This document shows, piece after piece, positions 1-64,000 of a stretch of DNA of 64,000 nt. The translations under genes were made by a program, and so were the position numbers. Position 1 is the first letter of the stretch. Every line of letters begins with the position of its first letter. Source of the stretch: Sulfurimonas indica (lineage in GTDB: Bacteria; Campylobacterota; Campylobacteria; Campylobacterales; Sulfurimonadaceae); NCBI RefSeq assembly GCF_009192995.1, contig NZ_SDID01000006.1, positions 1 to 64,000 of the forward strand, read 5' to 3'. Under the pieces are notes generated by a model. That model saw only the letters and a list, made by a program, of their open reading frames with translations. It did not search any database and had not been told where the DNA came from.

Positions 1-2
1 AA

Positions 3-134
3 AATGCGCGGGGTGGCCAAATGGGATGCGTGCCTACAGTTGATGAAGAAGAAGCAAAAAAAGCTATTTCTGAGCTTGACATGGCAAAAAAAGGTTCTTG
101 TAGTCAAAATTCACTAGAAGAAACCGGCAAATAA
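3..134 (+). CDS. C-terminal tail of an unidentified protein (5' end outside window)
   Basis: The window opens inside a reading frame that runs 43 codons to a TAA. The tail contains GCVPTVDEEEAKKAISELDM and a second cysteine in KGSCSQNS. The translation is polar and looks like a soluble C-terminus with two cysteines. I do not recognise the family. The frame is open from the first complete codon, has no competing frame, and is followed by an inverted repeat that could terminate transcription, so it is probably a real gene end. Confidence 0.5.
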   Translation, partial: NARGGQMGCVPTVDEEEAKKAISELDMAKKGSCSQNSLEETGK

Positions 135-166
135 AAATCTTAAAATAATATAATATTCTCCTTGGT

Positions 167-191
167 GTATCTCTAGCTTTTTTAGAGATAC
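167..191 (+). terminator. inverted repeat, possible terminator of the upstream gene
   Basis: Arms GTATCTCTA (167-175) and TAGAGATAC (183-191) pair perfectly across a T-rich loop. It lies 33 bases after the stop of the partial gene and before the toxin-antitoxin promoter. There is no T-run after the stem, so termination is an inference. Confidence 0.45.
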
Positions 192-287
192 GCTAAACAA
201 CGATACAATAAACATACTTCCACTTTACAAATAAAACTCTTATTAAAAGTGAACTCCATTACTAAATTTCGAATACTTCATAGTTTA

Positions 288-316
288 TTGACAAGATATG
301 ATTTTAGATATATAAT
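288..316 (+). promoter_or_regulatory. sigma-70 promoter of the toxin-antitoxin pair
   Basis: A perfect TTGACA (288-293) is separated by exactly 17 bases from a perfect TATAAT (311-316). The antitoxin start codon is 23 bases downstream of the -10 box, preceded by AAAGGA (327-332). Such a full consensus is unusual in Campylobacterota, where the -35 box is usually weak. The pair is therefore probably strongly transcribed and held down by antitoxin autorepression. Confidence 0.75.
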
Positions 317-338
317 TAGACATACAAAAGGATAAACA

Positions 339-572
339 ATGGCAACAGTAAAAAAACTTATATCACTTGATGAATCTTTGGCAAAAGAGTTAGAGGAAGT
401 TGCTTCAGCTATGCACAAATCACAAAAAGAGATAGTTGAGAATGCTTTGGATTTTTATTTTGACTATACTGACAGTATCGTTGCTGATGCAGTTACACGA
501 AATATAAAATCAGGCAAAATGAAAGTTTATGAGAGTGAAGATGTTTATAAAGAATTAGGCATTGAGCTGTGA
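339..572 (+). CDS. ribbon-helix-helix antitoxin (type II toxin-antitoxin)
   Basis: This 77-residue protein begins with a short beta strand (VKKLISLDE) followed by two helices, the ribbon-helix-helix layout of CopG/RelB-type antitoxins that bind operator DNA as dimers. The polar C-terminal part (from about residue 45) would wrap the toxin. It overlaps the downstream toxin gene by 4 bases, so the two are translationally coupled. It has its own consensus promoter and an AAAGGA ribosome site. The expected role is neutralising the RelE-like toxin and repressing its own promoter. The family call rests on fold pattern and gene order, not on a strong signature. Confidence 0.8.
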   Translation: MATVKKLISLDESLAKELEEVASAMHKSQKEIVENALDFYFDYTDSIVADAVTRNIKSGKMKVYESEDVYKELGIEL

Positions 573-841
573 AGATAAAGTATTCCGAAAAATCTCTCAA
601 AGACCTGAAATCTTTTGCAAAACCGGATCAGATTCTAATTGTAAACAAGCTTCACTATCTTGCAGATAATTTTGAGATTTTAAAAGAGTCTAAAAAAGTG
701 CGTGAGCTCAAAGGGAGTGAGTTTGACTCACAATACAGATTTATCGTAGCAAGAAAAATCCGCGTACTTTTTCGTATTGATGGAGATGCAATTATCTTAC
801 TTGTTTTACGTATTGGTTTTCGAAAAGATATCTACTCCTAA
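569..841 (+). CDS. RelE/ParE-family toxin
   Basis: At 90 residues this has the size of a RelE-fold toxin. It starts with the usual strand (MKIKYSEKSLKDLKSF) and carries the central LKGSEF...YRFIV segment, then RKIRVLFRID and a C-terminal RIGFRKDIY, the pattern RVLF...R.DIY typical of RelE/YafQ/ParE proteins. Known members cleave ribosome-bound mRNA or poison gyrase; the sequence alone does not say which. It overlaps the antitoxin by 4 bases. Its last codons overlap the end of the convergent antiporter gene by 4 bases. An octamer TGCGTGAG (699-706) lies inside it. Confidence 0.82.
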   Translation: MKIKYSEKSLKDLKSFAKPDQILIVNKLHYLADNFEILKESKKVRELKGSEFDSQYRFIVARKIRVLFRIDGDAIILLVLRIGFRKDIYS

Positions 842-2175
842 GCAAAAATTGCAAACACTATAAACAATATAATTGCGACCACTCCACTTATAAGAGCATA
901 CGGGAGCTGCGTCTTTACATGCTCTATAACTTCACAATCACTTGCTAATGAAGAAATAATCGTCGTATCTGAGATGGGTGAGCAGTGATCTCCAAAGACA
1001 CCACCACTAATTACAGCTCCTATTGCAAGAGAAACATTGGCATCAAGTCCCACTGCCATCGGTACTGCTATTGGAATCATAATCGAAAATGTCCCCCAGC
1101 TTGTCCCTGTTGAAAATGATATGATGGAGCTCAGTAAAAAAATCACTGCTGCTAGAAGATAAGGGGAGAGATTATTGCTTGCAAGAGATGCAAGATAGAG
1201 CCCGGTATGGAGCTGCAGTGTCACTTTTCCTATGGCAAAAGCAAAAAGAAGTATCATTGCTATGCCAAAGAGCTTTTTTGCTCCTTTAAAACTTGAGAGC
1301 AGATATATTTTTGTACTCATTTTTCCTTTCATGACATACAAAATATACATAAACCCTAGTGTAGTAAGCATTGTGTAAAAGATGGAGCTTGAACCGCTTC
1401 CTTTTAAAATATTGCCATTTCCCGTAAGATATAAAAAAACAAAGACAGAAACAATCATAACTATAATCGGCATTATCATATAGTGCATCGGTGCACTTTT
1501 GTTGAACATGAGCCTTGCGTGAGAGTTGGATGGCAGAGCTGCCTTCATAGGACCTATATCAATGTTAAACCAAATAACCAAAAAAGTAACTATCAGTGCT
1601 GATATGGCATAAAAATTATAGACAACACTTTTAATAAGCCAATCAACACTCTCACCACTGATAAGCCCAGAGTCAATCTGAGTAGCGATGAGCCCTAAAA
1701 GCAAAGCTCCCCAACCGTTAAGCACTATCAGTGAACTAATAGGTGCAGATGTGGAGTCACAAATGTAGGCCAGCTTTGCGTGAGGCACACCTTCCTTGTC
1801 ACAAAGAGGACGGCCAACTGCACCGGCAATCAAAGAGGTGATGGATGATTCTATAAAAATCACAACTCCTATGATATAACTTACCATCAATGCAGAACGA
1901 GGAGATGCAACAAGTTTGGATTTTTGTGTCATATACTCCACAAAACCATTGATACCTCCACTTCTCTCTATAAGTTCCATCACACTTCCAACTAAAACAG
2001 CAAAGGCCAAAGTCTTTCCTATCCAAGCTTCTGAGAGTAAAGAGATAAAAAGAGAAAGCGTAGCATCAAGCGTAGCAAAAAAAGAAAAATCTTGAAGTAA
2101 AAAAAGACCTAAAAAGACACCACCAAAAAGAGATAAAAGCACATTGCGCGAATAAAGAGCAAGTGCTATTGCCAA
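838..2175 (-). CDS. nhaC: Na+/H+ antiporter, NhaC family
   Basis: A polytopic membrane protein of at least 445 residues with many hydrophobic segments and the family hallmarks GTSWGTFSIMIPIA and FGDHCSPISDTTIISS near the C-terminus, typical of NhaC-type antiporters that exchange protons for sodium or substrate ions at the inner membrane. The first usable canonical start is TTG at 2175, inside what looks like the first helix (LLAIALALYSRN). The frame stays open and hydrophobic upstream (SALSVLPSLLAIALAL) as far as the TAG of the preceding gene, with no ATG, GTG or TTG. An ATA at 2211 with AGGA seven bases upstream is a candidate rare start. The stop overlaps the convergent toxin gene. Confidence 0.85.
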   Translation of the reverse strand: MAIALALYSRNVLLSLFGGVFLGLFLLQDFSFFATLDATLSLFISLLSEAWIGKTLAFAVLVGSVMELIERSGGINGFVEYMTQKSKLVASPRSALMVSYIIGVVIFIESSITSLIAGAVGRPLCDKEGVPHAKLAYICDSTSAPISSLIVLNGWGALLLGLIATQIDSGLISGESVDWLIKSVVYNFYAISALIVTFLVIWFNIDIGPMKAALPSNSHARLMFNKSAPMHYMIMPIIVMIVSVFVFLYLTGNGNILKGSGSSSIFYTMLTTLGFMYILYVMKGKMSTKIYLLSSFKGAKKLFGIAMILLFAFAIGKVTLQLHTGLYLASLASNNLSPYLLAAVIFLLSSIISFSTGTSWGTFSIMIPIAVPMAVGLDANVSLAIGAVISGGVFGDHCSPISDTTIISSLASDCEVIEHVKTQLPYALISGVVAIILFIVFAIFA

Positions 2176-2220
2176 GAGCGAAGGCAGAACACTTAAGGCT
2201 GAAAATTCTATGGATATATC

Positions 2221-2844
2221 CTAAAATGCGATTGAGAGCAGTTTGAGTCCGCTACGACCAAAAGTCTCTTTATAGCGTTCACACTCTTTTTCATCAACAG
2301 GAGTGAAACCGAGTTTTTTATAAAAAAGTTCTGCTTCTAGAGAGCCAATCTCAATGATAGTCTGTGCTATACTGTAACCTTTTAAGCGTGCAGTAAGGAG
2401 TGACTTCTGCATAAGAGCTTTGAGAACTCCAACATCGATGCAGCCCTCAAGCTCTTCCATAAAATCAAACATGATTGCTGTGCGGCTGATATCTAATTCA
2501 CACTCATACACAATGCTGAGTGTCTCTTCTATTGTTTGGGAACATCCAACTTCTTGAAGTGCTTTGATAAAGACCTCTTTTGTCGCTTTACGAGGTTCAT
2601 AACTGCATAGTGTACCAACACTCTGTCCATCCATTTCAGCAATTAAAAAATTTCTATAGTTACAATGGCTTTTTGCCTCGGTAGTTGCAAGTTTTGTGAG
2701 TTTTTCTAAAAGTTGTGCATTATCATTTGTTTCAAAAACCAAATCGAAAAGTCCATCTTTTTTCCCAGCTCTCGAACTTTGTAACATCATTTGTGCTAAA
2801 AAAGGCGCGTCTTCAGCCTTTGCCTGTCTTATTTTAATACTCAT
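2221..2844 (-). CDS. GNAT-family N-acetyltransferase
   Basis: A 207-residue protein opening with IKIRQAKAEDAPFLAQMM, the first strand and helix of the GNAT acetyltransferase fold. Around residues 170-205 it has ARLKGYSIAQTIIEIGS and ELFYKKLGFTPVDE; the FYKKLGF stretch is the usual motif B end of GNAT enzymes. The substrate cannot be predicted. The gene lies directly upstream of, and in the same frame as, the NhaC antiporter, separated only by its TAG stop, so the two are probably co-transcribed. An extended middle (residues 85-135) with two cysteines is unlike minimal GNAT domains. Confidence 0.75.
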   Translation of the reverse strand: MSIKIRQAKAEDAPFLAQMMLQSSRAGKKDGLFDLVFETNDNAQLLEKLTKLATTEAKSHCNYRNFLIAEMDGQSVGTLCSYEPRKATKEVFIKALQEVGCSQTIEETLSIVYECELDISRTAIMFDFMEELEGCIDVGVLKALMQKSLLTARLKGYSIAQTIIEIGSLEAELFYKKLGFTPVDEKECERYKETFGRSGLKLLSIAF

Positions 2845-2899
2845 AATATTTTTGCCTTTTTGCTCTTGACTTCATATAATAGTAATAGTACCATACTTT

Positions 2900-3577
2900 A
2901 TGATAAAAAGTTTCTTAATTACACTAAGTTTTTCAACATTGTTGTTTTCATCACAACAGATACTCCTAGTCGTTGCTGATGATTTTAGCAGCCCAAAAGC
3001 CAAGCTCTCCTGCTTTGAGGGAGAGAAAAAAGTCTGTAGTGATATAGAGGTCAATCTTGGGAAAAATGGTCTTGGATGGGGAATCGGCATCAAAACCATA
3101 GCTCACGCAGAGGATGAACCTCTAAAATATGAAGGTGATAAAAAAGCACCTGCCGGAGTCTTTGCGCTTACTGAGAGTTTTGGATATGCACCAACCACAC
3201 AAACAAAACTGCCTTATCTCTATGCAGACAACAAACTTATCTGTGTGGATGATAGCAAATCCCCTTTTTACAACCAAATCATAGAAGCCCATGGAGATGA
3301 AAAGAGCTTTGAGCATATGCGTAGAGGCGATGGACAGTATGAAATCGGTATAGTTGTAGCACATAACCCTCATGCAGTGGCAAAAAGAGGCTCATGTATA
3401 TTTATTCATATTCAAAAATCAACAGATCATCCAACTGTCGGATGCACTTCAATGTCTAAAAGAGATTTACAAAAGATTATAAAGTGGCTAGATAAAGAGA
3501 AAAATCCGATTTTAATTCAGATTCCAAAAAAGTATATCAAAGAGGTAGAAAAGCTCTACCCTGAGATCAAACAGTAA
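2900..3577 (+). CDS. L,D-transpeptidase family (YkuD) periplasmic protein
   Basis: The 225-residue product has an N-terminal signal peptide (about residues 1-18). Its YkuD-type catalytic core ends in HIQKSTDHPTVGCTSM, the H...S.GC.(S/R) motif with the nucleophilic cysteine. KAPAGVFALTESFGYAP is the typical PTPxG-like substrate-side segment. Family members cross-link or trim peptidoglycan, and in Campylobacterota such enzymes affect cell shape. It stands alone on the plus strand between two minus-strand blocks, and its stop lies in a hairpin shared with the convergent argS. Whether it acts as transpeptidase or carboxypeptidase is not visible. Confidence 0.8.
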   Translation: MIKSFLITLSFSTLLFSSQQILLVVADDFSSPKAKLSCFEGEKKVCSDIEVNLGKNGLGWGIGIKTIAHAEDEPLKYEGDKKAPAGVFALTESFGYAPTTQTKLPYLYADNKLICVDDSKSPFYNQIIEAHGDEKSFEHMRRGDGQYEIGIVVAHNPHAVAKRGSCIFIHIQKSTDHPTVGCTSMSKRDLQKIIKWLDKEKNPILIQIPKKYIKEVEKLYPEIKQ

Positions 3578-3602
3578 AAGAGACTTATTCGTCCTCTTTT
3601 AC
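3574..3602. terminator. bidirectional hairpin terminator between the L,D-transpeptidase gene and argS
   Basis: Arms GTAAAAGAG (3574-3582) and CTCTTTTAC (3594-3602) pair perfectly around an 11-base loop. The stem carries A-tracts on one side and T-tracts on the other, so it could work in both directions between two convergent genes. It overlaps both 3' ends. Confidence 0.55.
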
Positions 3603-5180
3603 CATTCTATCTTTTGCCGCAATTCCCATCAATGAAAGTCCCGTTTTAATGCTTAGTGCCACAATAAGCATCAACTTCAAGAGTTTAGCTTCATTAGGCG
3701 TACCAATCATACGCACATCATAATAGAACTTATGCAGAGATGCCGCCAATGATTTGAGATAATCTGTCAGCTTTTGTACCTGACGCGTAGAAAATGCATC
3801 TTCAACAACTTCAGGTAGTAAAAGTGCATCAAAAAGAAGCACATCTGCATTTTCACCAAGACCTTTGAGCTCTGCTTTCATTATCTCTTCTTCACTGAGC
3901 TTACTTTTTGAAAGGAGTGTCTTGATTCGGGCATGTGCATACTGAATATAAAAAATTGGGTTTGAACTATCCTCTTTTTTAAACTCAGAGAGATCAAACT
4001 CCAGTGCAGTATCACTCTTTTTACTTGCAAAGATAAAGCGTAGAGCATCAGCTCCTATCTCTTCAACAATATCACTCATTAAAATGACATTACCGGCACG
4101 CTTACTCATCTTGTATGGCTCACCATCTTTTAAAAGACTTACCATTTGAGAAAGAAGTACTTCAAGTTTAGATGAGTCATAGCCAAGATACTCAATCGCA
4201 GCTTTTACACGGGCAATGTAGCCATGATGGTCCGCACCCCAGATGTTGATGTAGTGGTCATATCCACGCTCAAACTTTTGGTTATGATAAACGATGTCGC
4301 CTGCAAGATAAGTCGGACGACCATCCTCACGCACAACAACTCTGTCTTTTTCATCGCCTTTTGCTTCAGAGGCTATCCAGACTTTACCATCTTTTTCATA
4401 GATACCGTCACCCATCTTCTTCATAACTCTATCCCAGTCATCATAAAGCGTGGATTCATAAACAAAAGTATCAAAATGGATGTTCGTATCTGCCAAATCT
4501 TTCACGATGATCTTCATCACTTCATCTTTAGCCCACATTGCAAGTTCACGGCGGCGTGATTCATCATGGAAAATCTCAGCACCGAACTTCTCCATAGCAT
4601 CACGTGAGAGTGCATCCAAATACTCTCCACGATAATAAGATTCAGGATACTCTACCGTCTCATCAAGAAGATTTTCACGTCCATGAAGTTGAATGGAAAG
4701 CCCAAGCAGATCAATCTGATTTCCTGCATCATTGACATAATACTCGGCAGTAATATCATAACCCAGATGTTTTGCAAGACGGTAGAGTGTATCACCGTAA
4801 ACGGCACCTCTTGCATGACCGATATGCAATGGTCCTGTAGGATTTGCACTGACAAACTCTAAAAGAATCTTCTCATTTTTTTCTTGTGTTGCAAACTTTT
4901 GTGGGTTATCTAATGCCCAAGAAGCATATTCACTTAAAAAGTCTTCACTGAGACGAAAATTCAAGTAACCCTTTACAGGTTCTACACTTGAGAACTCATC
5001 TGCATCTTCAAAAGATGAAGCAAGTTCATCGGCAATAACCATAGGAGATTTTCGAAGTTCTTTTGCCAGAGAAAAAGCAATAGGAGTAGCAAAGTGACCA
5101 AAAGAGCGGTCACGTGGCTTTTCTAAAACAACTTCACGACCTAACTTTTCGCGCAGTAGCGCCGATACACGTTGTTTCAA
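3585..5180 (-). CDS. argS: arginyl-tRNA synthetase
   Basis: This 531-residue class I synthetase charges tRNA-Arg. It has an N-terminal Add-1 domain (residues 1-75), the HIGH signature in PTGPLHIGHARGA (HIGH at 119-122), and YKMSKRAGNVI near residue 351 as the KMSKS equivalent. A C-terminal DALR anticodon-binding domain follows, including the segment SNPIFYIQYAHARIKTLL. Length and order match bacterial ArgRS. It is the last gene of a long minus-strand block that matches the C. jejuni order argS-tatA-gmk-acidic protein-fliR. The tatA stop is 3 bases upstream, implying co-transcription. Confidence 0.97.
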   Translation of the reverse strand: MKQRVSALLREKLGREVVLEKPRDRSFGHFATPIAFSLAKELRKSPMVIADELASSFEDADEFSSVEPVKGYLNFRLSEDFLSEYASWALDNPQKFATQEKNEKILLEFVSANPTGPLHIGHARGAVYGDTLYRLAKHLGYDITAEYYVNDAGNQIDLLGLSIQLHGRENLLDETVEYPESYYRGEYLDALSRDAMEKFGAEIFHDESRRRELAMWAKDEVMKIIVKDLADTNIHFDTFVYESTLYDDWDRVMKKMGDGIYEKDGKVWIASEAKGDEKDRVVVREDGRPTYLAGDIVYHNQKFERGYDHYINIWGADHHGYIARVKAAIEYLGYDSSKLEVLLSQMVSLLKDGEPYKMSKRAGNVILMSDIVEEIGADALRFIFASKKSDTALEFDLSEFKKEDSSNPIFYIQYAHARIKTLLSKSKLSEEEIMKAELKGLGENADVLLFDALLLPEVVEDAFSTRQVQKLTDYLKSLAASLHKFYYDVRMIGTPNEAKLLKLMLIVALSIKTGLSLMGIAAKDRMVKEDE

Positions 5181-5183
5181 GGC

Positions 5184-5414
5184 TTACGCTTGTGTAGTAG
5201 TTTTTGGAGCTTCTTCGCTAGAGGCTACCTCTTCACTTTTTTCAACTTTTTTAGGAGCTTCTACCTCAACCTCATCAACTTCTTTCATCTCTTGTTTGAA
5301 GTTTTTGATCCCTTTACCAAGACCTTTTGCTAAATCTGGTATCTTTTTCGCACCAAAAAGCAGTACGATAATTCCAAAAATAAGTAGTAACTCTGTTCCA
5401 CTAGGCATTCCCAT
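5184..5414 (-). CDS. tatA: Sec-independent translocase subunit TatA
   Basis: A 76-residue protein with the TatA architecture: a short periplasmic start, one membrane helix ([20 protein letters not shown]) with the FGxKKLP-type hinge, an amphipathic helix ([15 protein letters not shown]) and an acidic tail. TatA multimers form the pore that exports folded proteins such as redox enzymes. No tatB or tatC is seen in this window. The position next to argS and gmk is conserved in Campylobacterota. Confidence 0.93.
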
Positions 5415-5498
5415 AGTATATTTCCTTGTTTAAAATTAAGTGATGAAGTATATCGTTATTTTTCTGTAACTTCTCTTACATAAATAAGCTCACTGAGC

Positions 5499-6119
5499 TT
5501 ACACATCTTCCCATTGGTTTACAAATAAGTTGATCTCATCATTTGATTTCTTAAAACGAGCGGTTGTAGCGATAATACGCAACTTATCAGCTGCAACATC
5601 CAAATCATCATTGATAAGCAGATACTCATACTCTGATACACGCTGAATCTCTTTTCGTGCCATCTTTATACGTCTCTCTATGACCTCTGGTACATCAGTT
5701 GAGCGATTTTCAAGACGTTTTTTCAATTCTGAGAGTGTTGGTGGTGTGATAAATACAGAAGTTGTAATATCTCCAAGCCTGTTTTGAACAGCAGAGTTAC
5801 CCTGAACATCAATATCAAAGATAACAAGTTTTCCTGCACCAAGTGCCTCTTTTACAGGACGTAGTGAAGTTCCATAATAATTACCATGAACAACAGCATA
5901 CTCTAAAAACTGATCCTCTTCTATCTCACGCTCAAACTCTTCTTTGTCAACAAAGTGATAATCAACACCCTCAACTTCACCCTCACGCATAGGTCTTGTT
6001 GTCGTCGAGATGGAAAAGTAACACTCTCCGATATCATCGATTATCTTATGAATTAAAGAGCTTTTTCCTGCTCCACTCGGACCTGAAAGAACTAAAACCG
6101 CACCATTTATTTTACTCAT
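5499..6119 (-). CDS. gmk: guanylate kinase
   Basis: A 206-residue enzyme that phosphorylates GMP to GDP with ATP. The P-loop is GPSGAGKSS (about residues 13-21), followed by the GMP-binding region STTTRPMREGEVEGVDYHF and YGTSLRPVKEAL. The lid and the RRIKMARKEI segment are present, so it is full length. Its ATG overlaps the stop of the upstream acidic-protein gene by one base, indicating translational coupling. Confidence 0.96.
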   Translation of the reverse strand: MSKINGAVLVLSGPSGAGKSSLIHKIIDDIGECYFSISTTTRPMREGEVEGVDYHFVDKEEFEREIEEDQFLEYAVVHGNYYGTSLRPVKEALGAGKLVIFDIDVQGNSAVQNRLGDITTSVFITPPTLSELKKRLENRSTDVPEVIERRIKMARKEIQRVSEYEYLLINDDLDVAADKLRIIATTARFKKSNDEINLFVNQWEDV

Positions 6120-7933
6120 TATTTATTATCCAACTCTATATTTATTGTAATTTTCATTCCCTTCATTGAGGCTGCTACATCTTTATCACTCAGTGCTTCT
6201 AAAAGCTTTTTCAGTGCCTCAACTCCCTCGATTTTCTCTTCATCTTCAACTTCTTTTTCAGCTTCTTCAAGTAACTCTTCAACATCTTCTGCTGTTACCT
6301 CTGGGCTCTCTTCTTCTGGCTCAGAAATCTCTTCTTCCTCTTCTTCTATCTCTTCTCCAAGAGCAAGTTTGAGATCTTTAGAGCTTAAGCTATCAAGTGC
6401 GTCTATCTCTGCTGCTGCGATACCAAGCAGTGTTTCATCATCAAGTTCACTCTCTAAATCTTCTTCGCTCAACTCTTCAACAGCCTCTTGTATCTGCTGC
6501 TCTATATCCTCAACATTATCTTCTTGAGCCTCACTATCTTCGATATCAGCAACTTCCTCTTCCATCACTTCTTCTATAGCATCTTCTTCATCTGTCTCTT
6601 CAGGTTCAGGTTCTTCTTCCTCATCTGACAACTCAAGTTCTTCAAGAGTCTCATCAAGTACTGATTTCGCTTCATCTTCTGTACTTTCATCTGCGTCAAC
6701 AGCTTCATCAAAGATTCCAAGCTCTTCGAACATATCTTTAGCTGCATCCTCACTTTGCGCAACTTCTTCGCTGCTCTCTTCTACTGCTGATTCTTCATCT
6801 TCACTGTTCTCATCAAACTCACTGAACAACTCATCTTCAGAAACACTATCCTCTGCAACATTTTCATCTAGATCATCCACTGCTAAGAGCACATCATCTT
6901 TTGAAATATCAGCATCGGCCTCATCTTCCAAATCCAATGCCATATCATACTCTATGTCTTCCTCTTCAAGAGCCAACTCTTCTGTTAGCGCTTCATCCAC
7001 GATATCCTCAAGCTCTTCAACAGTCTCACTCTCCAACTCTTCAAGCGTAAGATTTTCACCTTCACCTTCCATCTCTAAAGACTCCGCTTCCTCAGTTGGC
7101 TCTTCACCAATATTGACATCAGCTTCATCTTCCATGTCAAGGGCAAGATCATACTCTTTGACAACACTCTCTTCATCAGAGACTTCTGGCACATCATCAA
7201 TAGCCAAAGAGCTTCCAGCATCAACACTTGTTTCATCAAGAAGATCTTTTACCTTTTGTGCTTCTTCATCATCTAAAACGCTCTCTCCAAGGTTTTCATC
7301 ATCCAAAGACTCTTCATCTATGAGTGTTTCATCAAACTCATCAAGTTCTAGTGTTGTATCTTCTGTAGCACCATCAATGTCCAGTTCCAATGATTCACTA
7401 TCAAACTCTACCTGTTCATCAAGTGCTATCTCTTCAAAATCATCAAGTTCATCCAAGTCATCAATCCCGTCCAGTTCATCCAGCTCAAGCATATTATCTA
7501 CATCCAAACTCTCTAGCTCTTCTATCTCTTCAGCAGGCTCTTCTACTCTACTCTCCTGACTCTCTTGCACTACTTCTTCGACACTCTGCGTCTCTGGTAG
7601 ATCCTCACCTTTTTCTATCTCTTTGTCATACATAGCGAAAAGCTCCACAAGGTCTGTCGGTAAAAATGGCTTTTTGAGTGTTGTGTTGAACTTTTCACTC
7701 TTTTGTGCATCTCGGGCACAGATATATAAACTTTTAGAAAAAGTAAGTTTCTTTCTTAACTCATCTAAAGCTTCATCACCACCTATGCTGTCATCTACTA
7801 CTACCAAATCATAGGAATCGTTTACTATATCATCAATACTTTGGACGATATCTAACTCGTCTGAAGTCTTTTGTGCACTTAGTGTAACTAATTTGTTTAC
7901 AACCGGGTTATCATTCAACAGTAGTATCTTCAC
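6119..7933 (-). CDS. highly acidic protein with N-terminal receiver-like domain
   Basis: This 604-residue protein starts with a response-regulator-like domain (about residues 1-105): MKILLLNDNPVVNKL, an acidic pocket in DLVVVDDSIGGDEAL, and LKKPFLPTDL matching the conserved receiver lysine-proline. Residues 115-540 are overwhelmingly Glu, Asp, Leu and Ser, with repeated units such as YDLALDMEDEADVNI and YDMALDLEDEADADI. The last 60 residues form a short folded end (EGVEALKKLLEALSDKDV). It sits between gmk and fliR, where C. jejuni also has a highly acidic protein (Cj1178c, from memory). Function is unknown; the place next to fliR makes a flagellar or polar scaffold role possible but unproven. 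The internal repeats suggest length variation between strains. Confidence 0.85.
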   Translation of the reverse strand: MKILLLNDNPVVNKLVTLSAQKTSDELDIVQSIDDIVNDSYDLVVVDDSIGGDEALDELRKKLTFSKSLYICARDAQKSEKFNTTLKKPFLPTDLVELFAMYDKEIEKGEDLPETQSVEEVVQESQESRVEEPAEEIEELESLDVDNMLELDELDGIDDLDELDDFEEIALDEQVEFDSESLELDIDGATEDTTLELDEFDETLIDEESLDDENLGESVLDDEEAQKVKDLLDETSVDAGSSLAIDDVPEVSDEESVVKEYDLALDMEDEADVNIGEEPTEEAESLEMEGEGENLTLEELESETVEELEDIVDEALTEELALEEEDIEYDMALDLEDEADADISKDDVLLAVDDLDENVAEDSVSEDELFSEFDENSEDEESAVEESSEEVAQSEDAAKDMFEELGIFDEAVDADESTEDEAKSVLDETLEELELSDEEEEPEPEETDEEDAIEEVMEEEVADIEDSEAQEDNVEDIEQQIQEAVEELSEEDLESELDDETLLGIAAAEIDALDSLSSKDLKLALGEEIEEEEEEISEPEEESPEVTAEDVEELLEEAEKEVEDEEKIEGVEALKKLLEALSDKDVAASMKGMKITINIELDNK

Positions 7934-7994
7934 GCATATTCCTTATGAGAGCATCTATGATTGTTTAAAATCATATTATTGTACCCTAAAAAAA

Positions 7995-8762
7995 CTAAAA
8001 AAACATCTCCAAAGCATTGAAAGCTTCTTGGATTTGACCTTTGAGTATCAGCATAACTGCCGTAAGTATTGCTATAAGAACAGCAAATGCAACCATAATC
8101 TTAATAGGAAAACCAATAACCAAAAGGTTAAACTGAGGCATAGTTTTCATAAGCATTCCAAAGATAATATCAGCCAACCAAGAGAGTGCAATGATAGGAA
8201 AAGCGATAATAAAACCGACTAAAAACATACTTGATGTTGCATGGATAATATAATTAAAAAAGTCATTACTCATCATAAATCCACCCAAAGGAACGGTTTT
8301 AAGACTATGGTCAATTAAGAGTAGCATCCAATGATGCAGATTAAGTGCAAGGAGTACCATTAATGCAAGCAGAGAAAGAAACTGTGAGATAATTGGCATA
8401 GAGATACCAGACTGCGGGTCAATGGCACTTGCCATGGAAAACCCCATCATAAACGATATCTGTCCACCTGCGAATGTAATGATATTGTAAGCAAGCTGCA
8501 GAGCAACACCGACGACAAGTCCAAGCATAAATTCACCCAAAATTGCAATGATGATAGAAGGAACAGTAAGTGCAATTTGCACAGGAGGCATAGAGGCGTA
8601 AAAAACCACTGTAAAGAAAAAAGCCATTGCCGCTTTGATGTTCATAGGAATGTTGTTATGTGAAAAGATAGGTACAGCAATGAAAAGTGCAGCAAAACGA
8701 AAATAAAGCAGTATAAAACCAACGGCATTTGCTTCATTAAATATTTGTGCCAACTCCATCAC
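7995..8762 (-). CDS. fliR: flagellar export gate protein FliR
   Basis: A 255-residue inner-membrane protein with about six hydrophobic helices. FliR-type features are FRFAALFIAVPIFS near the N-terminus, LGEFMLGLVVGVALQLAYN in the middle, and the C-terminal AFAVLIAILTAVM segment. FliR assembles with FliP and FliQ as the export gate of the flagellar type III secretion system. Its start overlaps the ABC ATPase gene by 4 bases. No other flagellar gene lies in the window. Confidence 0.93.
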   Translation of the reverse strand: MMELAQIFNEANAVGFILLYFRFAALFIAVPIFSHNNIPMNIKAAMAFFFTVVFYASMPPVQIALTVPSIIIAILGEFMLGLVVGVALQLAYNIITFAGGQISFMMGFSMASAIDPQSGISMPIISQFLSLLALMVLLALNLHHWMLLLIDHSLKTVPLGGFMMSNDFFNYIIHATSSMFLVGFIIAFPIIALSWLADIIFGMLMKTMPQFNLLVIGFPIKIMVAFAVLIAILTAVMLILKGQIQEAFNALEMFF

Positions 8763-9403
8763 TTCACTCTTATCAGCTCTTTATTCTCTAATTTATAAAC
8801 CTTATCACACATGTGTGCCAAGGTCTCATCATGTGTAATAAGGACCATAGCTGCTTTGTGTTTGTGAATATACTCAAAGAAGAGCTCCATCACTTCCCCT
8901 GCTGTTACTTTGTCAAGATTCCCTGTTGGCTCATCTGCAAATATTATTGTCGGTTTTTTTGTTAAAACCCTTGCGATGGAAACACGTTGTTGCTGTCCTC
9001 CGGAGAGCTCAGTTACTTTTTGGCGGATGCAGTGTTCTATCTCTAAACGCTCTAAAAGTTCTTCTTCTATAGGCTCCCCTGCCAATATCTCAGCCACTTC
9101 AAGATTTTCATATCCGCTAAATCCTTTAAAAAGATAGTGTGATTGAAATATTAGTCCAAGTTCATTACGACGTAAAAGTGAAAGTTTTTTTGGCTTCATA
9201 GAGAGTATATCTTCCCCTAAAAGCTCAACCGTTCCACTGTCAGGCTTTAAAAGTGTTGATAAAAGGTGCAGGAGTGTCGATTTCCCACTCCCGCTAATAC
9301 CTATGATAGCAATACTCTCTTTACGATTAAGTTCAAGTGAAACATTGTTAAAAAGTTCATAATCAAAAGAGTGCGATAAGTTTGTTGCAGATAATAGATT
9401 CAT
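8759..9403 (-). CDS. ABC transporter ATP-binding protein, LolD/FtsE-like
   Basis: A 214-residue nucleotide-binding subunit with Walker A GISGSGKST, Q-loop LIFQSHYLFKGFSGYEN, signature LSGGQQQRVSIARVL, Walker B IIFADEPTGNLD and the switch histidine in MVLITHD. The LFKGFSGYEN stretch and the size resemble LolD, MacB and FtsE ATPases, which partner an FtsX/MacB-fold permease. No permease gene is adjacent, so the partner must be encoded elsewhere. It overlaps fliR by 4 bases, the same pairing as in C. jejuni. Confidence 0.88.
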   Translation of the reverse strand: MNLLSATNLSHSFDYELFNNVSLELNRKESIAIIGISGSGKSTLLHLLSTLLKPDSGTVELLGEDILSMKPKKLSLLRRNELGLIFQSHYLFKGFSGYENLEVAEILAGEPIEEELLERLEIEHCIRQKVTELSGGQQQRVSIARVLTKKPTIIFADEPTGNLDKVTAGEVMELFFEYIHKHKAAMVLITHDETLAHMCDKVYKLENKELIRVK

Positions 9404-9427
9404 GAAAAGATTATATTCAAATCTAGC

Positions 9428-10630
9428 TTATTTAAATATTTTCTGACAGCCATTTTTCGATTTTCTATCCAAATGCCATGCATAGCTTTTTTCGACAAAT
9501 TTTTTCATACAATAGGCAAAATACCCATCAAAAAAAAGACCAAAAACTTTTGCTACAGCATAATTTCTTCCTAAAGAGATTAATATACCACGAGATTTTA
9601 TGGAGTGTTTTCGTAATGTCTTGCCTTTATCTAAAAGCTCTATATTTGTAGCACATATATCAGCCATCTGTTCTGCTACATCAGCCGTTGGCGCGATAAT
9701 CTTCTCATTTTTATGTAGGATTGTTGCATCACCTATAACAAAAACCTCTTTATATTGCGGTGTTTGTAAAAATTCATTTGTTAACAGGAACCCTCGTTTG
9801 TCTTTTTGCAAATCAAGTTTATAGATAAGCCCGTTTGGTTCAATACCTCCTGCAAATATCATAAAGTCCATAGCAATGCTCTCTCCATTACTCAAATAGA
9901 CATACTCTTTTGTAAGTGACGCAACACGGACATTGTTCTTAATAGTCACACCCAAGTTGAGCAATCTTTTTTCTGATTTTTCTACCAAAAAAATATCCAT
10001 ACCTTTTAAAATCTTCTGGGATGAGTTCACAAGCACAATATTGAGTTTTCTACATAAAAAATGATTTTTACAATAGAACTCTTTGGCAAAAGAGGCCATT
10101 TGTGCTGCGATTTCCACACCACTCAGTCCTGCACCTGCAATAACAATATTTAAAGGATCACACTTTGCCCCACTTGCATCCACTTTTCGAAAAAGAGACA
10201 TCTCAAACTTCTGTTTAAAATACATTGCACGGTGTAATGCTTTGACTCCATGTGCATACTCGTTAAGTCCTTGAATGCTTTTTACGAACTTTGTTCTCGC
10301 TCCTACAGCAATAACAAGATAATCATAAGAAAATCTCTGTGTATCAGTAAAAACTCGTTTATGACTAAAGTCTATCTCTTTTACTTCTTGATTATAGAAA
10401 GAAACATTATCACCAAGCCCACTGCATAAAGTGTACAAATCAACAATAATTTTTGCAAAATCTACTTCATTGGCTATTAAGTCATATACATCCGTCTGCA
10501 TAAAGTGATAAGGGTTCTTATCAAAAAGAGCTATCTCATAACTATGATTGCGTGAGAGTTTTTCAACTAATCTTACACCACCATATCCAGCACCAATGAC
10601 CACAATTTTTTTTACATTATTTTTTATCAT
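9428..10630 (-). CDS. FAD-dependent NDH-2-like pyridine nucleotide oxidoreductase
   Basis: A 400-residue flavoprotein with an N-terminal FAD-binding motif (VVIGAGYGGVRLVEKL), a second dinucleotide motif (IVIAGAGLSGVEIAAQM, about residues 163-179) for NAD(P)H, and a C-terminal FAD segment (VFVIGDATIL). The layout matches type II NADH:quinone dehydrogenases and the related sulfide:quinone reductases. I see no clear redox cysteine pair, which favours NDH-2 over SQR. The basic, hydrophobic C-terminus (KVFGLFFDGYFAYCMKKFV) could bind the membrane. It lies between the LolD-like gene and tsf, which I recall as adjacent in C. jejuni, so it may be a lineage insertion. Confidence 0.8.
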   Translation of the reverse strand: MIKNNVKKIVVIGAGYGGVRLVEKLSRNHSYEIALFDKNPYHFMQTDVYDLIANEVDFAKIIVDLYTLCSGLGDNVSFYNQEVKEIDFSHKRVFTDTQRFSYDYLVIAVGARTKFVKSIQGLNEYAHGVKALHRAMYFKQKFEMSLFRKVDASGAKCDPLNIVIAGAGLSGVEIAAQMASFAKEFYCKNHFLCRKLNIVLVNSSQKILKGMDIFLVEKSEKRLLNLGVTIKNNVRVASLTKEYVYLSNGESIAMDFMIFAGGIEPNGLIYKLDLQKDKRGFLLTNEFLQTPQYKEVFVIGDATILHKNEKIIAPTADVAEQMADICATNIELLDKGKTLRKHSIKSRGILISLGRNYAVAKVFGLFFDGYFAYCMKKFVEKSYAWHLDRKSKNGCQKIFK

Positions 10631-10713
10631 TGGATGATTATATCATGAATGAAAGCAAGAGTTGATTAAAAAAAGGGGAGAATATTTAATAGAGGTTGAG
10701 TTAAGCCTAAAGC

Positions 10714-11766
10714 TTAACCCATTTGTGCTGCAACTTCTGCTGCGAAGTCGTCTTCTTTTTTCTCGATTCCTTCACCAACTTCAAGGCGAACAAATTCAGT
10801 GATCTCAGCTGTACCACCACATGCTTTAGCAGCTTTTTCAACTGCCTCAGCAACAGTTAATTTATCATCTAAAACATATTGTTGGTCAAGAAGTGCTTGT
10901 TCTTGATCTAAAAGTGTGTTATCTAAGATAAAACGAGCGATTTTACCAGGAATGATTTTGTCTAAAATCTTCTCAGGTTTTCCCTCTGCTAATAACTCAG
11001 CTTTGATGTCAGCTTCAGCTTGTGCCATAACTTCATCTGTGAGTTGCATCATAGAGATGTATTTTGGAACGTTTTTAAGAGGTTTACCAAGACGGCTTAA
11101 CTCTTCGTTCTCTTTTTTCAGTGCTTCGATACGACCTTTTGTTTCACTCTCAACATACTCAGCATCAAAATCTTTATATGAAAGAGTTGTCGGTTTCATA
11201 GCAGATGCGTGCATTGCAATTTGTTTTAGCGTATCTCTCATGCACTCTGCAGTTTTTTCAGAGTCACATTTTGCTTTTACGATAACTGCAATACGGTTGT
11301 TTGAGTGAATGTAACCATTCATCGCTTCAGTTGGTTCTGCTTTCATTACTGCAAAACGGCGAACTTCGATCTTCTCACCGATTTTTGTAACAGTCTCTAC
11401 AAAAGTTTCACCATATGCAGAAGCATTCAGTGCTTCAACATCAGCTGGCTCATTGTTGTAGATCTCTTCTACTGTATCTTTTACAAGATTTTGGAAACCT
11501 TCATTTTGTGCAACGAAGTCAGTCTCAGAGTTTACTTCAACTACTGCTGCTTTTGAGAAGTCGTCAGCCATTTTGTAACCAACAAGACCTTCTGCTGCAA
11601 CACGGTCAGCTTTTTTAGCTGCTTTAGCGATACCGCGCTCTTTTAGAAGCTCTTTTGCTTTTTCCATATCTCCGTCAGCTTCAACTAAAACTTTTTTACA
11701 ATCCATCATCGGAGCATCAGTCGCTGCACGAAGCTCCTTAACCATTGCTGCTGTTACTGCTGCCAT
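10714..11766 (-). CDS. tsf: elongation factor Ts
   Basis: A 350-residue nucleotide-exchange factor for EF-Tu. It has the UBA-like N-terminus with [20 protein letters not shown] and [13 protein letters not shown], then the core with [13 protein letters not shown]. The protein is longer than E. coli Ts because of an insertion in the second half of the core (around residues 205-300). It follows rpsB after only 2 bases, giving the universal rpsB-tsf operon. Confidence 0.97.
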
Positions 11767-11768
11767 AA

Positions 11769-12551
11769 TTACGCTTCCTCTGTAGTTTTTTCTTCAGTTG
11801 CTGGAGCTTCTGTAGTCGCTGCTTCTTCAGTTGCAACCTCTTCAGTCTGTTCTACTTCTTCACCTTGACCATCACGAAGAGCTTTACCTTCGTTAATCGC
11901 TGCTGTCATTTCACGACAGAAAAGTTGGATAGAACGGATAGCATCATCATTACCAGGAATTGGGTAAGTGATAAGGTCTGGGTCACAGTTCGTATCAAGT
12001 GGAGCTACAACAGGGATACCAAGACGACGAGCTTCAAGAACTGCTGTATGCTCTTTTACTGCATCAACGATGAAAAGCATATCTGGAAGTTTTTTCATAT
12101 CACGGATACCACCGAAATACATCTCAAGCTTCTCTTTTTTTCTTGAAAGCATTAATGCCTCTTTCTTTGTAAGAAGATCGATTTGACCGTTTTCTTGCAT
12201 CTCAGTGATAACATCAAGTTTACGGATAGATTTTTGAATAGTTGGGAAGTTAGTAAGCATACCACCTAACCATCTGTTGTCTACATATGGCATACCACAT
12301 GCAATCGCAGCTTCACGAACTGAGTTACGTGCTTGTTTTTTTGTACCAACGAAAAGGATAGTTTGTCCTTCTGCTGCTGCATCAACTACGATTTGGTATG
12401 TGTTACGGAAGTAACGAAGTGTTTTTTGTAAATCGATGATATAGATGTTCTTTCTTACACCGAAGATGAATTTTTTCATCTTTGGATTCCAACGACGAGT
12501 TTGGTGTCCGAAGTGTACACCACATTCCAATAGGTCTTTCATAGTTACCAT
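11769..12551 (-). CDS. rpsB: 30S ribosomal protein S2
   Basis: A 260-residue S2 with the family signatures [33 protein letters not shown] and [12 protein letters not shown]. The last 35 residues are a low-complexity Glu/Thr/Ala tail not found in E. coli S2 but usual in Campylobacterota. It is the first gene of the rpsB-tsf operon and follows a long untranslated leader with inverted repeats that may be an autoregulatory RNA. Confidence 0.97.
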
Positions 12552-12720
12552 TTAAGGTCCTTTAAGGGCTTCATAATGAGCCAGAATTACTAAAGAAACA
12601 TTTTTGCAGTGCAAAAAGCGGTTCCCTTGTTTTCACCGGTTGGCTTTGGAGATGTCGAGCATTGACTCCCTAGAGAGGAAGTTGCACCGGTTTTTTGACA
12701 TAACCTGTTAATATTTTCGA
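12552..12720 (-). promoter_or_regulatory. candidate structured 5' leader of rpsB-tsf
   Basis: The gene-free stretch 12552-12915 contains, on the rpsB strand, two copies of ACCGGT (12686-12691 and 12635-12640) that can pair across about 45 bases, a small CTCTCTAGGGAG hairpin between them, and a stem TTTTTGC-act-GCAAAAA (12601-12617) some 50 bases before the start codon. Ribosomal protein operons often carry such leaders, bound by the product (S2 in this operon). The assignment is inference from position and pairing. The rest, 12721-12915, is AT-rich and holds the promoter region of the plus-strand DUF3373 gene. Confidence 0.4.
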
Positions 12721-12915
12721 CTGTGCATTACAGAAGAAAAATCCGTGAATTATACTAAAAATTTATTTAAATCTAGCTTTTGTTTTACTCTGCTAATAAT
12801 AGACATAAGCTGACAAAATATAATTAATATTTATAGTAATATAGTAAAAATTTAAAACTATCTTTATAATTAATGATGTATAGTATCACAACAATATCAC
12901 AGAAAAAGGAAAAAG

Positions 12916-14472
12916 ATGAACAAGCCTTTACTACTATCACTGGCTGCTGCGACAATTCTTGGAACCAACCTAAGTGCAGAGTCTATGTATGATCGTATCC
13001 AGATGATGGAGCTTCAGATGAAGCAGATGCAACAAGAGCTAGAGAGTTTAAAATCACAAGAATCTAAAGCAACAAGCGATGAAGATGGTGATGAAGAAGA
13101 AGTTGCGCAAGCAAATCAGGCTGAATCTGATGATGAAGAGGATGATGACGAAGAAGATAGCATAGAAGATCAAATTGCCGAAATACAGGAAAACATTAGT
13201 GATCTTAACAGAAACACAAATGGAAACCACCTAAAATTTGGTGTTGACTATCGTTTTGCAATCGAAAATCTTGATTATAAAATGGCAGATGGTAGCAAAC
13301 AGAAAAATGATGCCTTTATGACAAACAGATTATGGATGAACATGAACTGGGCAGCGACACAACACCTTAGTTTTACGGGGCAACTTGCTTACAATAAAGC
13401 TTTTGGACAGAGAACTGACAATGATACGATAGGATATAACTTTGAAAACTTTGATTGGATAGCGAATGAAAATGCTTACGATGATATTGTACGAGTTCGC
13501 TCAGCATACTTCTTCTATAAAGATAGTGAATTTTTAGGAGCTGATATACCGTGGACCTTCAGTGTCGGTCGTCGTCCATCAACAAACGGCCATCTTATCA
13601 ACCTTAGAGATGATGACCATGCAGCTTCACCAATGGGACACAGTATCAATGTTGAATTCGATGGTCTTAGTGCAAAATTTGGGCTGGAAAACATTACAGG
13701 TGCTGATGGCATGTATCTGAAATTCTGTGCCGGTCGAGGTATGAGTAATGCTTCTCATAAATTCACTGCAGCACCATATGCAAATGATACTGATGTTGAA
13801 CCAAATATTGATTTAATTGGTCTTATCTTTGTCCCTTATGATGATGGTCAATACAGCATTAATTCTCAATATTACTATGCAAGTAATTTAATCGATCAGG
13901 TTTTTGTCGGTGGAGTTCCTCAAAATCAATTCTACACAGTAGGGGGATTACACTCTATTACTGCAAATGTAGTAGCTAATGGTATAGGTGATGGTATCAA
14001 TGACTTTTTAGATGACACTATCTTCTTTGTAAGTGGTGCAATGAGTATCACCGATCCTAACGCTGATCAGGGTATGCTTGTTTCAAATCCGGGAGAGAGT
14101 AAAACAGGTTACTCTGTATGGGTTGGAACACAATTTCCTTCACTTATCTCTGAGGAGGGACGCTGGGGACTTGAGTACAACCATGGTACACAGTACTGGA
14201 GAAGTATCACTTATGCAGAAGATACAAATATCGGTTCAAAAGTAGCCGCTCGTGGTGACGCGTACGAGGCATACTTCACAGAGCCATTGGTTGAAGATAT
14301 TTTATCACTTCAAATCCGCTATACATATATAGATTATAAATATGCCGGAAGTAATGGTTTCTTTGGTAATACAACAGGAAATGCTGTTGAAATCACAAAC
14401 AATATGACAAATGCTTCTAACTATGTAGATAAAGCACAAGATATCCGTTTCTATCTACGCTATAGATACTAA
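12916..14472 (+). CDS. DUF3373-type outer-membrane protein
   Basis: A 518-residue secreted protein with a signal peptide ending near NLSAES, a coiled coil (about residues 25-50, MYDRIQMMELQMKQMQQELE), an acidic linker of Asp and Glu (54-85), and a long beta-barrel-like region of alternating aromatic residues ending in the terminal aromatic RFYLRYRY expected for outer-membrane insertion. The SVGRRPSTNGHLINLRDD segment and overall layout match the DUF3373 family, common in Sulfurimonas and relatives and probably porin-like. Substrate is unknown. It has its own ribosome site (AAAAGGAAAAAG) and a terminator directly after it. Confidence 0.82.
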   Translation: MNKPLLLSLAAATILGTNLSAESMYDRIQMMELQMKQMQQELESLKSQESKATSDEDGDEEEVAQANQAESDDEEDDDEEDSIEDQIAEIQENISDLNRNTNGNHLKFGVDYRFAIENLDYKMADGSKQKNDAFMTNRLWMNMNWAATQHLSFTGQLAYNKAFGQRTDNDTIGYNFENFDWIANENAYDDIVRVRSAYFFYKDSEFLGADIPWTFSVGRRPSTNGHLINLRDDDHAASPMGHSINVEFDGLSAKFGLENITGADGMYLKFCAGRGMSNASHKFTAAPYANDTDVEPNIDLIGLIFVPYDDGQYSINSQYYYASNLIDQVFVGGVPQNQFYTVGGLHSITANVVANGIGDGINDFLDDTIFFVSGAMSITDPNADQGMLVSNPGESKTGYSVWVGTQFPSLISEEGRWGLEYNHGTQYWRSITYAEDTNIGSKVAARGDAYEAYFTEPLVEDILSLQIRYTYIDYKYAGSNGFFGNTTGNAVEITNNMTNASNYVDKAQDIRFYLRYRY

Positions 14473-14493
14473 AAAGAGATTTTCTCTTTTTAG
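14469..14493. terminator. bidirectional terminator between the DUF3373 gene and bcp
   Basis: Arms CTAAAAAGAGA (14469-14479) and TCTCTTTTTAG (14483-14493) are perfectly complementary, with a three-base loop and T-tracts on both strands. It sits exactly between two convergent genes. Confidence 0.75.
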
Positions 14494-14494
14494 T

Positions 14495-14965
14495 TTATGC
14501 GTTTTTCAACTCACTAAGCTTCTCTTTAACAGCTTCTACATGCCCTTTCACACGAACTTTTTCCCATTTAACACGTACTACACCCTCTGGGTCTATTATG
14601 AATGTTGAGCGAACGATACCCATATATTCACGGCCGTAATTTTTTTTCAGCTGCCACACACCATACTTTTGCATCATCTCAGTTGATTCATCACTGAGCA
14701 GTGTAATACCTAGATTTTTCTTCTCGATGAAGTTTCTGTGTTTTTTGGTAGAGTCTGCACTCACACCTAAAATCACAGCATCAAGTGATGAAAAATCCGG
14801 TGCAGCTTCTGTAAATTCACATGCTTCGATTGTACATCCAGGAGTATTGTCTTTTGGGTAAAAATAGAGCACTACCCACTTTCCTTTTAAATCACGCAGA
14901 CAAATCTCGACATCATCCTGATTTGGCAGACAAAAATCCGGTGCTTTTTGACCAAGTTCTAACAT
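14495..14965 (-). CDS. bcp: thioredoxin-dependent peroxiredoxin, Bcp/PrxQ type
   Basis: A 156-residue AhpC/TSA-fold enzyme that reduces hydrogen peroxide and organic peroxides. DNTPGCTIEACEF carries the peroxidatic cysteine and, five residues later, the resolving cysteine typical of the alpha-helical 2-Cys PrxQ subgroup. The C-terminal RSTFIIDPEGVVR is typical of the fold. Length is normal. Confidence 0.93.
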   Translation of the reverse strand: MLELGQKAPDFCLPNQDDVEICLRDLKGKWVVLYFYPKDNTPGCTIEACEFTEAAPDFSSLDAVILGVSADSTKKHRNFIEKKNLGITLLSDESTEMMQKYGVWQLKKNYGREYMGIVRSTFIIDPEGVVRVKWEKVRVKGHVEAVKEKLSELKNA

Positions 14966-14983
14966 AGTTGACTCCTTGAATTT

Positions 14984-15478
14984 CTAATAGACGAATAATA
15001 GCAGATAAACCCAAATACCGCTAAATGATGTAAAGACAATGCCTGTGAATGTCTTGATTGCCAAGATTTTATGGGCATTGGAAGCTCGTCCTGGGATGAG
15101 CTTTTTTACAAACTCATAATTTGCGCGAATCATAATGAGTATCCAGTAAAAGAAAGTAATGGTTGCTATCAAAATATGAACACCCAAAACAACTGAAGCA
15201 TATGTGTGAGAAACTCCACTATCAACGATAAATGCCTTAAAACCTCCACCTACTCGTACACCAAGCTCAAAGTAAGTAATGACAACAACAGAAAAAACAA
15301 AGATAACATTTTGTAAAAGTGTATGGAGTTTGTACTTTTTACTCTTTGCAAACAAAACCGCCACATAAACAAGTAGAGGCAAACAAGCAACGATAAGTGT
15401 CACCACATCCATAAAAAACGGTGCACGTGTTCCTAAAAAACCGGCTTCAAACATATAGTTCATATTTTCTTTTATCAC
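14984..15478 (-). CDS. DUF420-like membrane protein
   Basis: A 164-residue protein with four or five membrane helices. The start GFLGTRAPFFMDVVTL, the KKYKLHTLLQN loop with a conserved histidine and the later SHTYASVVLGVHILIA and AHKILAIKTF segments carry histidines spaced as in DUF420/CtaM-like proteins linked to cytochrome oxidase assembly. Its first codons overlap the DedA gene by 4 bases, so the pair is co-translated. Function is inferred from family resemblance only. Confidence 0.6.
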   Translation of the reverse strand: MIKENMNYMFEAGFLGTRAPFFMDVVTLIVACLPLLVYVAVLFAKSKKYKLHTLLQNVIFVFSVVVITYFELGVRVGGGFKAFIVDSGVSHTYASVVLGVHILIATITFFYWILIMIRANYEFVKKLIPGRASNAHKILAIKTFTGIVFTSFSGIWVYLLLFVY

Positions 15479-16080
15479 TTTGACTCTCTCTTTTTTTGAT
15501 AACGATAGTATAGCGCGCCTATGATTATGAGTAACACAACAACAAGAGTAGTTATCTCTTTTAAGTACTCTTTTATAAGTTCCTGATTTTCACCGATATA
15601 ATACCCTAAAAGTGTCAGTATCAAAGCCCAGATACCAGCACCCAGTGTTGTAAAGACACTAAACTCTAAAAGATTCATCTTTGCGAGTCCGGCGGGAATG
15701 GAGATAAGCTGACGAATACCCGGAATAAGCCTGCCTGAAAAAGTGGAGATATGCCCATGTTTTTTAAAATAGCTCTCCATCTTCTCCAGTACCTCCGGGG
15801 AGATAAAAAAATATTTGCCATATCGCAGTAAAAATTTACGCCCGAGTGTAAAGGCAAGATAGTAGTTCACAAATGCCCCGACCAAACTTCCAGAAATAGC
15901 ACTCATCATAATGTAAGAGATGCTCATATCCCCACAACTGGCCAGATATCCTGCCGGAACCAAAACTATTTCAGAAGGAAAAGGGATAAAACTAGACTCA
16001 ATCGCCATCATGATAAATATCCCCAAATACCCCCAGTCAAATATCAGATCAACAAGTTGTTGTGCAAGTTCATGGATCAC
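15475..16080 (-). CDS. DedA-family membrane protein
   Basis: A 201-residue membrane protein of the DedA/VTT superfamily. IESSFIPFPSEIVLVPAGYLAS is the family's E.(S/A)..P.P.E motif, and FSGRLIPGIRQLISIPAGLAKM is the second signature, with the arginines needed for function in other DedA proteins. Members move undecaprenyl phosphate or phospholipids between leaflets and affect envelope stress and proton-motive force. It is the first gene of a two-gene unit with the DUF420-like gene. Confidence 0.9.
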   Translation of the reverse strand: MIHELAQQLVDLIFDWGYLGIFIMMAIESSFIPFPSEIVLVPAGYLASCGDMSISYIMMSAISGSLVGAFVNYYLAFTLGRKFLLRYGKYFFISPEVLEKMESYFKKHGHISTFSGRLIPGIRQLISIPAGLAKMNLLEFSVFTTLGAGIWALILTLLGYYIGENQELIKEYLKEITTLVVVLLIIIGALYYRYQKKRESK

Positions 16081-16122
16081 TTGGTTTTTTCCTTGATAAG
16101 AAGCATAATATTTTGATTTTTA

Positions 16123-16458
16123 TTAAATGTGTGCAAGTTTTTCTCTCAGTTTTGGCAAATAATCTCTTACAATACTCTCAACAAATCCTAAATCGACACC
16201 TTCATAATCGTGTACAATATAATTACGCGTATAGTAAGCACCATCTCTGTCTTTTTTCAAATCATATTTTTCAATAACTGTATCATCAAACTTTTTCAGA
16301 GTTTCACCTATTTGCGATAAACCCATAAGTATTGCAATCCATCCTTCCACATCTTCTAAAGCTTTGACAATACCTTTATGCCGAGATGTGATAATCTCAA
16401 TATTTTCAATCATCTCTACAATAAAATCAATCTTTGCCTGTTGCGAACGATTAGACAT
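16123..16458 (-). CDS. hepT: HepT-type HEPN toxin (DUF86)
   Basis: A 111-residue all-helical HEPN protein. RNYIVHDY near residue 78 is the R-X4-H-X-Y motif that is both the RNase active site and the place where the partner nucleotidyltransferase adds AMP. Family knowledge: HepT cleaves RNA, and MntA silences it by modifying the motif tyrosine (type VII toxin-antitoxin). The gene overlaps the upstream mntA by 8 bases. The motif is intact, so it is probably active. Confidence 0.85.
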   Translation of the reverse strand: MSNRSQQAKIDFIVEMIENIEIITSRHKGIVKALEDVEGWIAILMGLSQIGETLKKFDDTVIEKYDLKKDRDGAYYTRNYIVHDYEGVDLGFVESIVRDYLPKLREKLAHI

Positions 16459-16759
16459 ATATTACTTCATCCAAAATATATTTTTGCGCAGTTTTTGAAA
16501 GATTGTTTTTTGGTGCCAAGTCTATTTTTTTTGCAGTTTTACTTGAGATATACTCTTTAATTTCATCAAGACGCTTAAAACCGCTAAAGCCTTCATATTT
16601 TTCAAAAAAAGGTCTCTCAAGATGATACAAAATATCTAAATCACTTAGCGATGTCGCTTCATTACGTGCAAAAGAACCAAAAATACCATCAATGATAAAT
16701 CCATCCTCACGCAGACGTTCTTTAAGCGTTGTCAGTGTAGCTAAAATTTTTTTATCCAT
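16451..16759 (-). CDS. mntA: MntA-type minimal nucleotidyltransferase antitoxin
   Basis: A 102-residue nucleotidyltransferase. GSFARNEATSLSDLDILY fits the GS-X10-DXD active-site pattern exactly, with both metal-binding aspartates; a third acidic position is likely in KKIDLAP near residue 83. In characterised pairs this enzyme AMPylates the HepT tyrosine and neutralises it. It precedes hepT with an 8-base overlap. The overlap argues for fixed antitoxin-toxin stoichiometry. Confidence 0.87.
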   Translation of the reverse strand: MDKKILATLTTLKERLREDGFIIDGIFGSFARNEATSLSDLDILYHLERPFFEKYEGFSGFKRLDEIKEYISSKTAKKIDLAPKNNLSKTAQKYILDEVIYV

Positions 16760-16801
16760 ATCTTTGCCTCTTTTGAGTTCTTTTATAAGTATTATACCTA
16801 A

Positions 16802-17824
16802 CTATTGTATCTTCGCTTCTACATCTTTTATCATCTTTTGAGCCACATCTTTTTGTGCGTACTCTAAAAGTTTTTGGCTCTTTTCTTTAAGCTGTGGCTC
16901 TTTGATGATGGAGAGCAGTTTGCTTTTGAGCCCTTCGCCTTCTCGCTCACACCAGCCCATATTGTTATCGACAATGAACTTTGCATTGTCGTATTGATGA
17001 TCTCTTGCTGCATACGGGTATGGAACATAAAGAGCAGGACAACCATTCGTTGTTAGTTCCCAAAGTGTTGAAGCTCCGCTGCGTGAGACTGCCATATCTG
17101 CTCTGTTTATAAGAGATGGCAACTCTTTTGTAAAGCCGTAGAGTTCTGCCTCAACTCCAAGTGTTTCATACTCTTCTTTTACCCTCTCAAAATCAGCTTC
17201 ACCCGCTTGATGAATGATAGCAATACCTCTTTTTTTCAGCTTCCAAGCAATACTCAAAGCCAAATCATTGATAGCTTTTGCTCCGTGGCTTCCACCTAAA
17301 AAGATGATGGTACGCAACTGCTGGCGCAAGTGTGCCGTTTTATAAAAAACCGATTTGACAGGATAACCTTTGATTGGAGACTCTTTATCATAAGCAGAAA
17401 CAAAACTTCTTGCATATCTTTTTAGCAGTCCGTTAAGTCGTCCTGTAACTGCATTTTGTTCATGAATAAAAAGAGGTTTATAAAGTGTAAGTGCCGCAAA
17501 AGAGGCAGGTGCAGCAGAGAAACCACCTACACTGTAAACGGCATCTACTTTATGTTTTTTGAGTATCTTGCGTGAGCTAAGAAGTGCTTTTAATATTTTA
17601 TAGAGTGCCTTTAATTTTCCAAGCCCTTTTTGATTGACAACTCCTGTCGTATCTAAAAAATAGACATGCGAAAATGAGCTGCCGTGTTCAAAATATTTTC
17701 TATCCTGCCCTTTTTTTGAACCGATAAAGATGCACTCATGCCCCTCAGCTACAGCAGCTTCTACAATCGCCTCTGCTATCATCAAATGCCCGCCTGTTCC
17801 ACCGCCTGTTACACATAATTTCAT
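16802..17824 (-). CDS. murG: MurG, lipid II-forming N-acetylglucosaminyltransferase
   Basis: A 340-residue GT28 enzyme that transfers GlcNAc to lipid I on the inner face of the membrane. The N-terminal GGTGGHLMIAEAI is the G-loop, FIHEQNAVTGRLN is the second, and FLGGSHGAKAIND plus SRSGASTLWELTTNGCPAL form the UDP-GlcNAc site. Length is slightly short of E. coli MurG. It follows ftsW closely (10 bases), the usual division and cell-wall pairing. Confidence 0.96.
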   Translation of the reverse strand: MKLCVTGGGTGGHLMIAEAIVEAAVAEGHECIFIGSKKGQDRKYFEHGSSFSHVYFLDTTGVVNQKGLGKLKALYKILKALLSSRKILKKHKVDAVYSVGGFSAAPASFAALTLYKPLFIHEQNAVTGRLNGLLKRYARSFVSAYDKESPIKGYPVKSVFYKTAHLRQQLRTIIFLGGSHGAKAINDLALSIAWKLKKRGIAIIHQAGEADFERVKEEYETLGVEAELYGFTKELPSLINRADMAVSRSGASTLWELTTNGCPALYVPYPYAARDHQYDNAKFIVDNNMGWCEREGEGLKSKLLSIIKEPQLKEKSQKLLEYAQKDVAQKMIKDVEAKIQ

Positions 17825-17834
17825 ATCGTAGCCT

Positions 17835-19001
17835 CTAACTCATATCTGCTTTTTTGGAAGCCATCAACACCATCCCAACTCCAAAGGAAGCACCAAGCAT
17901 AGCAGAACCCCCATAGGAAAGAAATGGAACTGAGATCCCTTTAATGGGTGTGATGCCACTGATTCCATAGGCATTTACCAAAAACGAAAATGCCAAAGTA
18001 AGTCCTATTCCTATGCTAAAAAGGTATAGACTTGTATCTTCCACACGATTGGCTACTTTAAAAATTCGCTGTAGCATCCACATAAATACCACGACAACGA
18101 ATAAAAGCCCGACAAAACCAAACTCTTCTGCAAGACCTGCTAAGACAAAGTCCGTATGCACCTCTGACAAAAATCCAAGTTTAAATGTTCCGTTTGCAAG
18201 ACCCGTACCGAAAAAGCCACCGTTATGAATGGCATTGAGCGAGTTTCCTATCTGATAGGGTTCTACTTCAACAGGTACACGCAATTTATCTGCTATGGCA
18301 TCCGGCAAGAGTTCCAAAACAGAGTTTTGCGCTATCGACCACCATGATTTTATACGCAAGATTCGATGCTCGGCTGTTAGTATAAAGACAACAACTGCGC
18401 TGAAAATCCCACCCAAGATAGTAAGGAAAAAACGAAAACTGCTTCCTGCAAAGATAAGCATAAAAAGCAAGGTTGCACCTAAAACAACGACCTGTCCCAA
18501 ATCTTTTTGTAAAAAGGCAATGATAAACATCGCCATAATAAAGATAACCGCATAAGGCAGAAATCGTTTAAACTCATTTTTGAGTCCCATACCATCATGA
18601 TGCCCTAACTTGCGTGAGAAACTCCATGCAAGAAAATAGACAAAACCGACCTTGAAAAACTCAACAGGTGCCAAAGAGAAACCTGCGATCTTTATCCACC
18701 GCTTTGCACCTCCTACCTCACTCACTATCGTCTCAGGTAAAAACGGCATCGCTATCATTAAAATCAAAGAGCCAAAAAAGAGCGTAAAACCGATAGGTTT
18801 GAGCCACTTGTCCGGATTAAGTTGTGAAAGAGTATAAATGATACCAATACCCAAAAATGCAAAAATGGATTGGCGGATGACAAAGTGAAACTCATTGACG
18901 CCAAAAAGCAGTACCGTATAAGTCGTGAGTGTATAAGAGAGGATGATACTGAGTCCTATCAGGATACTTACAAGTGTAAAAAGCTGTCTGTCTGCACCCA
19001 T
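17835..19001 (-). CDS. ftsW: FtsW/RodA/SpoVE-family peptidoglycan polymerase
   Basis: A SEDS protein of 388 residues with about ten membrane helices. Signatures are WSIAQNSVLELLPDAIADKL in the large loop, GFVGLLFVVVVFMW, and near the end PIKGISVPFLSYGGSAML, the classic SEDS C-terminal motif. Its place directly upstream of murG favours FtsW (septal synthesis) over RodA. A TTG lies one codon before the ATG at 19001; I chose the ATG. Confidence 0.92.
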   Translation of the reverse strand: MGADRQLFTLVSILIGLSIILSYTLTTYTVLLFGVNEFHFVIRQSIFAFLGIGIIYTLSQLNPDKWLKPIGFTLFFGSLILMIAMPFLPETIVSEVGGAKRWIKIAGFSLAPVEFFKVGFVYFLAWSFSRKLGHHDGMGLKNEFKRFLPYAVIFIMAMFIIAFLQKDLGQVVVLGATLLFMLIFAGSSFRFFLTILGGIFSAVVVFILTAEHRILRIKSWWSIAQNSVLELLPDAIADKLRVPVEVEPYQIGNSLNAIHNGGFFGTGLANGTFKLGFLSEVHTDFVLAGLAEEFGFVGLLFVVVVFMWMLQRIFKVANRVEDTSLYLFSIGIGLTLAFSFLVNAYGISGITPIKGISVPFLSYGGSAMLGASFGVGMVLMASKKADMS

Positions 19002-19005
19002 CAAT

Positions 19006-19530
19006 CTACTTTATTTTGTTGATTTTTAAAACAAACTCAACTTCGGGCTTTGAAATATGTAACTCTTTTGCGATTGTATCAATCGATACCCCCTGTTGAA
19101 ACAAGGAGATAATTTTTTCATCATCATTGCCATGAATAGAAGAAGGAATGCTAATCTGCTTCACGCCACTCTCTAATTGTGCGATGCGGGACTCTATCTC
19201 TACTTCAATGCTCTCAATGTTATTTTGTATCTGTTTGAGTGCAAGTGAAAGCGGTTGGACCATATCATAGACACTGCGTTCTATCTCTTGATAAATCTCA
19301 TCATCACTCATACGCGATGGTGCTTTTTTGATAGCAGATTCTGTCTCTTTAAGCTCACGTTTTAAGTAAAATATCTCTCTGTTTAGATCTTCTACCACAG
19401 AAGCGACTGAGCGGATATTACGTGAGTAGTCGGAATCTTTTGAGTAGACATAATAGAGCAGGTAAAGAATAACTCCCGCCATAATGACAATAATATACTC
19501 AATATTAAATTGAAAATTTTCTAAGTTCAC
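19006..19530 (-). CDS. membrane-anchored coiled-coil protein with C-terminal HTH-like segment
   Basis: A 174-residue protein of unknown function. Residues 11-29 form one membrane helix (YIIVIMAGVILYLLYYVYS). Residues 40-120 are predicted coiled coil (EDLNREIFYLKRELKETESA). The last 35 residues (IISLFQQGVSIDTIAKELH..PEVEFVLKI) look like the degenerate helix-turn-helix of DUF6115-type proteins. It overlaps the upstream hypothetical gene by 4 bases and ends 4 bases before ftsW, so it probably belongs to the same transcript as the cell-wall genes. Confidence 0.65.
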   Translation of the reverse strand: MNLENFQFNIEYIIVIMAGVILYLLYYVYSKDSDYSRNIRSVASVVEDLNREIFYLKRELKETESAIKKAPSRMSDDEIYQEIERSVYDMVQPLSLALKQIQNNIESIEVEIESRIAQLESGVKQISIPSSIHGNDDEKIISLFQQGVSIDTIAKELHISKPEVEFVLKINKIK

Positions 19531-20051
19531 TGTTTTTTCTCTCTTGCCTGACGAATTAAAATTCTCTCACGTGCTGTCATATAAGCCGCCCACTCTTTCT
19601 CATCTCTCTCATGCATACGGACTGTCTCTGCCAGTTGTGAATCTAACGCTTTAAAAAAGAGTCCGACATCACGTTTAGGGTGTACAGGCATCGCTACACG
19701 CCCATAGTAGATCTTCCCGGCTTGCAGCAGTGGCTCTTTAAGTTTGAAATGCTCAAACCCAATGGATTCAATCTCCACTTCCTGCGTGAGGGAGACCCGT
19801 TTTGGTGTCTCATTTTTCAAAAATGCCTCTAACGCGTCTATCTTTCTATGTAATTCTACGACAAGATTTAAAAGCACAGGATCTGTCTCAGCCGTATCAC
19901 CTCTTGCTTTTGCAAGTTTTAGCCACTGGCTTATTGGGTCATCATCACTCTCACTGAGCTGTTGAAACTCTCTCTCATATGCCTCCTTATCCAGTGAAGC
20001 CTCTGAGAATGCAATACTTATCGGTGCTGGGACTAAACGAGGTTGACTCAT
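19527..20051 (-). CDS. hypothetical protein, possibly PilZ-like
   Basis: A 174-residue cytosolic protein. The helical first half includes PISQWLKLAKARGD and LLNLVVELHRKIDALEAFLKNE. The second half, with ESIGFEHFKLKEPLLQAG and YYGRVAMPVHPKRDVGLFF, resembles the beta-barrel part of atypical PilZ proteins, and the end is rich in Arg (TARERILIRQAREKK). The canonical RxxxR and D/NxSxxG c-di-GMP motifs are not evident, so nucleotide binding is doubtful. It overlaps its neighbours on both sides by 4 bases (ubiA-type gene upstream, coiled-coil gene downstream). Confidence 0.55.
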   Translation of the reverse strand: MSQPRLVPAPISIAFSEASLDKEAYEREFQQLSESDDDPISQWLKLAKARGDTAETDPVLLNLVVELHRKIDALEAFLKNETPKRVSLTQEVEIESIGFEHFKLKEPLLQAGKIYYGRVAMPVHPKRDVGLFFKALDSQLAETVRMHERDEKEWAAYMTARERILIRQAREKKQ

Positions 20052-20920
20052 GAGACTATCCTATCAATTATTATCAGTAGAAAAAAGGCAATGCCCAAGT
20101 AGCCATTTACTGTAAAAAATGCTCTGTCAATTTGCGTAAAATCACGTCGTACCAACTGCTGCTCATACAATAGAACAAATCCACTTCCAAATGCTGCTAC
20201 ATAAGCGAAAAAGCCAAGGTCAGCTGCCCAAACAAATAAAATCCAAAAAAGAACTGCCAAAGCATGAAAGAGTGCCGAGATGAAGAGTGTAGCCTCTGCT
20301 CCGTAACGCGAGGGAATGGAGTAGAGATTATTGTCTTTGTCAAAATCGATATCTTGCAAAGAGTAAAGCAGATCAAATCCAGCTACCCAAAAAATCACTC
20401 CCAAAGAGAGTAAAACAGACCAAAGCTCAATCGTAGCACTCACGGCTACAACACCGGCAATCGGTGCAAGACCAAGGGCAAGCCCCAAAACAACATGTGC
20501 CAAAGAAGAGAAACGTTTAAAATAAGAGTATGATGCAAGTACCAAGAGTATAGGCAGAGAGAGTGCAAAGGCCAAAGAGTTTATCAGATAGGCAACAGCA
20601 ATAAAAATGAGTGCATTAACAACTATAAATATCATCATGCTCACTGCATCCAGGCGCCCATCTACATTTGGTCGCGTTGCAGTACGAGGGTTTTTTGCAT
20701 CTATGTCCCTGTCAGCATAACGGTTCACACCCATTGCGAAGTTTCGAGCACTCAGTGCTGCTAAAACACCTAAAATGAGCAGTCCAAAACCAAACCATCC
20801 ATCTGCTGCAACAACCATAGCGATGAAAATAAACGGCAGTGAAAATATAGAGTGTTCAAACATGACTAGTTCGTTAAAATCTTTTGCTTTTTGTATCAGT
20901 CTTTGCAAATTCCACCCCAT
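20048..20920 (-). CDS. mqnP: UbiA-family prenyltransferase, probably MqnP of menaquinone synthesis
   Basis: A 290-residue intramembrane prenyltransferase with eight or nine helices. The first Asp-rich motif is NRYADRDIDAKNPRTATR and the second is DLLYSLQDIDFDKDNN, both needed to bind magnesium and the polyprenyl diphosphate. UbiA-type enzymes prenylate aromatic acids. Because the window also encodes MqnC of the futalosine pathway, the likely role is MqnP rather than ubiquinone UbiA. That choice is inference; the motif set fits both. Confidence 0.82.
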   Translation of the reverse strand: MGWNLQRLIQKAKDFNELVMFEHSIFSLPFIFIAMVVAADGWFGFGLLILGVLAALSARNFAMGVNRYADRDIDAKNPRTATRPNVDGRLDAVSMMIFIVVNALIFIAVAYLINSLAFALSLPILLVLASYSYFKRFSSLAHVVLGLALGLAPIAGVVAVSATIELWSVLLSLGVIFWVAGFDLLYSLQDIDFDKDNNLYSIPSRYGAEATLFISALFHALAVLFWILFVWAADLGFFAYVAAFGSGFVLLYEQQLVRRDFTQIDRAFFTVNGYLGIAFFLLIIIDRIVS

Positions 20921-20962
20921 ATTTTGTGTTTATGTTATATCTTATCAAAAAGTGATTTAAAC

Positions 20963-23900
20963 TTAGATGATATTTGACAGACCATTCTCTAAAGTTTTGA
21001 TATACATATACATCTGATCAATTTCAAGCTCATAATCTCTTAGAATTTTCATCTCTGCATCTTTCTCAATACCACTCATAAGTTCAGAAATATCACTGAT
21101 ATAGAGTGCACTCGCAGCTCCTTTTAACTTATGGACGATTTTATATATCTGTGTTATATTTTTTAGTTTGATGGCCTCTTCAAGTTCTGGAACTTCCTCT
21201 TTGAGGCTCTCTAAAAATGTACGTAAAAGTTTTACAGAGACCGCTTCTCTCAAGCCTATTTTACTCTTTAAACTCTCTAAAATTTCTTCAATTAAAAGCA
21301 GACCCATCTCATTGTCTGTTTTTGAGTATTTACATAAAATATTTTCCAAAGCAGTCACATCAATAGGTTTACTCAAATAATCATTCATACCGCATTGTAA
21401 GAACTTCTCTTTGTCACCTTCAAGAGCATTTGCCGTCAATGCAACAATAGGTATATCTAAATGAAGATTCTCTCGCACATATTTTGTTGCATCGATGCCA
21501 TTGAGTACCGGCATATTGATATCCATCAAGATAAGGTCATATTTCTGCTCTTTGAGTTTATCAAGAGCATCTCTACCATTAACAGCAAAATCAAGCGTAA
21601 TATTTTTATACTTTTGAAATATAGACTCAATAAGCATACGGTTAACCTCATAATCTTCTGCTACTAAAACCTTCAAGTGTAGTCTGTCACAATCTTCATC
21701 TTTTTGACAAACATTCTCTTCTACAAACTGTGTATCTTCTAGCTCCCTTTCTTCACACAGATCAAAAGTCATCTCAAAGTAGAACTTACTTCCTTTTCCC
21801 TCTTGCGATGTCACTTTAAGCTCACTGTTAAAAGCCTTGATCAGATCAGAACTGATACTAAGACCCAGACCAGTACCTCCAAACTTTCTTGTCGTCGATG
21901 CATCTGCCTGTGAGAAAGGTTTAAATATCTCTTTTATCTTGGATTTTGGAATCCCGATACCGCTGTCTTCAACACTAAAACGGAGGGTTTGCTTCTTTTT
22001 TTCTGTTTTTATCAAAGAGACCTTAAATGCGACCTCACCAAATTTGGGTGTAAACTTGATGGCATTTGAAAGCAGATTTATTTTTATCTGTCGCAGTCGC
22101 ATCGCATCACTTAAGATGCATTTTGAAATCTTCCCATCAATTTCAATTGTATAGTTTATAGACTTCTCCTGTGCGACTGTTTTAAGAAGCTCATATGTCG
22201 TCATAAACTCTTCGAACGGATTGATATGAACTTTTTCAAGAACGATTTTTTTATTTGTTATCTTTGAAGAGTCCAGGATGTCATTAACAATCTCAAGCAG
22301 TATCTTGGTTGAGCTTCCAATGACTTTGACATATTTTTCCTGTGTTGCATCAAGGTCTGTTTTTGCAAGAAGTTCGGAAAAACCCAAAATACCATTCATA
22401 GGAGTACGAATCTCATGACTCATGTTGGCCAAGAACATCGCCTGTGCAGCACCTGCTTCTTCTGCTTTTTTTCTACTCTCGACCAAAGAAGTAACATCTT
22501 CACGAATAGCCATATACTCTATGACATTACTGTTTTCATCATGAATCGGAATAATGGAACATTTTACATGATAGACAGACCCATCTTTGGCTCTGTTGGA
22601 AAACTCTCCTTTCCAAATCTCCCCTTTTGTAATGGTCTCCCACATTTGTGCAAAAAGGGTATCGGGAACATTCGGATCACGTATGATACTATGTGCTTTA
22701 CCTAAAAGTTCATCCCGTGTATAGCCACTTATTTTTTCAAACTGTTCATTCACATAGGTAATGATTCCATCTGTATCTGTACGAGAGATGATGACACTAC
22801 TCTCGAGTGCTTTTAAAAACTCATCAAGTTTGAACTTAGAGGCTCGAAAACCTCTCTCCTGCTCTTTTAACTCTCTTGTCACATACTCTATGAGATTAAA
22901 GAGTGCACTGTCTGTCTTGGATGCATTGTAGATATTATCTTTGCCTACCGGGTGATGTGGCAGTATTTGTGTCCCTTTTTCACGTAAAAAAAGCAAAGTT
23001 GTCGTAATATTGAGCAGTTTTGTCTGCTGCTTGTAAAAGAAAAACTCCCCGTAAGTAAAAAAACCACTTGTTGGCGCCGTATTTTCAATAACGCGGAAAG
23101 TTTTTTCCAAATCCTTTTCTAAAAACATCTTTCTTGCTATACAGGAGTAGATAAAACATGCCTGCAGCGCTTCTGATGCTTTGAGCTGCTCTTTTGGATT
23201 GTACTGATTAACAAGTGTTCTGCTTCCGATTCCAAAGCGTACAACAGAACCCTCTTCAATATTACCACCATACAATATACTGCCATCCTCTGCAACACTC
23301 AGCATTGAGCGTGCTATGAGCATATCATCATTTTCTAAAATCAACGGAAACTCTATGGTTGAAGCCGGCATATTCTCAACTGCAAACTCTCCTAATACCT
23401 CTGCATATATATCTTTTATAGGACGGTTATCTATCTCATAGACTCTGGCACCTTCAGATTTTGTTATGACAAAGGTAGGACCGACTGCATGCCAACCAAG
23501 ATTATAATCCTGCAGTACTTCTAAATCTTCTCCTTCTAAAGCAACACAAACAGCGCCGCCGGAAAATATTTTATTGCCAAAAATCGTATATGTCTTTTGA
23601 AAGTCCAGCATATCTGCTGCCATACCACCGGCGATGACAGCCTTGTTAAAGTTCATAGAATTTAAGCCAAGAAGATACTCCTGACCATTATGCCCAAGTC
23701 CATCCAAAAAACTGATAACACATTTTGTATCTTTATGAAAAACTTTTTTTGAGAGTGTAAGACCTAATTTATAAGAGTCTTTTTCTATGGCATAAAAAGC
23801 ATTTATTTTACTCTTTTGGAATACGGAAATACTTAAAACAGTACTTCTGTTGATCATCTTCCCTGCAATAATCTCACCTGCAGTAGATGTCCCGATAAGT

Positions 23901-24073
23901 GTTGCGTGAGGCAGTACTTCAAGGATCTCTGTTAAATTGTTTTGTATCTGTTTGTATGTTTGCGAGCTAAAAAGTTGAATGAGAACAGTACTGGAGTCTT
24001 TCTCTATTGCAAGAGAATCAATATACTTCAAAAAAGCATCCTGTGTATCGTAGATGTAGTTATACTGCTTCAT
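20963..24073 (-). CDS. FIST-PAS hybrid sensor histidine kinase with receiver and HPt domains
   Basis: This 1036-residue multidomain sensor has, in order: FIST_N and FIST_C (about residues 20-365, with VLIQLFSSQTYKQ and NLGWHAVGPTFVI), a PAS domain (about 410-530, VIISRTDTDGIITYVNEQFE), a histidine kinase core with SHEIRTPMNGILGFSEL and ATPase motifs GIGIPKSKIKEIF and GGTGLGLSIS, a receiver (YDLILMDINMPVLNG) and an HPt domain (IVHKLKGAASAL). No membrane helix is obvious, so it is probably cytosolic. FIST domains are thought to bind small ligands such as amino acids. It is a complete phosphorelay in one chain; the output regulator is not nearby. It stands alone, divergent from the next gene. 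Confidence 0.9.
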   Translation of the reverse strand: MKQYNYIYDTQDAFLKYIDSLAIEKDSSTVLIQLFSSQTYKQIQNNLTEILEVLPHATLIGTSTAGEIIAGKMINRSTVLSISVFQKSKINAFYAIEKDSYKLGLTLSKKVFHKDTKCVISFLDGLGHNGQEYLLGLNSMNFNKAVIAGGMAADMLDFQKTYTIFGNKIFSGGAVCVALEGEDLEVLQDYNLGWHAVGPTFVITKSEGARVYEIDNRPIKDIYAEVLGEFAVENMPASTIEFPLILENDDMLIARSMLSVAEDGSILYGGNIEEGSVVRFGIGSRTLVNQYNPKEQLKASEALQACFIYSCIARKMFLEKDLEKTFRVIENTAPTSGFFTYGEFFFYKQQTKLLNITTTLLFLREKGTQILPHHPVGKDNIYNASKTDSALFNLIEYVTRELKEQERGFRASKFKLDEFLKALESSVIISRTDTDGIITYVNEQFEKISGYTRDELLGKAHSIIRDPNVPDTLFAQMWETITKGEIWKGEFSNRAKDGSVYHVKCSIIPIHDENSNVIEYMAIREDVTSLVESRKKAEEAGAAQAMFLANMSHEIRTPMNGILGFSELLAKTDLDATQEKYVKVIGSSTKILLEIVNDILDSSKITNKKIVLEKVHINPFEEFMTTYELLKTVAQEKSINYTIEIDGKISKCILSDAMRLRQIKINLLSNAIKFTPKFGEVAFKVSLIKTEKKKQTLRFSVEDSGIGIPKSKIKEIFKPFSQADASTTRKFGGTGLGLSISSDLIKAFNSELKVTSQEGKGSKFYFEMTFDLCEERELEDTQFVEENVCQKDEDCDRLHLKVLVAEDYEVNRMLIESIFQKYKNITLDFAVNGRDALDKLKEQKYDLILMDINMPVLNGIDATKYVRENLHLDIPIVALTANALEGDKEKFLQCGMNDYLSKPIDVTALENILCKYSKTDNEMGLLLIEEILESLKSKIGLREAVSVKLLRTFLESLKEEVPELEEAIKLKNITQIYKIVHKLKGAASALYISDISELMSGIEKDAEMKILRDYELEIDQMYMYIKTLENGLSNII

Positions 24074-24181
24074 GCAACTTCTTTTATATATATAGAGTTC
24101 TTTTTAGGCTAATTATACTACAAAGTAAATTAACAAAAATTTTAGTAAAATATCTCACAGACAACCTTAATTGAGGCAAAA

Positions 24182-24820
24182 ATGAAACTTATATCTTTAC
24201 TCCTGCTAACACTTTTTCTTAGTGCATGTAACTTTGGTGAATCTCCCGAAGAGATAGCTGCAAAAAAACTCCAAGAGAAAAAAGCTTTTGAAGAAAAAAT
24301 AGCCGCTGCCAAAGAGGTGCAACTCAAAAAAATAGATGCACAAAAAGAGCAGGAACTTGCTAAAATTGAGTCACAGACAACTTTGGCAAAACTGGAAAAA
24401 GAGCAACTTTTAGAGAAGATAAAACTCGAAGCTGAAGCTAAAAAAGAGTCCTTTGAGGCAAAACTGCGTGACTTGGAGCGGGCTGATTCGATGGAGATAA
24501 AACGCTATCTTCTATTGATACTTTTCTTACTTTTAGTCATCATCAGCTACTTTGTCTATCTCTACTTCAAGCGCAAACATGATGACCAGCTTCGAGCCTA
24601 CCAGGACAACCTTAACAAATATTTTCATCAGCAGGAGAATATGACACGTATGCGTATCGCTGAAAAAATCATCGATACCGTTGCCAGCGGTAAACTCGCT
24701 AAAGAGCAAGAGAGTGAACTCATCAAAGCACTCAGCGGTAATATACAGCCATCGCAAGAGCCAAAACTTCTTACTGAAACAACAGAAGATGCCCAAATAG
24801 TTCAAGAAAGTAAAAAGTAG
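24182..24820 (+). CDS. lipoprotein with coiled coil and internal membrane helix
   Basis: A 212-residue protein of unknown function. The N-terminus is a lipoprotein signal with lipobox LSAC (cysteine at residue 16). Residues 25-100 are a Lys/Glu/Ala-rich coiled coil, followed by a strong membrane helix (LLLILFLLLVIISYFVYLYF, about 113-132) and a cytosolic-looking tail. A lipid anchor on the outer face plus an internal helix is an odd topology: the coiled coil would lie in the periplasm tethered at both ends. It is followed after 5 bases by the cardiolipin synthase gene. Confidence 0.65.
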   Translation: MKLISLLLLTLFLSACNFGESPEEIAAKKLQEKKAFEEKIAAAKEVQLKKIDAQKEQELAKIESQTTLAKLEKEQLLEKIKLEAEAKKESFEAKLRDLERADSMEIKRYLLLILFLLLVIISYFVYLYFKRKHDDQLRAYQDNLNKYFHQQENMTRMRIAEKIIDTVASGKLAKEQESELIKALSGNIQPSQEPKLLTETTEDAQIVQESKK

Positions 24821-24825
24821 TAGCA

Positions 24826-26250
24826 ATGTTACCGATGATACTCTATGTTTTAGCATTTTTTCATCTGCTGGGTATCATCTCTGCACTCAATGCCGTTATG
24901 ACGGTAAGAACCTCTCAAGGTGCCATCGCATGGGTTATCTCACTACTTACATTTCCCTATATTGCCGTACCTCTTTACTGGCTTTTTGGCAGAAGCAAGT
25001 TCAACGGCTACACCACAGCCAGAAAAGAGGCTGAAAAACTCGTAAGTAATAAACTTCATAAAATTGTCACCCATCTACAAAGCTACAGACCCGCTAAAGA
25101 ATCTCTTGGATTTTTGGAAAAAGCCTCCCAAAAACTGGCAAAAATGCCCTATCTTCATGCAAATGATGTTGAGCTGCTCATCGATGGAGAAGTAACATTT
25201 CAAAGTATTTTACAAGGCATTGAAAAAGCAAAAAGTTATATACTTCTTGAATTTTACATCGTTCGTGATGATACACTTGGTGTACAGATCCAAGAAGCTC
25301 TTGTCACAAAAGCAAAAGAAGGAGTAAATATCTACTTCTTATATGATGAGATAGGCAGCTATCAACTCTCAGATGAGTACATTGAGACAATGCGCCGTAT
25401 TGGCATCGAGGTCTATACTTTTAATACACAAAAAGGAATAAAAAACAGATTTCAAATCAACTTTCGAAACCACAGAAAAATCGTCGTCGTTGATGGTGAA
25501 TCTGCTTGGACTGGTGGGCATAATATCGGTGATGAGTATCTCTCTAAAAGTAAAAGATTTGGACACTGGCGAGATACCCATATAAAAATCACAGGTCCAT
25601 CAGCCATTGCCATTCAAAAGACATTTATCGAAGACTGGTTTTGGGCCGCAGAATACCTCATTAATGAATTGCAATGGATACCAAGACCTGCAACAAACGC
25701 AGATAAAAAAGTTCTTATTATCCCCTCTTCTCCTGCTGATGAGATAGAGACTGCTTCGCTGATGTTCCTGCAGGCCATTAATGCTGCAAAAGAGCGCATC
25801 TGGATATCGAGCCCCTACTTCGTACCTGATGGTGCTATCATAAAAGCCTTACAGCTGGCAGGACTTCGCGGTGTGGATGTTCGCATCCTGATTCCACAAA
25901 AAGCGGATAACCTGCTTATCTATCTTGCTTCTTTTACCTATTTTGAGACAGTAAGTTCTACAGGTGTGAAGATTTTTCGATACAGAGATGGTTTTTTACA
26001 TCAAAAAGCAATGCTCTTAGATGACTCTCACGCAGCTGTCAGTACAGCAAATCTTGATAACCGTTCACTTCGCCTTAATTTTGAAATCACAGCTCTTATC
26101 GCAAATAAGGAGTTTACACAAGAGGTAAAGAAAATGTTTGAAGATGATTTTAAACACGCATCTGAAGTTAAAATGGCTGATATAGAGAAAATGCCTTTTG
26201 CATTTAAACTCATCACACGTCTGGCAAGACTGACTTCGCCGATACTCTAA
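24826..26250 (+). CDS. clsA: cardiolipin synthase
   Basis: A 474-residue phospholipase-D superfamily enzyme with two N-terminal membrane helices (MILYVLAFFHLLGIISAL and VISLLTFPYIAVPLYWLF). Two HKD motifs are intact: NHRKIVVVDGESAWTGGHN and LHQKAMLLDDSHAAVSTANL. It condenses two phosphatidylglycerols to cardiolipin. A TTLP-like N-terminus and the length match bacterial ClsA. It lies in a tight plus-strand run with the lipoprotein, EEP-family and miaA genes. Confidence 0.93.
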   Translation: MLPMILYVLAFFHLLGIISALNAVMTVRTSQGAIAWVISLLTFPYIAVPLYWLFGRSKFNGYTTARKEAEKLVSNKLHKIVTHLQSYRPAKESLGFLEKASQKLAKMPYLHANDVELLIDGEVTFQSILQGIEKAKSYILLEFYIVRDDTLGVQIQEALVTKAKEGVNIYFLYDEIGSYQLSDEYIETMRRIGIEVYTFNTQKGIKNRFQINFRNHRKIVVVDGESAWTGGHNIGDEYLSKSKRFGHWRDTHIKITGPSAIAIQKTFIEDWFWAAEYLINELQWIPRPATNADKKVLIIPSSPADEIETASLMFLQAINAAKERIWISSPYFVPDGAIIKALQLAGLRGVDVRILIPQKADNLLIYLASFTYFETVSSTGVKIFRYRDGFLHQKAMLLDDSHAAVSTANLDNRSLRLNFEITALIANKEFTQEVKKMFEDDFKHASEVKMADIEKMPFAFKLITRLARLTSPIL

Positions 26251-26252
26251 CA

Positions 26253-26990
26253 ATGTTTGCAACAAGAACCTCTCTTCAAAACACACTCCATGCAAAAAAG
26301 CCTCTTGCTTGCAGATTCTCTCTGTTAGTCTGGAATCTACATAAAGAGAACCAAACAGAGGCTTTTGAGAAAAAATTTCATGCATTGATGCAGAGTTATC
26401 CGAGTGATATTTTACTTTTCCAAGAGGTAAAATACCCGAAAAAATCAACTTTTTTCTTCCATAAACACGCCTACTTTCTTGCTGCAAATATAGAGACAAA
26501 ACATCACTGCTACGGTGTCTGTACTGCCACAAACTTTGCACTTGAAGCGATTCAAAACAGACGCACGACAAAAAAAGAGCTTGGTTTTATCACACATAAA
26601 AGTCTGCTTATCACCAAACATCAAATCTGCAGTAATAAAACGCTTCACATTGTCAATCTACACGCTATTAATTTTGTAAGCCATAAAATTTTTGCTGATG
26701 AATTAAAGAAAATAACCACCACTATTGCAAAACTTGACGGCGCACTCATTGTTGCAGGGGACTTTAACAACTGGAGCAAAAAACGATTTGCACTTCTGCA
26801 AGCATTTCAAAAAGAGCTCTCTTTAGAGAAACTTGAGCCTGAAAATCCACACCATATAAAACGTATCTTCTCTCAAGAGATTGACCATATCTACTATCGT
26901 GGTATCAAAGTTCTCCGTGCAGAAGCCATTGATACAAAAGATATCTCTGACCATAATCCTCTCTATGCAGAGTTTGAACTTGTGTTATAA
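26253..26990 (+). CDS. endonuclease/exonuclease/phosphatase (EEP) family protein
   Basis: A 245-residue protein of the EEP fold. Motifs in order are LLVWNLHKENQ (metal/asparagine), ILLFQEVKYP (catalytic Glu), VNLHAINF, VAGDFNNWSKKR (the GDFN core) and ISDHNPLYAEF (the terminal SDH). All catalytic positions are present. The family covers nucleases and lipid or sugar phosphatases, so the substrate is open. It starts 3 bases after clsA, and such neighbours suggest, weakly, a role in lipid or nucleic acid turnover. No signal peptide was seen. Confidence 0.82.
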   Translation: MFATRTSLQNTLHAKKPLACRFSLLVWNLHKENQTEAFEKKFHALMQSYPSDILLFQEVKYPKKSTFFFHKHAYFLAANIETKHHCYGVCTATNFALEAIQNRRTTKKELGFITHKSLLITKHQICSNKTLHIVNLHAINFVSHKIFADELKKITTTIAKLDGALIVAGDFNNWSKKRFALLQAFQKELSLEKLEPENPHHIKRIFSQEIDHIYYRGIKVLRAEAIDTKDISDHNPLYAEFELVL

Positions 26991-26997
26991 TCCGCTT

Positions 26998-27897
26998 ATG
27001 AAACAACTAGCACTCATCGGTCCTACTGCTTCGGGAAAAAGTGATCTAGCCATCAAAATCGCTAAAGAGATAGATGCTTACATTCTCTCTATCGATTCAC
27101 TCAGTATCTATAAAGAGATAGATATCGTTGCCGCAAAACCCTCTAAAGAGGAGCTGCGTGAGATAAAGCATTTTGGTATTGATGAACTCTGGCCAAATGA
27201 GCACTTTAGTGTGGAGATTTTTATACGGCTCTACCATGATGTTGTACGAAAATGTAAAGAAGATGATAAAAACCTCATCATTGTCGGTGGTACCTCATTT
27301 TATTTGAAATCTCTGCTCGATGGGCTCTCTCCTCTTCCAGAGATTACAAAGCTCACGCAGGAGCGTGTCAAAGAAAAGCTCCAAAATCTCACACGTAGTT
27401 ATGAAGCGTTACTTACAAAAGATGCAGCATATATGCAAAAAATAGCATCCAATGATCGCTACCGCATCGAAAAAGCACTGCTTATCTTAGAAGCATCAGG
27501 AATGACACCTAGTGAGTGGTTTTCAAAAAATCCTGCCAAGCCGATTATAAAAGATTTGCCAATTTTCAACATCGATGTGGAGCGTGAAGTGTTGCGTAAG
27601 CGTATTACAAAAAGAACGCAGCAGATGTATGATATGGGACTTATCGATGAAGTGGCATATCTCGAACAAAAATATACACGAGTTCCAAACGCTATGAAAG
27701 CCATCGGGATTGTAGAAGTATTGGACTTTTTAGATGCAAAGATAGACAAAGAAGAGATGCTCCAACTCATCTCTACCCATACTGCTCAGCTTGCAAAACG
27801 ACAACAGACCTTTAACCGCTCACAATTTCAAGATATCACTCATGCAAAACTAGAAGATTTGGAAGATATTATTCTTCACACAACTTTGCATACATAG
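26998..27897 (+). CDS. miaA: tRNA dimethylallyltransferase
   Basis: A 299-residue enzyme that adds the isoprenyl group to A37 of tRNAs reading UNN codons. The P-loop is GPTASGKSD near the start, followed by SIDSLSIYKEIDIVAAKPS and IVGGTSFYLKSLLDGL. The frame is open further upstream (to 26881), but that part overlaps the EEP gene and lacks similarity; the ATG at 26998 starts exactly with the MiaA N-terminus. It ends convergently with, and overlaps by 29 bases, the N-carbamoylputrescine amidase gene. Confidence 0.95.
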   Translation: MKQLALIGPTASGKSDLAIKIAKEIDAYILSIDSLSIYKEIDIVAAKPSKEELREIKHFGIDELWPNEHFSVEIFIRLYHDVVRKCKEDDKNLIIVGGTSFYLKSLLDGLSPLPEITKLTQERVKEKLQNLTRSYEALLTKDAAYMQKIASNDRYRIEKALLILEASGMTPSEWFSKNPAKPIIKDLPIFNIDVEREVLRKRITKRTQQMYDMGLIDEVAYLEQKYTRVPNAMKAIGIVEVLDFLDAKIDKEEMLQLISTHTAQLAKRQQTFNRSQFQDITHAKLEDLEDIILHTTLHT

Positions 27898-28717
27898 TAC
27901 TTCTTCTATCACGCAGAAGTCCCCAGTACTCTCTTTGTTTTGCATTCTCTTCAAGGTCAAATTCAGCGCAGAGTATCTCCTCTTTGTCACGTGAGGCTTC
28001 GGCTATTTTCGCACCTGTATAGTCAGTAATGAATGATGAACCGTAAAAAGTAAGCTCACAGCTCTCACCCACTTCCACTCCATAACGATTTGCTACCACG
28101 ACGGGTACCGTATTTGTCGCGGCATGTCCCATCTGTACTCTTTGCCAGTGTTCTTTTGAGTCCAGATGGATCTCCGGCTCACTTCCGATGGCTGTGGGAT
28201 AAAAAATAATCTCTGCACCCATCAGTGTCAATGCTCGTGCAGTTTCACAAAACCACTGATCCCAGCATATTCCCACGCCAATTTTCCCATACTTTGTCTC
28301 ATAGACTTGAAAGCCGGTATCACCCGGTTTAAAGTAGAACTTCTCCTCATAACCCGGACCATCCGGAATATGTGTCTTTCGATAGTTTTGCATCAATGTA
28401 CCATCAGCATCGATAACAACAAGTGAGTTAAAATACTCTGCATCGGCCTTTTCAAAATAAGAGACCAATAAAACAACCCCAAGCTCACGTGAGAGTGTTT
28501 GAAACTCTTTTATAAGTCTGTTATCTTTCAGAGGAGCAGCCCATGAAAAGTACTTTGCATCCATATCTTTACAGAAGTAAAGCCCTTCAAAAAGCTCCGG
28601 TAAAAGTATGATATTTGCACCATTTTTAGCAGCCTCACGCACGAGTCTTTTTGCCTTATTTACATTTGCAGATTTATCTTCACTCATACTCATCTGAATC
28701 GCTGCTACTTTTACCAT
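27869..28717 (-). CDS. aguB: N-carbamoylputrescine amidase (nitrilase superfamily)
   Basis: A 282-residue carbon-nitrogen hydrolase with the Glu-Lys-Cys triad: LLPELFEG (Glu), YRKTHIPDGPGYEEKFYF (Lys) and GVGICWDQWFCETARAL (Cys). The HIPDGPGYEEKFYFKPGD stretch is characteristic of AguB, which converts N-carbamoylputrescine to putrescine, CO2 and ammonia. The agmatine deiminase gene that makes its substrate begins at 63306. Its 3' end overlaps miaA by 29 bases on the opposite strand. Confidence 0.92.
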   Translation of the reverse strand: MVKVAAIQMSMSEDKSANVNKAKRLVREAAKNGANIILLPELFEGLYFCKDMDAKYFSWAAPLKDNRLIKEFQTLSRELGVVLLVSYFEKADAEYFNSLVVIDADGTLMQNYRKTHIPDGPGYEEKFYFKPGDTGFQVYETKYGKIGVGICWDQWFCETARALTLMGAEIIFYPTAIGSEPEIHLDSKEHWQRVQMGHAATNTVPVVVANRYGVEVGESCELTFYGSSFITDYTGAKIAEASRDKEEILCAEFDLEENAKQREYWGLLRDRRSTMYAKLCEE

Positions 28718-28727
28718 TGATACTTCC

Positions 28728-29006
28728 TTAACCTCTCGCAGTTACTTCTAAAAGATGATAACCAAACTGTGTCTGAATCGGTCCATAAACCACACCGACA
28801 TCTCCGTTAAATACCGCCTTGTCAAACTCAGGCACCATCTGTCCTGGTCCAAACTGACCTAAATCACCACCGTTTCTTGAAGATGGACATGTTGAGTACT
28901 GTTTTGCAATCTCACCAAAATCCGCTCCGTTTTCTATCTCCTCTTTTAACTCATTACACTTCGCTTCACTCTCTACTAAAATATGTCTTGCTGTTGCCCA
29001 TGCCAT
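28728..29006 (-). CDS. parvulin-type peptidyl-prolyl isomerase
   Basis: A 92-residue single-domain rotamase: ATARHILVESEAKCNELK, FGEIAKQYSTCPSSRNGGDL and GPIQTQFGYHLLEV are the canonical parvulin segments. There is no signal peptide, so it resembles the cytosolic PpiC (Par10) of E. coli. It lies 10 bases upstream of aguB in the same direction. Confidence 0.93.
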   Translation of the reverse strand: MAWATARHILVESEAKCNELKEEIENGADFGEIAKQYSTCPSSRNGGDLGQFGPGQMVPEFDKAVFNGDVGVVYGPIQTQFGYHLLEVTARG

Positions 29007-29158
29007 ATGATGGTACTCCTTTGATTTTTTTCATCCAAATTCTACAATAAAATTGCTTACTTTAGAAACTATTAAAGGAGTTAAGTAAATATAATTCGTA
29101 TTATAATCTCAACAACACTTTAGTAGACTTACATAAATCGAATCATACGGGAGAAAAT

Positions 29159-29659
29159 ATGAAAAAAATTATCGCTATCTTGGCAATTACACTGCTTTTT
29201 TTAGGATGTAGTTCAAAATCAGAAGAGAACAAAAATGTAGAGGCAAAACTTGCAGTAGGCAAAAGTTTGACAGACATCAAACTTAAAGACCAAAATGAAA
29301 AACCGGCAACTATCGCGGCAGATACAAAAATCGTTTTCTTCTCTTTTTCAAAACCGACAGGACACGCTTGTAATGAATTTTTAGAGTCAAAACCTGCCAA
29401 TTTTCTAGCAGAACATAAAGCTGTTTACGTTGCAGATGTCAGTGCAGCACCGGGAATTATCAAAAGTATGTTTATCTTACCTGACTTAAAAGAGTTAAAA
29501 TTCCCAATCCTTCTTATCAATGATGACAAACTCTCAGCAGAGTTCACAAAAGAAATGAATAAAGAGAGCATCGTTGTTGTTACTCTTGATAACTTAAAAA
29601 TTACAAATATTCAAAATCTCAAAGATGCATCAGAGCTAGAAAAGCTCTTCACTAAATAA
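29159..29659 (+). CDS. lipoprotein with thioredoxin-like fold lacking CXXC
   Basis: A 166-residue lipoprotein with lipobox FLGC (cysteine at residue 17). The mature part resembles a peroxiredoxin/thioredoxin-like fold (VGKSLTDIKLKDQNEKPATI, then IVFFSFSKPTGHACNEFL), but only one cysteine remains (GHAC) and there is no CXXC pair. A redox role is therefore doubtful. It has its own GGGAGA ribosome site and is monocistronic. Confidence 0.65.
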   Translation: MKKIIAILAITLLFLGCSSKSEENKNVEAKLAVGKSLTDIKLKDQNEKPATIAADTKIVFFSFSKPTGHACNEFLESKPANFLAEHKAVYVADVSAAPGIIKSMFILPDLKELKFPILLINDDKLSAEFTKEMNKESIVVVTLDNLKITNIQNLKDASELEKLFTK

Positions 29660-29696
29660 AAAACTTCTTTGAAATAATCTGACAATATCGTTGGTT

Positions 29697-30455
29697 TTAA
29701 ACTTCTAGAAAATCAGCGATAGAGTCTATAACACTATCAGGATGAACTCCAAGGTCCAGATCTTTCAAATTAAACTTACCTGTTTTTACCAGTACAGCCT
29801 GCAGTCCGGCTTCCTGTGCACCCCGAATGTCACCTTCGATATCATCTCCTATCATCATGCACTCATTCGGTTTTACTCCCAAATCTTCACATGCCAAATG
29901 ATAAAATGAACGGCTTGGTTTTCCCAAAAGCTGTGAACTTTTTGCAGCACCATACTCCAAAGCTGCTACAAAACAACCAGCATCCATACTCAATTTGTTA
30001 TCTGCATCTTTAAAATAGCGATTTTTTGCAATGGCAACCAGCTGGGCATCTTCCATAAGCATACGAAAAGCACGATTAAGATTCTGGTATGAGAAGTTTT
30101 CCTGTGCATCGCCCACGACAACATATTTTTTAGGATACTGCTGCAGATCAGTAAAAAACTTCTTTGCATCCTCTGTCAACAAAAACTCTGCCGAACTTTT
30201 CTCGTTTTCCAAAAATCGCTTCGTTATATCTAGAGCAGTAATGAGTTCTTGCGCATCTATATCAAAGCCCATCTTTTGAAGCTTTTCTACAACCTGAGAA
30301 GAAGTTTTTTGGGTTGTGTTAGTTAAAAATCGGATGGGGTACTTTTGTTTTATGGCATTCACTGCTTCAATGGCACCGTCAATGGGCTTATCTCCAACAT
30401 ACAAAACACCACCAATGTCACATAAAACAGCTTTTATCTTAGAACTGTTTAGCAT
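29697..30455 (-). CDS. HAD-superfamily hydrolase, LHPP-like (TIGR01458 type)
   Basis: A 252-residue HAD phosphatase of subclass IIA. Motif I is VLCDIGGVLYVG; the second aspartate is replaced by glycine, as in the LHPP subgroup where it is serine or glycine. LTNTTQKTSSQVVEKLQKMG is motif II, and MMIGDDIEGDIRGAQEAGL carries the motif III/IV aspartates. The frame continues to a TTG at 30473, but AAAGGAG lies inside that extension 6 bases before the ATG at 30455, so the ATG is the start. The substrate is unknown. Confidence 0.85.
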   Translation of the reverse strand: MLNSSKIKAVLCDIGGVLYVGDKPIDGAIEAVNAIKQKYPIRFLTNTTQKTSSQVVEKLQKMGFDIDAQELITALDITKRFLENEKSSAEFLLTEDAKKFFTDLQQYPKKYVVVGDAQENFSYQNLNRAFRMLMEDAQLVAIAKNRYFKDADNKLSMDAGCFVAALEYGAAKSSQLLGKPSRSFYHLACEDLGVKPNECMMIGDDIEGDIRGAQEAGLQAVLVKTGKFNLKDLDLGVHPDSVIDSIADFLEV

Positions 30456-30531
30456 AAGAGACTCCTTTTGCAACTAAGCTCTTACTCTAATCATACATCC
30501 TTCTGTATCAATCTTTTCTTTAGAAAATAGA

Positions 30532-30595
30532 TTAAGGGCACCTCTAAAAACTCTAATCATCCTCAGAAGGCTAGAGTTTTTAGAGGTGCCCTTAA
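30532..30595. repeat. short MITE-like palindromic element at the 3' end of recD2
   Basis: Arms of 24 bases (30532-30555 and 30572-30595) are perfect inverted copies. The left 32 bases (30535-30566) match the left end of the larger element at 42052 at 31 of 32 positions. It looks like a minimal, end-to-end derivative of that element. It lies between two minus-strand genes and may also terminate recD2 transcription. The recD2 stop codon (30592-30594) lies in the right arm. TA flanks both ends if the element is taken as starting AGGGCACC. Confidence 0.85.
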
Positions 30596-32841
30596 CTTTT
30601 CCCAAGTTCTAAAAGCACGGTATCACGCTCTGTTACTGCCACACGTCTGCAGGCTGACTCAAAAGCCCCACTCTCGCCTATGATGATACAGCGATGTTTT
30701 GAGCGTGTGATGGCTGTATAGATAAGCTTCGTGTTGTGCATGATAAAATGCGTAAAACTCATTGGAATAACAACAATGTCATACTCCATGCCCTGTACTT
30801 TGTGGATTGTCAAAGCATAGGAGAGCATCAGGTATGCTTTTAGCTCATCATACTCATACTTTACAACGATATCTTCATTTGGGTAAAAGACATAGGCCTG
30901 TTCTTCCTCTTCATCGATGCGAAAGAGCAGTCCGCTCATACCATTAAAGACTCGTCTTTCATTTGAGTCTTCCCCCATTTTAAACCCTTCAGAACTCCAT
31001 GAGGTCATATTCTCATTTTTGGTATGCACGACCTTGTCCATTAGACGAAACTCTAACTCTCCACGCTTGATGCACTTTTTAGGATTGGGGTTAAAATACT
31101 CCTGCAAAATTTTGTTGAGATTGGTCGTACCAAGCGTGCCGCCCTTCATCGGCGTAATGACCTGAAAATAGTTTAGATACTCTTTTATCTGCTTATTGTT
31201 CAGACGATAGCGTGCTTTTTCAATGCTTGCTACTACACGGTGCAACATCTCGGCGATGATATCTTGAGAGTTCTTCTCACGTAGCTCTTTAAGCTCCTCT
31301 TGCGTGAGCTGATTTTTCAGAGCATAATAGTTGGCAATATTGACATCTACAAATTCAAAATCCTCATACACACCTTTATACTGTGGTACTTCACCCTGTC
31401 GGATCTGATTGGCAATGAGCGTAATGGCCTGATCTTCACTCTGTCTGTATATCTGCGTGAGCTTTACAATGGGAGCAAGATTGAGAGTAAGCACGTCACT
31501 CAGCACATTTCCAGCCCCAATAGGCGGTAGTTGCGCATCATCCCCTACAATTATAACAATGGCTTTATTTGAGATTTTCCCCATTAAGCGTGCAAAGAGT
31601 GTCGAGTTTATCATCGAGGCTTCATCAATGAGAACTACCGAGTAGGGAAACTTGTCTGATTCTTCATGTTTAACAAGCAGTGACTGAATCGTAGCAGACT
31701 CAAACCCTGTTGTATCACTAATGCGCTGCGCTGCAATACCACTAAGTGCACAGGTAATAATCTCTTTGTTGTCATAACGGGTATTTAAAAGCTCTAAAAT
31801 CGTCTTGGAAGTTGTGCTCTTTCCTGTTCCTGCATAACCAACCAAGAAAAGGATGCTTGCACCATTGTTGATGATCTCAACTGCTTTTCGCTGTTGCTCA
31901 CCAAGTTTCAGCTCTGAATCTACCAAAAATGCGTCGAGATCTTTTACAAATCCCCCACTGTCAAGCTTAGCTCGCTTGGTAAAAGTATCATACAAAAACT
32001 TCTCTGCATCATAAAGCCGTGCAGGAGAGAGTCTATCGTGCTGCATAAGGACAATGCTTCCCTCACTCACACGCTCAACCAAAGCCGCTTCATAAAGATA
32101 CTCTTTTTGATAAAAACCAAGCAGCTCATCAAGTCCGCTAAAGAGCAGTGACTTTTCAATACAGGAGTTTCCATTTGCTTCACAATATTCTAAAAGCACA
32201 TAATCCATCGCCGAGCTGATACGGTTTTCATCCTCAGCACTGACACCCATCTTCAGTGCCAACTCATCAGCCCGTTTAAAGCCGATACCGGAAATGGAAG
32301 TTAGTATATAAGGATTTTCTTTGATTTTAGAACAGGGCTCACTCACATCTTTCATAGCAGTTGCAATAGTAGTTAGGAGTGTTGGAGAGACATTATAAGG
32401 GCTTAAAAACTCACCAAGCTCACGCATCGAGCGAAACTTTTTCCAAGAGGTTTGAATCTTTTTGAGTCGCTTCTCTTTGATGCCTTTAAACTCCAACAAC
32501 CGCTCAATGTCATTGTCTAAGATATTGACAAGCTCTTCTGAACCAAAATGCTCTATAAGATCTGCTGAGAGTTTCTTGGTAAAGCCTTTGATGATTTTGT
32601 TGAGAAAGAAAAAGAGTTCGTTTTGATTTACCTTTATGGAGTCAAACTTAAAGGTGCGTCCATACTTCTTATGCTCATGCCACTCACCCTCTAGCGTAAT
32701 AGCAGAACCTTTGATGTTCTCAATGGCACTCTCATAGTAAACACCACTGATTTTCTCACCGGACTTTAGTACCGCAATAAAAAAACCGTCATCCCCCTCA
32801 AAAAGAACCCTGTCAATCTGCCCTATAAGTGTCTGTGCCAT
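30592..32841 (-). CDS. recD2: RecD2-like superfamily 1 helicase
   Basis: A 749-residue 5'-3' DNA helicase of the RecD/TraA type. The first 340 residues hold an OB-like N-terminus (LIGQIDRVLFEGDDGFFIAV) and helix-hairpin-helix repeats (ILTSISGIGFKRADELALKM). The motor follows: Walker A GYAGTGKSTTS, motif II VVLIDEASMINS, motif III IIVGDDAQLPPIGAGN, and motif VI SYALTIHKVQGMEYD with YTAITRSK. The N-terminal extension distinguishes RecD2 from RecBCD's RecD. The stop codon is completed by the MITE-like element at 30532-30595, so the native C-terminus may once have been different. Confidence 0.9.
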   Translation of the reverse strand: MAQTLIGQIDRVLFEGDDGFFIAVLKSGEKISGVYYESAIENIKGSAITLEGEWHEHKKYGRTFKFDSIKVNQNELFFFLNKIIKGFTKKLSADLIEHFGSEELVNILDNDIERLLEFKGIKEKRLKKIQTSWKKFRSMRELGEFLSPYNVSPTLLTTIATAMKDVSEPCSKIKENPYILTSISGIGFKRADELALKMGVSAEDENRISSAMDYVLLEYCEANGNSCIEKSLLFSGLDELLGFYQKEYLYEAALVERVSEGSIVLMQHDRLSPARLYDAEKFLYDTFTKRAKLDSGGFVKDLDAFLVDSELKLGEQQRKAVEIINNGASILFLVGYAGTGKSTTSKTILELLNTRYDNKEIITCALSGIAAQRISDTTGFESATIQSLLVKHEESDKFPYSVVLIDEASMINSTLFARLMGKISNKAIVIIVGDDAQLPPIGAGNVLSDVLTLNLAPIVKLTQIYRQSEDQAITLIANQIRQGEVPQYKGVYEDFEFVDVNIANYYALKNQLTQEELKELREKNSQDIIAEMLHRVVASIEKARYRLNNKQIKEYLNYFQVITPMKGGTLGTTNLNKILQEYFNPNPKKCIKRGELEFRLMDKVVHTKNENMTSWSSEGFKMGEDSNERRVFNGMSGLLFRIDEEEEQAYVFYPNEDIVVKYEYDELKAYLMLSYALTIHKVQGMEYDIVVIPMSFTHFIMHNTKLIYTAITRSKHRCIIIGESGAFESACRRVAVTERDTVLLELGKS

Positions 32842-33044
32842 GCCCTGCCGTTTTATTTTTTTATAAATGTTTATACCATATTAATTTCGTAACTCTTATT
32901 AAAAAATCTTGTAACCATAACATTCACAACTTCACTCCTTTAAGAAACAGTTGGTATATTATTACTGTTTTTTGGACATTAACACACAATCAATATTTAA
33001 GAATAATAGTAAAAATCTCAAAAATTAATTAAAAACTTTGCAAT
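32842..33044. other. AT-rich intergenic region upstream of recD2 and the R-M island
   Basis: No gene is seen between recD2 and the restriction endonuclease (32842-33166). The sequence is extremely AT-rich and contains no coding pattern. The left part should hold the recD2 promoter (minus strand), and the right part holds the R-M promoter listed separately. It probably marks the left boundary of the acquired island. Confidence 0.5.
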
Positions 33045-33073
33045 TTGACATATTTCTAAAAATCCAATAAAAT
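33045..33073 (+). promoter_or_regulatory. sigma-70 promoter of the HaeIII-type R-M genes
   Basis: TTGACA (33045-33050) is followed by a 17-base spacer and TAAAAT (33068-33073). The predicted transcript has a leader of roughly 85 bases before the endonuclease ATG. A full -35 box is unusual for Campylobacterota and may be a feature brought in with the island. Confidence 0.6.
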
Positions 33074-33125
33074 TGGTATATACTTCTTTTTTATTATAAG
33101 CTAACATTTATTCTAAAGAGAGTTT

Positions 33126-33140
33126 TTGTTATCATAACAA
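33126..33140. promoter_or_regulatory. perfect palindrome in the R-M leader, possible operator
   Basis: TTGTTATCATAACAA is a perfect 7+1+7 inverted repeat located between the predicted promoter and the endonuclease start, 27 bases before the ATG. No controller gene is adjacent. The binding protein could be the methyltransferase itself or a host regulator; this is inference. Confidence 0.4.
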
Positions 33141-33166
33141 ATCTTAAATAATTAATTGGAAATTTG

Positions 33167-34147
33167 ATGGGAAAAGAATCAACTCAAACAAAAAATGGAA
33201 AAGCATTTGAATATGCCATTTTAAAAGAATTTCAAGAAAAACTACAACGAGGTACAGCAGTAGAAGTTATAGAAAATAAAGCATATATAACAGCAAAAAA
33301 ACATTTTGACTCATTTGGTACACTTATACAAAGTGAATTCTCTCTTTACGCTAGTTTTGCAGTAAATTTTTTAATTGATATTGAACCTAGACTATCAAAT
33401 AGCTTTGATGATAATGACATTTTACAACTAGAAATATTAACAGATGATAAAGGTAAAGATGGAGATGTAAGAGATATTGTTGCTATTCGTTTATTACAAA
33501 AGTGGGAAATAGGAGTATCTGCGAAAAACAATCATAAAGCTATAAAACATTCAAGACTTTCAAACAAAATTGATTTTGGAAAAAAGTGGCTTGGAATACC
33601 TGTATCTAATATTTATTTTGATGAAGTAAAACCTATCTTTGATTCTCTTGATAAAATGAGAAAAGAAAGTAATAAAACAAAAACTTGGGAATCCTTAGGA
33701 GATTATCACACATCCATATATCACCCAGTATTAGAAGCATTTAAAAAAGAATTATTCAAAATATATAACACTAATCCAGCAAAAGTTGCTTCTACTTTAG
33801 TAGAATACCTAATAGGAAATAAAGATTTTTATAAAGTTATCAAAAGTAAACATAATATAGAAATTCAAGCATATAACTTACATGGAACATTAAATCTGCC
33901 ATTTAAAGAAATTATTCCTAAGTTTAAAATACCTCAAGTAAATTTACCCACTAAAATAATTAGTATTAACTATAAAAAAGACACTAAAACAACGCTTATC
34001 ATAAAACTAAATAATGACTGGGAACTTTCATTTAGAATACATAATGCAAGTTCAAGAGTTGAACCATCTTTAAAGTTTGATATTAACTTATTAAAAGCGC
34101 CAAAAACTTTATTTACAAATAAACTTTCAATTAAGGAAAGTAAATGA
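33167..34147 (+). CDS. HaeIII-family type II restriction endonuclease
   Basis: A 326-residue protein similar to R.HaeIII, from memory of that family: TQTKNGKAFEYAILKEF near the start, GDVRDIVAIR, KWEIGVSAKNNHKAIKHSRL and DFGKKWLGIPVSNIYF. The E-X-G-X-S-X-K run is a plausible nuclease active site. HaeIII cuts GGCC; the strong match of the neighbouring methyltransferase supports the same site. TTG at 33164 extends the frame by one codon, but the ATG at 33167 is the likely start. It overlaps the methyltransferase by 4 bases. Base composition is clearly lower in GC than the flanking genes, indicating transfer. Confidence 0.88.
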   Translation: MGKESTQTKNGKAFEYAILKEFQEKLQRGTAVEVIENKAYITAKKHFDSFGTLIQSEFSLYASFAVNFLIDIEPRLSNSFDDNDILQLEILTDDKGKDGDVRDIVAIRLLQKWEIGVSAKNNHKAIKHSRLSNKIDFGKKWLGIPVSNIYFDEVKPIFDSLDKMRKESNKTKTWESLGDYHTSIYHPVLEAFKKELFKIYNTNPAKVASTLVEYLIGNKDFYKVIKSKHNIEIQAYNLHGTLNLPFKEIIPKFKIPQVNLPTKIISINYKKDTKTTLIIKLNNDWELSFRIHNASSRVEPSLKFDINLLKAPKTLFTNKLSIKESK

Positions 34148-35244
34148 ATATAATATCATTATTTTCTGGAGCTGGTGGATTAGATTTAGGTTTTGAAAAA
34201 GCAGGTTTTAAAACTATTTGGGCAAATGAATACGACAAAGAGATTTGGGAAACATTTGAAAAAAATTTTCCAAATACTAAACTAGATAGAAGAAGTATTG
34301 TTAACATTCCATCAAGTGATATTCCTGATGCTATTGGTTTAATAGGTGGACCACCTTGCCAAAGCTGGAGCGAAGCAGGTAAGCTTAAAGGAATAAATGA
34401 TCATAGAGGACAACTATTTTTTGAATTTATTAGGGTTTTAAGAGATACAAGACCTCTGTTCTTCTTGGCTGAAAATGTTTCTGGTATGTTAGCAAGTCGC
34501 CATAGTGAAGCACTAGAAAATATTAAAAATCATTTTATTGATAGTGGATACAACTTATCATTCAAGCTTTTAAATGCTCATGACTATAAAGTACCACAAG
34601 ATAGAAAAAGAGTATTTTTTATTGGATTTAGAAAAGATTTAAATATCACCTTTGAATTCCCAAAACCATTTTCAAAAAAAAGATTCTTAAAAGATGTAAT
34701 TTTTGATTTAAAAGATAATGTTTTACCTGCGAAAGATAAAAATTATACAAATGGTGATGACTGTAAGATTGAAAATCATGAATTTATGACTGGTGGTTTT
34801 TCATCAATGTTTATGTCAAGAAATAGAGTCAGAAGTTGGGATGAACCATCATTTACAATACAAGCAGGTGGAAGACATGCTCCACTTCATCCGCAAGCTC
34901 CTAAAATGCAATTTGTGGAGCAAAATAAAAGAATATTTGTTCCTCATAGTGAACATTTATATAGAAGACTTAGCATTAGAGAATGTGCTAGAATTCAAAC
35001 ATTCCCAGATAATCATAAATTTTATTATAAAAATTTGAGTGCAGGTTATAAAATGGTAGGAAATGCTGTACCACCATCTTTAGCATATTATTTGGCAAAG
35101 GAAATACAAAAACAACTATTAAGCATATACCCTAACAAATCCTTGGAAATAATAGGTGAACCTATCTCTCAAAATTCAAATATTAATGACATATTATATA
35201 TTCCTGATATATCAAAAAGTACTAAACAAACGGTTCACTTATAA
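34144..35244 (+). CDS. DNA (cytosine-5-)-methyltransferase, HaeIII type
   Basis: A 366-residue C5-methyltransferase with motif I SLFSGAGGLDLGFEKAGF, motif IV GGPPCQSWSEAGKL (catalytic Cys72), motif VI FFLAENVSGM, motif VIII PQDRKRVFFIGFR, motif IX RRLSIRECARIQTFPDN and motif X GYKMVGNAVPPSLAYYL. From memory of M.HaeIII the similarity runs through the target-recognition domain (MSRNRVRSWDEPSFTIQAGG), so GGCC with modification of the inner cytosine is the likely target. About 35 extra residues follow the normal C-terminus. It protects host DNA from the upstream nuclease, and the 4-base overlap couples the two. Low GC as in its partner. Confidence 0.94.
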   Translation: MNIISLFSGAGGLDLGFEKAGFKTIWANEYDKEIWETFEKNFPNTKLDRRSIVNIPSSDIPDAIGLIGGPPCQSWSEAGKLKGINDHRGQLFFEFIRVLRDTRPLFFLAENVSGMLASRHSEALENIKNHFIDSGYNLSFKLLNAHDYKVPQDRKRVFFIGFRKDLNITFEFPKPFSKKRFLKDVIFDLKDNVLPAKDKNYTNGDDCKIENHEFMTGGFSSMFMSRNRVRSWDEPSFTIQAGGRHAPLHPQAPKMQFVEQNKRIFVPHSEHLYRRLSIRECARIQTFPDNHKFYYKNLSAGYKMVGNAVPPSLAYYLAKEIQKQLLSIYPNKSLEIIGEPISQNSNINDILYIPDISKSTKQTVHL

Positions 35245-35309
35245 TTCAAGTCCACTGTTATCCATACCCCATAAGATAAAATCAAGTCTGTAAAGCAAAG
35301 AGTATCTCT

Positions 35310-36593
35310 TTACTTCGTCACAATAGCAAAAGACAATTCTAATATCTCTTTATGTGCTTTTATAAACTTGTTTAAGTCTGCAAGTTTAAGATTTTTAATC
35401 TTCTCTAGCTCTTCTTGAGAATGTCCCGGTTTAAAACCTTTATAGTAGTCCATAAAAGTACGGTTAAGGCGCTGGCTCATTGTCTCTACACGCAGTGGTT
35501 CACTTCCGAGTAAAAACTTCTTTGTCTGCTCTAACTCATCTGCGGTTACACCTTTTGCAACAAACTCTGCTATGACCTCTTTTACCGTCTCTTTTGCTTC
35601 ATTTTGTGACTCTATCTTCGTTTGAAGGTAACCGTTAAAATAGCTTACTGATTTACTCACATGCACACGGGCATACGCAGAATATGCAAGTCCACGTTTT
35701 ACACGTATCTCTTCCATAAGTCTGCTTCCAAAACCACCAGTTCCCAAGATAAATGTCGCTACTCTTGCTTTATAGTAATCTTCATCATTGACGGCCATAT
35801 TGTATGGTGAACCAAAGTAGATATATGCCTGCTCTGTTGTGCGTTTTAAGATATCTGTCTTTGCATCACTGCTTGCTTCATAGTGAGGCAGTGGTTCAGA
35901 TTTGCCCTTTGGCAAAATTTTAAGCACTTTTTTCATCTGCTTTTTGATATCTTCGATATCCACATCCCCACCAACGACTATAATAGCACGTGAGAGAACA
36001 AGATGCTCTTTTACAAAGCTCTCTACATCTTTTAGCTTGATGCTTTTGACACTCTCTAGTGTCCCAGCTGAGGGCTGTGCTAAAACCGTTCCATCAAAGA
36101 GCAGTTTTTTGAGTGCATTGGAAGCTACATAGTCATAATCATTTTCTTTGCGTGAGATTGCACCCATTGTCATCGTCTTTACTTTCTCTAATGAGCGTTT
36201 TGTAAAGTTTGGTTCTTCTAAAAGCATCTTGAGGTACTTCATACTCTCTTTAAACTGCTCATTAAGTGAGCCTGTATCAATAACAAAAGTTTCACTCCCC
36301 GTCGATGCTGAAATGTGAATAGCTTTGGACTCTAATCTTTCGGCAAATCCATTTGCACCCATCTCACGTGAGCCTTCATTGAGCATCTTTGCAGAAAACT
36401 TTGCAAGACCTGCTATCTTTTTGTCTGTTATACTTCCTGAATTTGTAAAAACTATCTGTGTATTTACAATCGGTAAACGCACATCTTCTTCAAAAATCAG
36501 AGGAATCGTTATCCCTTTAACTTCAATACTATCAATCTTTGCTGCCATTACAATCTGTCCTATCAATAAAAATGCTAATACTATTTTTTTCAT
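35310..36593 (-). CDS. peptidase M16-like periplasmic protein without the zinc motif
   Basis: A 427-residue secreted protein (signal peptide about residues 1-17) with M16 layout: two alpha/beta halves, the C-terminal half with RLMEEIRVKRGLAYSAYARV and the RxxxY element. At the place of the catalytic HXXEH the sequence is GLAKFSAKMLNEGSREM, with no histidines. It should therefore be catalytically dead, like the non-catalytic partner of heterodimeric M16 proteases, and would need a second subunit. None is adjacent. Its start directly follows the mqnC stop, so the two are co-transcribed. Confidence 0.82.
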   Translation of the reverse strand: MKKIVLAFLLIGQIVMAAKIDSIEVKGITIPLIFEEDVRLPIVNTQIVFTNSGSITDKKIAGLAKFSAKMLNEGSREMGANGFAERLESKAIHISASTGSETFVIDTGSLNEQFKESMKYLKMLLEEPNFTKRSLEKVKTMTMGAISRKENDYDYVASNALKKLLFDGTVLAQPSAGTLESVKSIKLKDVESFVKEHLVLSRAIIVVGGDVDIEDIKKQMKKVLKILPKGKSEPLPHYEASSDAKTDILKRTTEQAYIYFGSPYNMAVNDEDYYKARVATFILGTGGFGSRLMEEIRVKRGLAYSAYARVHVSKSVSYFNGYLQTKIESQNEAKETVKEVIAEFVAKGVTADELEQTKKFLLGSEPLRVETMSQRLNRTFMDYYKGFKPGHSQEELEKIKNLKLADLNKFIKAHKEILELSFAIVTK

Positions 36594-37646
36594 CTACTCA
36601 AATATCTCTAAAGTCTCATAAGCAGTATTTCGAATCGCCGGTGTCTCACCTATATCTTTAATGAGGTGAACCATCTCATCTTTTGCCATGGAAAATGCAG
36701 CACCCGCAGAGCTTACAACATTCTCTTCCATCATAGTTGAACCCAAATCATTTGCACCAAAACGCAGTGCCATCTGTCCGATGTAAGGTCCTTGTGTTAC
36801 CCATGAGCTTTGAATATTTACTACATTGTCAAGATAGAGCCGTGCAACTGCCAAAAGTCTTAAGTAGCGGTTTGATGATGGTTTTTCCATATCTGGAATG
36901 AGGCGTAAAAGCTCTGTATTTTGCCCTTGAAAGCTCCACATGATGAAGGCTCTAAATCCGCCTGTCTCATCTTGAAGACGACGAATCATATCAAAATGTT
37001 CGATGATATCCTCATCACTCTCTACTGTTCCATACATCATCGTAGCTGTACTTTTTATACCAAGCTTATGGGCTTTTCTATGGATGTCTACCCACACATC
37101 TGCATCAATCTTTTTAGGAGCGATGACATCTCGTACCTTGTCTGAGAGTATCTCTGCACCTGCACCCGGAATAGAAGCCAAACCTTTTGCTTTTAGACGC
37201 TCTAGTACCTCTTCAACAGAGATGCGTGAGACCTTGGCGATAAAATCTATCTCGATCGAGCTAAATCCGTGAATCGTAATTGTCGGATATTTTTGATGAA
37301 TATGCTCTACCAGATCCTCATACCACTCGATTTTTAGTTTTGGATGCACACCGCCTTGAAAGAGTATCTGCGTTCCACCGATCTCTAACAGTTCATCTAT
37401 CTTTGCATCTATCTCATCAAAGGTAAGTACATAGGCATCAGCATCTTTTTCATGTCTGTAAAAGGCACAAAACTTACAATCAACCCAACAGATGTTTGTA
37501 TAGTTTATGTTTCTGTCTATGACAAAAGTAGTGATTCCTTTTGGATGGAGCTCACGCTTACGCTCGCTTGCCATCTTTCCTAAAGTTTTAAGATCTGCAT
37601 TTCTGATTAGATCAAGTGCTTCTTCTTTGCTTAGTCTCTTTTGCAT
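36594..37646 (-). CDS. mqnC: cyclic dehypoxanthinyl futalosine synthase
   Basis: A 350-residue radical SAM enzyme of the futalosine menaquinone pathway. The 4Fe-4S motif is NICWVDCKFCAFY (Cys53, Cys57, Cys60), followed by LLEIGGTQILFQGGVHP, SIPGAGAEILSDKVRD and FGANDLGSTMMEENV. It cyclises dehypoxanthine futalosine. This enzyme marks the organism as a menaquinone user without the classical Men pathway. Its ATG overlaps the small upstream gene by 16 bases. Confidence 0.95.
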   Translation of the reverse strand: MQKRLSKEEALDLIRNADLKTLGKMASERKRELHPKGITTFVIDRNINYTNICWVDCKFCAFYRHEKDADAYVLTFDEIDAKIDELLEIGGTQILFQGGVHPKLKIEWYEDLVEHIHQKYPTITIHGFSSIEIDFIAKVSRISVEEVLERLKAKGLASIPGAGAEILSDKVRDVIAPKKIDADVWVDIHRKAHKLGIKSTATMMYGTVESDEDIIEHFDMIRRLQDETGGFRAFIMWSFQGQNTELLRLIPDMEKPSSNRYLRLLAVARLYLDNVVNIQSSWVTQGPYIGQMALRFGANDLGSTMMEENVVSSAGAAFSMAKDEMVHLIKDIGETPAIRNTAYETLEIFE

Positions 37647-37819
37647 TGTCCCGCTTTTGTTGTGATATCATCAAGTGCTTTATTTAATTTTTGCACAAGT
37701 TTTGGTGCATCTATTATATTGTTTATCGTTGCATCAACACTGCAGTGACTCTCTTTTATGATCATATCATTTGCAAAGAGTGCAACTGCCAGACTCAACA
37801 TGACTATCATTCTTTTCAC
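37631..37819 (-). CDS. small periplasmic protein resembling the start of a DUF302 domain
   Basis: A protein of about 62 residues, squeezed between the dodecahaem cytochrome and mqnC and overlapping both. A signal peptide (RMIVMLSLAVALFA) is followed by a short mature part, ESHCSVDATINNIIDAPKL, then a helix and a C-terminal KAGQCKRD. The pattern CSVDATI...L...L is reminiscent of the first strand and helix of DUF302 proteins but covers only half of one. GTG at 37819 has AGAGGA eight bases upstream and is my preferred start; ATG at 37828 is an alternative. The two cysteines may form a disulfide. Function is unknown. Confidence 0.55.
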   Translation of the reverse strand: MKRMIVMLSLAVALFANDMIIKESHCSVDATINNIIDAPKLVQKLNKALDDITTKAGQCKRD

Positions 37820-40230
37820 TATTTCCATCCTCTACTCATTGGATTAATCGATTTTTGCTTTATGAACTTTCTATAGATAACATATAAAATCAGAAGTATT
37901 ATAAACCCTCCACCTGTAACTTGAAGCAATGCACCAAGATTAAGTATCTTATTTAAAATTCCTTGATGTTCTTTGTTGTCAATTTTTAGCTCTGCCATCT
38001 GAGCAATATGCGTCATTGCCGATACAGCAAGGTTACCCTTTGGAATATCTTGGTGACAGGACAAGCATACTCCACGACGGTCAAGCTTGTCTCTTTCATC
38101 TTTTTGCAATGGATGCGAAAGCTTCCAGTGATGCCCTACCGTCATTAACTGTGTTGTATTTTCATCAACAAACTGTGAGTAATCATGTTTCAGATTTGGG
38201 ATTGCTGGAATCTGCTCATCTACTTGTTTTGGTACTATCTTACCGTCTGCACTCATCAAGTCCATAATCGTTGTTTTGCTCGGATCAGCACCCAGCTTCC
38301 CACCACCGACACCGAGTCCAAGTGCCTTATCTGAAGTATGGCAGCTCTCACACGAACGTGCCTCTTTTTGAATGGTATGAGGTTGAACAGGAGCCATATC
38401 GATGGCATTTTGTCCCTCTTTACCTGTACCTTCTACATTTGGAATTTTAAAGATATAGTTTTGCAGTAGTGCTTTTCCATCTTTACCAATTACGGTAATA
38501 GTTGTCTGACACCCAGGAATAACAGGAGTTATACGTCCCTCCCCATTTTGTGCCAGAGCAGGATTTTCCCAACGCAGATAAGAGCGAGTCTCTGTTACCT
38601 TTCCAGGAACAAGGTACTTCTTCAGATCTCGCATACCACCTGTTGTTCCATGCATATCATGATCATGGGAGGCTTTTAGATAGTCCGGATTTTTTTTGCC
38701 TCCGCTGTAGTCAACTTTGACGTGACATCCGTAACATTGTGGTGCCCATGTTGCATGGCAGGTATAACACTCCATCTCAGATGTATGTGCTTCAACGACA
38801 TCCATAGCAACGAGTGCCTCTTTTGAGAGTGCCTCTTCCTCTTTTAAAAGCTTAAGCGGTTTGAGTTCGATATCTTTGCCAGAAGCCAGATGCATGATGA
38901 TTTTGTTGCCTTTTTTAACGGCTTTTGGAAGTGGATTTCCACGTGCTGTCAAGATGTAACCATCACCTTTGTCTTTTGGAAGGTAGCCCTGTTTGAGATA
39001 TTTTGCAACTGTTTGTGTCACACCTCTTGGTTTTCCGACTTTTTCTTTTTCAGAAAATTCATCAGAGTACCCTATTGGCAATTCCCAAGGGTATTTTTTT
39101 GTAGTCCCGTGACAATCCTGACACTCTATCTCAACAGCTCCCAGGTTTGCTCCCGCTAAAAAACCGTCACCATGAAGGTCATTTGATGTATGGCAATCCT
39201 GACACAACATCCCTTTTTTGTAATGTACATCCTCTTTCATATGCAGGTAACGTTTCGTATGGAGCTTTGGCTGTCCATGTCCCTCGGCATCAAAAGTAGA
39301 CTGATATTCTGTCTCCATAAGTCCCTGATAACTCACTCCAATGCGTTTTCCACGGTTATGACATGTTGAGCAGGTCTCAACCGGTACACCACTGTACTCT
39401 ACATCATGGATCTTAACTTTTACCTTGCGTGAAGATTGAATCTGGTGCGAGAGCATATGACCGCGTTCTTTTTTCTTGATGCTTTTGTCATTACCTTCAT
39501 AAAAGCCCTCATTTGAATAAGGAACATGACATGATGCACACCCGATTCCTCTATAATCACCTCGTCTGTAACGACCTTTACTTCCTGTATGACAACGCAG
39601 ACACTCTTGACGGAGGTAGGTATAAACTGCAAGTGACGGGTCTTTGTGTATCTCTTCAACTGTAGGTGCGGCGGGGAGTTCTTTCATCTCTGTTGGAAAA
39701 CCCTGCGGCTCCATCATTGCAAGCTTTTCCATATAGACCCGGTAAGTGTCCGTACCTAATCGTTTATGCGGATCGTCCGGATTTTTTGTTTTGTAGTTTC
39801 CATTGACATGGGTGTAGCCCTCTTTGGCACCAAAGCTCCACATCGCTCCTTGAATCTTTCCCTGTTCGGTCATCATCAAAGAGTTCATCTGTGCCGCTAC
39901 CTGGTTAGGGTGACAAACACCACATGTATTTTGATTTATCCAAGAGCTTGCCGGTGCGGGATAGTACTCTTTTGGGCCTGGATTACTCTTAAAGTACTCT
40001 ACTGTTCCTCTGTGTGCATACTTCTTACTTTTGCTTTTTGGATTTCCTCCATGACAGACGATACAGTCATTTCCAGGATGTCCAGCTTTCTCTGATATTC
40101 GCAAAATCGAGCGCATCATCGAAGAGTTTCTATCACGAATATCTTCGATGCCTTTATGACAGACGATACACTGATTTGCTCCAAAAGCATATGTTGCAAG
40201 AAGCACTGCAAGAAGAACGATTTTTTTCAT
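37819..40230 (-). CDS. dodecahaem c-type cytochrome with C-terminal membrane anchor
   Basis: An 803-residue exported protein. After a signal peptide (about residues 1-18) I count 12 CXXCH haem motifs: CIVCH twice, CGVCH, CLRCH, CASCH, CSTCH, CQDCH twice, CYTCH, CYGCH, CESCH and CLSCH. Near the C-terminus GGGFIILLILYVIYRKFI is a single membrane helix, so the haem domain faces the periplasm anchored to the inner membrane. The likely role is electron transfer from the menaquinone pool or between periplasmic carriers; the partner is not visible. It does not match the short NrfH/NapC or NrfA size classes, and I cannot name a characterised family. It is followed by the small CSVDAT protein and mqnC. 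Confidence 0.88.
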   Translation of the reverse strand: MKKIVLLAVLLATYAFGANQCIVCHKGIEDIRDRNSSMMRSILRISEKAGHPGNDCIVCHGGNPKSKSKKYAHRGTVEYFKSNPGPKEYYPAPASSWINQNTCGVCHPNQVAAQMNSLMMTEQGKIQGAMWSFGAKEGYTHVNGNYKTKNPDDPHKRLGTDTYRVYMEKLAMMEPQGFPTEMKELPAAPTVEEIHKDPSLAVYTYLRQECLRCHTGSKGRYRRGDYRGIGCASCHVPYSNEGFYEGNDKSIKKKERGHMLSHQIQSSRKVKVKIHDVEYSGVPVETCSTCHNRGKRIGVSYQGLMETEYQSTFDAEGHGQPKLHTKRYLHMKEDVHYKKGMLCQDCHTSNDLHGDGFLAGANLGAVEIECQDCHGTTKKYPWELPIGYSDEFSEKEKVGKPRGVTQTVAKYLKQGYLPKDKGDGYILTARGNPLPKAVKKGNKIIMHLASGKDIELKPLKLLKEEEALSKEALVAMDVVEAHTSEMECYTCHATWAPQCYGCHVKVDYSGGKKNPDYLKASHDHDMHGTTGGMRDLKKYLVPGKVTETRSYLRWENPALAQNGEGRITPVIPGCQTTITVIGKDGKALLQNYIFKIPNVEGTGKEGQNAIDMAPVQPHTIQKEARSCESCHTSDKALGLGVGGGKLGADPSKTTIMDLMSADGKIVPKQVDEQIPAIPNLKHDYSQFVDENTTQLMTVGHHWKLSHPLQKDERDKLDRRGVCLSCHQDIPKGNLAVSAMTHIAQMAELKIDNKEHQGILNKILNLGALLQVTGGGFIILLILYVIYRKFIKQKSINPMSRGWK

Positions 40231-40234
40231 ATTT

Positions 40235-40636
40235 TTACTTTTTATCTTTTGCTATCGCGTCTAAAACACCATTGATAAATTTCGGAGATTGCTCTGTTCC
40301 AAAAGATTTTGTAATCTCTACTGCCTCATTGATAACAACAGCAGAATCCAAATCACCAAATAAGATTTCATAAGCAGCAAGACGAAGAGTTGCACGCTCA
40401 ATCGCACCCAAACGCTCAAAATCCCAATCTTTCAAATGCAGGGTGATTGCCTTATCTATCTCTTCTAAGTGCTCCATTACACCTTCATAGAGATCAAGTG
40501 CAAAATCACGCTGTTTATTACGAATTTTTTTCTCTTCTAGTATCTCTGTTGTATGTTCTGAAGTATTGCCATTGCCTAAATCAAACGCGTACAAAAGGCT
40601 GACAACAGCCATTCTTGCATGATGTCTTGTTGCCAT
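40235..40636 (-). CDS. nusB: transcription antitermination factor NusB
   Basis: A 133-residue RNA-binding helical protein: MATRHHARMAVVSLLYAF at the N-terminus, ERATLRLAAYEILFGD and VINEAVEITKSFGTEQSPKFINGVLDA at the C-terminus are NusB signatures. It binds boxA RNA with S10 during rRNA transcription. Two ATGs in tandem follow AAGGAG; the second (40636) has the better spacing. The order kdsA-ribH-nusB is conserved in Campylobacterota, but here a structured 130-base gap separates ribH and nusB. Confidence 0.95.
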   Translation of the reverse strand: MATRHHARMAVVSLLYAFDLGNGNTSEHTTEILEEKKIRNKQRDFALDLYEGVMEHLEEIDKAITLHLKDWDFERLGAIERATLRLAAYEILFGDLDSAVVINEAVEITKSFGTEQSPKFINGVLDAIAKDKK

Positions 40637-40639
40637 CAT

Positions 40640-40769
40640 AACTCCTTAATTTTATTACATAAAATGAAGGGAACCCCCTTCTTCATTTTGTACGGTATCA
40701 GGAGTAATCCTGCTACCTACGTTAACACTGGGTTTTCTTCGGCAGAAAGCCCAATGCACTAGTGCATTT
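40640..40769 (-). repeat. run of four consecutive hairpins between ribH and nusB
   Basis: On the gene strand the 130 bases hold a self-complementary AATGCACTAGTGCATT, then TGGGCTTTCT paired with AGAAAACCCA, then CAGGA-ttac-TCCTG, then AAAATGAAG paired with CTTCATTTT around a GGGGG/CCC core. No reading frame is present. It may be an RNA structure controlling nusB, a terminator cluster or an eroded repeat element. The evidence is base pairing only. Confidence 0.5.
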
Positions 40770-41234
40770 TTATAGAGCTTCGTAAAGGTCTAACATCTCA
40801 ATAACTGTCGTCATTGCCTCAAAACCTTTGTTCCCTGCTTTTGTTCCTGCACGCTCGATTGCCTGCTCGATAGTATCAGTTGTAAGAAGTCCGAAACTTA
40901 CCGGTTTTTGGTATTTTAGACTCATTGTAGCGATACCTTTTGTTGCTTCTGCACTTACATAGTCAAAATGCGGTGTCGCACCACGAATAACTGCACCAAG
41001 TGCACATATAGCATCATATTTTCCGCTAGAGAGAAGCTGGTCTACTACCATTGGAAGTTCAAAGGCACCCGGGACCAAAACATGTGTCAAGTCATCTTGC
41101 TTTCCACCATGTCTGTCAAATGCATCTTTTGCACCTTCTACAAGTCTGTCAACGATGAAATGGTTCCATCTTGTACTTACTATCGCAATTTTTTTACCGT
41201 TTACTACTTTTAATCTACCTTCGATTAGATTCAT
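40770..41234 (-). CDS. ribH: 6,7-dimethyl-8-ribityllumazine synthase
   Basis: A 154-residue enzyme of riboflavin synthesis, condensing the pyrimidinedione with dihydroxybutanone phosphate. Signatures are [46 protein letters not shown] and [13 protein letters not shown]. It is full length. It follows kdsA by 11 bases. ribA, the first riboflavin enzyme, is at 53087. Confidence 0.96.
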
Positions 41235-41245
41235 CTTTACTTCCT

Positions 41246-42040
41246 TTATTTAATTTCTTGAATTTTTTTGATTTTTGTTATGAGAGCATCGAGCTCATCA
41301 AGTTTTATCATATTTGGACCATCTGAGAGTGCAATACTTGGATCAAAGTGTGTCTCAAAGAAGAAACCGTCAACTCCAACAGCTGCAGCAGCACTTGCGA
41401 GATACTGAACCATTGAGCTGTCTCCTCCGGTTTTACCGTTCTCTGCAGTCGGACGTTGTACTGAATGTGTTGCATCAAAGATGACTGGTGCAAACTCACG
41501 CATCAGTACCAAGTTTCGCATATCAACAACCAAGTTGCCATAGCCGAAAGTATTACCGCGTTCACAGAGATATACTCCGTGCTTTTGTGAGTTCTCATAT
41601 GTCGCTTGAGAACAACCACGTGTTTGGAGCACTTTTAAGAGCGGATACTGCATCGCATTGGCATCTAAGAACTGCCCTTTTTTGATGTTTATCTCACGCT
41701 CTGTCTTGGCACATGCTACAAGCAGATCTGTTTGACGGCATAAAAAAGCAGGAATCTGCAGCATATCTACAACTTCTGCCACAGGTGCAACCTGAATAGA
41801 CTCATGCACATCCGTTACTACTTTATAGCCAAAATCATCCTTGACTTTCTGTAGTATACGCAGCCCTTCATCCATTCCAAGCCCGCGAAAAGACTCCAGT
41901 GATGTTCGGTTTGCTTTGTCAAAACTCGCTTTAAAATAGAAGTCTATCGTGCTATCTTCTTGATACTTCTCCAAAGACTTCGCAATTTTAAAAATATTTT
42001 CCTCGCTTTCAATAACGCAAGGACCAGCCAAAAGTTTCAT
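41246..42040 (-). CDS. kdsA: 3-deoxy-8-phosphooctulonate synthase
   Basis: A 264-residue DAHP-synthase-family enzyme that makes KDO 8-phosphate for lipopolysaccharide. The sequence has the [14 protein letters not shown] start, [26 protein letters not shown] and [19 protein letters not shown]. The CQ.R motif ([11 protein letters not shown]) and the AGPCVIES cysteine are present. It is the first gene of the kdsA-ribH-nusB unit; the MITE-like element ends just upstream of its promoter region. Confidence 0.96.
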
Positions 42041-42051
42041 CTATACCCTTT

Positions 42052-42319
42052 AGGGCACCTCTAAAAACTCTAATAATCCTCAGCATAAGAGAAAAATTCA
42101 TAATCAAGGCAGTCTTTTGAAAACCTAGCCGTAGCTAAGTTAAAAAAGATTAACGCAGAGTATGGACTTTTCTCTTTTGCCCGAAGGGAGGGATAAAACA
42201 GAGCAAACTTGCAAAGAATTTTTCATCATCATAGCTTTAGCTATGACTCAAAAAAAGTTCTTCACAAGTTTGCTCTGTTTTATCCCTCTGAGGACTGTTA
42301 GAATTTTTAGAGGTGCCCT
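42052..42319. mobile_element. 268-bp non-autonomous MITE-like element
   Basis: Terminal inverted repeats of 32 bases (42052-42083 and 42288-42319, both reading AGGGCACCTCTAAAAA inward) match at 29 positions. A second, internal pair of perfect 24-base arms (42188-42211 and 42265-42288) encloses a small ATAGCT-tt-AGCTAT palindrome. There is no transposase frame. The ends match the element at 30532. TT lies next to both ends, so the target duplication is short or unclear. It fills most of the gene-free stretch between kdsA and the DMT transporter (42041-42361). The parent insertion sequence is not in the window. Confidence 0.8.
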
Positions 42320-42361
42320 TTAAAAAAATGTAAGAGATTATAGCCAAATTATTGTAAAAAT

Positions 42362-43249
42362 CTATTTAGCCCTTGCCACCATCACTCCAGCAAAGACAAT
42401 AAGAATGATTCCAAAGCTCGTACTTAGGCTTGGAAGTGCATCACCAAGAAAGAGTCCAACTAAAATTGAAAAGAGTATATTCGTATAACTTACCGCTCCG
42501 ACAATTCCTGCTTTTGTCTCCCCATATGCTTTTGTCATCAGCACTTGAGAGAGTGTTGCAAAGAGTCCCATCGCTATAACATAAACCCAGACAATGCCCT
42601 CTGGCATCACAAATTCCCCAAGCATAAAATCAAGTTCTGGCATATGAATATATGGAGATACAGCAAAGAGCACAACAGGACCAATAGTACCAACAAGCAT
42701 AAAGGAAAGCACTATTGCTCGTGTATCATAGTAGCTTTTTAGCTCACGTACAGAAGTATAAGCCAGTGCAGCACCTACACCGGAAAATATTCCTAGCAGG
42801 TCATATTTTGAAAATCCAAATCCACTAGGCTGTGTAATAAACACGATACCGATAAAACCGACAAAAACAGCTATCCAAGCCTTAAGATCAAGCTTCTCAC
42901 GCAGAAAAAGCCAGGCAAAAATTGCAGTAAATATAGGAGATGTCTTTGAGTAGGTCATTGCATCACCAAGAGAGATATGTGCAATGTTGTAAAAGAAGGC
43001 CAAAAGTGCTACAAATCCCATAAAGCCACGAAAAAAGAGCAGTAAAGGTTTGCCACCCTGATGCTGCATCGGTTTTTTCAGCACGGCTAGACCGATGAGT
43101 ATGACACCGGCAATATTTCTAAAAAAGACCACTTCAAGTGAGCTCATATACTGGCTTGAAAGCTTGGCAAAAGCCCCCATAATTGCGAATGTAAAGCTAG
43201 CTATCAGCATATACTTTACACCCTTGTTTAAATTTCTAAGACGTTTCAT
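42362..43249 (-). CDS. DMT-superfamily transporter (EamA domains)
   Basis: A 295-residue inner-membrane protein with ten helices in two EamA repeats. The first starts at GVKYMLIASFTFAIMGAFAKL and the second near DLLGIFSGVGAALAYTSVREL. The family exports metabolites such as amino acids or nucleosides and sugars. Substrate cannot be predicted. The stop lies 42 bases past the MITE-like element. Confidence 0.88.
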   Translation of the reverse strand: MKRLRNLNKGVKYMLIASFTFAIMGAFAKLSSQYMSSLEVVFFRNIAGVILIGLAVLKKPMQHQGGKPLLLFFRGFMGFVALLAFFYNIAHISLGDAMTYSKTSPIFTAIFAWLFLREKLDLKAWIAVFVGFIGIVFITQPSGFGFSKYDLLGIFSGVGAALAYTSVRELKSYYDTRAIVLSFMLVGTIGPVVLFAVSPYIHMPELDFMLGEFVMPEGIVWVYVIAMGLFATLSQVLMTKAYGETKAGIVGAVSYTNILFSILVGLFLGDALPSLSTSFGIILIVFAGVMVARAK

Positions 43250-43267
43250 AAAGCGAATTGTATCATT

Positions 43268-43633
43268 TTATGAAAATAACCACTCCTTCGCTTCTTCTAG
43301 CTCAGCATTAGAAAAAGTCTTAATCTCTCCAGGCAGCATAAAAGCAAATATCTTTACAGCGTTGATTATCCATGAAACATCACTGACAACAGCAATTTTC
43401 TCCCAATTATTCCAAAACTTCTCTCCTGCTTTTGCATCATCAAACATCGCTTTGAGCTCATAAGAATCAAAATCCTCTTTTACATGATAAAGTACTCTGA
43501 GTTTATCTGTTGATTTGAGTTTCTCTTGCACAGCAGAAATCAATGTTTTTTCATAATCCTTAGCTGTAACAATCCCACTCAGCTCAAATCCTAGGAAATC
43601 TTTACGGGTATCATCACTCAGTACTTTTACCAT
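43268..43633 (-). CDS. SpoIIAA-like STAS-domain protein
   Basis: A 121-residue cytosolic protein of the SpoIIAA-like/STAS-SEC14 type: FLGFELSGIVTAKDYEKTL, then LRVLYHVKEDFDSYELKAMFDD, and KIAVVSDVSWI. The fold is that of anti-sigma-factor antagonists and lipid-binding proteins, but no phosphorylatable serine motif is clear. I chose the ATG at 43633, which has AAGGAG six bases upstream; the frame extends 18 codons further without support. Confidence 0.8.
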   Translation of the reverse strand: MVKVLSDDTRKDFLGFELSGIVTAKDYEKTLISAVQEKLKSTDKLRVLYHVKEDFDSYELKAMFDDAKAGEKFWNNWEKIAVVSDVSWIINAVKIFAFMLPGEIKTFSNAELEEAKEWLFS

Positions 43634-43712
43634 GATAAACTCCTTGCTTTTTATTTTCTTTTCATCTGTATAATAACATAAAAACAACAGACCTCTTTTA
43701 CAAAGGAACTTG

Positions 43713-44465
43713 ATGGGAAATATACTACTTCTTACGCTTCTTGGTGCTATTTTTTATTATGTATTTAAAAGTTATGCAAGGTATGAAACGTACTCGAAAG
43801 AGACCTTTAAAGATTTCTCTATCTCCTATGATTCACTGAAAAAGAATGAATTGGGGCTCTTTGTAGCCCTTAGTGCAAAAGTTGCCAAAGCAGACGGACG
43901 GGTTGATGCACTTGAGGCCGAACTTATATCGAATATGCTTGATGATATATCTTCTGTATTCCCAGAGCCACACAAGGCAAAAGCGATACTCAAAGATATT
44001 TTCAACGAAGAGAAAAACAGAACGGATAACATCGAACATTTAGCTCACGCACTCTCTCACGCAACAAAACGCTCCCAGGCAATGCAGCATCAATTTATGC
44101 AGTTTTTAATTCAGCTTAGTTTTGCAGATGGTGAAGTCACCAAAAGTGAAGAGACAATTCTCGCAACCATTGCAGAAGCGATGCAGTTTGACCCAAATGT
44201 ATACCACGCAATTTTTGATCAGTTTGAGCAGATGATGCAAAATGTGCAGCCAAAACAATCTCTTGAAGATGCGTACAAACTTCTCGGTGTATCTCCAAAT
44301 GATGATATGGCAACGATCAAAAAAGCCTACAGAAAACTTGTACGCCAATATCATCCTGACATCATCAAGTCTCAAGGTAAAAGTGAGAGCTATATAGAAG
44401 AAGCGACCCAAAAGACCCAAGAGATCAATCAGGCTTATGAGATGATTAAAAAGGCACGAGGATAA
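43713..44465 (+). CDS. DjlA-like protein: TerB-type helical domain plus C-terminal J domain
   Basis: A 250-residue protein with an N-terminal membrane helix (MGNILLLTLLGAIFYYVF), a TerB-like helical domain with two acidic repeats (AKADGRVDALEAELIS and FADGEVTKSEETIL), and a C-terminal DnaJ domain (EDAYKLLGVSPNDDMATIKKAYRKLVRQYHPD, with HPD intact). This is the architecture of DjlA, a membrane co-chaperone of DnaK. ATG at 43713 has AAAGGA in place; the TTG one codon earlier is less likely. The next gene starts directly after the stop. Confidence 0.9.
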   Translation: MGNILLLTLLGAIFYYVFKSYARYETYSKETFKDFSISYDSLKKNELGLFVALSAKVAKADGRVDALEAELISNMLDDISSVFPEPHKAKAILKDIFNEEKNRTDNIEHLAHALSHATKRSQAMQHQFMQFLIQLSFADGEVTKSEETILATIAEAMQFDPNVYHAIFDQFEQMMQNVQPKQSLEDAYKLLGVSPNDDMATIKKAYRKLVRQYHPDIIKSQGKSESYIEEATQKTQEINQAYEMIKKARG

Positions 44466-44831
44466 ATGCGAAAACTTTTAATGCTTCTTTTTACACTTGT
44501 TAGCCTACATGCTTCAGATGAGATGGGTGCCTTGCTCTTTCACGGTAACTGTGTAACATGCCATTTTGAGCTTGAAGAGAAGTCTGCTCCGGCTATGATA
44601 GAAGTACGCAAAAGATATATAAGTACATTTCCAAAGAAGCAAGATTTTGTAAAGTACCTCTCCGAGTGGGTAGCAAACCCCTCACGTGAGACCTCTATCA
44701 TGCAAGATGCCATCAAAAAACATGAGCTAATGCCCCACATTGCTTATGAAAAAGATGTTTTAGAGGATATCGCCGCATATATCTATGATACGGACTTTAA
44801 CAAACTCCATAGCGGACACAGACAACCTTAA
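44466..44831 (+). CDS. small monohaem cytochrome c
   Basis: A 121-residue periplasmic protein with a signal peptide (about residues 1-17) and one haem site, NCVTCHF. Axial methionine candidates lie in LMPHIAYEKDVLEDIAAYI, the usual class I C-terminal pattern. It probably shuttles electrons in the periplasm. It abuts the DjlA-like gene and overlaps the convergent phosphoribosyltransferase by 4 bases. Confidence 0.88.
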   Translation: MRKLLMLLFTLVSLHASDEMGALLFHGNCVTCHFELEEKSAPAMIEVRKRYISTFPKKQDFVKYLSEWVANPSRETSIMQDAIKKHELMPHIAYEKDVLEDIAAYIYDTDFNKLHSGHRQP

Positions 44832-45268
44832 AGAAAATCTTTCTCCCAGAAAAACTCTATCCATGCATTTGCCTCATTGACCCAAAAATCAGGCTCGTAA
44901 ATAGATGTTTTCTTATAAAAAAGTGTTACTGATTTAAAAGTTACATCGGAGAAGTTTTTTTGCAGATACTCCATAATATATGCTAATGTTTCTCCACTGT
45001 CAGCAATATCATCTACAACCAACACCTTTTTGACTTTAAAGTCACAACTTCCAAAAAGACTCAATGTTTCTCGTTTGCACTCTTTGTCATACAATTCTGT
45101 TCGAATACTCTGCACATCACGGATATCTAAACCCTCAGCCATAGCATGTGAAAGTGTATAGCCTCCACGTGCTATTGTGACTATTGCCTCGGCTTCAAAA
45201 TCTTTGACTCTTTCTATCAGTTGTCTTGTATCATCTCTAAAATTTGCATAGCCATAATATTGCTTCAC
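44828..45268 (-). CDS. phosphoribosyltransferase
   Basis: A 146-residue type I PRTase with the PRPP-binding motif VLVVDDIADSGETLAY and an N-terminal ARGGYTLSHAMAEGL. The small size and the hood (YEPDFWVNEANAWIEFFWE, with its W-rich end) resemble Gpt/hypoxanthine-type purine salvage enzymes. Base specificity is uncertain. Confidence 0.85.
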   Translation of the reverse strand: MKQYYGYANFRDDTRQLIERVKDFEAEAIVTIARGGYTLSHAMAEGLDIRDVQSIRTELYDKECKRETLSLFGSCDFKVKKVLVVDDIADSGETLAYIMEYLQKNFSDVTFKSVTLFYKKTSIYEPDFWVNEANAWIEFFWEKDFL

Positions 45269-45368
45269 AATTTTCCTTAATCTCTATTTTTTCTCTTTTT
45301 TTTAATATTTCTTATTAAATATTTATGTTAGTATATCTTTACTTAAGTTTACAAGAAGGATTAGTTTA

Positions 45369-45956
45369 ATGAAAAATATTGTCAAAAACACTGCTGTCAT
45401 AGCTGTTGCACTGCTGACAATCACAGGATGTAGTGACAAGAAGCCAGAGCCGAAAAAAGAGGCTTACAATCCAACTTTTCAATGTAAAATAGAAAATGTT
45501 TTAGCACCGAGATGGACATGTATTCCTCAAGTTGAAGGTTATTACGCAGGTGTCGGTGTTGCTGAGAAGTCTGCTGCAGGCATCGCTCATATGAGAAGAG
45601 TAGCACTTATGAACGGCCGTTCATCACTTGCACAACAGATCCAAACAGAGGTAAAAGATAAAGTAGAAGGTTTTACACGTGCAACTGGTAACGGTTCAGC
45701 TGAGACAGTTGATAAAGTAACAACTGCCGTCACAAAACAGCTTGCAAAAGTTGATCTGAAAAACTCTAAGGCAATTGACTACTGGGAAGCTCCATCAGGT
45801 GCTATCTATTTGCTTGTAACTGTTCCTGAAGAAAGTATCAATGCAGAGGTGAAAAAAGCTATCAAGTCAAGCTTTAAAAATGATAATGCACTCTGGCAGC
45901 AGTTTCAATCAAAACAGGCATTAGAGCAACTTGACAAAGAGTTTCCTACAGAATAA
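45369..45956 (+). CDS. LPP20-family lipoprotein
   Basis: A 195-residue lipoprotein with lipobox ITGC (cysteine near residue 21). The LPP20 domain follows: GYYAGVGVAEKSAAGIAHMRRVAL, then a Gln/Val-rich helix and YWEAPSGAIYLLVTVPEE. In Helicobacter, LPP20 is an outer-membrane surface lipoprotein. It is monocistronic, with a terminator that contains the overrepresented octamer. Confidence 0.88.
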   Translation: MKNIVKNTAVIAVALLTITGCSDKKPEPKKEAYNPTFQCKIENVLAPRWTCIPQVEGYYAGVGVAEKSAAGIAHMRRVALMNGRSSLAQQIQTEVKDKVEGFTRATGNGSAETVDKVTTAVTKQLAKVDLKNSKAIDYWEAPSGAIYLLVTVPEESINAEVKKAIKSSFKNDNALWQQFQSKQALEQLDKEFPTE

Positions 45957-45964
45957 CCCCTCTT

Positions 45965-45991
45965 TTAAATACCCTCACGCAGGGTATTTAA
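45965..45991 (+). terminator. LPP20 terminator hairpin containing a TGCGTGAG octamer
   Basis: Arms TTAAATACCCT (45965-45975) and AGGGTATTTAA (45981-45991) pair perfectly across loop CACGC. The octamer CTCACGCA (45974-45981) spans the stem top and loop. In Haemophilus and Neisseria, uptake sequences often sit in terminators; this parallel is noted in the findings. Confidence 0.75.
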
Positions 45992-46024
45992 ACCTCAACA
46001 GACCCTTTTCTTTCATTATTTAGA

Positions 46025-46030
46025 TATAAT
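46025..46030 (+). promoter_or_regulatory. -10 box of the der promoter
   Basis: TATAAT lies 51 bases before the der start codon. No good -35 box is visible, as is usual for Campylobacterota promoters. Confidence 0.45.
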
Positions 46031-46081
46031 TTCAAAAAAAACTAATACGCTTTCATTATTATTTATATAAGGTTACACTCC

Positions 46082-47557
46082 ATGAAAAAAATTGCCATTA
46101 TCGGACGTCCAAATGTTGGAAAAAGTTCACTCTTTAACAGACTTATAAAAAACAGAGATGCCATCACATCAGACCTTGCAGGCACAACTCGTGATGTAAA
46201 GAGAAAGCATGTCGTCATCAATGACAAGCAAGCAATTCTTCTTGATACAGGTGGACTAGACAAAGGTTGTGAGCTGTTTGACAAAATAAAAGAGATGAGC
46301 CTTAAAGCTGCTTATGCAGCAGATATCATCCTTTATATGGTAGATGGGAAAAGCATCCCTGAAGATGAAGATAAAAAGTTCTTTTATGAACTTCAGTCAA
46401 TGGGTAAAGAGATAGCCCTTGTTGTCAACAAAATAGATAATGATAAAATGAAAGAGAAGCTTTGGGATTTCTATGAATTTGGTACGGGGGATATCTTTGG
46501 TATATCAGTATCACATAACAGAAATACTGTAGCACTGCTTGATTGGATATATGAAAAACTCCCTGATGAAGATATCATCAAAGAAGAAGATGAAATCACA
46601 GTTGTGCATGAAGAAAGAGAGGAGCTCAGTGATGAAGAGTTCTTTGCACAGTATGAAGAAGATGAAGATGATGATTTTTACTACTGGGACGAGGATGAAG
46701 ATGAAGTTGAAGATGACTCAATCTTTGCGAACAATGACAACATCAAAGAGTTTGATGAAAATGACATTAACCACATCAAAATCGCCATTATCGGACGTAC
46801 AAATGTTGGTAAAAGTTCACTCTTAAATGCTCTTCTAGGGGAAGAACGCTCTGTAGTAAGTAGTGTTGCGGGAACAACCATAGATCCGATCGATGAGACG
46901 GTTGAGTATGAAGGTAAACAGCTTACTTTTGTCGATACTGCAGGACTACGCCGCCGGGGACGTATCATAGGGATTGAAAAATATGCTCTTATGCGTACAA
47001 AAGCAATGTTAGAGAATGCAAATATGGCACTCGTTGTCCTTGATGCAAGCCAGCCATTTTTGGACCTTGATGAGAAAATCGCAGGACTTGTTGATCATAA
47101 TCATCTTGCCTGTATCATCGTTCTAAATAAATGGGATATCGCAGACAAACAAGAACATGATAAAATCATCAAAGAGGTGCGTGAGCGATTTAAATTTCTC
47201 TCCTATGCACCTATCATTACACTCTCTGCAAAAAGCGGTCAGCGGGTTGATAAACTCCATGATATGATCTTACAGATCAATGAGAACTATTCACAAAGAA
47301 TTTCGACATCTCAGGTCAATGAAGTTCTTGAACGCGCGCTTCGCCGCCATACACTCCCAAGTATGCACGGTCAAGTTATTCGTATCTACTATGCGACACA
47401 GTATGAGACACGCCCTCCAAAGATTGCCATCGTTATGAACAAACCAAAAGGGCTTCACTTTACCTACAGACGTTATCTGACAAATAAATTTCGTGAAACA
47501 TTTAACTTTGAAGGGACACCACTGCTCTTTAAAGCAAAAAGAAGAGGAGAGAGATGA
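46082..47557 (+). CDS. der: ribosome-assembly GTPase Der (EngA) with a long acidic linker
   Basis: A 491-residue double GTPase for 50S assembly. The first G domain begins AIIGRPNVGKSSLFNRL and the second (about residue 236) AIIGRTNVGKSSLLNALL; DTGGL and DTAGL are the G3 motifs and NKID and NKWD the G4 motifs. A KH-like domain closes the protein (RPPKIAIVMNKPKGLHF). The linker between the G domains (about 165-230) is unusually long and consists largely of Asp, Glu, Phe and Tyr. The two P-loop coding segments are nearly identical at DNA level over about 40 bases. Its stop overlaps the small downstream gene. Confidence 0.96.
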   Translation: MKKIAIIGRPNVGKSSLFNRLIKNRDAITSDLAGTTRDVKRKHVVINDKQAILLDTGGLDKGCELFDKIKEMSLKAAYAADIILYMVDGKSIPEDEDKKFFYELQSMGKEIALVVNKIDNDKMKEKLWDFYEFGTGDIFGISVSHNRNTVALLDWIYEKLPDEDIIKEEDEITVVHEEREELSDEEFFAQYEEDEDDDFYYWDEDEDEVEDDSIFANNDNIKEFDENDINHIKIAIIGRTNVGKSSLLNALLGEERSVVSSVAGTTIDPIDETVEYEGKQLTFVDTAGLRRRGRIIGIEKYALMRTKAMLENANMALVVLDASQPFLDLDEKIAGLVDHNHLACIIVLNKWDIADKQEHDKIIKEVRERFKFLSYAPIITLSAKSGQRVDKLHDMILQINENYSQRISTSQVNEVLERALRRHTLPSMHGQVIRIYYATQYETRPPKIAIVMNKPKGLHFTYRRYLTNKFRETFNFEGTPLLFKAKRRGER

Positions 47558-47667
47558 TGAATATATCACTAGCGATTGTTTTTTTGTTTTCAGGTGCAGC
47601 ACTAACAACTTTGGGTGTCGTACTTTTTAAACGTATGCAACAAGAAGAGCAAGAGAGTAAAAAATAG
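47554..47667 (+). CDS. 37-residue single-helix membrane protein
   Basis: A short frame starts with tandem ATGs inside the der stop (the first overlaps it by 4 bases) and encodes one hydrophobic helix (LAIVFLFSGAALTTLGVVLF) followed by a basic and then acidic tail (KRMQQEEQESKK). It lies behind a GAGGAGAGAG ribosome site and directly before a terminator. Position, spacing and amphipathic end support a real gene, but the function is unknown. Confidence 0.6.
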   Translation: MMNISLAIVFLFSGAALTTLGVVLFKRMQQEEQESKK

Positions 47668-47695
47668 AAGCCTTTTTGTTTTAAGAAAAAGGCTT
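47668..47695. terminator. bidirectional terminator after der and hemJ
   Basis: Arms AAGCCTTTTT (47668-47677) and AAAAAGGCTT (47686-47695) are perfectly paired around an 8-base loop. T-runs exist on both strands, and it lies at the meeting point of two convergent units, overlapping the last hemJ codons. Confidence 0.7.
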
Positions 47696-48106
47696 AAACA
47701 CTACCATACCGACGATTAAAAGCATTAAAATTGTCGGTACTTCATTATACATTCTGAAAAATTTTCCACTTTTTGTACATCTATCTTCAAGCAATCGCTT
47801 ACGGATTACATCTAAAGAATAAAAGTACGCTATCAAAAGAGCTAAAAAGAGTAGTTTTGCATGCAACCAAGGTGAACGCATCCACTCACCCATATAGATA
47901 AGAGCAGCTCCACTGATAATTGTCGACCACATAGAAGGCACACCAATGTACTTGTAGAGTTTCATCTCTTGAATCTTAACAACCTCAACAAAACCTCTGT
48001 TCTCTATATGTTCCATATGATATACGTAGAGCCGTGGTAGATAAAACAGTACTGCAAACCACGAGATAAACGAGATCACATGAAACCAAAGTATCCAATC
48101 ATACAT
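47681..48106 (-). CDS. hemJ: protoporphyrinogen IX oxidase HemJ
   Basis: A 141-residue membrane protein with four helices. WILWFHVISFISWFAVLFYLPRLYVYH carries the conserved histidine and arginine, and EMKLYKYIGVPSMW and WLHAKLLFLALLIAYFY are typical of HemJ, which oxidises protoporphyrinogen for haem. hemB, an earlier step, is at 52036. The upstream gene on this strand is the outer-membrane protein gene, 10 bases away. Confidence 0.9.
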   Translation of the reverse strand: MYDWILWFHVISFISWFAVLFYLPRLYVYHMEHIENRGFVEVVKIQEMKLYKYIGVPSMWSTIISGAALIYMGEWMRSPWLHAKLLFLALLIAYFYSLDVIRKRLLEDRCTKSGKFFRMYNEVPTILMLLIVGMVVFKPFS

Positions 48107-48116
48107 ATTTTTGCCT

Positions 48117-48734
48117 TTAAAAATTCGTCTCTATATACAAAGAGTTATAGTTAGACCCACCATGAACACCGTTGTAGAGACCAAATACTCCAGAACGGTG
48201 TTTTAAAAGATAACCAAAATAGACATCTTCCAAAGCTTTGACACCCGTCACTCTTCCGATATCAAAATCTATAGTGATATCAAGATAGTTTAAAAACTTA
48301 GAAGTTTTATCATTCTCTACTCTTGCTTCAATGACTTCAGATTCTAACTTGTCGTTTACATAAGAGACACCTTCACCAAAACCAAAACGCACTCTATTTT
48401 CATAAAAATCCAGATTATAGATGAGCTTTAGATATACAATAGCTTCATAGGTGTTGTTAAATTGATCTTCATAAAAATAAGACAAACCACCTTTTGCATA
48501 CAGTTCTAAAGGCATATCTCCTATTGCTTCATAAAGAAGGTAACCGCCATCCACGGCAACTGTACTTAAATCTCTTGGATGTCTAGAAAAGTTTAAAGTA
48601 AATAGGATATCTCCCAAATCTTTCTCACTTGCATATCCGTAAGCAACCCGAAAAGAGTACTTTTTTGTCTCTTTAGCCTCTATAGAGAAGGCTAAAAGAA
48701 AGAAAATCAATAGAGCCGATACACTTTTATGCAT
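48117..48734 (-). CDS. secreted beta-barrel protein, possibly PagL-like
   Basis: A 205-residue protein with a signal peptide (LLIFFLLAFSIEAKE) and alternating hydrophobic beta strands ending in the aromatic terminus YIETNF, as expected in the outer membrane. YLLKHRSGVFGLYNGVHGGSN has an H-X-S pattern like that of PagL lipid A 3-O-deacylases near their C-terminus. The match is weak, so the enzyme call is tentative. ATG at 48734 is chosen over the TTG before it. It overlaps the hpf stop by 8 bases. Confidence 0.55.
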   Translation of the reverse strand: MHKSVSALLIFFLLAFSIEAKETKKYSFRVAYGYASEKDLGDILFTLNFSRHPRDLSTVAVDGGYLLYEAIGDMPLELYAKGGLSYFYEDQFNNTYEAIVYLKLIYNLDFYENRVRFGFGEGVSYVNDKLESEVIEARVENDKTSKFLNYLDITIDFDIGRVTGVKALEDVYFGYLLKHRSGVFGLYNGVHGGSNYNSLYIETNF

Positions 48735-49056
48735 CAACTACATCTAATTCTTTTATTGAAGATGCTTTATGATCTTTCATTTTATCATGGAGACGACGAA
48801 GTGCTTTACTTGCACGATCAATTGCGATATCGATCGCAGCATCCAAATCTTTATCATTCTCTGTAATGACGATTGGCGCAGCATGTGCCACATGAATCTC
48901 GAACTCAACACTAACACCATCTTTTTGAGCCATTACATTACACATAACACGTGTTAAATCCAATGAATATTTTTTAAATTTCTCTACTGCAGCTTCAATG
49001 TGTGCTTTATTTGCATCATTTAAATTAATATCTTTTGCACGATATTGTACTATCAT
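48727..49056 (-). CDS. hpf: short ribosome hibernation-promoting factor
   Basis: A 109-residue protein with the sigma-54 modulation/HPF fold: MIVQYRAKDINLNDANKAHIEAAVEKFKKY, then VMAQKDGVSVEFEIHVAHAAPI and LDAAIDIAIDRASKALRRLHDKM. It is the short form without a dimerisation tail. Two ATGs follow AAAGGA; I take the second for spacing. The open frame continues about 45 codons upstream without similarity and would overlap the trpS promoter. Confidence 0.9.
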   Translation of the reverse strand: MIVQYRAKDINLNDANKAHIEAAVEKFKKYSLDLTRVMCNVMAQKDGVSVEFEIHVAHAAPIVITENDKDLDAAIDIAIDRASKALRRLHDKMKDHKASSIKELDVVDA

Positions 49057-49131
49057 CATAAATCCTTTTATTACGAGCACATTTGGGCCCTTATATTTAG
49101 ATATATAATAACAAAATAAAGCTGAGATGGG

Positions 49132-49137
49132 TATAAT
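49132..49137 (+). promoter_or_regulatory. -10 box of the trpS promoter
   Basis: TATAAT lies 29 bases before the trpS start codon, with no strong -35 box. hpf is transcribed in the opposite direction from the same intergenic region. Confidence 0.45.
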
Positions 49138-49166
49138 ACACAAAAAATTATTTAGGAATTTGAGAT

Positions 49167-50132
49167 ATGAGAGTATTAACTGGTATTCAACCATCAGGTG
49201 ATTTGCATATTGGAAACTATTTTGGGTCTATTAAACAGATGGTCGATGCACAAAAAGAGAATGATACTTTTGCTTTTATAGCGAACTATCACGCGATGAC
49301 AAGTGTCAAAGATGGGAAAAAACTAGCAGAACTTACTATGCAGAGTGCAACTGACTTTTTGGCTTTGGGAATTGACCCTAAAAAAGCAACTTTTTGGGTA
49401 CAGTCCGATGTAAAAGAGGTACTAGAGCTCTATTGGGCACTCTCTTCGTTTACACCGATGGGGCTTTTAGAGCGTGCTCACAGTTACAAAGATAAAACTG
49501 CCAAAGGCATCGCTGCGAACCATTCACTCTTTTCCTATCCAGTCCTGATGGCAGCAGATATTCTGCTCTACTCTCCGGACATCATTCCAGTTGGAAAAGA
49601 CCAGATCCAACATGTGGAGATTGCCCGTGATATCGCTGTGAAATTTAACAATGAGTATGGAGAGATATTTAAACTTCCAACATTTAAGATAGAAGAAAAT
49701 GTTGCAACAGTTCCTGGAATTGATGGTCAAAAGATGTCAAAAAGCTACAACAACACGGTAAACATCTTTGGTGATGAAAAAAAACAGCTTAAAACTATTA
49801 AAAAAATTGTTACTGAAAATGTTCCGATGGAAGCACCAAAAGAGTATGAAAACTGTAATGTTTACAATATGGCAAAACTCTTTTTAAATGAAGATGAGTG
49901 CAGAGAACTTCAAGAGCGCTATAAACGTGGTGGAGAGGGTCATGGACATTTTAAACTTTACCTGCATGATGTCATCTGGGAGTATTTCAAACCTTACAGA
50001 GAAAAAAGAGCTTACTACCAAGCACATCAGGATGAAGTAAGAGATATTCTTGATTTTGGTGCAACAAAAGCCAAAGAGATCGCACTACCAATGATAGAAA
50101 AAATAAGAACTGTCACTGGTATAAGGTATTAA
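49167..50132 (+). CDS. trpS: tryptophanyl-tRNA synthetase
   Basis: A 321-residue class Ic synthetase: GIQPSGDLHIGNYFGS carries the HIGH equivalent (HIGN), and DGQKMSKSYNNT carries KMSKS. QSDVKEVLELYWALSSF and PVGKDQIQHVEIARDIA are typical. Length matches bacterial TrpRS. Confidence 0.96.
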   Translation: MRVLTGIQPSGDLHIGNYFGSIKQMVDAQKENDTFAFIANYHAMTSVKDGKKLAELTMQSATDFLALGIDPKKATFWVQSDVKEVLELYWALSSFTPMGLLERAHSYKDKTAKGIAANHSLFSYPVLMAADILLYSPDIIPVGKDQIQHVEIARDIAVKFNNEYGEIFKLPTFKIEENVATVPGIDGQKMSKSYNNTVNIFGDEKKQLKTIKKIVTENVPMEAPKEYENCNVYNMAKLFLNEDECRELQERYKRGGEGHGHFKLYLHDVIWEYFKPYREKRAYYQAHQDEVRDILDFGATKAKEIALPMIEKIRTVTGIRY

Positions 50133-50198
50133 TTAAGTTAATTAGGTACAATAACGCATAACCACAATAACATCTTGAAACAATAACAGGAAGTCACA

Positions 50199-51050
50199 AT
50201 GCGTTCACTTGTACTTATTTTACTACTCCTCTTTAATTTACAGGCAAGATCTTTCTTCAGTAATGAAGATCAGAAAAATACCTCTAAATATATAGAAAGT
50301 TTAAAAAACCTTATCATAGCGACACAAAAGACAAGGGGTTTAACAAACTCTTATCTCAATGGTAATACAGCAGCAATGCTGCTTGTTTTTACCAGCAGAG
50401 ATGATATGAAAAGGGCCATTGGCAATATGGAATCACTCCCACTTGCAGCTGACCCTGTTATAAATTCACGTGCAACCGCAATATCTCAAGCACTGATAAA
50501 ACTCAACCGTAAAGCATTTAAACAAGATCCACAAAAAACCTTTTCTGCTTATACAGAGCAGATAGACCATACACTTATGCTTGCACAAAGTGTCTCAAAA
50601 CGCTTTGCAAAAGATCTCACACCTTTTGGAAAAGACATCTCTTCGGTAATGATGGAGATTATGCTTCCTATGACAGAATATACGGGACGACTGAGAGGTT
50701 TGGGAGCAGGTATCGCAGCAAAAGGCAAAGTTACCAAGAGTGATATTGAAAATATTCAAGCACTTGCTTATGAGCTGCAGTCTTTAAATAAAAAACTTCA
50801 AAATCAGATGACACAAATCGTTGCAAAGCATCCAGGTGAACTAGGAGCAAATATAAATAATGAACTCACAACTATCAACAAAGGTGTAAGATCTTATATA
50901 AATTTTGCACAAAAAAAGCTGCTAAAAACTCCGAATAAAGTCGATCCAGATAAATACTTCGATCAGGGAACTGCGTTAATCTCAGCTATTATCAAAGCAT
51001 ACGATACAAGTAATAAAGCCATCCTGGAAAATGCCAAAGGATGGATTTAG
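50199..51050 (+). CDS. secreted stand-alone NIT (nitrate/nitrite-sensing) domain protein
   Basis: A 283-residue exported protein (signal peptide about residues 1-17). The rest is helical, with ATQKTRGLTNSYLNGNTAA near residues 45-60, the QKERG-like motif of NIT domains, and MLPMTEYTGRLRGLGAGIAAKG in the second bundle, matching the repeated R-G-L core. No kinase, methyl-accepting or GGDEF part is attached, which is unusual. It may be a soluble periplasmic ligand-binding partner. It stands alone behind its own promoter. Confidence 0.75.
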   Translation: MRSLVLILLLLFNLQARSFFSNEDQKNTSKYIESLKNLIIATQKTRGLTNSYLNGNTAAMLLVFTSRDDMKRAIGNMESLPLAADPVINSRATAISQALIKLNRKAFKQDPQKTFSAYTEQIDHTLMLAQSVSKRFAKDLTPFGKDISSVMMEIMLPMTEYTGRLRGLGAGIAAKGKVTKSDIENIQALAYELQSLNKKLQNQMTQIVAKHPGELGANINNELTTINKGVRSYINFAQKKLLKTPNKVDPDKYFDQGTALISAIIKAYDTSNKAILENAKGWI

Positions 51051-51069
51051 AGACTAAAAATTAGTCTCT
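51049..51069. terminator. bidirectional terminator between the NIT gene and argF
   Basis: Arms AGAGACTAA (51049-51057) and TTAGTCTCT (51061-51069) pair perfectly across AAA. It lies at the meeting point of two convergent genes and includes both stop codons. Confidence 0.65.
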
Positions 51070-51984
51070 GTGTTGATCCAACCAGACCATCAGACCTTTT
51101 TGTGCATGAAGACGGTTTTCTGCTTCGACAAAAACTATCTCTGCGTGAGACTCTAAAATCTCCTCACTGACTTCCTGACCACGATACGCAGGTAGACAAT
51201 GTAAAAACTTCGCATCTTTATCTGCGAGACACATCATCAGACCATCTACCATAAAACCTGCAAAATCTTTTATACGCTGCTCTTTTTCATCCTCTTGACC
51301 CATGGACGCCCATGTATCTGTTGTTACAATAGTTGCTCCACGAACCGCTTCTTTAGGATCATTCATAACTTTGATAACAGCCCCGCTCTCTTTTGCAAAT
51401 GCAAGTGCCTCATGCAGTACCTCAGCCTCTACTTCATACCCTTTTGGTGTTGCAATGCGTAATTCAAAACCCAGTTTGGCAGCTAAAAAGAGCCATGAGT
51501 GTGTCATGTTGTTTCCATCACCGATGTAAGCAACCACGGCATTCTCTGCTACACCATGTTCTATCATTGTCATATAATCAGCCAAAAGCTGTACAGGATG
51601 ATAAGAATCTGTCAGACCATTAATGACAGGTACTTTTGAATATCGTGCAAACTCCTCTATCATAGAGTGCTCGTACGTTCGTATCATTACCATATCACAC
51701 ATACGTGAAATGACTCGTGCCGTATCTTTTACAGGCTCACCGCGTCCTAAGTGGATATCACGATTGGAGAGAAAGAGTGCATGACCGCCAAGCTGAAACA
51801 TCCCCGTCTCAAAACTCACGCGAGTTCGTGTAGAAGATTTCTCAAAAATCATCGCTAATGTCTTGTGTTTTAGCTCTTCTTTATAAATTCCGGCTTGCAG
51901 ATCTTGTTTTATCTCAAGGCCCAGATGTATTATCTCTAAAATTTCTTCTTTTGTGTAATCTTTGAGTGTTAAAAAATGTCTCAC
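51061..51984 (-). CDS. argF: ornithine carbamoyltransferase
   Basis: A 307-residue enzyme making citrulline from ornithine and carbamoyl phosphate. [18 protein letters not shown] is the carbamoyl phosphate loop, [14 protein letters not shown] and [19 protein letters not shown] follow, and [14 protein letters not shown] carries the catalytic cysteine in HCLP. It is followed upstream on the strand by hemB, as in C. jejuni. Confidence 0.96.
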
Positions 51985-52035
51985 GATACAATCCTGTCTT
52001 TTATTATCAGTAATTTTAGTATACTTTTCTTTAAT

Positions 52036-53010
52036 TTATCTGTTTTGTAGCATTTTTGCCACTTCTTTGGCATGATAGGAGATAATGATATCCGCACCTG
52101 CACGTTTAAAACTCACCATTGTCTCCATAACTACTCGCTCATAATCTATCAAATCATTCATTCCGGAAAACTTCAGCATCGCATATTCACCACTTACATT
52201 GTAAACTGCCATTGGAAGTGTTGTATTGTCTTTTATCTCACGTACAATATCGAGATATGCAAGAGCCGGTTTTACCATAAGTATATCAGCTCCTTGAGCT
52301 TCATCACTGATAGACTCTGCGATTGCTTCACGACGATTAGCCGGGTCCATCTGATAAGAAGCTCTGTCACCAAAGCTTGGAGTTGATTCTGCTACATCAC
52401 GAAACGGTCCATAATAACCTGAAGCAAATTTTGTCGAATATGCCATAATAGGCAGTTCACTGTATCCTGCCTCATCAAGTGCCTCACGCAGAGTCTCAAT
52501 TATGCCGTCCATCATTCCGCTCGGTGCTATCATATCTGCACCTGCTTTTGCATGAATGACTGCCTGCTGCCCTGAGATCTCCAGTGTTGCATCATTGAGA
52601 ACGGTCTCTTTTTCTTCATCAATAATACCACAATGCCCATGGTCCGTATATTCACAAAAACATAAATCTGTCACAATAAACATATCGGGATGTGCTTGTT
52701 TTATCTCACGTACGGCAGATGCTATGATACCATGTTCACAAAGCGCATCACTTCCAATAGAGTCTTTTACATCAGGAATACCAAACAGTATAATGGAATA
52801 AAGTCCCAAAGATTTCAACTCTTCACACTCTTTTATGGCCATATCAATACTCATCTGATAAACACCCGGCATGGAAGCTACTTCTGTTTTAATACCCTCT
52901 CCACTTCTAATAAAAAGCGGATAGATAAAATCATCTGCTCTTACATGTGTCTCACGCACTAATGCACGCAGATGTGGATTGAGCCGAGTACGACGGAATC
53001 TTTGAAACAT
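52036..53010 (-). CDS. hemB: delta-aminolevulinic acid dehydratase
   Basis: A 324-residue enzyme forming porphobilinogen. [17 protein letters not shown] contains the cysteines of the active-site zinc site. The Schiff-base lysines lie in [15 protein letters not shown] and [13 protein letters not shown]. It is full length and divergent from ribA. Confidence 0.96.
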
Positions 53011-53039
53011 TTTTAAACCCTTTTTTTGCTATATTTGAT

Positions 53040-53045
53040 TATAAT
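53040..53045 (+). promoter_or_regulatory. -10 box of the ribA promoter
   Basis: TATAAT lies 41 bases before ribA within the 76-base gap between divergent hemB and ribA. No -35 box stands out. Confidence 0.4.
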
Positions 53046-53086
53046 AGTGTTTGAAGAAAAGATTTTACCATTTTAAAGATTAATTA

Positions 53087-53650
53087 ATGAATATAAAGAT
53101 TTCAGAGGTAGCGAATTTACCATCACGATTTGGCGATTTTAAAGTAAAGGCATTTAAAGAGGGGCAAAAAGAGCACCTTGTCATATATGCAAAAGAGTTG
53201 GGTGAAATACCTGTTGTTCGGGTCCATTCAGAGTGTCTTACAGGTGATGCGATAGGAAGCTTAAAATGTGACTGCCGTGATCAGCTCGAGTATGCCCTTT
53301 CACTCATCAATGAAAAAGGTGGTATGGTTATATATTTGCGTCAAGAGGGCCGTAATATTGGTCTATTAAACAAGATAAATGCCTATGCTCTTCAAGACAA
53401 AGGTTACAATACCATAGAAGCCAATCATCAACTTGGTTTTGCGGCAGATGAACGCACCTATGAGATTGTCACTTTTATACTCCATCATTTTGGCATTAAA
53501 AAGATCAAACTACTTACGAATAATCCAGATAAGATAAATGCTATCTCTGATGTTGAAATTGTTGAGAGAGTGCCAATAGTTATGAAAGCCAACCAATACA
53601 ATGAAGATTATTTGGATGTAAAACGTGATGCCATGGGTCATCTTCTTTAA
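53087..53650 (+). CDS. ribA: GTP cyclohydrolase II
   Basis: A 187-residue enzyme that opens GTP for riboflavin synthesis. The zinc site is VHSECLTGDAIGSLKCDCRDQL, and the catalytic and GTP-binding segment is YLRQEGRNIGLLNKI. It is a single-domain RibA without the RibB part. In C. jejuni rsmG follows directly (recalled); here about 4.9 kb of signalling genes lie between. Confidence 0.95.
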   Translation: MNIKISEVANLPSRFGDFKVKAFKEGQKEHLVIYAKELGEIPVVRVHSECLTGDAIGSLKCDCRDQLEYALSLINEKGGMVIYLRQEGRNIGLLNKINAYALQDKGYNTIEANHQLGFAADERTYEIVTFILHHFGIKKIKLLTNNPDKINAISDVEIVERVPIVMKANQYNEDYLDVKRDAMGHLL

Positions 53651-53660
53651 AGAGTAACAT

Positions 53661-55772
53661 ATGCCAATAGATATAACAAAAGATACTCCCCAAATTGCTC
53701 TTAAAAAGCTCAAAGCACGAGAGAGTGTACTTCGTCACTTTGAAGATATTGCAGGACTTGGAAGCTGGGAAGTTGACCTTAAAACGAAAAAATCCGTTTG
53801 GTCTAAAGAGAGCTATAAGATTTATGGTCTCAAAGAGGGCACAGAGGTCTCTATAGATACATTTTTTTTCATGCTTCTTCCAGAATATATCACCGATGCA
53901 AAGACTCTGCTCCAAGAAGCCATTCAGACAGGAAAAGTACTCAAATTTACCTGTAAAGCACGCAGAAAAGATGGCACTATTATTGACCTTTTTATAAATG
54001 GACGAGTGATTTTTGATGAGAATAAACAACCCCTAAAACTGATAGGTACAACGCAGGACATTACAGAGATTACCAACATCAAAGAAGAAGCAAAAGAGCT
54101 CGCTGCAATCTTGGAATACTCCTCGAACGAAATCTATATCATTGAGTTAGAAACACTCCGCTATCTCTATGTAAACAAAGGTGCTTGCAGAGCTCTAGGC
54201 TATACAAATGAAGAGATGCTTCAAAAAACTGTCCGTGATATCAATCCTTATCTTGAAAAAAGTAAAATTGCCTATTTACAAGAAAAGATAGAACAAGGGG
54301 AAAAGGTTCTAAATCGTACTATCCACCAGCGTAAAGATGGAACAGAGTATCATGTCCAATCCTATATCTATAAACTCGCATACCACGGGAAGGATGCTGC
54401 TGTTATCTTTGATACGGACATCAGTGAACTTATCGCACTGGAAAAAGAGCATCATCAACAAGCAAAACTTTTAGAGTACCAAGCTTATCATGATACCCTT
54501 ACGGACCTTCCAAATCGTACTCTTTTTCAAGACAGATTGCAACAGGCGATCATTACATCAAAACGTAATGAGGAAAAATTTGCTCTTCTTTTTATTGATC
54601 TCGACCAGTTTAAAAAGATTAATGATTCGCTTGGGCATCATATTGGAGATGAGGTCCTTATTGAGAGTGCAAAAAGATTCCAAAAAGTGCTGCGTGAGGA
54701 AGACACACTCTCACGTTTGGGCGGTGATGAGTTTACTATTATTCTAAAAAATCTTAAAAGTGAAAAGAATGCTGCAACTGTTGCGCAAAAACTCATTAAC
54801 AGCTTAAAAAAACCTATTGAGACAAAACATCATTCTCTCCATATATCTTCCAGTATTGGTATCAGTATCTACCCCAATGATGCCGAGACACAAGAAGACC
54901 TTTTAAAATATGCAGATACAGCGATGTACAAAGCAAAAGATGAAGGACGAAACAATTTCCAGTTCTACTCTTCTGAGATGACACAACAGGCTTTTGAAAA
55001 GGTCATTATGGAAAATTCCCTGCGTATTGCTATCAAAGAGAATCAGTTTGAAGTCTATTTTCAACCACAATATAATGCAGAGACAGAAACGATTATCGGT
55101 ATGGAAGCGCTTGTTCGATGGGTACATCCTCACGTGGGTATTGTGCCTCCCTCAGAGTTCATTCCCATGGCTGAAGAAAACGGTTTTATCATTGATATCG
55201 ACAAAATTATAATGAAACAGGCGATGCAGGAATTTAGCAGTTGGTATGCACAAGGGCTCAACCCTGGTAAACTGGCACTCAACCTCTCTATGAAACAGCT
55301 TAATGAAAATAATTTTATTACCGATCTCCTGCAAACAATGCAAGAGAACAACTTTAAGGTTTCATGGCTTGAGCTTGAAGTCACAGAAGGTCAGGTAATG
55401 CAAAACCCTGAACAGTCCATTAAAAAGCTTAAACGTTTAAGTAACATAGGGATCTCGATTGCCATTGATGACTTTGGGACCGGATACTCTTCACTCTCCT
55501 ATCTTAAAAAACTACCTCTGAGCAAACTAAAAATCGATCGCTCTTTCATAAAAGAGATTCCTTACGATGAAGATGATATAGCCATTACAAAAGCGATTAT
55601 TGCTATTGCAAAGAGTTTAAATCTTCATATTATTGCAGAAGGTGTAGAGACAAAAGAGCAAAAAGAGTTTATGCTTGTAAACGGATGTAAAAAAATTCAA
55701 GGTTATTACTATTCACAACCTCTGAGCAGATATAAAATGACGAAACTGTTAAAAAGGTCTAATGAAACTTAG
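53661..55772 (+). CDS. PAS-PAS-GGDEF-EAL c-di-GMP signalling protein
   Basis: A 703-residue cytosolic protein: PAS 1 (about 30-140, with a GSWEVDLKTKKSVWSKE heme-type PAS pattern), PAS 2 (about 145-265), GGDEF (about 280-440, SRLGGDEFTIILKN intact, with an REED inhibitory site five residues before it) and EAL (about 450-700, GMEALVRWVHP, ELEVTEGQVM, AIDDFGTGYSS). Both catalytic sites look intact, so it could make and break c-di-GMP. It begins 10 bases after ribA, and its end overlaps the CZB gene by 14 bases. Confidence 0.92.
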   Translation: MPIDITKDTPQIALKKLKARESVLRHFEDIAGLGSWEVDLKTKKSVWSKESYKIYGLKEGTEVSIDTFFFMLLPEYITDAKTLLQEAIQTGKVLKFTCKARRKDGTIIDLFINGRVIFDENKQPLKLIGTTQDITEITNIKEEAKELAAILEYSSNEIYIIELETLRYLYVNKGACRALGYTNEEMLQKTVRDINPYLEKSKIAYLQEKIEQGEKVLNRTIHQRKDGTEYHVQSYIYKLAYHGKDAAVIFDTDISELIALEKEHHQQAKLLEYQAYHDTLTDLPNRTLFQDRLQQAIITSKRNEEKFALLFIDLDQFKKINDSLGHHIGDEVLIESAKRFQKVLREEDTLSRLGGDEFTIILKNLKSEKNAATVAQKLINSLKKPIETKHHSLHISSSIGISIYPNDAETQEDLLKYADTAMYKAKDEGRNNFQFYSSEMTQQAFEKVIMENSLRIAIKENQFEVYFQPQYNAETETIIGMEALVRWVHPHVGIVPPSEFIPMAEENGFIIDIDKIIMKQAMQEFSSWYAQGLNPGKLALNLSMKQLNENNFITDLLQTMQENNFKVSWLELEVTEGQVMQNPEQSIKKLKRLSNIGISIAIDDFGTGYSSLSYLKKLPLSKLKIDRSFIKEIPYDEDDIAITKAIIAIAKSLNLHIIAEGVETKEQKEFMLVNGCKKIQGYYYSQPLSRYKMTKLLKRSNET

Positions 55773-56205
55773 ACTCTGGAAGTGCTTCAAGTCTTCTCTG
55801 TGCAGCAGCAAGTACTCTTAAAAGCTCATCTGTTGTTGCCTGAAGTTCGACATAATAGAGCTTTGCTTTGTCAATCTCCAAAGCATCCACACTGCTCCTA
55901 CCCAAAAATTTAGAAAAGAGTCCTCTTTTTTTCTCTTCTTTGAAAAAAATGTTATAGATTTTAAAATACTCTTTATGCCACTGCTCATGTAAAATATCAA
56001 GTTTACTATAAAACTGACTTCCAATAAGCTCTCGTACATGATTTTTCTCATCATAAATCCAATGTCCAAAGTCACACTCTTTTTTTGAAACGGCAGTAGG
56101 ATTATTAACCTTTTTCCCCTCAATAATTGCATGTATCTTCTCCATTTGCAATAGATGGGCCTCTCTTGCTTTTTGTACAGAATTAACACTTTGTTCTTTT
56201 TTCAT
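55759..56205 (-). CDS. stand-alone CZB (chemoreceptor zinc-binding) domain protein
   Basis: A 148-residue helical protein with the CZB pattern: AHLLQMEKIHAII (first His), KKECDFGHWIYDE (the C-x-F-G-x-W core), and ILHEQWHKEYFKIY (the H-x2-W-H end). This is the H-C-H-H zinc site used to sense zinc or hypochlorite. Without a receptor or cyclase attached it probably partners another protein. It is convergent with the PAS-GGDEF-EAL gene and overlaps it by 14 bases. Confidence 0.82.
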   Translation of the reverse strand: MKKEQSVNSVQKAREAHLLQMEKIHAIIEGKKVNNPTAVSKKECDFGHWIYDEKNHVRELIGSQFYSKLDILHEQWHKEYFKIYNIFFKEEKKRGLFSKFLGRSSVDALEIDKAKLYYVELQATTDELLRVLAAAQRRLEALPESKFH

Positions 56206-56263
56206 TGAAATTTACCTTTAAAAAAGTATATAATAGCATAAGTTAAAAAAATAAGGAACTTTT

Positions 56264-56827
56264 ATGAAACGTCCAGAACCGATTAATCACGAAATACAAC
56301 TTAATCCAAAACGTTATATTGTTTCAAAGACCGATCCAAAAGGCATAATAGAATATGGGAATGACTATTTTGTAGAAATTTCAGGATACAGTGAAGCGGA
56401 ACTTATCGGTACACCCCATTCACTAATCAGACATCCTGACATGCCAAAAGTTGTCTTTAAAATGATGTGGGACAGAATTAACAAAGCCCAAAATATCATG
56501 GCTGTTGTGAAAAATCTAGCAAAAGACGGTAGCTACTACTGGGTTGTAACTGAATTTGAGCCAAAAGTAGATCCTATTACCAATGAAATCATCTCCCACA
56601 CTGCTTTTAGAAAAGCTGCCCCTCGCAAAGCAGTTGAAGCTATCGAACCTATCTATCAAAAACTTTTGGAAATTGAAAAAGAGAGCGGAATGGAAGGAAG
56701 TGAAAAATACCTTCGAGGATTTTTAGAAGAAAAAGGCCTTAGCTATGATGACTTCATAGACAATCTTGTTGGTAACAAAGGCATCTTTAAAATCTTCTTC
56801 AATGCTATGAAAAAAATCTTCTCTTAA
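56264..56827 (+). CDS. single PAS-domain sensor, CetB/Aer-like
   Basis: A 187-residue protein with one N-terminal PAS domain: KTDPKGIIEYGNDYFVEISGYSE, LIGTPHSLIRHPDMPKVVF and the FAD-type core AKDGSYYWVVTEFEP. The PHSLIRHPDMP stretch is typical of Aer/CetB redox sensors of energy taxis. A helical tail follows (residues 125-187). In C. jejuni CetB works with a separate receptor, CetA, which is not seen here. Confidence 0.82.
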   Translation: MKRPEPINHEIQLNPKRYIVSKTDPKGIIEYGNDYFVEISGYSEAELIGTPHSLIRHPDMPKVVFKMMWDRINKAQNIMAVVKNLAKDGSYYWVVTEFEPKVDPITNEIISHTAFRKAAPRKAVEAIEPIYQKLLEIEKESGMEGSEKYLRGFLEEKGLSYDDFIDNLVGNKGIFKIFFNAMKKIFS

Positions 56828-57003
56828 TCAATTTTAGTAAAAATGTGCTTGTACGCATATAAGAAATATGCGCTTATAGAAAGTCCTCTCTTGCTCACTA
56901 AAATGCAAGAAGGCTTTTGGTCATCTACACAGTCATAAAATTCAACATATTATATATATTTTATATATATTTGAGTACAATGAAGCATTAGAAGGTTTAT
57001 TTG

Positions 57004-58500
57004 ATGATAAATATTACAAACTTTTTACTAAGCGGTTTTAATTTTAAAGAAGAAGAGTATGAGCTTAAACTCCAGTTTATACTTGTCAATTCCATTCTTA
57101 CCATTATCATTGTCATGTTGAGTTTTTTATCTTTTTTACGCTACATTTCACATCAGGAAGTCCAGGCAATCATTGATACTGGAGCAGTAGTGGCTTCACT
57201 TATCACTCTCATAACAGCACGAAGGTCAAAAAAGAGTATCAACATCTCCATTCCGCTTCTCTTGGCTCTTTTTTATTTTCTTATAACATTTACATTTAGG
57301 AACATTGGTATAATCGGTACGACATGGTACATAGTTTTGATTCTTGCCGCATTTTTTCTCAAAGGGAAGAAAGTAGGTCTCTTTTTCTCTGCCATCTCTG
57401 TACTTGCAATTTTGAGCTTGGAACAGTTTTCAGATGCAAAATATACAATGTTCCAATATTTCTACATCACAATTCCTATCATTTTAAGTATGACCTTTTT
57501 GTATCTGTATGAACAACGAAATGAGATACTCAACTCACTCTTAAAAAAACAAAAGAGTCTTTTGGAAGAAGAGGTAAAAAAACAGACCAATGAACTCTCA
57601 CAGCTCCTTTTAACAAGTCAAGAGCTTGCAAGTATCATGAAAAACTCACTTATAGAGATCTATATTGTCGATTTCAAAACAGACCATTACCTCTATGTCA
57701 ATGACGGTGTGATTAAAACGCTTGGATACAGTGAAGATGAACTCCTTGCTATGAATATTTATGACATAAACACCTCAATGATACATGAAACAGTCACACG
57801 ATTTAAAGAGCTGATGCTCAAAAATGGCAATGCAACAAATATCTCTCAACACAGACGCAAAGATGGCTCAAGCTATGGAGTTCAATCCTTTATGCATAAG
57901 ATTAGCTATAACAATAAAGAGGCCTATGTTATCTTTGATATTCAAATATCAGATGCACAAAAGGCCCAATCTGCAATACTCAAACAAAAAGAGACTCTTG
58001 CCTATCAGGCACACTATGATACGCTGACAAAACTCCCAAATCGTGTCTTATTTGAAGACAGACTCACGCAGGCAATTGCTAAAGCAAAAAGAAAATATAC
58101 AAAATTTGCACTGCTCTTTGTTGATCTTGATCATTTTAAGGATATCAATGATACCTATGGACATGAAGTAGGAGACATCGTACTTAAAGAGATAGCAAAA
58201 CGTCTGCAAAACTGCGTGAGAGAATCCGATACAGTCTCACGTCTCTCAGGAGATGAATTTTTGATTATTTTAGAAGAGTTTGACTCTAAAGAGAGTGTGG
58301 CAACCATTGCAAAACTTCTTATAGAATCAATACGAATACCAATAGAGTTCCATGATAAAAAACTCATTGTAACCTGCAGTATAGGAATCAGTCTCTATCC
58401 AGATGATGCCAAACATGGACAAACACTTGTAAAATATGCAGACCGAGCTATGTACAATGCCAAAAACATTGGCAAAAATAACTTTAAATTTTACAGATAA
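57004..58500 (+). CDS. membrane-bound PAS-GGDEF diguanylate cyclase
   Basis: A 498-residue protein with about six membrane helices (25-170), a coiled coil (about 180-205), a PAS domain (about 205-325) and a GGDEF domain. The catalytic motif reads [12 protein letters not shown], i.e. SGDEF: the first glycine of GGDEF is changed to serine. An RESD inhibitory site precedes it by five residues. Other metal-binding residues ([12 protein letters not shown]) are intact, so activity is possible. ATG at 57004 has AGAAGG eight bases upstream; the TTG before it is less likely. Confidence 0.9.
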
Positions 58501-58535
58501 ATCATTTTGAGAGTTTTTTTAAGATAAAATACCCT

Positions 58536-59123
58536 ATGAATTTACAATCACGTGTAGAAAAAGAGAATATTTCTCTGCCAGACAATTTTTTTGATAATAT
58601 TACAAAGTATAAAGATCACCTCTTTAAGTGGAATAAAATTCACAACCTAACAGGTGCAAAAGATGAAATAACACTTGATGAGTTTATCTTCGATGCACTC
58701 TTTCCTGTCAGCTTTTTACCTACAGTAAATTCTCTGCTTGATATTGGTACAGGTGCCGGATTTCCTGGTATGATTTTGGCTTTTGCTCTTGCTGATACAG
58801 AAGTAACACTTGTTGAACCACTTGCGAAAAGGGCAAGTTTTTTACAGTTTATAAAAGCGGATCTGGGTCTTGGAAATGTCCGTATAGTCAAAAAAAGAGT
58901 CGAAGAGATGGAGAGTGAGATTTTCGAACTGATCACCTCACGTGCAGTAACAGATACAAAAATGCTCTTAGATCTCAGTACAAAACTACGGGATAAAGAT
59001 ACAAAGTTTCTCTTCTACAAAGGCGAGCGTGTCTTTGATGAAGTAAAAGCTTCACAGGGCATGGCACATAAAATTATAGAGAGACACAACAGACATTATT
59101 TACTACTAGGAGAGAGTCTATGA
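58536..59123 (+). CDS. rsmG: 16S rRNA (guanine527-N7)-methyltransferase RsmG
   Basis: A 195-residue SAM-dependent methyltransferase: [18 protein letters not shown] motif [17 protein letters not shown] and [17 protein letters not shown]. It modifies 16S rRNA at G527, loss of which gives low-level streptomycin resistance. It overlaps the next gene by 4 bases, forming an operon with two small genes. Confidence 0.95.
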
Positions 59124-59356
59124 TACTAAAAGCACTACTTGTCGGTGCCGTTATCTACATCGTCTATATTATGTTTTTTAAGCAAAAGAATGTAGAAAAA
59201 AGCAGCACTACAGCCAAGAAAAAAGAACAAAAGCCACAAGCAAACGAAATGGTCGAATGTGCCAACTGTGGTGTTTATGTTGAGATTTCAGAGTCTATTT
59301 TAAGCAGTGGAAAATACTACTGCTCTGATGAATGCATAAAAAAGGCTGGAAAATAA
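59120..59356 (+). CDS. PP0621-like small membrane protein with zinc ribbon
   Basis: A 78-residue protein with an N-terminal membrane helix ([15 protein letters not shown]), a basic linker, and a C-terminal zinc site made of CANCG and CSDEC. This is the layout of the PP0621 family, function unknown. It overlaps rsmG by 4 bases. Confidence 0.72.
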
Positions 59357-59748
59357 TGCTCATTTTTGGACATAGATTTATTAAAAATGATGAATTTTTT
59401 CATATCTTTGATAGTGAAAGTCTCCAAAAGACACCTCCATCTTCTAAAATCTATTTGGACTTTGATGAAAGCAATCTTGATATTATTGAGCATCTTAGCA
59501 GCAACCATATCGCTTTTGGACTTGGAGTGACAAACATTACAGAACTTCTTTATGCTGCTGCTTTAGGGGCGAGTTACATAGTCGTACATCAGAAGTTGGC
59601 AAAAACAGCACAAAATATAGCAGAGAACTACCTCTTTGATGCAAAAATCCTGGTACATATCACTCAAGAGAGTGAAATTGAAGAGATGGCACTCTTAGGG
59701 ATTGACGGTGTACTTTTTCCAGAAGCGATTGTCAAGATAAGTTCTTAA
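59356..59748 (+). CDS. hypothetical protein, alpha/beta fold
   Basis: A 130-residue protein of unknown function. Alternating strands and helices (KIYLDFDESNLDIIEHL, IAFGLGVTNITELLYAAAL, SYIVVHQKLAKTAQNIAE, KILVHITQESEIEEMALLG and GVLFPEAIV) resemble part of a TIM-barrel or phosphodiesterase-like fold. It starts at TAATG, overlapping the previous stop by one base, so it is co-translated with the PP0621-like gene. No catalytic motif is recognised. Confidence 0.6.
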   Translation: MLIFGHRFIKNDEFFHIFDSESLQKTPPSSKIYLDFDESNLDIIEHLSSNHIAFGLGVTNITELLYAAALGASYIVVHQKLAKTAQNIAENYLFDAKILVHITQESEIEEMALLGIDGVLFPEAIVKISS

Positions 59749-59753
59749 GTATT

Positions 59754-60248
59754 ATGAAACAGCTTCTTGTTTTTTTAGCAGTTTTTCTACTCTCATCCTG
59801 TTCTTCTTCACCAAAACCCTATAAAAAAATTTCTTTAAACATTCAAAACAAGCCAAGCTACAACTTAGAAAATAAGAATCATATCACAAAGAAACTCTAC
59901 GAGTCATACGAAAAATGGGCAGGAGTCAAATACTGCTACGGGGGAGAGAGCAAGAGTGGCATAGACTGCTCTGCACTGGTGCAAACCATCTACAAAGAAG
60001 CCTTTCATATCGAGCTTCCACGAACAACAAAAGAGCAGATAAAAGTAGGAAAGAAAGTCCAAAAAAAGGCTTTAAAAGAGGGCGATATTCTCTTTTTTAA
60101 AACATCCTACCATGTTTTACACTCAGGGATCTACCTTAAAAAAGGAGCCTTTATTCATGCCTCAAGTAAATATGGTGTGATTCTTTCTAATATTCATAAT
60201 CCCTACTGGAGAGCAAAATACTTTCAGGCAAGAAGAGTATTATTCTAA
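59754..60248 (+). CDS. NlpC/P60-family peptidoglycan hydrolase lipoprotein
   Basis: A 164-residue lipoprotein: lipobox LSSC (cysteine at 16). The NlpC/P60 core has CYGGESKSGIDCSALVQTIYKEAF (catalytic Cys72), a later histidine in YHVLHSGIYL and FIHASSKYGV. The Cys-His-His set is complete. Such enzymes cut peptidoglycan cross-peptides. It starts 5 bases after the previous gene. Confidence 0.88.
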   Translation: MKQLLVFLAVFLLSSCSSSPKPYKKISLNIQNKPSYNLENKNHITKKLYESYEKWAGVKYCYGGESKSGIDCSALVQTIYKEAFHIELPRTTKEQIKVGKKVQKKALKEGDILFFKTSYHVLHSGIYLKKGAFIHASSKYGVILSNIHNPYWRAKYFQARRVLF

Positions 60249-60288
60249 GCTATAGAGTCCAAAAAAGAAAGTTTTATTGAAAAATTAG

Positions 60289-60294
60289 CTATAA
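60289..60294 (+). promoter_or_regulatory. -10 box upstream of the Tll0287-GGDEF-EAL gene
   Basis: TATAAT lies 20 bases before the start codon. The -35 region is A/T-rich without a clear box. Confidence 0.4.
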
Positions 60295-60314
60295 TCGCTC
60301 AATAAGGTAATCCA

Positions 60315-62279
60315 ATGGAAAAATATCTAAATCATAAAATCCTCTATATTGTTCCATCTATTTTTCTACTGGTTGTACTCCTGAGAATTTTTTACAGTTA
60401 TAACGATACACAGCTGCAGATTCAAGAGTTTGCAAAAAAAGAGGCACAGGTTTTAAAATCTCATGCAATGGTGCATAGAAACTATTACCAAAAACTCTAT
60501 TTTGATAAAACGATTCCTCTCAATCAAGAGACTCTAAAAGGGCTACCGGCTTACAGTTCTTACTATATCAATAAATCCTTTTCACAGAACAACCCCTTTG
60601 CCATCAGCTTGCAAACAGTCTCAGACAGAGCAAGAGACCCAAAAAACCAAGCGGATAAAGAGGAGCTAAAAGCCATCGAGTACTTTAAAGAACATCCTAT
60701 GGAAAAAGAGTACTTTAGCAGTGAGAATCCTGACTACTATCAATATGCATCTGCTTTGATCATGGAGTCAAAATGTTTGCAATGTCATGCTTCCAAAGAG
60801 AAAGCTCCTGCATTTATCCAAAAACGTTATGACAAAGCATATGACTACAAGCTTGGAGAGCTTCGAGGCATACTAAGCATTAAACTGCCAAAAGAGAAAC
60901 TCAACAACTACTTTTTTCACCACTTCATCTATTCAGTCATTTATGACATCATCGCCTTTTTAATTCTCTTTTTTATTATCTATACTATCGCAAAAAAATC
61001 AAAAAAGATAAATACTTTTTTACGTCAAACAATCAGAATGCAAACAAAAAAGCTCAAAGAGACACTTGTACGTGAGCGACTGACTGGTCTGCCAAACAGA
61101 TTACAGTTTTTAGAGGACATTAATAACACCCAAGAGAAAAAAAATAAACACCTTGCCCTTATAAACATTGACAGTTTCAAAGATATCAATGATTTTTACG
61201 GACATAATGTCGGAGATGCTTTACTCATACTCTTAGCAAAAAAAATTGATGCTTTTTGCAATGATAAACACTCAATAGTCTACAAGTTGCCTAGTGATGA
61301 GTATGCTGTCTTTAGCTTATGGAACATCGATACTGATACCTTCATAAAAAAAATCTTAAAACTGCTACAGGAGATTCAAAAAAATGAGTACCTTATTGCC
61401 AATAATGCTATCTTTATAACTGTCAGCTGTGGTATCGCTTCCAACGAAGATGACCTGATCATAAAAGCAGACATGGCACTGCAGGTCGCAAAAAATGCAA
61501 AAACAAATCTTATCATTTATGACAATCTTGTAGACACGACAGAGATAGTAAATAAAAATATACAAGGGGTATCGCTACTTAAAGATGCCATTGTCAATGA
61601 TAAGATTCATCCTTATTTTCAACCTATCTACAATCTCCACACAAAACGGGTGGAGAAGTATGAGTCACTTGTCAGAATTATCACACAAAGTGGTGATGTT
61701 ATCACACCCTACAGTTTTTTGGATATTGCCATCAAATCAAAACTCTATCACCATATCACACATATCATGATAGAGAAAACATTTGCTTTTTTTGAAAAAA
61801 AAGAGGAGTATGAATTTTCAATCAACCTCTCCATAGATGATATCCGCAATGAGAGAACTGTTCATTTTATTTTAGAAAAACTCGCTGCCTATGCAACACC
61901 ACAAAGAGTTGTTTTTGAAATTTTAGAGAGTCACGAGATAGAGAACTATGAAGATATTAAAAACTTTATCAAAGAGGTGAAACAGTATCAGGCGAAAATC
62001 GCTATCGATGACTTTGGAAGCGGATACTCCAACTTTTCTCATGTTTTGGAGCTCAATGTTGATTATCTCAAAATTGATGCCTCTCTCATCCGAAATATAA
62101 CCACAAATGAAAATGCGCAAAAAATTACACATACCATTGTATCTTTTGCGAAAAACATTGGTCTTGAAACAATTGCAGAGTATGTTGAAGATGAAACGGC
62201 TTTGGAGTTACTCTCTGACTTAGGTGTAGATTTTATTCAAGGATACTATATCGGAAGACCTGCACCGCTCTTACTCTAA
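60315..62279 (+). CDS. haem-binding Tll0287-type sensor with degenerate GGDEF and EAL domains
   Basis: A 654-residue inner-membrane protein. A first helix (about 9-27) is followed by a periplasmic Tll0287-like (DUF3365) domain with one covalent haem site, KCLQCHAS (residues 154-158), then a second helix (about 205-230). The GGDEF is degenerate: the catalytic site reads PSDEY instead of GGDEF, so synthesis is unlikely. The EAL domain has ESL in place of EAL (KYESLVRII) but keeps EILESHEI and DDFGSGYSNF, so phosphodiesterase activity is possible. It looks like a redox- or gas-controlled c-di-GMP hydrolase. Its end overlaps alr by 9 bases. Confidence 0.9.
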   Translation: MEKYLNHKILYIVPSIFLLVVLLRIFYSYNDTQLQIQEFAKKEAQVLKSHAMVHRNYYQKLYFDKTIPLNQETLKGLPAYSSYYINKSFSQNNPFAISLQTVSDRARDPKNQADKEELKAIEYFKEHPMEKEYFSSENPDYYQYASALIMESKCLQCHASKEKAPAFIQKRYDKAYDYKLGELRGILSIKLPKEKLNNYFFHHFIYSVIYDIIAFLILFFIIYTIAKKSKKINTFLRQTIRMQTKKLKETLVRERLTGLPNRLQFLEDINNTQEKKNKHLALINIDSFKDINDFYGHNVGDALLILLAKKIDAFCNDKHSIVYKLPSDEYAVFSLWNIDTDTFIKKILKLLQEIQKNEYLIANNAIFITVSCGIASNEDDLIIKADMALQVAKNAKTNLIIYDNLVDTTEIVNKNIQGVSLLKDAIVNDKIHPYFQPIYNLHTKRVEKYESLVRIITQSGDVITPYSFLDIAIKSKLYHHITHIMIEKTFAFFEKKEEYEFSINLSIDDIRNERTVHFILEKLAAYATPQRVVFEILESHEIENYEDIKNFIKEVKQYQAKIAIDDFGSGYSNFSHVLELNVDYLKIDASLIRNITTNENAQKITHTIVSFAKNIGLETIAEYVEDETALELLSDLGVDFIQGYYIGRPAPLLL

Positions 62280-63290
62280 AATAACTCTTTTAAGATAGGG
62301 TTTAAGCGCGGTCAATATCTCATAGCTGATACTCCCCGCTGCACGTGCTACCACTCTTGCATCATTAAAAATCAAAAGCTCCTCTGCAACGGATAAAAAA
62401 GAGCTGTTATCCATGGAGATTCTGCCAAGCAACAAGATACCCTCAGGTGTCTCATACCTGTTAGAACAAGCTCGTAAAAAACCGTCGCCATACCCAAAAT
62501 CATAATTTCCCACTTGACACTCACGTGAAGTTGTATAGCTAGCACCATATCCTATGCATACACCCTTGTCCAGATGACGTGTTGAATTTCTCTTTGCATA
62601 GAGCGATAATACAGGTTGTAAGGCCTCTGCATCAACATTTCCAGAGAGCTCCAAACAACCATAGGCAGCGATACCTACGCGTACCATATCTTCTGTAAAA
62701 TCATCCGTTTGAAAAAGTGCTGCAGAGTTGGCAGAGTGAAAACGAAGCCTTTTCATTCCAAATGCTTCTGCCAAAGCTGTTACTTCTTTTTTGACCTGCG
62801 CAAAATTTTTATTTTGTTGTTCAAAAACAGACTGATCTTCATCAGCACAACTGTGGTGGGTAAAGACAGCCTCTAGTTCTAACTCTTGTTTTTGTATCAA
62901 GAAAAATGCCTCACGCAGCTCATCCATCTCAATACCGTTTCTATTCATACCTGTATTTACTTTTAATTCTACTTTTGTCTTTTTGGGAAACTTTGAGATG
63001 GAGTCTAAATCATTTATCGTATAACAAATTTTCGCACTCTTTTCTTGTGGAGTATCTGCCAAAACCAAAATATAATCAAAAAATTCTTCAATCTCTTTTG
63101 CTTCAACATAGGAGCGGACAACAGCTCTGCTTATACCGTACTCCTGTGCCATAGCTGCCATCTCACGCAAACCATGACCATACGCATTATCTTTTAAAAC
63201 AAGTGCTATTTTATCTTTGCCTTTGCTTCGTTGTGCAATAATATCTAAGTTGTTGAAAAAATGTTGTTTATTCAATGTTATGTAAGCCAT
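62271..63290 (-). CDS. alr: alanine racemase
   Basis: A 339-residue PLP enzyme giving D-alanine for peptidoglycan. The PLP lysine is in LVLKDNAYGHGL, and the catalytic tyrosine in CIGYGASYTTSRE. It is somewhat shorter than typical Alr (about 360), and its C-terminal domain is compact. Its last codons overlap the convergent sensor gene by 9 bases. It is divergent from aguA. Confidence 0.93.
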   Translation of the reverse strand: MAYITLNKQHFFNNLDIIAQRSKGKDKIALVLKDNAYGHGLREMAAMAQEYGISRAVVRSYVEAKEIEEFFDYILVLADTPQEKSAKICYTINDLDSISKFPKKTKVELKVNTGMNRNGIEMDELREAFFLIQKQELELEAVFTHHSCADEDQSVFEQQNKNFAQVKKEVTALAEAFGMKRLRFHSANSAALFQTDDFTEDMVRVGIAAYGCLELSGNVDAEALQPVLSLYAKRNSTRHLDKGVCIGYGASYTTSRECQVGNYDFGYGDGFLRACSNRYETPEGILLLGRISMDNSSFLSVAEELLIFNDARVVARAAGSISYEILTALKPYLKRVILE

Positions 63291-63305
63291 AGGAAATTAT
63301 ACAGT

Positions 63306-64000
63306 ATGTTTGAGAAAAAACGATTAATCGCAGAGTTTGAAGAACAAGGTTTCACACAAATCATCTTTCCTCACGCACAAACAGATTGGGCACCTTATCT
63401 GCGTGAGGCACAGAACTGTTTTATAGATATTATCAACACAATAAAAGAGTTTCAAAACTGTCTCGTTATCTGTGCAGATAAAGAAGCGACACAAAAACAT
63501 TTTGCATCGCATAAAAATCTTTTTTTTACAGAGTACGCAACTGATGATACATGGGCAAGAGACTGCTCTACTTTATGTGTGAGAGAAAACGGTAAGACAG
63601 AACTGCTTGACTTTACATTTAATGCATGGGGAGAAAAGTTTGAAGCAGACAGAGACAATGCAATGTCTCAAACAATCAAAGATATCTATACACTGCCTGT
63701 GCAAAAGCTAGACTTTGTCCTAGAGGGTGGTGCTGTTGAGAGTAACGGCAAAGACACTGTTTTGACAACAGCAGCATGTATGCTCAACCCTAACCGAAAT
63801 CCAAAGCTCAATAACATCCAAATCACACAGAACCTAAAAGAGTATTTTGGAGCAGAGCATATACTTTATCTTAACCATGGATATCTTGCCGGTGATGATA
63901 CCGATTCACATATCGATACACTTGCCCGTTTTATCAATGAAGATACCATTATGTACGTACAATGCAGAGATAAAGCGGATGAACACTATAAAGAGCTGCA
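63306..64000 (+). CDS. aguA: agmatine deiminase (3' end outside window)
   Basis: The first 231 codons of a peptidyl-arginine-deiminase-like enzyme. TDDTWARDCSTL is the agmatine deiminase core, followed by FNAWGEKFEADRDN, VLEGGAVESNGKDTVLTT and DDTDSHIDTLARF, which carry the catalytic Asp and His. The catalytic cysteine near the C-terminus is not in the window. It converts agmatine to N-carbamoylputrescine, the substrate of AguB at 27869-28717. It begins 15 bases from alr on the opposite strand. Three TGCGTGAG/CTCACGCA octamers lie in or near its start. Confidence 0.93.
   Translation, partial: MFEKKRLIAEFEEQGFTQIIFPHAQTDWAPYLREAQNCFIDIINTIKEFQNCLVICADKEATQKHFASHKNLFFTEYATDDTWARDCSTLCVRENGKTELLDFTFNAWGEKFEADRDNAMSQTIKDIYTLPVQKLDFVLEGGAVESNGKDTVLTTAACMLNPNRNPKLNNIQITQNLKEYFGAEHILYLNHGYLAGDDTDSHIDTLARFINEDTIMYVQCRDKADEHYKEL

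Follow-up and report, generated by a model that had tools for sequence, protein, structure and literature searches.

A mobile element upstream of kdsA in Sulfurimonas indica carries a two-hairpin core found between different ends and in several bacterial phyla

We looked at a short repeat upstream of kdsA in a 64,000-nucleotide stretch of the Sulfurimonas indica genome (contig NZ_SDID01000006.1, hereafter the window). This repeat, at positions 42052-42319, is a MITE, a non-autonomous DNA transposon. Its interior, rather than being a degenerated transposase, is a conserved two-hairpin core that is also found in MITEs with other terminal inverted repeats (TIRs) and in other phyla. Altogether, mobile elements from four or more bacterial phyla contain the hairpin core, with quite different ends around it.

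The element is 268 bp long and is given here on the plus strand of the window, which is the one where hairpin P1 folds. The features used below are the following.

42049-42052, no strand: left copy of the target duplication TTTA, overlapping the first base of the TIR as initially annotated
42052-42083, plus strand: left arm of the TIR stem P0, whose outer ~19 bp match the end of an IS5-family IS
42083-42180, plus strand: hairpin P1, the cross-phylum core module, matched by covariance model R1 at 42092-42171 with 73.6 bits
42102-42110, plus strand: 5' side of the P1 internal loop, AATCAAGGC, with CAAGGC nearly invariant
42151-42160, plus strand: 3' side of the P1 internal loop, TAACGCAGAG, with AACG nearly invariant
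42180-42188, plus strand: small hairpin CCCGAAGGG at the junction of P0, P1 and P2, from the predicted fold
42188-42288, minus strand: hairpin P2, for which the wobble bias in relatives points to a minus-strand fold
42288-42319, minus strand: right arm of the TIR stem P0, 32 nt
42319-42322, no strand: right copy of the target duplication TTTA, from the sequence and the empty-site comparison
42337-42342, minus strand: probable -10 box TATAAT of kdsA, in the context TGGCTATAAT that is kept in the empty-site relative; the element now intervenes
30535-30592, plus strand: 58-bp remnant of the same family with both ends, no core and TTAA flanks

The initial annotation of this DNA had described 32-bp TIRs with 29 of 32 identical positions, and these were recovered at 42052-42083 and 42288-42319 (91% complementary). 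The perfect 24-bp inner inverted pair it reported is part of longer arms at 42188-42223 and 42253-42288 (36 nt, 92%), the central palindrome between these arms is CATAGCTTTAGCTATG, and, in keeping with the reported lack of a reading frame, no ORF of at least 80 aa was found in 42052-42319. RNA folding of the two strands gave -132.7 kcal/mol (z -16.9) and -144.2 kcal/mol (z -17.0), well beyond shuffled controls. In the predicted fold, the TIR stem P0 closes two long hairpins, P1 and P2, with the tiny hairpin lying between them. P1 (arms 42083-42105 and 42158-42180) is a third hairpin, absent from that annotation, and proved to be the most informative part; it consists of a stem, an internal loop around CAAGGC/AACG, and a second stem. 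The end sequence of the element was matched four times in the window and never in 100 shuffles. A second site with the same ends does exist, as had been proposed, but it lies at 30535-30592 and not at 30532.

The search of the genome and its relatives for these ends yielded further copies. In S. indica itself, two other complete 268-bp copies are present (C50:70406-70673 and C23:29933-30200, 86-88% identity), giving three full-length copies of this family, named family a. A TIR-only palindrome is found on contig C51 and the genome holds two TIR-only remnants overall; those at window positions 30535-30592 (58 bp) and at L009:1484-1521 (38 bp) belong to the same family. One TIR-only remnant ends where a gene for a RecD-like helicase has its stop codon, and the other lies just 5' of an ORF for a NosL-like lipoprotein. 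The RecD-like gene is adjoined in the window by a pair of genes at 33164-35244 encoding a HaeIII-type restriction endonuclease (PF09556) and a C5 cytosine methylase (PF00145). Similar copies were detected in 20 of the 60 relatives searched, many of them measuring 265-269 bp, and plasmids gave no match to the window element.

The relative closest by kdsA (G020, 94% protein identity) has no element at this gene. Its sequence there reads ...GGCTATAATCTTTTACAATTTTTTAAAAGGTTATGGATG, against ...GGCTATAATCTCTTACATTTTTTTAAA, the element and TAAAGGGTATAGATG in S. indica, which corresponds to a 4-bp duplication TAAA/TTTA; the empty site (L338) contains a single copy of TTTA. A 4-bp flanking repeat is kept in 7 of the 14 family-a copies that were scored. 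An autonomous element with the same ends was found as well, namely a 1272-bp IS in genome G044 (L050:1501-2772) with a 343-aa transposase ORF. Its product matches NF033581 (IS5 family) with 264 bits for a cut-off of 140 and contains the domains PF05598 and PF01609. Further relatives of this parent, intact or decayed, are present in G043, G016 and G020, and an NF033581-type IS sharing the ends of the element occurs in other Campylobacterales. Judging from these shared ends, the MITE would be mobilised by an IS5-family transposase. A profile search of the S. indica genome for the transposase domains DDE_Tnp_1 and DUF772 (PF01609, PF05598) gave no match, and for this reason the copies there look orphaned; the element is probably stranded in its own genome. 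Altogether, the mobile, MITE-like nature first proposed for this repeat agrees with the additional copies, with the IS having the same ends and with the empty site and its TTTA duplication, and the opposite picture, a locus conserved in all relatives and no copies elsewhere, is not what we found.

The element is inserted between the -10 box and the start codon of kdsA, a gene that is essential in most Gram-negative bacteria. Its left end falls within the presumed leader, at 11 bp from the start codon, and since the element lies between the conserved TATAAT and the kdsA ribosome-binding site, kdsA transcripts must cross it. From the window copy it is therefore clear that the host tolerates transcription across the element ahead of an essential gene. 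In other relatives (L340, L351 and L352) a different small insert occupies the same spot upstream of kdsA, with an inverted repeat around a ribosome-binding site and an ORF of ~25 aa (MKKFHLKLTFIVWRLKVNFELKRI and variants); it may belong to another repeat family or encode a leader peptide.

The position in the presumed leader is what could suggest that the window copy was adopted as a terminator or a regulatory RNA of kdsA, as the initial annotation had it. We regard this as very improbable. A terminator role was not supported, as no intrinsic terminator was found in the element (neither a terminator-like site nor a T-tract) and kdsA transcription has to pass through it. Moreover, relatives lack the element at kdsA, P1 faces away from the gene, and the orientation of the family to neighbouring genes is random (31 ++, 31 --, 29 -+ and 25 +-). 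Of the idea of an RNA structure upstream of kdsA, what remains is a strand-specific fold that is a property of the element itself, whereas control of kdsA is contradicted by the random gene orientation. The same randomness ruled out a riboswitch or any gene-specific cis-regulator of the neighbours. Since, in addition, 11 of 153 core copies lie within ORFs, the core is not an ordinary cis-regulator.

We then considered what surrounds the core. Many similarity matches in relatives cover only the middle of the element, and such copies sit in different inverted repeats. In the S. indica genome, the covariance model returned eight matches with E < 0.001 plus weaker ones (E ~0.02) that proved to be real elements. 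These core copies belong to five unrelated TIR families, AGGGCACCTCTAAAAAC, TAGACTTCTTG, TTAAGAGGAATCCCC, AAGTACCTATCC and TTAGTCAAGTAGAAGCC. For family b, the corresponding IS is a 918-bp, two-ORF, IS5-like element in genome G055 with the TIR TAGACATCTTGCAAAACTCA. Flanking duplications differ by family; they are 4 bp long in half of the copies of family a and TA in family b and in Oscillibacter, where the TA may equally belong to the TIR. Yet another TIR family, GAGACCTTTGCATAACTC, encloses the same core at L174 and L176. The parent ISs examined do not contain P1, and no autonomous element containing P1 was found when TIRs were searched over 4.5 kb on each side of ~120 loci. Two size classes recur, one of 150-167 bp (TIR and one hairpin) and one of 262-275 bp (TIR, P1 and P2).

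GTDB species genomes were scanned with the loop strings only (AATCAAGGC, a gap, TAACGCAGAG), which returned at least 120 stretches. In 104 of the 120 matches listed, the immediate flanks of the loop, on which the pattern sets no condition, pair at 6 or more of 8 positions; in a comparable scan of viral contigs the flanks paired in 1 of 31 scored matches, an Oscillibacter-type copy. Among the matches listed, those judged real include Campylobacterota, Gammaproteobacteria (Thiodiazotropha, Shewanella, Colwellia, Ferrimonas, Thiotrichaceae and Hydrogenovibrio), Bacteroidota (Saprospiraceae and Flammeovirga), Bacillota (Oscillibacter, Eubacterium and Clostridiales) and one Lentisphaeria bin (a MAG). 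Within Campylobacterota, the core is found in 18 of 200 genomes and 11 of 47 genera. The core is multicopy, with matches to model R1 counted in Oscillibacter sp. 1-3 (92), Colwellia demingiae (57), Ferrimonas aestuarii (50), Thiodiazotropha (38), Shewanella metallivivens (37), a Saprospiraceae bin (25) and Flammeovirga (19). A viral origin was discarded, the pattern matches in viral contigs being chance ones save for one Oscillibacter prophage-like contig. Single matches in Chloroflexi, Woesearchaeota, Alkalihalobacterium and Pontibacillus, with unpaired flanks, were likewise considered as chance. In Oscillibacter sp. 1-3 (G331, 4.5 Mb), ~105 ends per strand were counted for a MITE family of ~164 bp (TTAGGCCTTGTTTGAAAA ends), some copies of which are clustered. 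In S. metallivivens, the P1 motif is present between tRNA-Ala(TGC) and tRNA-Ile(GAT), as in a 16S-23S rRNA spacer (L158:5329-5388 and L147).

Covariation was measured on 45 copies with less than 70% stem identity, seven others with fewer than 5 of 8 outer pairs having been left out as probable chance matches. In this set 88.4% of the stem cells are paired, against 47.9% after shuffling, and double changes are present in 16 of the 17 pairs. With no correction for shared ancestry, both sides changed in 320 cells, against 112 when shuffled, and the covariation score was 1.007, against 0.241 when shuffled and at most 0.30 in slid controls. The inner stem, on which no pairing filter acted, pairs in 86% of cells. 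In pattern-fetched copies the letters of the loop are fixed by the selection itself; in 43 distinct copies, mostly fetched by similarity or by the model, CAAGGC on the 5' side and AACG on the 3' side are nearly invariant and the outer loop letters vary. The loop begins with AATCAA, which resembles the IHF consensus. An IHF site was rejected, as it leaves the strand-specific pairing unexplained, and is also disfavoured by the taxonomic spread, since some of the phyla carrying the core are not known to have IHF.

A G:U pair becomes an A:C mismatch when the complementary strand is read, so that unequal counts of the two reveal the strand that folds. For P1, we counted 72 GU and 13 AC (p = 5e-11, uncorrected for shared ancestry); the bias had this direction in 38 copies and the opposite one in none. 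Among 22 complete, non-redundant elements, GU/AC counts, equally uncorrected, were 17/12 for P0, 34/12 for P1 and 23/63 for P2, so that P2 folds on the strand opposite to P1. Each of the two hairpins thus folds on the strand that leads inward from its nearer end, the left one for P1 and the right one for P2, and the TIR stem P0 has no strand preference, as expected of a duplex DNA signal. Each end of a full-size element therefore presents its own folded single-strand module. This two-ended arrangement is not universal, as both hairpins are on the same strand in one element (L210) and the 150-167-bp class has a single hairpin. At L321, L323 and L039 the P1 model matches P2 itself, on the strand opposite to P1, and gammaproteobacterial P2 hairpins have the loop letters of P1, inverted. 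P2 appears to be a diverged P1, clearly so in these elements, though not clearly in the window's own P2.

These strand biases bear on the possibility that the element is a selfish MITE with a functionless palindromic core, the covariation of which would come from templated copying between hairpin arms (quasi-palindrome correction). Long near-perfect inverted repeats are indeed prone to such correction, and the P0 stem also changes on both sides, with no strand bias. Such a process predicts unbiased strands for P1 and P2, yet opposite biases are observed; it would also eliminate internal loops, yet these are retained, unpaired, in different phyla, and one core within unrelated TIR families is not expected from decay. 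We find this origin improbable.

A serious alternative, even if we hold it to be rather unlikely, is that the hairpins work as single-stranded DNA folds, extruded for instance on the lagging strand or in the course of transposition, and are bound by a replication, repair or transposition protein, as are attC or REP hairpins. Each end would then show its hairpin on the strand that a DDE transposase leaves untransferred. The mirror arrangement of P1 and P2 relative to the ends is consistent with this, as are the random gene orientation and the total length of the large class, which stays at ~262-275 bp despite different stems. Besides, G:T is better tolerated than A:C in folded single-stranded DNA too, and the wobble bias is compatible with it. 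However, known IS5-type transposition uses duplex ends, the parent ISs were seen without P1, no HUH enzyme is tied to the copies, and the frequent, conserved U:G pairs (in 16 and 11 of the 45 copies at two positions) are more natural for RNA.

The explanation that we favour, by a modest preference, is a probably stranded IS5-type MITE whose core has a second role in cis, most likely as RNA. Because one fold persists while the ends are exchanged, the core would help the element itself. Transposases would act on the TIR duplex, and the core would serve the element in cis in another way, independently of which IS provides the transposase; this would allow ends to be exchanged while the core persists. 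If the active form is RNA, a transcript entering from either flank would first make a correctly folded P1 or P2, and elements of 150-167 bp would carry one such hairpin. The internal loop CAAGGC/AACG may be recognised by a putative widespread factor or RNA partner, and this recognition could render the insertion tolerable or favour retention of the element, for instance by allowing transcription or the mRNA past it.

Bacterial MITEs are usually regarded as transient leftovers of a single insertion sequence. The core described here has outlasted its ends, is spread over several phyla, gives up to 92 model matches per genome and presents a strand-chosen fold at each end, which implies that the interior of a MITE can be the selected part. 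This suggests a folded RNA or DNA module, previously undescribed, that such elements need. The defined loop motif and the covariance model can be used to fish for a binding partner, and a general question becomes testable, namely what gene-less transposons need beyond a transposase. Tentatively, P1 and P2 could represent a new class of structured RNA (or single-stranded DNA) modules that unrelated IS-dependent MITEs of different phyla have in common, and that a putative widespread protein or RNP, exploited by these elements, would recognise; ends would swap between transposases and the module would define the lineage.

Rfam 15 gave no gathering-level match in 13 loci and nothing relevant in 8 more, and with loose thresholds the window element matched only generic microRNA-like hairpins, far below the cut-offs. 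Among the results listed from the open-access literature, no paper on bacterial repeats contained the loop or end sequences on either strand, although an earlier description with a local name is possible, and no element of this kind was found in the open-access MITE papers searched. Among hairpin systems, integron attC sites (RYYYAAC / GTTRRRY) were discarded since the sides of the loop lack complementarity to each other and TCTAAC has no GTTRRRY partner opposite it. Inverted pairs are frequent in BIMEs. REP/BIME sequences with RAYT are alike in being palindromes with conserved unpaired letters (PMC3733652). In REP/BIME a GTAG/CGTC tag stands by a 20-40 bp palindrome, whereas the copies described here are 150-300 bp long, have the TIRs of DDE-type ISs and a different conserved loop, CAAGGC/AACG, and show no GTAG tag in the consensus; we therefore rejected this assignment.

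HEARO, also an orphan transposon-linked motif at first, turned out to be the omega RNA, a guide. Together with RAGATH-18/reRNA, an orphan transposon-linked RNA motif that was later explained as a guide working with IS607 TnpB (PMC11061315), it resembles our core as a conserved structured motif beside mobile elements in many bacteria. Unlike these, the copies here come with no adjacent nuclease gene, recognised variable guide segment or Rfam match. The small mobile repeats Correia/NEMIS, RUP, Bcr1 and ERIC (named in PMC3733652) are, by description only, alike in size range, hairpin folding and insertion near genes; some are known to be transcribed and to affect mRNA, and each comes from a narrow host range. 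As a mobile element, the repeat is an IS5-type MITE, a known kind. It shares with described IS5-derived MITEs a short, non-coding sequence, TIRs in common with an IS, a target duplication, a stable predicted RNA fold and a mostly intergenic position (PMC10969869). Usual MITEs are remnants that belong to one IS and one clade, whereas the element described here has a core common to unrelated TIRs and to several phyla and, unlike them, conserved loops and covarying stems.
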